From Nevskia sp. (lineage in GTDB: Bacteria > Pseudomonadota > Gammaproteobacteria > Nevskiales > Nevskiaceae): a stretch of 32,159 nt of DNA. A program made the translations under genes and the position numbers. A model generated the notes under the pieces. That model was not told the origin of the DNA, ran no database searches, and saw only the letters and a list, made by a program, of their open reading frames with translations. Of the stretch, positions 1 through 32,159 are shown piece after piece. Position 1 is the first letter of the stretch. Each line of letters opens with the position of its first letter. The stretch is taken from the NCBI GenBank assembly GCA_030694365.1, contig JAUXYM010000069.1, positions 1 through 32,159 of the forward strand. The letters are read 5' to 3'.

Positions 1-85
1 GCTCCATCTCAGCCAGAAACACTTGCTTGCGCGTGACCTTGCGGCTCCGCCCGTACCCGCTCTCCGCCAGACTGATCTGTTGCAT
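1..85 (-). CDS. IS5-family transposase, N-terminal fragment cut by window edge
   Basis: The reverse strand from the ATG at 85 reads MQQISLAESGYGRSRKVTRK and then QVFLAEME before the window ends. This pattern (M-x-Q-hydrophobic-S-L-A near the start, a basic R-K-x-T-R-K stretch, then FL-x-EME) matches the start of IS5-group DDE transposases, which cut and paste their own element. A GGAGGA ribosome binding site lies about 5 nt upstream of the ATG. Only 28 codons are visible, so the catalytic DDE residues cannot be checked and I cannot tell whether the gene is intact. Confidence 0.7.
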   Translation of the reverse strand, partial: MQQISLAESGYGRSRKVTRKQVFLAEME

Positions 86-140
86 CGCCGTCCTCCGTCG
101 CCTGCTTTCTAGTAGCTAGACCTGTGCAGAGTTTCCCTAG
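1..140 (-). mobile_element. End of an IS5-like insertion sequence with terminal inverted repeat
   Basis: Between the transposase start (85) and the lipoprotein gene lies a short leader ending in a candidate terminal repeat at about 117-137 (reverse strand GGAAACTCTGCACAGGTCTA). Elements of this family often have G/C-rich ends with a CTGCACAGG-like core and insert at CTAG/YTAR-type targets; CTAG is found at 137-140. The other end is outside the window, so the boundary and target duplication are inferred from one side only. Confidence 0.55.
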
Positions 141-243
141 CTTCATCTGACTGCATCCGGCAGTAGCTGGCCACGCATCCAAGCCGGCGAGGCTTGCCGC
201 TTCCGGCGCCGACGATATCCGCTTCGATCAAGGATGAAAGCTC

Positions 244-906
244 ATGAAACGCTTGCCTCTGCTGCTGGTCATGACCGCCGTCCTGCTCGCCGGCTGCAGC
301 GACGACGATCACTACCACCATCCGCACCCCCGCAGCGAACGTCACCATGCGGGTGATGGCGCGATCGGCCTTGAAGGCGACACGGTGGTGATCGAGGCCG
401 GCGGCCAGACGGCGCTTGCGCGGGTCGGCACCGATGGCAGCCTGCGCATCGGCGATACGACGATCGACACCGGCCCGGACGCACAGGCGGTGCTGAAGGC
501 CTACGACGCGGCGGCGGTGGCGATGAAGACCCACGCCATCGCGCTCGGCCGTACCGGTGCCGACTTCGGCCTCGACACCCTGAAAGAGGCCATGCACGGC
601 CTGTTCGACGGCAACATGGACGAGGTGGGCGAGCAGGCGCGTGCCGGCGCGCGAACGCTGCTGGTCAGCGTCCGCGAACTGTGCACGCGGATGGAAGCGA
701 TGCACGCGGCGCAGCAGGCGGCAGCGCTCGCGGTGCCGGCGTTCAAGCCTTATGCGGTGCTCGCAGCCGACCAGGTGCGCGAATGCTTCGAGGAGATCGA
801 CGAGCAGATCAACGAGCATCGTGACGACGACCAGCCGGTGCCTGCGGCCGCGCCGTCGTCTGCGCCTGCCGGTGCCGCGCAGCCGGCACCGCCCGACGCG
901 GCATAG
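244..906 (+). CDS. Exported lipoprotein, YggN/DUF2884-like
   Basis: 220 aa. The N-terminus is a lipoprotein signal peptide: MKR, a hydrophobic core and the lipobox LLAGC with Cys18 as the lipidated residue. Asp-Asp-Asp and a His-rich stretch (about residues 20-35) follow, which could bind metal or act as a flexible linker. The middle (EGDTVVIEAGGQTALARVGTDGSLRIG) resembles the start of the YggN/DUF2884 periplasmic family, and two Cys residues (about 141 and 180) could form a disulfide. The C-terminal 25 residues are Ala/Pro-rich. An AAGGA site at 230-234 supports this ATG. The gene stands alone next to the IS end, facing the histidine kinase. The family assignment is tentative and no activity is known. 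Confidence 0.7.
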   Translation: MKRLPLLLVMTAVLLAGCSDDDHYHHPHPRSERHHAGDGAIGLEGDTVVIEAGGQTALARVGTDGSLRIGDTTIDTGPDAQAVLKAYDAAAVAMKTHAIALGRTGADFGLDTLKEAMHGLFDGNMDEVGEQARAGARTLLVSVRELCTRMEAMHAAQQAAALAVPAFKPYAVLAADQVRECFEEIDEQINEHRDDDQPVPAAAPSSAPAGAAQPAPPDAA

Positions 907-916
907 GCGTGTTGCG

Positions 917-938
917 CGGCCTGACGCGAATCAGGCCG
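917..938. terminator. Hairpin between convergent genes
   Basis: CGGCCTGA (917-924), a 6-nt loop and TCAGGCCG (931-938) form a perfect 8-bp stem in the 24-nt gap between the convergent lipoprotein and histidine kinase genes, overlapping the kinase stop codon. No T-run follows on either strand, so it is at best a weak bidirectional terminator. Confidence 0.3.
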
Positions 939-2925
939 GGACAGCTGCCGGCAACACGATGCGGAAGCGGGTACCGGGCTCCGCCGCTTCGACCGTGATC
1001 CGGCCGCGATGCAGGTCGACGATCTTCTTGCAGATGGTCAGGCCGATGCCGTTGCCGGGATATTTCTCGCGGCCGTGCAGGCGCTGGAACAGGCCGAAGA
1101 CCTGCTCGGCATGCTTCTCGTCGATGCCGATGCCGTTGTCGCGCACGGTCAGTTGCCAGTCGTCGCCGTGACGCTCGGCGGCAATCTCGACCACTGGTGC
1201 CACCTCCGGGCGGCGGAACTTCACGGCATTGCCGATCAGGTTCTGGAACAACTGCACCATCTGCCGTTCGTTGCCGCGGATCGCCGGCAGTTCGCCGACC
1301 GTGACCGTCGCCTCGGCAGCGCTGATCGCGCCGTGGACGTTGGCCAGCGCGGTGGCGACGACCTGGTTCAGATCGACCGGCTGGGTCGCATCGGCGGCTC
1401 GCGACACCCGCGAGTAGGCGAGCAGATCCTCGATCAGGCTTTTCATTCGCTGCGCGCCCGAGGTCACGTAGCCGATGTATTCGTCGGCGTCCGGCCCGAG
1501 CTTGCCTTCGTAGCGCTTCTGCAGCAGTTGCGCGAAGCCGGACACGGTGCGCAGCGGTTCCTGCAGATCGTGCGAGGCGACGTAGGCGAACTGTTCCAGA
1601 TCGGCGTTCGAGCGGGTCAGTTCGTCGGCGCGCGCTTTCAGTTCGGCCTCGTCGCGCTTGCGGGCGGTGACGTCTTCGGCGGCACCGACGACGCCGAAGA
1701 TTTCGCCGTCCTGACTGAGCGCGGCGATGCTGAAATGGATGGTCACCACGCTGCCGTTCTTGCGGGTCAGCGGCACTTCGTAGTTGCTGATCGGATCGCC
1801 GCCATCGATGGTCTGCTGGTAGCGCGGATAGAGGTCGGCGAGATGCGCCGGGTCGGCGATCAGCGCCGCCCACGGCAAGCCGATCAGTTCCTCGACTGGA
1901 TAGCCGGTGATGTCGCTGGTGCGGCGGTTGGCGGTCATGAAGCGGCCTTGGCGATCCATCGTGTAGATCGCGTTGGTGACGTTTTCCATGATCTTTTCGC
2001 GGAACTGGGTCGCCGCTTTCAAGGCCACTTCAGCCTGGTGGCGGCTGGCGATCATCCGGTTCAACTCGCCGGCCAGCACGCCGAGTTCGTCCCGGGAGCG
2101 GACCTCGACCTGGGTGCTCAGATCGCCATGGGCGACGCGGACGGTGCCGTCGCGCAGGCCGTCGATGCTTTTGCGCAGATCGCTGGAGACCAGCCAGGCG
2201 ACCAGCATGGCCAGGCCGAGCAGCACGCCGGCGGCGGTCATGATCACGCCGAGCAGCAGCCACTGGACGGTGCGCGCGCCTTCGGCGAGCACCCGGGAAA
2301 AGCCTTGCTCCAGCCCGGTCACCTTGGTGTTGATGGCGTCGATGCGATCGAGGAACAGGCGTCGGCGCTGGTCGTCGAACTGCGCGGTGTTCTCGGCCAC
2401 GGCGATTTCGCGCGAGACGTTCATCAGTTCCTGCACGCAGTCGTCGGCCTTGCCCCAGATGTCCACCGCTTCGGCGAGGAAGGCGATGTGGCCAAAGTTG
2501 CGGAACAGGAAAATCATTTCCGGGATGTCTTCGGCGGGCACGCCGCCGGCGAGAAAGCCCTGGTAGACGACCAGCTCGTCATAGTGCTGGTTGAGCATTT
2601 CCAGGCGGGCGCGGCGGTCGCCGAGCGGCACGGCGACGGCGTTCTGGAAGTAGGCCCAGGCGCGGCGATCGCCGGTCTGCAGATAGCGGGTGATCGCGTA
2701 GACGGCGTCTTTCTGGCCTTTCGACCACTGGCTTTCGGCGCTGACATAGGCGCGCACGCCGGAGGTCATCGAGAACGACAACGCGACGATGATCAAGGCG
2801 CCCATCATCGCCACCAGGAACATCGCCACCACGCCGCTGAGCTTGGCGCCGATCGACAGATCGCGCGCGCGCTGGACGAGGCTGCGGCGCCGGGCGCTGG
2901 CTGCGACGGGTGGCGCGCCGGTCAA
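931..2925 (-). CDS. Membrane sensor histidine kinase (HAMP-PAS-HisKA-HATPase)
   Basis: 664 aa. It should autophosphorylate on His and pass phosphate to a response regulator that is not encoded nearby. Domains in order: transmembrane helix about 28-52; a mostly helical periplasmic sensor of about 165 residues; second helix about 222-245; HAMP about 246-300; PAS about 305-415; HisKA with H-box FAYVASHDLQEPLR (phosphoacceptor His452); then an ATPase domain with N-box QNLIGNAVKF, G1 DNGIGI and G2 GNGIGL. The H-box type (ASHDLQEPLR) is that of bacteriophytochrome-like kinases. The start is TTG at 2925, overlapping the stop of the diguanylate cyclase gene as TTGA. The next in-frame ATG lies inside the first membrane helix, so TTG fits better. 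Translation is probably coupled to the upstream gene. Confidence 0.9.
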   Translation of the reverse strand: MTGAPPVAASARRRSLVQRARDLSIGAKLSGVVAMFLVAMMGALIIVALSFSMTSGVRAYVSAESQWSKGQKDAVYAITRYLQTGDRRAWAYFQNAVAVPLGDRRARLEMLNQHYDELVVYQGFLAGGVPAEDIPEMIFLFRNFGHIAFLAEAVDIWGKADDCVQELMNVSREIAVAENTAQFDDQRRRLFLDRIDAINTKVTGLEQGFSRVLAEGARTVQWLLLGVIMTAAGVLLGLAMLVAWLVSSDLRKSIDGLRDGTVRVAHGDLSTQVEVRSRDELGVLAGELNRMIASRHQAEVALKAATQFREKIMENVTNAIYTMDRQGRFMTANRRTSDITGYPVEELIGLPWAALIADPAHLADLYPRYQQTIDGGDPISNYEVPLTRKNGSVVTIHFSIAALSQDGEIFGVVGAAEDVTARKRDEAELKARADELTRSNADLEQFAYVASHDLQEPLRTVSGFAQLLQKRYEGKLGPDADEYIGYVTSGAQRMKSLIEDLLAYSRVSRAADATQPVDLNQVVATALANVHGAISAAEATVTVGELPAIRGNERQMVQLFQNLIGNAVKFRRPEVAPVVEIAAERHGDDWQLTVRDNGIGIDEKHAEQVFGLFQRLHGREKYPGNGIGLTICKKIVDLHRGRITVEAAEPGTRFRIVLPAAVPA

Positions 2926-4142
2926 GGCGCCTGCGCTTCCGGGGGCGGCGTGTCGCGGGGGGCCGTCGGGCTATGGTCGCCAGACATCACCAGGCGGCTG
3001 CGGCCGGCGCGCTTGGCGGCGTAAAGGGCGGCGTCGGCGCGCCGGACCAAGTCAGCGGCGATGCGCCGGGGTGAATCGCCGGCCGTCGGTGCGATCACCT
3101 GAGCGAAGCCGCCGGAGGCGGTGACCAGGCTGCTGCCATCGAGCGAACGCGGAATGCCCAGGCCGTGGACGCTGTCGCGCAGCGCTTCGGCGAGTTCGCT
3201 GGCCTTGTCCGGCTGGGCGTCGAACCAGACGGCGGCGAATTCCTCGCCGCCGATGCGGGCGCAGAAATCCTGCGGTCGGCGCATCGCCTTGCCGAGCGAG
3301 TTGCCGACCAGGCGCAGGCACTGGTCGCCGGCCGGATGACCGTAGAGATCGTTGTAGTCCTTGAAGTGATCGATATCGAGCATCAGCAGAGCGACGTTCT
3401 GGCGCTGGCGCGCCGCTTCGCGGATCAGCTTGCGCAGTTCGAGATCGAAGTAGCGGCGATTCGGCAGGCCGGTGAGGACGTCGCGGGTCGCCTGGATTTC
3501 CAGCAGCCGGCCGCGATACCAGCTCTGCCGCGAGGAATATTCCAGCAGGTAGGCGGCCACCCCGGAAATCGACACCAGCATCCAGGCCGATACCGCGTTG
3601 TAGAACGCCGGCAGGCCCAGCGCCTGGAGCTGCGCCCAGGTGGTCAGGATCATCGTCGCCAGCGCCCAGGGCAGCACCACCCAGAAGCGCAGCCGGCCGA
3701 GAATCAGCATCGAGGTGACGGTGATCGCCGCGAAATCGTGCGGCATGTCGAAGCCGAGCAGGCGGCCGAAGATGTGCTGGGCCATCGCGCCGCTGGCGGT
3801 GACCAGGGTGGCGAAGATCATCACCGCCGGTGACCAGCGCTGCAGCCTCGGCCGCAGGGTGAACAGCAGGGCCAGGGCGATCGACGGAATCTGCACGACG
3901 AACTGCAGGAAATGGGACACCTTCAGAAAGCTGTCCGGTGCCTGCAGCACCCAGTGGTCGTACAGCGGCGTGGCGGCGATCATCAGCATGCCGATGATCA
4001 GCGCCATCGCCCGCGAGCCGACCGCGCTGCGCTCGAACTGGCCGCGAAACAGCGCTTCCAGCGGTTCGTCGAAACGCAGGCGCAGCAACTGGCGACGCTG
4101 GTTCTTGCTCGAATGCGGACGATTCCGCGGGTCGCCGTTCAT
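2922..4142 (-). CDS. Membrane diguanylate cyclase (GGDEF)
   Basis: 406 aa from the chosen ATG at 4142. It makes cyclic di-GMP from two GTP at the inner membrane. The N-terminal half has about six hydrophobic helices (about residues 45-215) and no recognised extracellular sensor. The GGDEF domain follows: DVLTGLPNRRYFD, the metal-binding MLDIDHFKDYND, then an intact GGEEF signature at 298-302. An RxxD inhibitory site (RPQD) lies five residues before GGEEF, so product inhibition is expected. A longer form could start at an ATG at 4241, but that would translate a dispersed palindrome and adds low-complexity sequence, so I reject it. It is the first gene of a two-gene unit with the histidine kinase; the pair probably senses a signal and adjusts c-di-GMP. 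Confidence 0.9.
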   Translation of the reverse strand: MNGDPRNRPHSSKNQRRQLLRLRFDEPLEALFRGQFERSAVGSRAMALIIGMLMIAATPLYDHWVLQAPDSFLKVSHFLQFVVQIPSIALALLFTLRPRLQRWSPAVMIFATLVTASGAMAQHIFGRLLGFDMPHDFAAITVTSMLILGRLRFWVVLPWALATMILTTWAQLQALGLPAFYNAVSAWMLVSISGVAAYLLEYSSRQSWYRGRLLEIQATRDVLTGLPNRRYFDLELRKLIREAARQRQNVALLMLDIDHFKDYNDLYGHPAGDQCLRLVGNSLGKAMRRPQDFCARIGGEEFAAVWFDAQPDKASELAEALRDSVHGLGIPRSLDGSSLVTASGGFAQVIAPTAGDSPRRIAADLVRRADAALYAAKRAGRSRLVMSGDHSPTAPRDTPPPEAQAP

Positions 4143-4235
4143 GACGTCAGGAATTGCGGGAAGCGATGGAGGCGAGTGCAGGTTGCGGGAGGTCGGAATC
4201 GCGTCTCCGATGGATGATGATAAACGGGACGCTCT

Positions 4236-4263
4236 GGTCATGCCCGCGCAGGCGGGTATGACC
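4236..4263. repeat. Dispersed palindrome of the GTCATGCCCGCGCAGGCGGG type
   Basis: GGTCATGCCCGC (4236-4247), loop GCAG, GCGGGTATGACC (4252-4263): a 12-bp stem with one mismatch. Elements with this core (translated as MPAQAGM) are widespread intergenic repeats in Proteobacteria. It lies in the 151-nt gap between the esterase end and the diguanylate cyclase start, where it could affect the messenger of the upstream esterase or the promoter of the cyclase. Confidence 0.6.
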
Positions 4264-4293
4264 GGGGTTGAGACAATCTGCCGGAGGAATGCG

Positions 4294-5232
4294 CTAGGCG
4301 ACCAAGGTCTTGTTCAGCCAGGCAATGCCCTGATCGACCGCCTGACGGCCAACAGCGAGCGCGCCGAAGAAAGTGTAGAAGCCGTGGATCGCACCGTCGT
4401 AGCTCTTCGATTCGACGGCGACGCCAGCCGCCTTCAGCTTCGCCGCGTAGGCCTTGCCTTCGTCGCGCAGCGGATCGAACTCGGCGGTGATCACCAGCGC
4501 CGGCGGCAAGCCCTGCAGCGATTCGGCCTTGATCGGCCGCAGGCTGCTGCTGGCCAGCGCCGACTCGTCCTGGACGTAGTGGCCGAAGAACCAGTCCATG
4601 TCCTTGCGGCCGAGCAGATAGCCCTCGGCGTTCTCGGTCATCGACGGATAGGCGTCCGGATCGGCATCGACGACCGGGTAGACCAGCAGCTGCGCCTTCA
4701 GCACCGGGCCGCCTTCATCGCGCAGGCGCAGTGCGGTCACCGCCGCGAGATTGCCGCCGGCGCTGTCCCCGGAGACGCCGATGCGGTCAGCATCGCCGTT
4801 GATCTCGACGGCATGCGCGGCGGCCCAGCGGGTGGCGGCGAGGCAGTCATCGCTAGCGGCCGGGAACGGGTGCTCCGGCCCGAGGCGGTAGTCGACCGAG
4901 ACCACCACGACGCCGGCGCCGGCGCTGGTTTCGCGACACAGGGAATCGAAGGTATCGAGATCGCCGATCACGAAGCCGCCGCCGTGGAAGTACATCAGGA
5001 TCGGGAACGGGCCCTTGCCGTTGGGGCTGTAGATGCGCAGCTTCAGCTCGCTGGAGGGGCCGGCGATGTGGCTGTCGCGGACGCTGGCGATCTGTGCTGC
5101 GCTGGGCGGCATCATGCTCATCAGCATGTTGATCGCCTGGCGCGCCTGCGCCGGCTCCATGGTATGGAACGGCTGGGCGCCGGCGGCGGCGAGCGTGCCC
5201 AGGAAGCCCTGGACCTGTGGGTTGAGCGGCAT
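4294..5232 (-). CDS. Alpha/beta hydrolase, HSL-family (type IV) esterase
   Basis: 312 aa, the usual length for bacterial hormone-sensitive-lipase-type carboxylesterases, which split short-chain esters in the cytoplasm. Visible features: oxyanion-hole motif YFHGGGFVIGD (about residue 82), DYRLGPEHPFPAA, the nucleophile elbow GDSAGG (about 154-159), the acid in EFDPLRDEG (about 251) and the catalytic His in AIHGFY (about 281). The triad Ser-Asp-His is therefore complete. No signal peptide. GAGGAG seven nt before the ATG supports this start. It lies 63 nt downstream of the small Cys-rich gene on the same strand and may be co-transcribed with it. The true substrate cannot be read from sequence. 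Confidence 0.92.
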   Translation of the reverse strand: MPLNPQVQGFLGTLAAAGAQPFHTMEPAQARQAINMLMSMMPPSAAQIASVRDSHIAGPSSELKLRIYSPNGKGPFPILMYFHGGGFVIGDLDTFDSLCRETSAGAGVVVVSVDYRLGPEHPFPAASDDCLAATRWAAAHAVEINGDADRIGVSGDSAGGNLAAVTALRLRDEGGPVLKAQLLVYPVVDADPDAYPSMTENAEGYLLGRKDMDWFFGHYVQDESALASSSLRPIKAESLQGLPPALVITAEFDPLRDEGKAYAAKLKAAGVAVESKSYDGAIHGFYTFFGALAVGRQAVDQGIAWLNKTLVA

Positions 5233-5295
5233 CGTGTTCTCCTCGGTTCTGCGGTGGTGCTGTTGTGGTTCGCTTGTTATTCGCTTGTCGTTCGT

Positions 5296-5493
5296 TTACT
5301 TGCGGATGTTGCCATCCGCCTCGGTGGCACTGGCCTCCGCCGTGATGGCAATGACGGCTTCCTGCCAGCGGCGCAAGTCTTCCGCATAGGCGGTGAACAC
5401 GCAGACCTCGCAGCCGTTGTCACAGCAGTCGCCATCGAGCGGGCGCTCCGGTTTCGGAGGCAGGTTCGGCAGGGCGTCGGCATTCATCGGCAT
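5296..5493 (-). CDS. Small oxidoreductase-like-domain protein
   Basis: 65 aa. The core reads CCDNGCEVCVFTAYAEDLRRW, starting about residue 23. This matches the 'oxidoreductase-like' N-terminal domain (CCxxGCxxCVxxxYxxxLxxW) found as a short stand-alone protein in many gammaproteobacteria and fused to other proteins in eukaryotes. The four Cys residues suggest metal or iron-sulfur binding, but the biochemical role is not established. Two starts six bases apart (5493 and 5487) are possible and neither has a strong ribosome site. It lies upstream of the esterase, divergent from the reductase at 5650. Confidence 0.8.
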   Translation of the reverse strand: MPMNADALPNLPPKPERPLDGDCCDNGCEVCVFTAYAEDLRRWQEAVIAITAEASATEADGNIRK

Positions 5494-5649
5494 GGAGTTG
5501 ACGGGACGCGGGACACAGCGTCAAGCAGGGGCGAGTCCCGTGCACTGTGCCGTCCGGAGGGGCTGACGGCAAGGCACTTTCGTGTCACCGGCAGCGGCAC
5601 CGTTTGCGGCTAAGCTGCCTGCTGGGTCCTTCGGTTCGAGAGCGTCCGG

Positions 5650-6879
5650 ATGCGTCAGCCAAGCCATCATTTCGTCGTCTTCGGTGCCAGCAGCTTCGTC
5701 GGCCAGTTGCTGACTCGCTACCTGTACCAGCGCCACGGCGTTGGCGGCGAGGTGAAATGGGCGATCGCCGGCCGCTCGACGGCCAAGCTCGATCAACTGC
5801 GCCAGTCGCTCGGGGCTGAGGGCCGCAATCTGCCGGTGATCGTCTGCGACGCGGGCGACGAAATCGCGCTGCGCGAGCTGTGCAGCACCACCCGCGTGGT
5901 GGTGTCGACCGTCGGTCCGTATGCCTTCTACGGCTCGCCGCTGGTCAAGGTCTGCGCCGAAACCGGCACCGATTACTGCGATCTGACCGGCGAAGTGCAG
6001 TGGATCCGCCGGATGATCACCGGCCACGAAGCGACGGCGCAGAAGAGCGGCGCGCGCATCGTCCATTGCTGCGGCTTCGACTCGATTCCGTCCGATCTGG
6101 GCGTGCATTTCCTGCAGGCCCAGGCGCGCGCCAGGTTCGGCGTGCCGGCGCAGCGGGTGAAGCTGCGTATCAAGGCCTTCCGCGGTGGTTTTTCCGGCGG
6201 CACCGTCGCCAGCCTGATGAACGTGCTGAAGGAAGTCGGCGACGACCCGGGCCTGCGCAAGGAGCTGGGCGACCCGTACTCGATCACGCCGCCGAGCACG
6301 GCAGCCAAGCCGCGCCAGCCGGATGTGAACCTGGCCCAGTACGACGAGGACTCTCGCAGCTGGATCGCGCCGTTCGTGATGGCGGCGATCAATACCCGCA
6401 TCGTCCATCGCTCGAACGGCTTGTCCGGCCAGGCTTATGGTGCGGACTTCCGCTACGACGAAGCGATGATGACCGGCAGCGGCCTGAAGGGCAGGGCGAC
6501 GGCCTGGGGCATCACCGCCGGGCTCGGTGGCTTCGTGCTGGCGGCCGCGTTGAAGCCGACGCGCGGCCTGCTGGAACGTCATGTGCTGCCGAAGCCGGGT
6601 GCAGGGCCGACGCCGGAGGCGCAGGAACAGGGTTTCTTCGACATGCGCTTGATCGGCAAGACTGCCGCCGGCGATAGCCTGCGCTGCAAAGTCACCGGCG
6701 ATCGCGACCCCGGCTATGGCTCGACCGCGAAGATGCTCGGCGAAGCGGTGGCTTGTCTGGCCTTCGAGGTGCCCAAGGAATCGGTGGCCGGCGGTTTCTG
6801 GACGCCGGCGACGGCAATGGGTGATCGCCTGATCTCGCGCCTGAAGGCCCATGCCGGACTGACTTTCGAAACGCTCTGA
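5650..6879 (+). CDS. Saccharopine dehydrogenase-like reductase (trans-acting enoyl reductase type)
   Basis: 409 aa. The N-terminus has an NAD(P)-binding fold with GASSFVGQLLTRYL (about residues 12-25; variant GxSxFVG rather than GxGxxG) and IAGRSTAKL as the second strand. STVGPYAFYGSPLVKVC and DYCDLTGE (about 85-115) are characteristic of the saccharopine-dehydrogenase-like family that includes mycobacterial trans-acting enoyl reductases of lipid synthesis. A hydrophobic stretch about 280-300 (WGITAGLGGFVLAAAL) may touch the membrane. Family members act on lipid or polyketide chains rather than saccharopine, so lysine metabolism is unlikely. It is a single gene, divergent from the small Cys-rich gene and convergent with the phosphatase-fold gene. 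Confidence 0.85.
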   Translation: MRQPSHHFVVFGASSFVGQLLTRYLYQRHGVGGEVKWAIAGRSTAKLDQLRQSLGAEGRNLPVIVCDAGDEIALRELCSTTRVVVSTVGPYAFYGSPLVKVCAETGTDYCDLTGEVQWIRRMITGHEATAQKSGARIVHCCGFDSIPSDLGVHFLQAQARARFGVPAQRVKLRIKAFRGGFSGGTVASLMNVLKEVGDDPGLRKELGDPYSITPPSTAAKPRQPDVNLAQYDEDSRSWIAPFVMAAINTRIVHRSNGLSGQAYGADFRYDEAMMTGSGLKGRATAWGITAGLGGFVLAAALKPTRGLLERHVLPKPGAGPTPEAQEQGFFDMRLIGKTAAGDSLRCKVTGDRDPGYGSTAKMLGEAVACLAFEVPKESVAGGFWTPATAMGDRLISRLKAHAGLTFETL

Positions 6880-6922
6880 GTCTTGAAAGGACTCGGCAAG
6901 GCCCGAGCCCGAGCCTGGGGTT

Positions 6923-7627
6923 TCAGATGCGAGTGATGATCGCGTGGTCCCGCTGTAGGCGCAGGTGCGAGATATCGTTGAAGCCGGCGAGCGCCAGGCT
7001 GCCGTTCTCGGGGTGGATCTGGAACTCGTGCATCGAGGCGTTCCAGATCTTCCAGACCAGGTTCAGCGAGGTCGCGTTGTCGAGGCCCAGGGCTTCGCGC
7101 ATCACCGCCGTGATCACGCCACCGGAGGTGAACACCACCAGACGCTCGGCACCTTCCGCAGCGCGGCGCAGGCCGGCGACGCAGCGGGCACAGAAGGCAA
7201 TCCAGGTCTCGTCGATCGGCACATACGGCGGCAGGCCCTGCATCCATGCACCGACGACGGTGTTGAACACCGGCCGGAATACCGCCTGGTCACGCATCGC
7301 CAGATGTGGATCGTCGGCCAGTTCCGGGTGCTGATCGGCAACCAGCGGCAGGTAGGCACGGATCAGCTGGGTGTGGTTGAACTCGTTGAATGCCGGGTCG
7401 GTGTCCAAGGCTGCGGGGGCCTGGTCACCGATCACCGCTAGCGCCTGTTCGCCGGTCTTGCGCTGACGCTGCAGCGAGCCGCTGTAGGCGCGGTCGGCGC
7501 TGAAGTCGCCAGCCTGCCAATGCTGGCCAAGGGCGATCGCCTGGCGCTCGCCGAGCGGCGACAGGCGATCGTAGTTGGCTTCACCGAACGAGGCTTGGCC
7601 ATGGCGAACCAGGATGACGGTAGTCAC
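6923..7627 (-). CDS. Histidine phosphatase (phosphoglycerate mutase-like) fold protein, second His replaced
   Basis: 234 aa, starting at GTG 7627. The phosphate-accepting signature VRHGQASFG is at residues 7-15, followed by YDRLSPLGERQAIALG, standard for the branch containing SixA and cobalamin phosphatases. In most members the second catalytic histidine sits in a VxHGG segment; here it reads VVFTSGGVITAV, with Ser168 (codon 7124-7126) in that place. The other pocket residues look kept. This could be a subfamily with altered activity, or a protein that only binds phosphorylated ligands. It is 29 nt downstream of the membrane-anchored protein gene and probably co-transcribed with it. Confidence 0.85.
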   Translation of the reverse strand: MTTVILVRHGQASFGEANYDRLSPLGERQAIALGQHWQAGDFSADRAYSGSLQRQRKTGEQALAVIGDQAPAALDTDPAFNEFNHTQLIRAYLPLVADQHPELADDPHLAMRDQAVFRPVFNTVVGAWMQGLPPYVPIDETWIAFCARCVAGLRRAAEGAERLVVFTSGGVITAVMREALGLDNATSLNLVWKIWNASMHEFQIHPENGSLALAGFNDISHLRLQRDHAIITRI

Positions 7628-7656
7628 GAATCAATCAGGATGACCGGCGTCCTTGA

Positions 7657-8595
7657 TCAGTGAACGTAGACCGGGCCGACTAGTTCGCTGCCCAGCGTCT
7701 TGCCGCTGCTGTCGGCCAGTTCCGGACGCAGGATCACCGTGTAGCGGCCCGCAGCCACGCCCTTGAACGCCAGCACGCGCGGGTTGTTGCCGGACGACCA
7801 GGCGCCGCTCGGCGTCTTGCCACGCGAGTCGACCAGCTTGATATGGCTGGCCGCCGCTGCCGGGTCGACCGCGTTGTTGAACATCAGCACCACGGCCTTT
7901 TCCGACGAGGCTTCGCCGGCATAGACCAGGCCCAAGCCGGCCGAGGACTGAGTGCCGGTCTTCGACCACCAGCTGGAAATCACGTCGGAACCGTTGCCGG
8001 CCTTCGGACGGGCGACGGGCTTGGCAGCCGGCTTGCTGGCGGCCTTGGGCGCATCGCTGCTCGGTGCCGCGGCAACCACCTCGGGCTTCGGCGCCGGCTT
8101 CGGCTTGGCGGCCTTCGGGGCAGGCGCAGCGGTCGGGGCCGGTTCGCGGACAGCCGGCGCAGCCGATTCATTGGCAATGCGGGTGGCGACTTCGCTGGCC
8201 ACGTTCTCGGCAATCTTGCGGGCTTCCTCTTCGCTCAGCGAGGAGTTGTCGCCGCCTGCCGCCGGAGCCACCGGGGTGACCGCGACTGGGGTGCCTTCGT
8301 CACGGCCGATGTTCTCGGCAATCTTGCGGGCGTCCGCGTCGGACATCTTCGGCAGAGCCGTGGAGGACTCAGCCGGTGCTTCGGACGGGGCCGTGGCTGG
8401 CGCGACTTCGGTCGGCGCTTCCGGGGCCGGAGCGGGCTCGCTGGCGGCAGCCGGCGTTTCGGTGACCGTTTCGCCGGTGGCGGCAGCGGCTTCCGGTGTG
8501 GCGGTCTTGCTGCCGCGCGGCAGCAGCATGTTGAGTCCGAAGTAAACGACGACGGCAGTGATGACGACGATGACGACAACACGGCTGAGTTTCAT
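7657..8595 (-). CDS. Membrane-anchored Ala/Pro-rich protein with C-terminal Ig-like domain
   Basis: 312 aa. I do not recognise a named family. One N-terminal transmembrane helix (about 5-25, RVVVIVVITAVVVYFGL) anchors it, with the rest probably periplasmic. Residues about 30-225 are low-complexity Ala/Pro/Lys/Glu, broken by two copies of a helical motif (DADARKIAEN near 88 and EEEARKIAEN near 122). The last 85 residues look like one beta-sandwich domain ending in GNNPRVLAFKGVAAGRYTV and KTLG; this resembles the first macroglobulin domain of bacterial alpha-2-macroglobulins, a weak call from memory. The ATG at 8595 has AGGGG 7 nt upstream; a longer start at 8664 lacks support. The linker could span the periplasm or peptidoglycan. 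Confidence 0.75.
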   Translation of the reverse strand: MKLSRVVVIVVITAVVVYFGLNMLLPRGSKTATPEAAAATGETVTETPAAASEPAPAPEAPTEVAPATAPSEAPAESSTALPKMSDADARKIAENIGRDEGTPVAVTPVAPAAGGDNSSLSEEEARKIAENVASEVATRIANESAAPAVREPAPTAAPAPKAAKPKPAPKPEVVAAAPSSDAPKAASKPAAKPVARPKAGNGSDVISSWWSKTGTQSSAGLGLVYAGEASSEKAVVLMFNNAVDPAAAASHIKLVDSRGKTPSGAWSSGNNPRVLAFKGVAAGRYTVILRPELADSSGKTLGSELVGPVYVH

Positions 8596-8821
8596 TGCAA
8601 ACCCCTGTGATGCGGGCGGATCGTTTCCGCTCGCGTTTTTGTGATTTCGTGTGGCGCTGGTCACGCCTGTCGGTTACTGATCCAAGCTGCTTGCAGGCCG
8701 CGTGCCTACGGGCCGCGAACCTTGCAGCAGAAATTTGCTGTTGGCGCTGCTGCCCTTGAAAGCTGCTGGAGTTTATGCGAAATGCCCTTGGCCGTCAGTG
8801 CGTCGAGCCAGGTGCGGACCG

Positions 8822-9106
8822 TCATCGCGAAGCGCTGTCCCGCGCAGCGGCCTTGCGGGCCAGCGTATTGCGAGCCGTCGCTTCGGCAGTGATCGCGGCC
8901 TGTTCGGCAACGATGCGCGCCATGCGCTCGCGGCGGCTCATCGGCGGGGCTGCGGCAACCGATTCAATCGGCACCACGACCAGACTACTCACCACACTGC
9001 TGACGGGGGTTGCAGCGGCCGAAGCAATGCGAACCTGGCTGATCAGCCCGACTGCAGCGGCAAAGGACGCAAGCGACGCGGCGACCACGATGGTGGTTTT
9101 TTTCAT
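8822..9106 (-). CDS. Small exported protein of unknown function
   Basis: 94 aa. It begins MKKTTIVVAASLASFAAAVGL with a predicted signal peptide cleaved near ASAAA (about 28-30). The mature part has a hydrophobic Val/Ser stretch and then a charged helix (RRERMARIVAEQAAITAEATARNTLARKAAA). It has no Cys and no recognised domain. The ribosome site GAGGGGAG about 9 nt before the ATG chooses this start over one 18 nt upstream. It lies 226 nt upstream of the membrane-anchored gene on the same strand. The Ala-rich exported helix could associate with the envelope, but the role is unknown. Confidence 0.6.
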   Translation of the reverse strand: MKKTTIVVAASLASFAAAVGLISQVRIASAAATPVSSVVSSLVVVPIESVAAAPPMSRRERMARIVAEQAAITAEATARNTLARKAAARDSASR

Positions 9107-9273
9107 TGTCAGATCTCCCCTCAACTCGGCTTTACCGATTCAGGCAGGGCTTCATGCAGGATGGCCCGGCGCTGGCGGACTATTGCGCAGCGGGGCCGGT
9201 AGCGTCAATCGGGCGAAATTCTCGGTGCCCGATCCCGAAAAAAGAACAGTTGCTGACTGAATCGTGAAATCCG

Positions 9274-9303
9274 CTGACGCTGTGGCTGATGCGCTGCGAT
9301 AAT
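9274..9303 (+). promoter_or_regulatory. Candidate sigma-70 promoter of the fabG-like gene
   Basis: CTGACG (9274-9279; shares TGAC with the -35 consensus) and GATAAT (9298-9303; one mismatch to TATAAT) are separated by 18 nt. Transcription would start near 9310, giving a leader of about 93 nt. Called by eye only. Confidence 0.4.
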
Positions 9304-9402
9304 GCTTGCCCGTCGTCACGCTTCGGCCTCCCCGCCAGCGCGGCTACGACAGGCAAATTCAGGTTTGATGGCCGTTACGGCGGCCGATGTGATGGAGCTT
9401 TC

Positions 9403-10827
9403 ATGAGCGATCGGTATCTCGAGTTCACCCACTCCGCGTTCGGCAAATCCCTGAGCGGCCTGCTCGGCCTGCCCAGCCCGCCGCGCCTGAAGCGGGCCGA
9501 CGCTGCCTATGCCGCCCGTTCGCTCGGCGGCCAGGCGGTGATGTTCGGTGGCACCACGGCTGGCGCGCTCGCTGCGCCCTTGCTGGTCGCGCTCAGCGAG
9601 GCGGGTGCTGCGGTGCAGATCGCCCCTGAACATGTCGGGCTGGCGCGGATCAAGGCGGCGGCAGCGACCTCCGGCGTGGCGCTGAAGACCGAGCCGAATC
9701 CCGAGGATCGGGCCGCAGCGGCGTTCGCCTACGTGTTCGATGCCAGCGGCGTCGACGGCCCGGCGCGGCTGCGCGAGCTGTACGACTTCCTGCAGCCTCG
9801 AGCCGGCCGCATTCCGGCCAACGGCCGGGTGCTGATCCTGAGTCGCGCGCCGGCTACTGCCGCGACGCCGGCGGCCCAGGCCGCCTTGCAGGGCCTGCGC
9901 GGTTTCGTCCGCTCGTTCGCCAAGGAAATCGGCAAGAAGGGCGCAACCGCCAACCTGCTCGAAGTCGCCCCCGGTGCCGACCAGGCGCTGGCCGGGCCGC
10001 TGCGCTTTTTCCTGAGCCCGCACTCGGCCTTCATCACCGGCCAGACCCTGCCGCTGAGCGCGCCGCCGGCCGAGGTTGCTGAGCCGTTTCAGCAGCTGCT
10101 GGCCGGCAAGGTGGCGATCGTCACCGGTGCTGCGCGCGGCATTGGTGCGGCGATTGCCGCGACCCTGGCCCGCGAAGGTGCCAAGGTGGTCGGCATCGAT
10201 CGGCCGCAGGAAGAAGGTGCTTTGGGCGAAACCCTGTCGAAGTTCGACGGCTACGGTCTGGCGCTGGACATCACCGCCGCCGATGCGCCGCAGCGCATTG
10301 CCGAGGAAATGGTGGCGCGCTTCGGCGGTGTCGACATCGTCGTCCACAACGCCGGCATCACCCGCGACAAGATGCTCAAGAACATGGCCCCGCATCTCTG
10401 GGACATGGTCATCGACGTCAATTTCGCAGCAATCCTCAGGATCAACGAGGCTCTGCTGAAGCAGGGTTTGAATGACGGCGCGCGGATGGTCTGCATCTCG
10501 TCGATCGGTGGCATCGCCGGCAATGCCGGCCAGACCAATTACGGCGCGACCAAGGCCGGCGTCATCGGTTATGTCGAAGCGATGGCCGCGCAGATGGCCA
10601 GTCGCGGCGGGGCGATCAATGCCGTGGCACCGGGTTTCATCGAGACCGTGATGACCGCGCAAATGCCGACCGGCCCGCGCGAAGTCGGCCGCCGTCTGGC
10701 CTCGCTGGGGCAGGGCGGACTGCCGATCGACATCGCCGAAGCGGTGACTTTTCTGGCCAGCCCGATGGCAGCGGCCGTCAATGGTCGTACGCTGCGCGTC
10801 TGCGGCCAGAATTTCGTTGGCGCCTGA
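9403..10827 (+). CDS. 3-oxoacyl-ACP reductase, high-molecular-weight FabG (FabG4 type)
   Basis: 474 aa, about twice the length of FabG. It reduces 3-ketoacyl-ACP or -CoA to the 3-hydroxy form. The N-terminal half (about 1-220) is a degenerate Rossmann/flavodoxin-like domain; the C-terminal half is a full short-chain dehydrogenase: VTGAARGIG (about 239-247), NAG (about 316), catalytic Ser in ISSIGG (about 365), YGATK with Tyr and Lys (about 379-383). An Asp after the second strand (VGIDRPQ) favours NADH over NADPH, as known for mycobacterial FabG4. ATG 9403 has GGAG five nt upstream. No beta-oxidation or fatty-acid partners are adjacent, so synthesis, degradation or polyhydroxyalkanoate supply cannot be separated. 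The ribA start follows 16 nt later. Confidence 0.9.
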
Positions 10828-10843
10828 CTCTCCCGAAACCACC

Positions 10844-11452
10844 ATGCCGCAACCGAAGCTGATCGCCACGGCGAAGCTGCCGACCCCATTCGCCGTGTTC
10901 ACCATGCGCGCCTATCGCTCTGTCGATGGCAAGGAACATCTGGCGCTGACGCTTGGTGATCTCAGTGCCACCGACGGCCCGGCACCGTTGGTGCGCGTGC
11001 ATTCCGAATGTCTGACCGGCGATGCGCTGTTCTCCTTGCGCTGCGATTGCGGCTTCCAGCTGCGCGCGGCGCTGGAAAAGATCGCTGCCGACGGCCGCGG
11101 CGTGCTGCTTTACCTGCGCCAGGAAGGCCGCGGCATCGGCCTGGCCAACAAGGTGCGCGCCTACGCGCTGCAGGATGAAGGTGCGGATACCGTCGACGCC
11201 AATCATCAGCTCGGCTTCCCGGCTGACGATCGCGATTACAGCCTGGCTGTGGCCATCCTGCGCGACATCGGCCTGTGCCGCATCCGGCTGATGACCAACA
11301 ACCCGGCCAAGCTCGATGCCCTGGTCAAGGATGGCGTTCAGGTCACCGAACGGGTCGGCATCGAACGCGGCCGCAACCCGTACAACGAGGGCTACCTCGA
11401 TACCAAGATGCTCCGCATGGGCCACCTGATCGGAGCCAAGGGCGAGTCGTGA
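10844..11452 (+). CDS. ribA: GTP cyclohydrolase II
   Basis: 202 aa, normal for stand-alone RibA. It opens GTP to 2,5-diamino-6-ribosylamino-pyrimidinone phosphate, the first step of riboflavin synthesis. Visible: [10 protein letters not shown]; the zinc ligands in [14 protein letters not shown] (C...CxC); [22 protein letters not shown], carrying the catalytic Arg; and [10 protein letters not shown] near the C-terminus. Start at ATG 10844; upstream in-frame codons overlap fabG and are ignored. It is 16 nt after the fabG-like gene and its stop overlaps the GTG start of the UbiB-like gene (GTGA), so the two are probably co-translated. No FMN riboswitch is seen before it, as expected for an internal gene of an operon. 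Confidence 0.96.
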
Positions 11453-13617
11453 GCGAGCGAGGCACGCCACCGCTGCCGCCCAAGCCGGTCAAGTCGTCCG
11501 GCCCGGCGGTCGTACCAGGGCCAGTTGTCGCGCCCAGCCTCGAAGCAAGCGCTGATTCAATTCCGGAAGTTTCGCCAGCCTCGGGGCCCGCGTCAGTGTC
11601 GGTCACCGCCCAGGTGCGCGGCGTGGTTCGCGAGATCGCCACCCTAGGCATTTCCACCGTGCGCCTGACCCGCGGCTTCGCGCCGCTGGTGGCGCTGCTG
11701 ACCGATGAGCAGGACAGCTCGCGCGAAGATCTCGAAGCGGCGATCGATCGCATTTTCGAAGCGCTCTACGTGCACCCGTTGCTCAAGCACACCGGCCGCC
11801 TGACCCAGGCGCTGCGTCGCCGCCGGCTGATTCCCGATCAGCAGTCGACCGAGGACCTGATCCGCTTCGTCGTCGAGCAGATCGTGGCGCGCAGCCCGAT
11901 GCCGGTGCCGGACGCGCTGGTCAACGAGTTCTGGAATTTCTTCAACGAGCTGTTCGAAGCGCCCGAGCTGAAAGGCCTTGGCGAGATGAGCCTGGACATG
12001 GTGCGGCTGGTGCTGCGCACCTACGAGCCGCTGCTGCTGGAAATCGTCAACCTGCTGAAGGCCGGCCGGCGCTTCAACCAGTGGCAGCTCAACGAGCTGC
12101 TGAAGCGCGCCGCGCAGGTGAAGACCGATGCCGCCATCGTCCGCCGGCAGATTCGCGCGCTGCGCTACATCAAGCCGTTCTTCGCCGCCGATCCGAAAGA
12201 CTACAAGGCGCAGGCGCAGATCATTGCCCGGATGGTCAACGAGTTCGGGCCGTTCTTCGTCAAGATGGCCCAGGTCGCCGCCGCCAATGCCGATTTCCTG
12301 CCCGAGGAAATTGCCCGCGAGCTGATGGTGTTCCACGAAGACGTGGCGCCGATGACCGCCGATGAAGTGCGTGCCGCCTTCGTCGAGTGCTACGGCAAGC
12401 CGCCGGAGAAGTTCTACCTCGGCTTCGAGGCGGACAAGCCGCTGAAGTCGGGCTCGATCGGCTCGGTCTATCTGGCCAAGAAACCGTTCTATGAGGACGG
12501 CCGCGAAGTGCTGCGACCGGTGATCATCAAGGTCGGTCGCCACAACATCGACCGCGAGTTCGCGATCGGCAAGATGGTGCTCGGTCTGGCGATCATGTCG
12601 ACCCAGTACTGGGCACCGCATTCACGCCTGGCGCCGTTCCTGCGCGCAATGCAGGAGCAGGTCGACGAGTTCGTCGCCGGCTTCATCGAGGAACTCGATT
12701 TCGAGGCCGAGGCCGCCAACCACGAGCGCTTCTACCAGCGCAGCCTACGCGGTACCGATCTGTGGCAGGTGCCGGAGCTGTATGGCAGCTCGCGGCGAAT
12801 CCTGGAAATGGAATACCTCGGCGATGCGCTGAGCCTCGGCCGGGCGCTGAACCGCCTGCCGCGCCGCGACCGCCGTGCGTTCCAGGGCAAGGTCATCGAA
12901 CAATTGACCTGCACCGTGCTCTTCCACGTGCTGGTCTATCGCGAAGTGCATGGCGATCTCCATCCGGGCAACCTGATGGTTGGCACCGATGGCCGCCTGA
13001 ACCTGATCGACTGGGGCAATGTCGTCGATCTCAACGGCAAGTGGCGGCCGGTCTGGGACTACCTTGCCGGTGCGATCCTCGCCGACACCGCGCTGCTCAC
13101 CGACGCGCTGATCCAGATCTCGACGCACCCCGAAGACAACCGCATGCGCTGGCACGAGATTCGCCAGTTGCTCGACGACACCTTGCGCAAGAAAGGCGTC
13201 ACGCCGCTGACCCCACGCAGCTTCATCCACGAGTTGCGCGCCGGCGGCATCGACGGCCTGCATCGCCGTGGCCAGACCGTGTTGCAGCTGATGGCCAACA
13301 GCCAGCAGGCGGGACTGGTGCTGCGGCGTGATTTCCTGCATCTGTCGCGGGCCTTGATGGCCCTGGTCGGCAGCTACGGCACGCTCTACGAAGGCGATAG
13401 CCGACGCAGGCTGTTCGGCGATCTCGCCCGGGTGGTGCTGCGCCTGCCGTTCACCCTGGGCCGCGATGTGCTGCGCCAGGAATTGCGCGATCTGCCGTGG
13501 CACCTTGGGCGCTTCAAGCGCAGCCCGGAGCGGCTGCCGAAAGTGCCGGTGCCGATGATGACGCCACTGCCGCAGCGTGCCGGCCCGCCGCCGGGTGTGT
13601 TGACGGCAGGGAGCTGA
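11449..13617 (+). CDS. AarF/UbiB/ABC1-family kinase-like protein with altered signature motifs
   Basis: 722 aa, long for the family (E. coli UbiB is about 546). It begins at GTG 11449, overlapping the ribA stop by 4 nt. The first 55 residues are Pro/Ser-rich and disordered-looking; about 60-260 is a helical extension. The UbiB core follows. The family KxGQ motif reads KMAQ (about 272-275). The Ala-rich loop that replaces the kinase P-loop (AAAS in UbiB/COQ8) reads KSGS (333-336), so Gly stands where COQ8A has a key Ala. [16 protein letters not shown] (about 501) and DWG (about 521, usually DFG) are kept, so nucleotide and metal binding look possible. Known relatives support ubiquinone synthesis or lipid homeostasis. 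There is no obvious C-terminal membrane helix pair, unlike E. coli UbiB, so it is probably not the housekeeping UbiB. Confidence 0.9.
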
Positions 13618-13704
13618 TCGCCTTGCCGGACGCTCGTCTGCCGATGACTTGCCGATGATTTTCCTTTTGATGGCCCCGCTTGATGGCCCAGGTTTGATGC
13701 CGCG

Positions 13705-14733
13705 ATGAAAGCTTACCGACTGGCCCGCAGTGCGCTGTTCGCACTCGATGCCGAACGCTCCCACGAGTTGACGATGGCGCTGCTGTCGCGCCATCCGGCT
13801 TCCGGCGGCCTGCTGTCCGGCCGCATCGTCGCTGATCCGGTTCGGCTGATGGGTCTCGACTTCCGCAACCGCATCGGCCTCGCCGCCGGCCTCGACAAGA
13901 ACGGCGAAGCGATCGAAGCCTTCGATCGCATGGGCTTCGGTTTCATCGAAGTCGGCACCGTGACGCCGCGGCCGCAGCCCGGCAATCCTCGGCCGCGGAT
14001 GTTCCGGCTACCGTCGGAGCGGGCGCTGATCAACCGCCTCGGCTTCAACAACCAGGGCGTCGATGCGCTGGTCAAGCGCGCTGGTCGCGTCCGTCGCCAC
14101 GCGGTGCTCGGCATCAACATCGGCAAGAACGCCGATACGCCGATGGAGCAGGCCGAACTCGACTACCTGGCCTGCCTGCACAAGGTTTACGCGGTGGCCG
14201 ACTACCTCACCGTCAATATTTCCTCGCCGAACACCAAGGGCCTGCGCGAACTGCAGCAGGCCAGCCGTTTCGATTCGCTGCTGTCCGCACTCGGCGATGC
14301 CCGCGAACAACTGACCGCCCGCTACGGCGTGCGCCGGCCGATCCTGGTCAAGATCGCGCCGGACATCGACGAGGAAGCGCTGATCGGCATCGCCGATGCC
14401 GCGCGCCGTCACGGCATCGACGGCCTGATCGCGACCAACACCACGATCACCCGCGACGCCGTCGCCGGACTGCCGCATGCACACGAGACCGGCGGCCTGT
14501 CCGGCGCGCCGCTGCTCAAGGCTTCGAACGCGATCCTTGCGCGGCTGCGTGAACGGCTTGGCCCGGACTACCCCCTGATCGGCGTCGGCGGCGTGATGTC
14601 GGGTGCCGATGCCGCCGCCAAGCGGGCTGCCGGTGCCGACCTGGTGCAGATCTACACCGGCCTGATCTATCGCGGCCCGAGACTGGTGCCGGAATGCGCG
14701 CGGGCCCTGCGCGACGCTGCCACGGCGGTCTGA
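13705..14733 (+). CDS. pyrD: Dihydroorotate dehydrogenase (quinone), class 2
   Basis: 342 aa. It oxidises dihydroorotate to orotate on the inner membrane and passes electrons to ubiquinone, the fourth step of pyrimidine synthesis. Visible: N-terminal amphipathic helices (about 1-35) that define class 2; [16 protein letters not shown] with the FMN-binding Lys; [26 protein letters not shown]; the catalytic-Ser segment NISSPNT (about 171); VKIAPD; ATNTT; and the phosphate-binding [14 protein letters not shown] near the end. Length and motifs are complete. It lies 87 nt after the UbiB-like gene; that gap carries two direct copies of TTGATGGCCC and no clear promoter. Linkage to a UbiB-family gene is consistent with quinone chemistry but may be chance. 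Confidence 0.97.
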
Positions 14734-14735
14734 GC

Positions 14736-14764
14736 GGTTTTCCGGCGGATCGTTTCGCTACACT
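14736..14764 (+). promoter_or_regulatory. Possible promoter of the OmpA-family gene
   Basis: TACACT (14759-14764) resembles a -10 box (four of six) and lies 32 nt before the ATG; the -35 position (14736-14741, GGTTTT) is poor. A weak call, made because the gene after it usually has its own strong promoter. Confidence 0.25.
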
Positions 14765-14795
14765 CTCACCCTTCGCAAAGAACGGACTCTTCGGC

Positions 14796-16022
14796 ATGAC
14801 CTCTCAAATCCGCCACTGGCTGGCGCTGCTTGGCTGTGCAGCCTCCTTGGCAGCTCCGCAGGCGATGGCACTTTCGACCGGTGATCCGCAAGACCAGGGC
14901 AAGTTCTACCTGGGCGCGTCCGGTGCTTACGAGTTCGGCGACGGCCAGCGTGATTCGAAGAACGGCTACGGCTTCCAGGGCACGGCGGGCTGGGCGTACA
15001 ACGACCACAGCTCGCTGGAACTGTCGTTCCTCGGCGTGCAGCGCAAGCGCGATATCGATGGCCGCAAGGACTATCGCAATTCGCTGATGCTCGACTACGT
15101 CTACGACTTCGGCCTGTTCGAGTTCATCACTCCGGCGCTGCCACGCTTCAAGCCTTATCTGCTGACCGGCGGCGGTGCCGTGCTCGAAGACGTGCGCGGC
15201 GACAGCCATGTCCATCCGGCGCTGAATGTCGGTGCCGGCGTGCTGGTGCCGCTGCATTTCGGTTCCTGGGATTGGGGCTGGGGACTGCGCACCGAGGTCA
15301 AGGCCCTGGCCCAGTACAACGCTCGCGATTCCGCACCCGCGAACGAAAATTTTCTGGTCGATTTCCAGGTGCTGGTCGGCCTGAATATTCCGCTGTCGTT
15401 CGGCTCTAGCCGTAAAGCGCCGCTGCCGCCGGAAGACTGCGCAGTCGCGGTAGTCGATCCGGTGACCGGCCGTCAGGACTGCCTCGCCGATTCCGATCGC
15501 GACGGCGTGCAGGACGCCAAGGACCAGTGCCCGGATACCGTCGCGGGCACCGTGGTCAACGAAGTCGGCTGTGCGGCCGACAACGGCGATACCGACCATG
15601 ACGGCGTGTTCGATATCGGCGACCAGTGCCCGAACACCGCTGCCGGCCTCGCGGTCGACGGTCAGGGCTGCGCGGTCGAGCAGACCATCAGCCTGCAGTC
15701 GGTGACCTTCGAAACCGCGTCGGCGGTGTTGACCGGTCAGGCGACGACGGTGCTCGATGGCTTTGCCCGCGCGCTGTCCGGCCAGGGCAACATCAAGGCC
15801 GAGATTGCCGGCCATACCGACAACGTCGGCAACGCCAGCTTCAACATGGCGCTGTCGAAGCAGCGTGCCGAAGCCGTGCGTCAGTACCTGATCGCCAAAG
15901 GCGTGGCCGGCAATCTGCTGACCACCCGTGGTTACGGTCAGGAACAGTCGGTGGCTGCGAACGACGATGAAGCCGGTCGCGCGATGAACCGCCGGGTCGA
16001 TTTCCGCATCGTTCTTGAATGA
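14796..16022 (+). CDS. OmpA-family outer membrane protein with thrombospondin type 3 repeats
   Basis: 408 aa. The signal peptide is about 1-26 (ends QAMALS). A beta-barrel region (about 35-205) shows alternating aromatic strands such as KFYLGASGAYEFG and YGFQGTAGWAY, ending LNIPLSFG. Then come two calcium-binding thrombospondin type 3 repeats (DSDRDGVQDAKDQCPDT, DTDHDGVFDIGDQCPNT) with paired Cys, and an OmpA peptidoglycan-binding domain: GHTDNVGN, LSKQRAEAV, RGYGQ and NRRVDF with the diaminopimelate-binding Asp and Arg. The architecture is that of OprF-like porins that fix the outer membrane to the wall. ATG 14796 gives the clean signal peptide. DUF1289 and thioesterase genes follow closely. 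Confidence 0.93.
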   Translation: MTSQIRHWLALLGCAASLAAPQAMALSTGDPQDQGKFYLGASGAYEFGDGQRDSKNGYGFQGTAGWAYNDHSSLELSFLGVQRKRDIDGRKDYRNSLMLDYVYDFGLFEFITPALPRFKPYLLTGGGAVLEDVRGDSHVHPALNVGAGVLVPLHFGSWDWGWGLRTEVKALAQYNARDSAPANENFLVDFQVLVGLNIPLSFGSSRKAPLPPEDCAVAVVDPVTGRQDCLADSDRDGVQDAKDQCPDTVAGTVVNEVGCAADNGDTDHDGVFDIGDQCPNTAAGLAVDGQGCAVEQTISLQSVTFETASAVLTGQATTVLDGFARALSGQGNIKAEIAGHTDNVGNASFNMALSKQRAEAVRQYLIAKGVAGNLLTTRGYGQEQSVAANDDEAGRAMNRRVDFRIVLE

Positions 16023-16029
16023 GCAGCAA

Positions 16030-16233
16030 ATGACCGACGACATCGCCTCGCCGTGCGTCGGCACCTGCAAGCTCGATCCGCAATCGGTCTGCATCGGCTG
16101 CGGGCGGTCGATCGCGGAGATTGCCGAGTGGTCGAAAGCCGGTAATCCGCGCCGCCTGGTGATGGTCGAGAACGCGCGGCTGCGCCTGGCGACGATGACC
16201 CGGCTGCGGGTCAATCTGCGGGTGCTGTCGTGA
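16030..16233 (+). CDS. DUF1289-family Cys-rich protein
   Basis: 67 aa. It shows the DUF1289 signature SPCVGTCKLD and VCIGCGRSIAEIAEWSK: four Cys (two CxxxC/CxxC groups) likely to bind a metal or iron-sulfur cluster, then a basic helical tail (RRLVMVENARLRLATMTRLR). The family is common in Proteobacteria and has no settled function. ATG at 16030 lies 7 nt after the ompA-like stop; an earlier in-frame ATG at 16015 overlaps that gene and adds only five residues. Its stop overlaps the GTG of the next gene (GTGA), so it is translationally coupled to the thioesterase. Confidence 0.88.
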   Translation: MTDDIASPCVGTCKLDPQSVCIGCGRSIAEIAEWSKAGNPRRLVMVENARLRLATMTRLRVNLRVLS

Positions 16234-16679
16234 GCCAGCACAACCGCGACATCCGGCTCGATGTCTTCCGTCATCGCCTGCCGCTGGATGTCCGCTGGGG
16301 CGATGTCGACATGCTCGGCCACGTCAACAACGCCAAATACTTCACCTACGACGAATCGAGCCGCGTCGCCTATTTCGAGCCGTTCGGTGCCGACGATCCG
16401 CGCATGTGGAAGGACTACGGGCTGATCCTGGCGTCGATCGGTGCCGACTTCATCCAGCAGGTGCATTACCCGGCGCAGCTCACCATCGGCACGCGGATCA
16501 CCAAGATCGGCCGCAGCAGCATGAACACCTTGAGCGGCCTGTTCGTCGGTGATCAGCTGATGGCCACGGTGCGCGGCGTGCTGGTCTGGTTCGATTACCT
16601 CGACCAGAAAGCGATGCCGGTGCCGGAGCACATCCGCGCCGCGATCCGTGCCCGTGAAGCGGTGGCGCCGGAAGAGTAG
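16230..16679 (+). CDS. Hot-dog fold acyl-CoA thioesterase (4HBT/YbgC-like)
   Basis: 149 aa, one hot-dog domain. The active-site strand and helix read VRWGDVDMLGHVNNAKYFTYDESSR, with the catalytic Asp and the conserved HVNN. This is the 4-hydroxybenzoyl-CoA thioesterase/YbgC arrangement. ADFIQQVHYPAQLTIGTRI and GVLVWFDYLDQKAMPVPE complete the domain. It hydrolyses acyl-CoA thioesters in the cytoplasm; the chain specificity cannot be read. It starts with GTG at 16230, overlapping DUF1289, and ends 25 nt from the convergent lipoprotein. Confidence 0.92.
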   Translation: MSQHNRDIRLDVFRHRLPLDVRWGDVDMLGHVNNAKYFTYDESSRVAYFEPFGADDPRMWKDYGLILASIGADFIQQVHYPAQLTIGTRITKIGRSSMNTLSGLFVGDQLMATVRGVLVWFDYLDQKAMPVPEHIRAAIRAREAVAPEE

Positions 16680-16704
16680 TTAAGAGTAGGGGCCCGCGAA
16701 GGCC

Positions 16705-17121
16705 TTATTTGACGATCTCCTCGATCGCCGTGACCCTGTCGTCGACGAACACCACGCGCATCTTTTCGTCGGCATTGTTGCCGTAGGTGCTCAGGCCGAT
16801 GCCGCCGCCGACATTGCCCGATCCGCCGCCGAGCCCGAAGCCGAACGACGGGCCGGTGCGCGCGCTGTAGCTCCACACTTCCTCGCTGCCGGTGGCCGTG
16901 GTGCGATTGAAGCGGCGGCGCGGTTGGCCCAGCGCGATCAGCGCCTGTTCCTGGGTGTAGCCGATGCCGATCTGGCCGGCCGCCAATTTCTGCTGTACCT
17001 CGGCCGGATAGCTTTCGTAGGCCGACTTCTGGTCGTCGATACGCGAAGCCGGTGAACTGCAGGCAGCAAGCAGCACGGCGGCGGACAGCAGCGGCAATCG
17101 GAACAGGGACTTGGCGGGCAT
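16705..17121 (-). CDS. Lipoprotein with BamE/SmpA-like domain
   Basis: 138 aa from ATG 17121 (a start at 17133 adds four residues). The signal peptide ends in the lipobox LLAAC, so it should be lipid-anchored. VQQKLAAGQIGIGYTQEQALIALGQPRRR (about 40-68) resembles the SmpA/OmlA (BamE) fold, where a two-helix/three-strand unit acts as an outer-membrane protein assembly or scaffolding part. A Gly-rich stretch (about 90-112, FGFGLGGGSGNVGGGIGL) is unusual for BamE, and the last strand is RVVFVDDRVTAIEEI. It is not the housekeeping BamE by length or composition. It lies 56 nt beyond a strong hairpin after purB. Confidence 0.75.
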   Translation of the reverse strand: MPAKSLFRLPLLSAAVLLAACSSPASRIDDQKSAYESYPAEVQQKLAAGQIGIGYTQEQALIALGQPRRRFNRTTATGSEEVWSYSARTGPSFGFGLGGGSGNVGGGIGLSTYGNNADEKMRVVFVDDRVTAIEEIVK

Positions 17122-17176
17122 GAGCGTCGGCATCCTGGGCTGTGAAACGAATGAGGTGGGTGCTAGATTCTGAGAC

Positions 17177-17215
17177 CGCGTGACCAGCCTCGCGGTTCGC
17201 GAGGCTGGTCACGCG
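17177..17215 (-). terminator. Perfect 17-bp hairpin downstream of purB
   Basis: CGCGTGACCAGCCTCGC (17177-17193) pairs perfectly with GCGAGGCTGGTCACGCG (17199-17215) across a 5-nt loop (GGTTC), only 5 nt past the purB stop. It is the strongest simple hairpin in the window. No T-run follows on the reverse strand, so it may work as a Rho-aided terminator, a 3'-end stabiliser or a barrier before the lipoprotein gene. Confidence 0.6.
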
Positions 17216-17219
17216 CCAA

Positions 17220-18991
<1,772 letters not shown>

Positions 18992-19090
18992 CATCGCTTC
19001 TTCTGTTGCCACAGGCCCAGCCGGCGATTCGCGTCGTCGGCCGTGATTCGCTACCGTCCGACACATTCTTCAGGCCGGTAGCCGGTGGTC

Positions 19091-20491
19091 ATGGCCAAAC
19101 AGCGCATCGAGCATGACAGCATGGGCGAGGTCCGGGTGCCGGCCGAGGCCCTGTGGGGCGCGCAGACCCAGCGCGCCGTCGACAACTTCCCGGTCTCGGG
19201 CTTGAAGATGCCGCGCGGTTTCATCCGCGCGCTGGGCCTGATCAAGGCCACCGCTGCCGAGGTCAATGCCGAACTCGGCCTGCTCGATGGCGCCGTCGCC
19301 CAGGCGATCGTCGCCGCCAGCCTTGAAGTCGCCGCCGGCCGCCATGACGCGCAGTTTCCGATTGACGTCTTCCAGACCGGTTCGGGCACCTCGAGCAACA
19401 TGAACGCCAACGAGGTCATCGCCCGGCTGGCGGCTTCGGTGCTCGATGTCGCCGTGCACCCGAACGATCAGGTCAACCTCGGCCAGTCCTCGAACGACAC
19501 CATTCCGACCGCGATCCACGTCGCCGCCGTCCTCGCGGTTCGCGAAGACCTGCTGCCGGCCTGCAAGCAACTGGCGAAGCAGATCGAGCGCAAGGGCAAG
19601 GCGCTGCGCGGCGTCACCAAGACCGGCCGCACCCATCTGATGGATGCGATGCCACTGCGCTTCGATCAGGAACTCGGTGCCTGGGCCAGCCAGATTCGCG
19701 ATGGCAGCGCGCGGATCAAAGCGGTGCTGCCGCGCCTGCAGCGGCTGGCGCAGGGCGGCACCGCAGTTGGCACCGGCATCAACGCCCATCCGAAGTTCGC
19801 CGCCAAGTTCGCCAAGCGGTTGGCCAAGCGCTGCGCGGTGGCCTTCGTGCCGGCACCGAACCTGTTCACGGCGATGGCCACGCAGGACACGGCGGTGGAA
19901 CTGTCCGGCCAGCTCAAGACCCTGGCGGTGAGCCTGACCAAGATCGCCAACGATCTGCGCTGGATGAACTCCGGCCCGCTCGCCGGCCTTGGCGAAATTC
20001 GCCTGCCGGCGCTGCAGCCGGGCTCCAGCATCATGCCGGGCAAGGTCAATCCGGTGATTCCCGAGGCAGTGGCGATGGTCTGCGCCAAGGTCATCGGCAA
20101 CGACACGACCATCACCATCGCCGGCCAGAGCGGCAGCTTCCAGCTCAATGTGATGCTGCCGCTGATCGCCCACGATCTGCTGCAGTCGATCAGCCTGCTG
20201 GCCAACGCGGCGCGGCTGCTCGGCGACCAGGCGATTGCTGGCTTCGAAGTCGATGAAGCGCGCATCGCTGAATCACTGTCGCGCAACCCGATCCTGGTCA
20301 CCGCGCTGAACGCGGTGATCGGCTACGAGAAAGGGGCTGCTATCGCCAAGCAGGCCTATCGCGAAAACCGGCCGCTGCTGGAGGTGGCGCTGGCGCAGAC
20401 CAGTTTGAGCGAGGCTGAACTTCGGGCGCTGCTCGATCCGGCGGCCTTGACCGAGGGCGGCATCAAAGGTGGAGTAGGGGCAGGCGGCTGA
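19091..20491 (+). CDS. fumC: Fumarate hydratase, class II
   Basis: 466 aa (E. coli FumC 467). It interconverts fumarate and malate without an iron-sulfur cluster. Visible: HDSMGEVRVPAEALWGAQTQRAV, FQTGSGTSSNMNANEV, the B-site HPNDQVNLGQSSND, KTGRTHLMDAMPLRFDQE with the catalytic His, and the signature GSSIMPGKVNP. These separate it from aspartase and adenylosuccinate lyase, although aspartase is a near relative. The ATG at 19091 is preferred to a GTG six nt earlier. The end (GGIKGGVGAGG) is Gly-rich. It diverges from purB across the long inverted repeat, so its promoter must lie in the right part of that gap (about 18992-19080) or inside the repeat. Confidence 0.94.
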   Translation: MAKQRIEHDSMGEVRVPAEALWGAQTQRAVDNFPVSGLKMPRGFIRALGLIKATAAEVNAELGLLDGAVAQAIVAASLEVAAGRHDAQFPIDVFQTGSGTSSNMNANEVIARLAASVLDVAVHPNDQVNLGQSSNDTIPTAIHVAAVLAVREDLLPACKQLAKQIERKGKALRGVTKTGRTHLMDAMPLRFDQELGAWASQIRDGSARIKAVLPRLQRLAQGGTAVGTGINAHPKFAAKFAKRLAKRCAVAFVPAPNLFTAMATQDTAVELSGQLKTLAVSLTKIANDLRWMNSGPLAGLGEIRLPALQPGSSIMPGKVNPVIPEAVAMVCAKVIGNDTTITIAGQSGSFQLNVMLPLIAHDLLQSISLLANAARLLGDQAIAGFEVDEARIAESLSRNPILVTALNAVIGYEKGAAIAKQAYRENRPLLEVALAQTSLSEAELRALLDPAALTEGGIKGGVGAGG

Positions 20492-20541
20492 GGCAAGGCT
20501 AAACTTCGCGCCCTGCCTCAAAAAAACAACCGCAGCAAACG

Positions 20542-20970
20542 ATGACCAGCGAATACATGCTGTACCGGGCGCGGCCGCAGTTCGGCACCTTCAACACCTG
20601 GCAGAACCCGCATTTCGAGCCGCTAGGCACGGTCGAGGAGCTGGCCGTGGCGATCCGCAATCTGTTCGCCACGCCGTTGCGCTGGAGCCGTTACGACGAA
20701 GGCGGCTGGGTGTTCGCCGACGGCAAGGACGATGGCCATACGGTCGACCTGATGTTCCGTGCGGCGGCCCACGGCGCAGTCGATTACCTGGTGATCCGCA
20801 AGGGTGCTGGACCGACGATCGTCAAGCTCGTCGAATGGCTGGATCTGAACTTCGTCTTCGATCCGGTTCGGAACAAGTATCTCGATCCCTATCACTGCGA
20901 TGCCGCCGGTCAGCCGCTGATCGGCAAAGGCGTTTACGAGCTGACGGCGGAGCGGCGGCTCGCAGTCTGA
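20542..20970 (+). CDS. Conserved-looking cytoplasmic protein, unknown
   Basis: 142 aa; I do not recognise a family. It reads like a folded soluble protein: many Trp/Tyr/Phe residues (YRARPQFGTFNTWQNPHFEPLG, LRWSRYDEGGWVFADGKDDGHTVDLMFR, LDLNFVFDPVRNKYLDPYHCD). There is no signal peptide or membrane helix. The N-terminal half may form a compact alpha/beta domain. It starts 50 nt after fumC at ATG 20542 and ends 6 nt before the convergent quinone oxidoreductase. There is no promoter that I can see, so read-through from fumC is possible. Codon use matches its neighbours, so this is a native gene. Confidence 0.75.
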   Translation: MTSEYMLYRARPQFGTFNTWQNPHFEPLGTVEELAVAIRNLFATPLRWSRYDEGGWVFADGKDDGHTVDLMFRAAAHGAVDYLVIRKGAGPTIVKLVEWLDLNFVFDPVRNKYLDPYHCDAAGQPLIGKGVYELTAERRLAV

Positions 20971-20976
20971 TGGCGC

Positions 20977-21951
20977 TTAAACCGTCAGCACCGTCGCGCC
21001 GCTGGTCTGCCGTGATTCCAGCGCGATCTGTGCCTGGGCGGCATCCCGTAGCGGGTAACGCTGCTTGATCTGCGGCTCGATGACGCCGCTGGCGATCGCG
21101 GCGAACAGCGCGTTGGCGGCGGCATCCAGTTCGGCGCGGGTGCTGGTGTAGTGGGCGAGGGTCGGCCGGGTGAAGAACAGCGAACCCTTTTCGGCGAGCA
21201 GCACCGGCTCGAACGGCGCGGCCTTGCCGGAGGCATTGCCGAACGATACGAACAGCCCGCGCGTTCTCAGCGAATCGAGCGAGCCGGCGAAGCTGTCCTT
21301 GCCGACCGAGTCATAGACGACATCGACGCCGCGTCCAGCGGTCAGGCGGCGCACTTCGCGGGCCACGTCCTGTTCGCGATAGAGGATCACCTCGTCGCAG
21401 CCAGCGGTTTTCGCCAGCACCGCCTTGCCCGCCGAGCCGACGGTGCCGATCACCCGCGCACCAAGCCGCTTCGCCCATGGCACCAGAGCCGAGCCGACGC
21501 CGCCAGCCGCTGCATGCACCAGCAGGGTTTCGCCGGGCTGCACGGCGTGGGTCAGGTGCAGCAGGTAGTAGGCGGTCATGCCTTTCAGCATCAGCGCGGC
21601 GGCGGCTTCATCGCTGACCGTGTCCGGCACCTTCACCAGCCGCGCGGCTGCGAAGTTGCGCAGTTCGCTGTAAGCGCCGAGCGGGCCGGTGCCATAGGCG
21701 ACGCGATCGCCGACCGCAAAGCCGCTGACCTCGGGGCCGAGCGCGATGATCACACCGGCCGCTTCCTGGCCCAGGCCATGCGGCAGCGGCGCCTTGTAGA
21801 CACCGGCGCGGAAGTAGGTATCGATGAAGTTCAGGCCGATCGCCGTATGGCGCAGCTGCACTTCACCGGGGCCGGGCGGTGGCAGCGTCTCGTCGAAGCT
21901 TTCGAGAACTTCGGGGCCACCGTGCTGGCGAATGCGGATGCTCAGGCTCAT
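20977..21951 (-). CDS. qor: NADPH:quinone oxidoreductase (zeta-crystallin-like MDR)
   Basis: 324 aa. It belongs to the medium-chain dehydrogenase family without zinc. Visible: IGLNFIDTYFRAGVYKAPLPHGLGQEAAGVI at the N-terminal domain, LMLKGMTAYYLL, the cofactor motif VHAAAGGVGSALVPWAKRLGARVIGTV, and DVVYDSVGKDSF. The zinc-ligand Cys residues are absent, as expected for quinone oxidoreductases. The start at 21951 (MSLSIRIRQHGGPEVL) matches family length; longer in-frame extensions are not family-like. It diverges from dsbB with a 184-nt gap. It probably reduces quinones or other alpha,beta-unsaturated carbonyls by NADPH; the physiological substrate is unknown. Confidence 0.93.
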   Translation of the reverse strand: MSLSIRIRQHGGPEVLESFDETLPPPGPGEVQLRHTAIGLNFIDTYFRAGVYKAPLPHGLGQEAAGVIIALGPEVSGFAVGDRVAYGTGPLGAYSELRNFAAARLVKVPDTVSDEAAAALMLKGMTAYYLLHLTHAVQPGETLLVHAAAGGVGSALVPWAKRLGARVIGTVGSAGKAVLAKTAGCDEVILYREQDVAREVRRLTAGRGVDVVYDSVGKDSFAGSLDSLRTRGLFVSFGNASGKAAPFEPVLLAEKGSLFFTRPTLAHYTSTRAELDAAANALFAAIASGVIEPQIKQRYPLRDAAQAQIALESRQTSGATVLTV

Positions 21952-22135
21952 CGGGCTAGAATGGGTCTCAAGTGAAGCCGCAGTGTAATGGCGTCGCGGC
22001 AAGCTTCGATCAGGTTCGAGCGGTTCCAGCTGCATCGGACGCCGAACCTGCAGAAGCCGTTGCGGCCGCGCTGGCTCCGAACCCATGAGTCTGGCTGCGG
22101 TCTCACTCCCGCCATTTCCCCCGATCTGGAATCCG

Positions 22136-22645
22136 ATGACCCGTTTCAGTTTTCGCCGTCTGAGCTTTGTGGGTTTCCTGCTCTGCGTTTCCGGCCTGGC
22201 TTTCGCCCTGGTGCTGCAGCACGGTTTCGGGCTGGAGCCTTGCCCGATGTGCATCTTCCAGCGCGTCGCCATGGCCGCTGCCGGCCTCTGCTTCCTCGGT
22301 GCCGCGCTTCATGCACCGACCGCTGGCGGCCGCCGCGTCTGGTCGATACTGGCGCTGCTCGGTGCCTTGGTCGGCGCTGGCATCGCCGCCCGTCACGTCT
22401 GGCTGCAGGGTTTGCCGCCCGGTGAAGCCCCGGCCTGTGGCCCGACCCTGGATTACCTGCTCGGCATGCTGCCGGTCGCCGAAGTCGTGCAGATGGTGCT
22501 GAAGGGCGACGGCAACTGCGCGAAGATTGATGCCGCGTTCCTCGGCATCAGCCTGCCGGGCTGGACCCTGGTCGCCTTCATCGGCTTGAGCCTGTACGCG
22601 CTGCTGCTGCCAAGCCTGGCGCGCCGCCATTCGATCTTCGCCTGA
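22136..22645 (+). CDS. dsbB: Disulfide bond formation protein B
   Basis: 169 aa. An inner-membrane protein that re-oxidises DsbA and passes electrons to quinone. Four transmembrane helices are visible (about 10-28, 40-57, 66-85, 143-162). The first Cys pair is CPMC after LEP (about 37-40) and the second pair is C102 and C130 in the periplasmic loop (PACGPTLDY ... GNCAKID). The quinone-binding Arg follows the CxxC as IFQR. Start at ATG 22136 (MTRFSFRRL) gives a normal N-in topology; an earlier in-frame ATG at 22085 adds a Pro-rich stretch and is less likely. rraA follows after 36 nt and may be co-transcribed. Confidence 0.95.
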   Translation: MTRFSFRRLSFVGFLLCVSGLAFALVLQHGFGLEPCPMCIFQRVAMAAAGLCFLGAALHAPTAGGRRVWSILALLGALVGAGIAARHVWLQGLPPGEAPACGPTLDYLLGMLPVAEVVQMVLKGDGNCAKIDAAFLGISLPGWTLVAFIGLSLYALLLPSLARRHSIFA

Positions 22646-22681
22646 CCCTCTTCCGCTATTTTCGAACCGAGCTGAATGCCC

Positions 22682-23185
22682 ATGTCCAAGACCCAGAATC
22701 AGATGATCGCCACCACCGACGTTTCCGACGCCCATCCCGACGCCCAGGTGGCCGAGCCGGTGTTCGCCGATTTCGGCGGCAAGCTCGACTTCCACGGCCC
22801 GATCAAGACCTTGAAAGTGTTCGAGGACAACGCCCAGGTGCGCGCCGTGCTCGAAACGCCGGGCAAGGGCCGGGTGCTGGTGGTCGACGGTGGTGGTTCG
22901 CCGCGCTGCGCGCTGGTCGGCGGCAACCTCGGCGTGCTCGGCGTCAAGAACGGCTGGGTCGGCATCGTCGTCTACGGCTACATCCGCGATTCGGTCGAAA
23001 TCTCCGACCAGGACATCGGCATCAAGGCCATCGGCACCCATCCGCGCAAGAGCGAGAAGGGCTTGCATTCGGCGGTCGAAGACAAGGTTCTGGAATTCGC
23101 TGGCGTCCGTTTCAAGCCGGGTGCCTACCTGTATGCCGATGCTGATGGCATCGTCGTCACCGATCAGCCGGTGCACAACCGCTGA
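22682..23185 (+). CDS. rraA: RraA-family protein (RNase E regulator / HMG aldolase-like)
   Basis: 167 aa. RraA binds RNase E and inhibits it; close relatives are 4-hydroxy-4-methyl-2-oxoglutarate aldolases. Visible: TTDVSDAHPDAQVAEPVFADFGG at the N-terminus, VLVVDGGGSPRCALVGGNLGVLGVKNGWVGIVVYGYIRDSVEI, and GAYLYADADGIVVTDQPV. The GYIRD arginine and Asp needed for divalent-metal aldolase chemistry are present, so an aldolase role is not excluded. The family length (about 160) is met. Starts 22676, 22682 and 22703 are all possible; none has a strong ribosome site. It lies 36 nt after dsbB. Confidence 0.9.
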   Translation: MSKTQNQMIATTDVSDAHPDAQVAEPVFADFGGKLDFHGPIKTLKVFEDNAQVRAVLETPGKGRVLVVDGGGSPRCALVGGNLGVLGVKNGWVGIVVYGYIRDSVEISDQDIGIKAIGTHPRKSEKGLHSAVEDKVLEFAGVRFKPGAYLYADADGIVVTDQPVHNR

Positions 23186-23295
23186 GCACGACATGAGGCT
23201 CCGTCCGGCCGGCTTCCGTCGGCTGACAGCAACACGCGGCGGCACGCTGCGTGCAGCCCTTCGTCCTTACCTGAAAACCGGAACGCCTATCCGCT

Positions 23296-24330
23296 GTGCG
23301 TGATTTCCGCATCTCCTTTTTAGTCACCGCGATCTGCCTGATCGCCGCTGGCGTCTGGGGCCATCAGACCGAACTCGGGCTGGCCTCGGCGCTGTGGCTG
23401 ACCTTCGTGCTGGCAGTGCTGGAAGTGTCGCTGTCGTTCGACAACGCCGTGGTCAACGCCGGCGTGCTGAAGGACATGAACGAATACTGGCGGCGGCTGT
23501 TCCTGACCGTCGGCATCCTGATCGCCGTGTTCGGCATGCGCCTGGTGTTTCCGATCGTCATCGTCTCGGTGGCCACCGGCCTCGGCACCTGGCCGGTCGT
23601 CGACATGGCCCTGAACCGGCCGGACGAATACAGCGCCGTGCTCAGCAATGCCTATCCGGCGATCGCGGCGTTCGGCGGCATGTTCCTGCTGCTGGTGTTC
23701 CTGAACTTCCTGTTCAACGACAAGCGCCAATTGCACTGGCTGGGCAGCAGCGAACGCTGGCTGGCCAGCCTCGGCCGCATCGAAAGCGTGGCGGTGCTGG
23801 TGTCGCTGATCACCCTGTTTGGCACCCGCTGGTTCCTGCCCGATGTCGTCGAGGACGACGTGTTGGTGGCCGGGCTGGCTGGCGTGATCCTGTACATCGC
23901 CGTCGACGCCCTCGGCAGCCTGTTCGGCGAGTCGGGTGCCACCGTCGCCAACGGCGTCAAGCGCAGCGGCTTCGCGGCGTTCATGTATCTGGAAGTGCTG
24001 GACGCTTCGTTCTCCTTCGATGGCGTCATCGGCGCCTTCGCGATCACCCGCGACGTGGTCATCATCATGCTCGGCCTCGCCATCGGCGCGATGTTCGTCC
24101 GTTCGATGACGGTTTATCTGGTCAACAAGGGCACGCTTGACGAGTACGTGTTCCTCGAACATGGCGCGCATTATGCGATCGGCATGCTGGCGGTGATCAT
24201 GATCGCCGGCACCGTCGTCCATGTGCCGGAAGTGCTCACCGGGCTGCTCGGTATCGCCTTCATCGGGGCATCGGTTTGGAGTTCGATTCGCTACAACAAG
24301 CGTCAAAGTTCTCGGGCTTCTCAGCCGTAA
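23296..24330 (+). CDS. DUF475 / TerC-like integral membrane protein
   Basis: 344 aa with about nine hydrophobic segments. The hallmark acidic residues of the TerC superfamily lie in membrane helices: LEVSLSFDNAVVNAG (about 46-60) and, in the second half, YLEVLDASFSFDGVIGAF (about 234-251). These look like duplicated halves of one helix pair. TerC proteins are linked to tellurite resistance and to Mn2+ export that protects secreted enzymes; DUF475 members are untested. Start is GTG 23296, 110 nt after rraA. The gap holds GCACGC-T-GCGTGC, a small palindrome, but no clear promoter. Confidence 0.9.
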   Translation: MRDFRISFLVTAICLIAAGVWGHQTELGLASALWLTFVLAVLEVSLSFDNAVVNAGVLKDMNEYWRRLFLTVGILIAVFGMRLVFPIVIVSVATGLGTWPVVDMALNRPDEYSAVLSNAYPAIAAFGGMFLLLVFLNFLFNDKRQLHWLGSSERWLASLGRIESVAVLVSLITLFGTRWFLPDVVEDDVLVAGLAGVILYIAVDALGSLFGESGATVANGVKRSGFAAFMYLEVLDASFSFDGVIGAFAITRDVVIIMLGLAIGAMFVRSMTVYLVNKGTLDEYVFLEHGAHYAIGMLAVIMIAGTVVHVPEVLTGLLGIAFIGASVWSSIRYNKRQSSRASQP

Positions 24331-24342
24331 GAGAAATTGCCT

Positions 24343-24381
24343 GGCGTCGCATGGCAGTGGGCTGCCAGATGGCGTGACGCC
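24343..24381 (+). terminator. Two-tier hairpin after the DUF475 gene
   Basis: Outer stem GGCGTC/GACGCC (24343-24348 / 24376-24381) encloses TGGCAG-TGGG-CTGCCA (24352-24367). It begins 12 nt after the stop codon. There is no T-run, so the terminator role is inferred only from position. Confidence 0.35.
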
Positions 24382-24417
24382 GGGGCGCTGGATGCGCGAG
24401 GATAAGGTGCAGGCGGG

Positions 24418-24433
24418 TAGATTCTGGAATCTA
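24418..24433 (+). promoter_or_regulatory. 16-nt dyad overlapping start of the small unknown gene
   Basis: TAGATTC-TG-GAATCTA is a perfect 7-bp dyad directly before ATG 24439 and overlapping the alternative ATG at 24433. It could be an operator or a short translational hairpin. GGAA of the right arm is the only ribosome-site candidate for ATG 24439 (9-nt spacing). Confidence 0.35.
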
Positions 24434-24438
24434 TGGTC

Positions 24439-24714
24439 ATGAAGCAGCTTGCGATAACCCTCAAACCCGACGTGCCCTGCGACCTTGGCGCGCGCCTGAC
24501 CTTGCTGGTCACCGAACTGGCGGACAAGTGGCTGGCACCGGATCGCAGCCCGCTGACCCAAGCGTCCATCCTGCTGATTACCCGTCACCGCTCGGTTCTG
24601 ATCGTGCTGACCTCGCATGATCCGTTGGCGTCGTGGCGGCAGTATGAGTTCTGGTATCTGGGCGCGCGGCCGTCGGAAGTGAGGTTGTCGATTCGGCGGA
24701 AACAGGATTGTTGA
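24439..24714 (+). CDS. Small protein of unknown function
   Basis: 91 aa; not recognised. It reads as a small soluble alpha/beta protein (MKQLAITLKPDVPCDLGARL, ASILLITRHRSVLIVLTSHD, YEFWYLGARPSEVRLSIRR) with no signal peptide or membrane helix. The start at 24439 keeps the dyad before it free; 24433 would add two residues. It follows the DUF475 gene by 108 nt and faces the DoxX-like gene. The product looks like a real folded protein by its alternation of hydrophobic and charged residues, but the support is moderate. Confidence 0.55.
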   Translation: MKQLAITLKPDVPCDLGARLTLLVTELADKWLAPDRSPLTQASILLITRHRSVLIVLTSHDPLASWRQYEFWYLGARPSEVRLSIRRKQDC

Positions 24715-24830
24715 GGGCTGCGTTGGCTGGGAGGCCTGGCTTGATCCGCCTGCGGTTTCTTTTGTTGACGTCGGTGCACTATTCCGCGCTTTTGCAGGGA
24801 TAATTTTCTTCAAACACTGATTCAAAAATT

Positions 24831-25322
24831 CTAGGCCGGCATCATCGGCCGGCGAATGCCGATCAGCCCTAGCAACTGGTCGCGACGCAGGAAGGCAATC
24901 AGCGCACAGCACAGCCAGACCAGGCAGGCCATCGCGAACAACTGGCCGCCATCGAAGCTGCCATCGGCATTGCGCACCGACACGCCGAGCGGCGTGAACA
25001 GATGGAACATGATCGCGCCGCTGATCACGCCCAGACCGAGCAGCGCACCGAGGCCCTGGATGCGCGGGCGGGCAGCCAAGGTGCCGAACAGGATCAGGCT
25101 CGATGCGACCAGTTCGGCGGAGCCGACGACATAGGCGCTGAACAAACCGCCCGGCGCGAACAGGCCGGGGAAGCCGAGGCTGGCCGCCCAGGGATCGAGC
25201 TTCTCCTCGAAGATGTAGATGGTTTCGACGTTGCGGGTGAATTTGTAGAACAGCGATTGCACGAACATGAAACAGACGAACAGCGCCGGCAGCTTGATGG
25301 CGTGTTTCCGGATGAAGTCCAT
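24831..25322 (-). CDS. DoxX-like integral membrane protein
   Basis: 163 aa with four transmembrane helices (about 10-28, 62-82, 88-108, 126-146). FMFVQSLFYKFTRNVETIYIFEEKLDPW near the N-terminus and GSAELVASSLILFG and GVISGAIMFHLFTPLGV are typical of DoxX-like proteins, whose members often take part in oxidative-stress or redox-linked membrane complexes; the exact role here is unknown. AGGAG seven nt before the ATG supports the start. A 40-nt element 111 nt upstream is shared with the YHS gene pair, which suggests common control. It is followed downstream by the convergent small unknown gene. Confidence 0.85.
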   Translation of the reverse strand: MDFIRKHAIKLPALFVCFMFVQSLFYKFTRNVETIYIFEEKLDPWAASLGFPGLFAPGGLFSAYVVGSAELVASSLILFGTLAARPRIQGLGALLGLGVISGAIMFHLFTPLGVSVRNADGSFDGGQLFAMACLVWLCCALIAFLRRDQLLGLIGIRRPMMPA

Positions 25323-25393
25323 GAGCTTGCTCCTGTGGCACCGGTGGCCCCTGTGGGCCGGAGCCTGCAGCTTGCGCGTCGGCGACGGCCGCA

Positions 25394-25433
25394 GCCAGTG
25401 GTCTGCGTACAGGCTTTGCTACCGATCGTTCAT
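25394..25433 (-). promoter_or_regulatory. Shared 40-nt element, copy 1 (upstream of DoxX-like gene)
   Basis: On the reverse strand it begins ATGAACGATCGGTAGCAAA, identical over 19 nt with the copy at 28884-28923, and ends ACTGGC in both. The two copies agree at 33 of 40 positions without gaps. Its first base is 111 nt from the DoxX-like start codon. It is too short to encode a protein (MNDR then stop). A promoter or operator for a common regulator fits best. Confidence 0.6.
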
Positions 25434-25470
25434 CGTCGCCATGCGGCCGGCAGCCCGGCTTGCAGGCCGC

Positions 25471-26577
25471 TCAGAACCAGCGTTCGCCGCGCTTCATGTC
25501 GGCCCGCCACAGCTTCAGCAGGTCGATGAAGCTGATCGTCGGCTCGCCCGCTGCGGCATTGGCTTCGCCGATCTCGATCGCCAGCTTCCACTGGGCGATC
25601 ATCGCGCGCCACGCGGTCAGCAGCGGCGTGCCCGGATGGTAGATGTGAGCCGATTCGGCGGTGACGCCGTTCATCTCCATCACCTTGATGCCGCGCCCGT
25701 TGCGCAGCGCTTCGTCATCCGGGCAGCGCAGGTCGATACGGCCGAAGTGATAGCCGGGCACGGCGTCGACGATCGCGGTCATCGCCAGCCGCAGCGGCTC
25801 GGTTTTCAGTGCATGGCCGTCGAGAAACAGCGAGCCTCGGCAATGGGCGCCGATCTCGACCAGCGGCACCACTTCCCCATCGGCCGGAACGTCATCGAGC
25901 CTGCCGGCGAAACGCTGGAACAGGCCCGCGGCGATCAGCCGGGCACGCGAGTCATCGAGGATCAGCTCGCCGAGCGAGTGGCGGCCGTCGCCGGTGACGG
26001 TCGGGAAGCACTTGTTGACGATCGACAGCAGTTCGACTCTCGCGGTCTTCGGATCGCGGTAGACGAATACGCCGAACTCGGCACCGCTGATATGCCGCTG
26101 GGCGACCACATCATCCAGCGCCGCAGCAAGATAGTCCGCCCCCTGCGCTTCGCTGCGGATCACGGCAACCCCGCGACCGCGCTGGCCGATATCCGGCTTC
26201 AGCACCAGCGGATAACCCGGCCCCGCCGCGACGAAACGGCGCAGCGCTTCGAGGCGTTCGGCGTGCGACAGGGCCACCGGCAGCATGGTGAACTCGGCGA
26301 CGTAGTCCGGTGCCTTGGCCTGCAGCGGCTGAAGCGCGTCCTGCTTGGTCTCGCCGACGATGCCGCTGGCCTTCAGGCAGGGATTGGCGGCGGTCACCGC
26401 CATGAACGGCGTGGCCCGTGCCGAGCGGGCAAAAATGTAGACGACGATCGGCGGATAGAACGCCCAGGACGGCCAGAATTCCCAGCGCGCGAGCCGCGAC
26501 AGCTGGATGCCGAGCCGATCACGCCAGGTGGTCTGGAAGCGCGCCGTGGCCACCGGTTCGGCCGCCGGACTGTTCAT
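25471..26577 (-). CDS. ATP-grasp family ligase-like protein
   Basis: 368 aa. The enzyme class joins a carboxylate to an amine, thiol or other nucleophile through acyl phosphate. A hydrophobic stretch (about 32-50, WEFWPSWAFYPPIVVYIFA) lies near the N-terminus and might contact membrane. ATP-grasp features: LVLKPDIGQRGRGVAVIR (ATP-binding Lys and Gly loop, about 150-167), GAEFGVFVYRDP, and the metal-binding Glu-x-Asn in IKVMEMNGV (about 302). No D-Ala-D-Ala ligase or glutathione synthase signature fits well, so the substrate is unknown. It is the last gene of a leftward unit after the membrane and DinB-like genes (46-nt gap). Confidence 0.85.
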   Translation of the reverse strand: MNSPAAEPVATARFQTTWRDRLGIQLSRLARWEFWPSWAFYPPIVVYIFARSARATPFMAVTAANPCLKASGIVGETKQDALQPLQAKAPDYVAEFTMLPVALSHAERLEALRRFVAAGPGYPLVLKPDIGQRGRGVAVIRSEAQGADYLAAALDDVVAQRHISGAEFGVFVYRDPKTARVELLSIVNKCFPTVTGDGRHSLGELILDDSRARLIAAGLFQRFAGRLDDVPADGEVVPLVEIGAHCRGSLFLDGHALKTEPLRLAMTAIVDAVPGYHFGRIDLRCPDDEALRNGRGIKVMEMNGVTAESAHIYHPGTPLLTAWRAMIAQWKLAIEIGEANAAAGEPTISFIDLLKLWRADMKRGERWF

Positions 26578-26623
26578 GGTGGCCGGTCGCCGAAGCCGAT
26601 CAAGCCGCCCATCAGACCCATGG

Positions 26624-27139
26624 TCAAGCCTGGTGCTCGCGCTCGTAGCGGAGCGTCGCGGCCGCCTTGCCGACGCTTTCGGGCAGGGTCAGGCCCTGCG
26701 GCTTCAGCACCAGACGCAGCAGCGCGTAGTGGTGAACGGCATGACCGGCGACGAACAGCAGTTCGCGCAGCGGGGTTGATCCGCTGACGAAGCGGTCAGC
26801 GCCGGCCACGCCGCCATCGAAAGCCACGGCGATGGTTTCCGGCCACGGGCGATCGAGCCGCGCCGTCAGGCCTTCGGCCAGACGTTCACAACGGGCCTTG
26901 GCGATGCCCGGGTCACGCTCGACGCTGCGGTCCCGGCTGCGGTTGTCGTAGTCGACGACGCCTTGATCGATGCCGGTCAGCAGGGCTTCGTAGTGCTCGA
27001 TGATGTGGCGCAGATGCGGGCCGATCTGCTCATCGAAGCGCAGGCCCGCGCGTTCGGAAATTTTGGCGATGCCAGCGCCCTGGCGGAGCATGTCGATCGC
27101 ATAGGAAACGGCGCGGCCAAGCGGGTCACGCGCGTGCAT
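26624..27139 (-). CDS. DinB-like metal-dependent hydrolase-fold protein
   Basis: 171 aa, a four-helix bundle protein. Three His match the DinB/YfiT metal triad: one in PHLRHIIEHYEALL (about 42-55) and two in FVAGHAVHHYALLRLVL (about 129-145). DinB-type proteins act as thiol transferases or hydrolases with bacillithiol, mycothiol or glutathione; members in gammaproteobacteria are untested. ATG 27139 has an excellent GGAGGT site 4 nt upstream, inside the 3' end of the membrane-protein gene, which it overlaps by 14 nt. Confidence 0.8.
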   Translation of the reverse strand: MHARDPLGRAVSYAIDMLRQGAGIAKISERAGLRFDEQIGPHLRHIIEHYEALLTGIDQGVVDYDNRSRDRSVERDPGIAKARCERLAEGLTARLDRPWPETIAVAFDGGVAGADRFVSGSTPLRELLFVAGHAVHHYALLRLVLKPQGLTLPESVGKAAATLRYEREHQA

Positions 27140-27605
27140 GCGGACCTCCGAGCGGAGTCGTCGCGGCCACGGGCCGGCAGCGTTTCAGCGCCAGCGTCCA
27201 GGCATCGTCGGCATTCTCTCGATACATCAGCATGGAATAGATAACGGCGAAACCAATGGTCGGCGCCAGGCCTGGCGCCAAGGTCAGCAAGATACTCGGC
27301 GTGCCAATGAACAGATGCACGCTGATCAGCAGGGTGTAGGTAAGCGTCAGGCTGCCGGTGATCGCCAACAGCGCGCCGCGTTTCGGCGTGCTGGGCAGCC
27401 AGAACAGCGCGCGCATCAGCGCAACGCAGCTCATGGTGATGATCACGCTCATCGTCCAATGCGCCACGCCGATCAGCACGGCACGCGGCCAGCCGACGTG
27501 GCGGTTCACGAACAGCGCCCAAAGGCCATAGGCCATCGCCCCTAGAACAGCGCCCAGCGGGCTGTCCATCAGGCGATAAAGGCCTCCCGGAAAACGATCT
27601 CGCAT
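27126..27605 (-). CDS. Integral membrane protein of unknown function, first gene of a three-gene unit
   Basis: 159 aa. Four transmembrane helices are visible (about 15-33, 42-65, 80-100, 107-127). The segment LIGVAHWTMSVIITMSCVALMRALF has no family I recognise. The C-terminal tail (about 130-159) is hydrophilic and cytoplasmic. GGAG 8 nt before the ATG supports the start. It overlaps the DinB-like gene by 14 nt and heads the unit with the ATP-grasp gene. The 230-nt region upstream (27606-27835) has no gene and includes an AT-rich stretch near 27755-27780. Confidence 0.75.
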   Translation of the reverse strand: MRDRFPGGLYRLMDSPLGAVLGAMAYGLWALFVNRHVGWPRAVLIGVAHWTMSVIITMSCVALMRALFWLPSTPKRGALLAITGSLTLTYTLLISVHLFIGTPSILLTLAPGLAPTIGFAVIYSMLMYRENADDAWTLALKRCRPVAATTPLGGPHARA

Positions 27606-27835
27606 CCCTCACAACTCCGAACGAGCGCCCTGTGCGCCGTTATGACCTACCTTGCCGCCAGGGACTCAGCACGGGCTATACCCGGAAGGTCCGAATTCAT
27701 GCTCGATCCTGCCTGTGACTTCAGGTATCAGGATCCAGCAGCTAAGCGGGTGTTATTTGAGCAATATTCTAACTTGCTTGCGCCATCGTCCATGCCTGCT
27801 CCCACGGACAGCGCGCAGCGGCAACTTCGGCGGGC

Positions 27836-28315
27836 TTACTCGGCTTCGGCAGGCGCTTTCAGCAGACCGCTGTATTGCCTGTCCGCAGCCGCCTTGTAGC
27901 CGGGTATGTCCTTCTGCCACAGCTTGCTGACCTTCTCGTTGTAGTTCAGGTACAGCTTGCCATCGACCACCGACCAGGCCGATGGTTCGGTCGGTGCCAG
28001 ATGGCCCTTGGCGGTGCCATAGGCGCAGTAACCGCCGTACTGCGGCGCGTATTTCGCCGGCTCGGCCTTGAAGCGATCGAGATTGGCCTGGCTGGCGAAC
28101 TTCCATTTCGCGCCCATCCAGTCGGTGGCGAATTCGTCGCGTCCCGGCGTCGGCTTGCCGTCGACGAAGTAGGCGACCGGGTCATAGCCGCGGATCGCGA
28201 CACCGCCCGGTGCGAACACCGCCGACGCCGCACCGGCGATCATCGCCGACGACAGCCCCACCAGCAATAACACGGCTGAGAGGCCCCGAAGAACTTTCTC
28301 CAGTATCCGGTTCAT
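27836..28315 (-). CDS. Exported YHS-domain protein, copy 2
   Basis: 159 aa from ATG 28315 (28321 adds two residues). An N-terminal signal or anchor helix (VLRGLSAVLLLVGLSSAMIAGAASA) leads to a YHS-like domain: IRGYDPVAYFVDGKPTPGRDEF, WKFASQANLDRFKAEPAKYAPQYGGYCAYG. The YHS domain binds metal or heme-like ligands in some proteins, though the Cys pair typical of the classic YHS motif is reduced here to one Cys in GGYCAYG. LYLNYNEKVSKLWQKD follows. It lies 11 nt after copy 1 with a AAGGCGGA site before the start, so both are made from one transcript. Confidence 0.88.
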   Translation of the reverse strand: MNRILEKVLRGLSAVLLLVGLSSAMIAGAASAVFAPGGVAIRGYDPVAYFVDGKPTPGRDEFATDWMGAKWKFASQANLDRFKAEPAKYAPQYGGYCAYGTAKGHLAPTEPSAWSVVDGKLYLNYNEKVSKLWQKDIPGYKAAADRQYSGLLKAPAEAE

Positions 28316-28326
28316 GGCCATCCGCC

Positions 28327-28809
28327 TTATTTCTTGATCACGGTGTCAAACGTGGCATCGGCCTTCTTGATGTATCCCGCCTTGTCCTTCTTCCACTTCT
28401 TCGATACGTCGTCGTCGTAGTTCAGATACAGCTTGTCATCGACGATCGTCCATTGATCCGGCTCGATCTTGACCACATTGCCGACCGCGATGCCGTAGGC
28501 GCAGTAGCCGCCGTACTGCGGCGCGTATTTCGCCGGTTCGGCCTTGAACTTGTCGAGGTGATCCTGGCTGGCGAACTTCCACTTCGCGCCCATCCACTCA
28601 TGGACGAACTTGTCGCTGCCCTTCACTGGCTTGCCGTCGGTGAAATAGGCGACCGGGTCATAGCCGCGGATCGCGGTATCGGTGCGCTTCGGATCGCTGA
28701 AGTAGCCGCCGCCTTCGCCGAAGGTATTGATCGCCGGTGCCGCGAATGCCGGGCCGACAGCGGCCAGGCCGAGCAGCAGAGTGGCTGCGAGCTGCTTGAT
28801 CGAATTCAT
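28327..28809 (-). CDS. Exported YHS-domain protein, copy 1
   Basis: 160 aa. A clear signal peptide (MNSIKQLAATLLLGLAAVGPAFA) precedes a YHS-like domain: IRGYDPVAYFTDGKPVKGSDKF, WKFASQDHLDKFKAEPAKYAPQYGGYCAYG, then WTIVDDKLYLNYDDDVSKKWKKDK. GAGGAG before ATG 28809 supports the start; longer forms lack a signal peptide. It is a tandem paralogue of the next gene; the shared blocks are nearly identical in the APKYAPQYGGYCAYG region. Proteins of this type are periplasmic and occur near stress-regulated envelope genes, with no proven activity. Its upstream region carries copy 2 of the 40-nt element 114 nt before the start. Confidence 0.9.
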   Translation of the reverse strand: MNSIKQLAATLLLGLAAVGPAFAAPAINTFGEGGGYFSDPKRTDTAIRGYDPVAYFTDGKPVKGSDKFVHEWMGAKWKFASQDHLDKFKAEPAKYAPQYGGYCAYGIAVGNVVKIEPDQWTIVDDKLYLNYDDDVSKKWKKDKAGYIKKADATFDTVIKK

Positions 28810-28883
28810 GTTGTTCACTCCTCGATGCGCGGAACACGGTCCGCCATTTGATGACCGCATGATCCTCGCGCAGGACAGCCAAG

Positions 28884-28923
28884 GCCAGTTGACGGCGTCC
28901 GGCTTTTGCTACCGATCGTTCAT
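28884..28923 (-). promoter_or_regulatory. Shared 40-nt element, copy 2 (upstream of YHS genes)
   Basis: The reverse strand begins with the same 19 nt (ATGAACGATCGGTAGCAAA) as the DoxX-like copy and ends ACTGGC. It lies 114 nt from the YHS start codon, against 111 nt for the other. The distance points to a promoter or operator, with the transcript leader below it. Confidence 0.6.
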
Positions 28924-29031
28924 GGCGCGCCGATCCAGCGGCTCCGAACCAACGGCAAGCTTTTAGATTGCGCTCACTCTCTGATCTTTCATATCGTCTC
29001 CCGCCCACCACAGCCAACAGACCCTAGAACC

Positions 29032-29340
29032 ATGATTGCGAACGCAGCGTTTGACCAGATCATCAACAACGGCGGTCATTTCGATGGCAGCGATGGGCAG
29101 CGGCAATTCGTCATTTCTGCATTCGTGACGGCACCGTGGCCGCGATTTCGGCCACGCCGATCGACGAAACCGGCTGTCCCGAAGTCATCAACGTGGCGAA
29201 CCTTCAAATGCTGCCCGGCTTTCTCGATACCCACAGGCAATCTGGGCTGGCCCGCAGGCCCAGGCTCAAGGAGAGCGTGCGTCGTGGCGTCACCACAGTG
29301 ACCTTCGGCTTGTGCTCCATCGCGCGGTATCAGAGCGATT
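29032..29340 (+). pseudogene. Decayed amidohydrolase (D-aminoacylase-like) N-terminus
   Basis: The forward strand from ATG 29032 reads FDQIINNGGHFDGSDG, and after a frameshift near 29105 continues CIRDGTVAAISATP, NLQMLPGFLDTH and VRRGVTTVTFGLCSIA. This is the pattern of amidohydrolases of the N-acyl-D-amino-acid deacylase type: first strand with DG, RDGxIxAI, PGFxDTH, GVTTVxFG. The metal-binding HxH has become THRQ. About 90 codons remain of a normal 480-500, so it is a remnant. Relationship is from pattern memory; exact family not proven. Confidence 0.6.
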
Positions 29341-29657
29341 TCCTGCGCCTGCGCCTGCGCCTGCGCGCGAGCCGCGAGGCTGAGTTGCGCCTGGCGCTTG
29401 AAGCGTTGCTGCCGCGGTGCGCCGCCGGGTCGTCGAGGATCAGGCGCTGGCGACACTGCTGCTGCCGGAAGTGGCGCGGGCGCTATTGGACGGTACGGCA
29501 TCGACGCCCTGAAACAGTGCGTCAGCGCACGGAAGTCAAGCAATCCTAGGCTCTTTGAGTCACGCGACTGCCGGCCTCGTTCAACTATCATTCCAGCATC
29601 GTCTTGCTGTGATTCCGCGCGAGGCCGAATGCACCTGCCGGCACGCGCCCATCCCTG
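29341..29657. other. Non-coding/degenerate stretch before the GGDEF-EAL gene
   Basis: No intact gene is seen. It opens with short CGCCTG repeats (29345-29370). It then has a fragment (REAELRLALEALLPR, then in another frame VVEDQALATLLLPEVARALL, ending with a stop near 29513) that looks like former coding sequence of unknown source. The last 140 nt are the leader of the GGDEF-EAL gene; TATCAT at 29587-29592 is a possible -10 box without a convincing -35. Confidence 0.35.
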
Positions 29658-31799
29658 ATGAAGAGACCGACTTTCAGCGTCAGAACCCGACTGATGACCC
29701 TTTGCCTGGGTCTGGTTGCGGTGCTGGGCGGTGCCAGTCTGGTAATCGGCTCGGTGATCCTGCGCGACCAGGAAGCCAATACGGCGCGCCGGCAGCAGTT
29801 CGAGCGCTTCGAAACCATCTACGCGGCCCAGCAGGCAATGAACCGGGTGCGCCAGCACAGCGCCCAGCTCAACGCCGCGATCCTGACCCCGGACCGACGA
29901 CAACAGAGCCTCGCCCGGCAGGCGCAGATCGAAGCCAAGGCCGGCTTCGATAGCGAACTGCTCAAGCTGTCGAACAGCGATCCGATCAGCGCCAGGCTGA
30001 TCGAGGAAGCCAGCGACGAAATCGACGGCCTGTCAGCGCGCGCCGTCAATGCCGCGGCATCCACTGAGCCCGCACGCGCACCGCCGCTGCTGTCGGCGCT
30101 GCAGCAGCGCATCGACCTGATCGATGAAACCCTGCAGGCCGCCAGCAAGCGCGAACAGATGCGCACCCGCGAATTGCAGGCCGCCGAGCACAGCCGGCTC
30201 AAGGATCTGGTGCGGCTGTCGGCGGCGGTGATTGTCGGTGCCTGCCTGCTCGGCGTGCTGATGACGCTCGGCATCGTCCGCTCGGTGATCCGGCCGCTGC
30301 AGGCCACCACCAACGCCATCCGCCAGGTCAACGCCGGCGAGATCGACATCGACCTGCCGCCGATCCGCCCCGACGAATTCGGCGACATGGCCGTCGCCTT
30401 GCGCCAGTTCCGCGATCAGGCCGAACGCCTGCGCCGGCTCGCCTACCAGGACCCGCTGACCGGCCTCGGCAACCGCGCTCGGCTCGAAGAAACCCTGCAG
30501 CGGGCGATCGACCGCTCGCGGCAGACCCGCGAACCGGTGGCGCTGTTCTATGTCGATCTCGACAACTTCCGCGCCGTCAACGACAAGTTCGGCCACAAGG
30601 CCGGCGATCGCTATCTCTGTGAAGCGACTGCCCGCCTGCACCGCTTCATGCCGCCCGGCGCGCTGCTGTGCCGGTATGGCGGCGACAAGTTCACCATCAC
30701 CGTCGACGGTCTCGATGCCGGTAGTGCGCTGGAAAGCCCACTGCGCGAGCACGCCGACTGTTTGCTGCGCGGCCTCGCCGAAAGCTATCCGTTCGGCGAC
30801 CACCTGCTGAACATGTCGGTGTCGATCGGCATCGCCGTGTTCCCGGGCGATGGCGAAACCGCCGAACAGATCATCGCCAGCGCCGACGCAGCGATGTTCG
30901 TCGCCAAGAAGAATGGCCGCAACAACGCCCGCTTCGCTTCGGCCCAGCTGACCGGCACCATGCGCCGTCAACTGGCGCTGGCCAGCGAGATTCGTCGCGG
31001 CCTGGATCGCAACGAGTTCGAGCCGTTCTACCAGCCGGTGGTCGATGTCGAGCGAGGCCTGGTGGTCGGTGCCGAAGCGCTGCTGCGCTGGCGTCACCCC
31101 GAAAACGGCCTGATGCCACCGAGCGAGTTCATCCAGGTGGCCGAGGAATCCGGGCTGATCAACGAGCTTGGCGAGCTGTGCCTGATCAAGGCGCACGAAC
31201 AGGCTCAGCGCTGGGCTGCCAAGAACCGCCGCCTGCGGGTATCGGTGAACCTGTCGGTGCGCCAGGTGCACGATGGCCGCATCCTGCAACTGCTGCGCGG
31301 CTTCAGCAGCGCGCCAGGCTCGCGCGAGCGTCTGATCGATTTCGAGTTGACCGAAAGCGCGCTGCTCGATTCCACCGAGTACAGCCACACCATGCTGACC
31401 GAGATCAAGCGCCTCGGCTTCCGCATCGGCCTCGACGATTTCGGTACCGGCTATTCGTCGTTCAGCTACCTGCAGCGGCTGCCGATCGACAAGATCAAGA
31501 TCGATCGCCAGTTCGTCACCTCGATGGGCGCTTCCAAGCAGGCGCTGGCGATCGTTTCTGCGACGCTGACCCTGGCCCAGAATCTCGATCTCGGGGTGAT
31601 CGCCGAAGGCGTCGAGAACACCGCGCAGATGCGCCAGCTGCGCATTCTCGGCTGCAAGCTGCAGCAGGGCTTCTACTTCACGCGGGCGCTGCCGGCGGCG
31701 GACTTCGAAGCCTGGGCCGTAGCCTTCGAGGAGAACGGCATGGACGCCCACGCCACCGCCGTGGCAGCACGCGAACCGGTGACCGTCGGCATTCGCTGA
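29658..31799 (+). CDS. Membrane GGDEF-EAL protein; probable c-di-GMP phosphodiesterase
   Basis: 713 aa. Two transmembrane helices (about 12-32 and 185-207) enclose a helical periplasmic sensor; a HAMP linker (about 208-262) follows. The GGDEF domain (about 265-430) has DPLTGLGNRARLEE and FYVDLDNFRAVND, but the signature reads GGDKF (341-345; Lys344 replaces the catalytic Glu) and no RxxD site is present, so cyclase activity is unlikely. The EAL domain is intact: AEALLRWRHP (about 473), NLSVRQ, ELTESALL, LDDFGTGYSS, KIDRQF, AEGVE and QGFYFTRALP. The protein should degrade c-di-GMP, with the GGDKF part possibly sensing GTP. It counters the diguanylate cyclase at 2922-4142. Confidence 0.92.
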   Translation: MKRPTFSVRTRLMTLCLGLVAVLGGASLVIGSVILRDQEANTARRQQFERFETIYAAQQAMNRVRQHSAQLNAAILTPDRRQQSLARQAQIEAKAGFDSELLKLSNSDPISARLIEEASDEIDGLSARAVNAAASTEPARAPPLLSALQQRIDLIDETLQAASKREQMRTRELQAAEHSRLKDLVRLSAAVIVGACLLGVLMTLGIVRSVIRPLQATTNAIRQVNAGEIDIDLPPIRPDEFGDMAVALRQFRDQAERLRRLAYQDPLTGLGNRARLEETLQRAIDRSRQTREPVALFYVDLDNFRAVNDKFGHKAGDRYLCEATARLHRFMPPGALLCRYGGDKFTITVDGLDAGSALESPLREHADCLLRGLAESYPFGDHLLNMSVSIGIAVFPGDGETAEQIIASADAAMFVAKKNGRNNARFASAQLTGTMRRQLALASEIRRGLDRNEFEPFYQPVVDVERGLVVGAEALLRWRHPENGLMPPSEFIQVAEESGLINELGELCLIKAHEQAQRWAAKNRRLRVSVNLSVRQVHDGRILQLLRGFSSAPGSRERLIDFELTESALLDSTEYSHTMLTEIKRLGFRIGLDDFGTGYSSFSYLQRLPIDKIKIDRQFVTSMGASKQALAIVSATLTLAQNLDLGVIAEGVENTAQMRQLRILGCKLQQGFYFTRALPAADFEAWAVAFEENGMDAHATAVAAREPVTVGIR

Positions 31800-31835
31800 G
31801 GCATAGGGAGCTCAAGGCAACGGTCACTGCGCAAG

Positions 31836-32012
31836 CTCGAACCGGCTGTGCTCATCCGCGCTGATCGGGGCAACCAGTCCGCCAGTCACGTGATGCAGGC
31901 CAGGCTGGCCGTCTACACGACAACCGCCTCGATGAGTCGCAAAAGCAACTGCTGAGACAATATCTCCAGCGACAGCTTCTTTATTGATTCGGCCACGAAA
32001 TAGTTGAATAAA
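31836..32012 (+). pseudogene. Decayed IS3-family transposase (OrfB) fragment
   Basis: The forward frame reads LEPAVLIRADRGNQSASHVMQ, then SMSRKSNC*DNISSDSFF and ATK*LNK. Intact IS3-type OrfB proteins have the pattern HSDxGxQYxS...SMSRKGNCYDNAxxESFFxTLKxEL, which holds the second catalytic Asp and the Glu. Here two stops and an apparent short insertion (about 9 nt after SFF) interrupt it, and no upstream or downstream transposase sequence is seen. It is a relic 37 nt after the GGDEF-EAL gene. Confidence 0.7.
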
Positions 32013-32075
32013 GTGATGCGTCTGAATTTGACGTCCGATCTTCCCAGCGAGACCGACACGTGGCCGAATCAATAA
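31981..32075. repeat. Perfect 17-bp inverted repeat, 95 bp overall
   Basis: TTATTGATTCGGCCACG (31981-31997) and CGTGGCCGAATCAATAA (32059-32075) are exact reverse complements 61 nt apart. The local sequence is AT-rich compared with the rest of the window, and a T-run follows at 32091-32096. The left arm lies within the transposase relic. It may be a small non-autonomous element, a deletion scar or a terminator-like structure. 32076-32159 has nothing else I can identify. Confidence 0.6.
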
Positions 32076-32159
32076 TAAAATCAATGTGTTTTTTGTTATT
32101 GAGGCGGCCGGTGCGGTCTAAAACCCTGAGTCACTTCCTGCCACCGTCGGCCGGCTCTT

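Follow-up and report, generated by a model that had tools for sequence, protein, structure and literature searches.

A two-site regulatory element restricted to a Nevskia clade precedes the genes for exported YHS proteins and a DoxX-like membrane protein

The DNA analysed here is a 32,159-nt stretch of a Nevskia sp. assembly (hereafter the window), which carries on its minus strand two YHS genes, a DoxX-like gene and three genes between them. Features are listed below in window coordinates, in the order in which the minus strand is read.

28896-28921, minus strand: box of 26 bp preceding the YHS genes, GAACGATCGGTAGCAAAAGCCGGACG; putative activator site, around -69 to -44
28883-28888, minus strand: -35-like hexamer CTGGCC of the YHS pair, with CTG kept in 17 of 17 sites
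28859-28864, minus strand: -10-like hexamer GATCAT of the YHS pair, behind an 18-bp spacer
28327-28809, minus strand: YHS1, of the exported YHS domain-containing (seleno)protein family (Pfam PF04945, NCBIfam NF041384); export judged by eye from the N-terminus
27836-28315, minus strand: YHS2, tandem paralogue of YHS1 (PF04945 and NF041384, on the ORF 27836-28321)
27126-27605, minus strand: MP159, small membrane protein (by eye), without a family match and at the same place of the cluster in 9 of 9 genomes
26624-27139, minus strand: DinB-superfamily-like protein; no match for the protein itself, and for its G011 orthologue a weak one to PF12867 (E 0.0047), below the cut-off
25471-26577, minus strand: ATPg, ATP-grasp-like protein; no Pfam match, and weak NCBIfam matches far below the cut-offs, the best to cyanophycin synthetase (E 7.7e-7)
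25406-25431, minus strand: 26-bp box before DoxX, GAACGATCGGTAGCAAAGCCTGTACG; proposed activator site
25393-25398, minus strand: -35-like hexamer CTGGCT of DoxX
25369-25374, minus strand: -10-like hexamer CAAGCT of DoxX, behind an 18-bp spacer
24831-25322, minus strand: DoxX-like membrane protein; no Pfam or NCBIfam match of its own at E 0.001, and weak kinship to Pfam DoxX through its G011 orthologue (PF07681 at E 0.0022, below the cut-off)
24834-24850, minus strand: stem with T-run resembling a terminator where DoxX ends, weakly indicated (5 terminator-like sites in 24700-29100 versus 2.8 expected in shuffles)

A table of prokaryotic selenoproteins in a review includes a YHS domain-containing protein (PMC9312934). 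A redox or metal-related role in the envelope is plausible for the YHS and DoxX-like proteins.

The first-pass annotation of this DNA had reported that two 40-nt blocks, one before DoxX and one before YHS1, are identical over their first 19 nt and at 33 of 40 positions without gaps, and both counts (the second made by hand) are borne out. The shared 19-mer ATGAACGATCGGTAGCAAA occurs at 25433-25415 and 28923-28905 on the minus strand, both times without a mismatch, and a scan of the window at up to three mismatches found no third copy; 100 dinucleotide shuffles gave no match. With the DoxX ATG at 25322 and the YHS1 ATG at 28809, the blocks start 111 and 114 nt before the respective start codons, as had been stated. 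By the accepted gene calls both copies lie in non-coding gaps, on the same strand as the genes. Across the window's whole assembly (3,084,992 bases; 3.08 Mb, 89.4% complete), the 19-mer is found at these two places only at up to three mismatches, and a reversed control pattern at the same threshold is not found at all. The original observation is correct and lies far beyond chance.

The cluster itself, in the order YHS1-(YHS2)-MP159-DinB-ATPg-DoxX, occurs in 9 of the 18 genomes of the genus, that of the window included; among these nine, YHS2 is present in the window's genome, G016 and G017. For the other nine genomes of the genus we found no YHS1 match at E 0.001 and no element. Alignment of the regions upstream of orthologues shows the element kept at both genes across the Nevskia clade: it stands before YHS1 in all nine genomes with the cluster and before DoxX in eight, the exception being G016, where DoxX follows ATPg after a short gap that lacks it. 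In 85 genomes of the order, a sequence model built from these 17 sites (nine YHS1 and eight DoxX copies) returned, at E 0.001, those 17 sites alone, in nine genomes, all before YHS1 or DoxX. The model recovers its own sites by construction, so that the informative part is the absence of others, and a search of more than 40 genomes uses stricter filters, which lose weak matches. Among the 58 genomes of the family, the 17 sites score 41-52 bits and the next best match 18.4 bits. The sites come from related genomes, four of the nine being close, and are not independent.

Matches outside the cluster were few. The exact pattern appears in 11 stretches of an 84,980-species collection, seven of them in the Nevskia clade and four in unrelated bacteria (Oscillospiraceae, Prevotellaceae, Bacteroidia and Hyphomicrobiales); simple base counting predicts about seven for the collection. 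From inspection of about 100 bp around each, the four unrelated matches fit chance. One of them overlaps a gene that by eye resembles an NADH-dehydrogenase subunit. At two mismatches an 18-mer finds additional places in G028 and G030 among the 58 family genomes, and at the same threshold the reversed control gives one match each in four of the 58. We count the G028 and G030 places as chance, since the rest of the element is missing and no cluster genes lie near; the G030 place scores 14.9 bits and the G028 place is absent from the model's matches. A dispersed repeat or mobile element was rejected because there are no copies at unrelated places. The element is a real, clade-restricted, two-site regulatory element.

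We aligned the 17 sites without gaps, taking the T of TGAACG as offset 0 and covering offsets -40 to +129. Twenty-two columns are invariant over 63 bp, comprising GNACGATNNGTANCAAANNNNGNACG, then CTG, then A-N3-T. In detail, these are offsets 1 and 3-7 (GNACGAT, with A at offset 2 in 16 of 17), 10-12 and 14-17 (GTANCAAA, with G at offset 13 in 16 of 17), 22 and 24-26 (GNACG), 34-36 (CTG), and the A and T at offsets 59 and 63, which are the sole invariant columns of the aligned range outside the box and CTG. Within the 26-bp box, 17 of 26 positions are invariant. The conserved stretch is longer than the 40 nt initially noticed, as it also takes in A59 and T63.

Behind the box, the alignment shows a -35-like hexamer CTG[G/T]C (CTG in 17/17, C at position 5 in 16/17) and a -10-like NANNNT (its second base A and its sixth T in 17/17), with an 18-bp spacer between the hexamers and a spacing from box to CTG to A-N3-T that is the same in all 17 sites. 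With the close genomes G011, G018 and G025 dropped, leaving 11 rows, we shuffled and rotated the downstream stretch 20,000 times each; an invariant A-N3-T never arose, and any invariant column at all arose in 11 of the 20,000 shuffles. When the YHS copy is compared with the DoxX copy of its own genome (eight genomes), identity reaches 0.77 within the element and 0.41 in the spacer (versus 0.31 shuffled); the flanks are at background, with 0.26 upstream (versus 0.23) and 0.29 downstream (versus 0.27). Before YHS1 there is a second conserved stretch, TGCAATCTAAA, present in eight of the nine genomes (not in G016) at a variable distance from the box; we take it as the putative promoter region of a divergent amidohydrolase gene.

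On balance, this anatomy suggests that the element supplies the regulatory half of a pair of activator-dependent sigma-70-type promoters, one for YHS1(-YHS2-MP159-DinB-ATPg) and one for DoxX. We read them as housekeeping-type promoters with an activator in preference to alternative-sigma promoters. If the -10 is assigned correctly, the box lies upstream of the -35 with its blocks about one turn apart, which is the layout of an activator site. The invariant A59 and T63 are consistent with A(-11) and T(-7) in a -10 of the sigma-70 type, which makes an alternative sigma factor less likely. The first-pass annotation had proposed a common promoter for an alternative sigma factor, or an operator: its general part holds up, as both genes keep the element across the clade, in coding orientation, at promoter distance and with a -35/-10-like pair behind it, whereas the alternative-sigma half has become less likely. 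A59 and T63 could also belong to a wider protein footprint and not to a -10.

In the mechanism that we propose, the activator would bind the 26-bp box at about -69 to -44, on RNA polymerase's face of the DNA, and its three blocks, spaced by about one turn of the helix (near -66, -56 and -46), would be in phase with the -35. The bound activator would compensate for poor -35 and -10 hexamers. The -35-like hexamer agrees with the consensus at its second (T), third (G) and fifth (C) bases, and its first base is C in 17 of 17 sites, where the TTG core has T. A simple scan of 24700-29100 for sigma-70 promoters with at least 9 of 12 consensus bases found none, which lowers any claim of a strong, factor-independent promoter. 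Transcription would start about 7 nt behind the -10, near 25362 and 28852 on the minus strand, giving leaders of about 40 nt in the window. Through one regulator the YHS proteins and the DoxX-like membrane protein would be expressed together, and the YHS and DoxX transcription units are probably switched together in this way.

The same letters can be parsed as a promoter of an alternative (ECF) sigma factor, with GAACG as its -35 and GNACG as its -10. GAAC is a common ECF -35 core, the two repeats lie 21 bp apart start to start, about the right distance for such a promoter, and two targets only would resemble a small ECF regulon. Under this parsing, however, the strongly conserved GTAGCAAA falls in the spacer and A59 and T63 are left without explanation, and none of the 17 strong sites precedes a sigma gene. 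The window's genome has 10 Sigma70_r4_2 matches, about six of them ECF-like by eye, and alignments upstream of four of these about six genes gave no similar motif. No ECF-like factor of this genome had good orthologues in both element-bearing G017 and G020 while missing from the element-free G015, G024 and G027, in a partial sample of five genomes that covers 68 of 78 listed PF08281 matches (G017 17/17, G020 19/23, G015 10/11, G024 13/17, G027 9/10) and is blind to an ECF factor common to all genomes, such as RpoE with a wider regulon. We consider an ECF promoter unlikely.

Position alone does not distinguish an activator from a repressor, and the GTAGCAAA block stands at a variable distance (102-171 nt) from the start codon in the YHS set, as would suit a repressor operator, or another protein site unlinked to the transcription start, that was copied in a rearrangement and kept for other reasons. 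The spacing to CTG and A-N3-T, fixed in 17 of 17 sites, argues against this, and weak hexamers suggest activation, which speaks against a repressor operator; we regard such a site as quite improbable. An RNA-level element in leader transcripts (a processing site, or a protein or small-RNA target) would draw on the position of the DoxX copy behind ATPg on the same strand, where read-through transcription is possible. RNAalifold on the 17 sites predicted 0 pairs and no consensus structure, and the -10-like pair lies downstream of the element; we therefore rejected an RNA element for lack of predicted structure and give it next to no credence.

We return to the activator-dependent promoters, for which a regulator may be sought. 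No helix-turn-helix family appeared in a Pfam scan of 28 window ORFs (27 of the 28 chosen ORFs and one in an alternative frame, at E 0.001 or 1e-5), and these contain no obvious DNA-binding regulator; the matches include a sensor kinase, a GGDEF-EAL protein and enzymes, and nine other window proteins, some in the YHS-DoxX cluster, are without a Pfam match. In seven of the nine element-bearing genomes, a large winged-helix/Ser-Thr-kinase/TPR protein (domains by Pfam, on the G011 copy) is encoded behind DoxX, and the seven copies fall on one side of a branch with support 97/96 (clade A). A more specific form of the preferred reading would make the box the site of this regulator. The GAACG/GNACG repeat at 21 bp is in keeping with it, as wing domains of the OmpR type often recognise tandem repeats along a single face of the DNA. 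Against it, the window and the corresponding stretch of G025 have no match to the kinase at the locus, yet both their boxes are intact, and in both genomes, whose assemblies are each about 90% complete, the best kinase copy belongs to another clade (B). The kinase is thus not needed to keep the box, unless clade B substitutes. Furthermore, the wing domain by eye varies more than the box and differs between the clades, and at E 1e-10 related kinases are found in 54 of the 58 genomes of the family, the majority of them without the box. That the box is the target of clade A kinases, with clade B substituting in the window's genome and G025, is accordingly a doubtful proposal. If true, it would provide the first defined site for this regulator class, tied to YHS and DoxX-like envelope proteins; we know of no defined DNA site for winged-helix/Ser-Thr-kinase/TPR regulators.

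How two unrelated genes came to share the element may be reflected in other genera. The YHS and DoxX genes are non-homologous, as the first-pass annotation had stated, but its further claim that duplication does not explain the shared block was too strong. In fetched stretches around the YHS loci of 12 family genomes outside the genus, DoxX is next downstream of YHS in 11, at a distance of about 600 nt in two cases and otherwise close by, and ATPg lies directly upstream of YHS in 10 of the 12. This adjacency makes a shared upstream history of the two copies possible, and they could reasonably derive from a single upstream region that was duplicated or split. In the Nevskia clade, YHS stands at the front of the cluster, and the element copy of DoxX is where YHS stands elsewhere. 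An older order ATPg-YHS-DoxX may have been rearranged in a Nevskia lineage to YHS-...-ATPg-DoxX, with each part keeping its own copy. The twin promoters thus go with a change of gene order, peculiar to Nevskia, in an old cluster. Near the YHS genes of five loci from other genera (L059-L063), searched with filters off and with approximate YHS start positions, no ancestral version of the box turned up (best match 10.2 bits). The adjacency of YHS and DoxX in other genera is also a reason for co-regulation.

Together, these findings define a two-promoter regulon with sharp boundaries in a little-studied genus, and join the DoxX-like membrane protein and the exported YHS proteins into a single functional unit, in line with their adjacency elsewhere. 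The 26-bp box offers an exact bait for the regulator, and hence the signal, of two poorly known protein families. Literature searches for the YHS domain with DoxX, YHS with sigma factor or ECF sigma, Nevskia with DoxX, and the element's letters found nothing. Promoters of this kind are well known; judged by these searches, the box and its regulon are new, and to our knowledge the box sequence matches no named box.

Among known systems, the small ECF-sigma regulons of the SigF/NrsF type in Caulobacter, where a DoxX gene is among the targets of SigF/NrsF, resemble the present case in having few targets with a DoxX-like membrane protein among them. Their promoters are laid out differently, and the partial sample of genomes compared yielded no sigma factor that would fit. 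Activator-dependent sigma-70 promoters of the OmpR/PhoB and AraC types have half-sites upstream of a weak -35. The element departs from these in having three unequal blocks where clean repeats would be expected, and resembles them in its box right upstream of the -35, its blocks about one turn apart, its GNACG repeat at 21 bp and its poor hexamers.

Besides the box, the conserved 26-bp element, another conserved stretch lies upstream of YHS1 at about 28960-28990 in the window and in the equivalent place in 8 of 9 genomes; it reads AGAGAGTGAATGCAATCTAAA in relatives, and its spacing from the box is variable. This second stretch is probably the promoter or operator of a divergent amidohydrolase gene, which forms a long ORF (622-627 aa) in three other Nevskia-clade genomes, G011, G017 and G018. 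In the window, where the stretch is slightly altered relative to the form in relatives, the amidohydrolase gene seems to be broken. The interval from YHS1 to the GGDEF-EAL gene holds only short ORFs there; a Pfam scan of one of these returned no match. By eye, an apparent amidohydrolase remnant is visible at about 29033-29549 (+).

A second YHS gene directly follows YHS1 in only three of the nine cluster-bearing genomes:

27836-28315 (window; also in L051 and L052): YHS2, directly 3′ of YHS1

Cluster loci of seven relatives carry a regulator gene:

9684-12323 (L049; equivalent place in L050-L055): winged-helix/Ser-Thr-kinase/TPR one-component regulator

Such regulators evolve fast, and matches (E 1e-10) occur in 54 of the 58 family genomes, with up to 16 per genome, 16 being the maximum number of candidates scored in each.

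In two genomes from other genera of the family, a redoxin gene precedes MP159 (a small membrane protein)-DinB-ATPg (ATP-grasp-like)-YHS-DoxX:

3851-4534 (L061): AhpC/TSA-type redoxin, by Pfam
4007-4672 (L062): AhpC/TSA-type redoxin, Pfam checked on the L061 copy only

This gene order hints at a redox role for the cluster.
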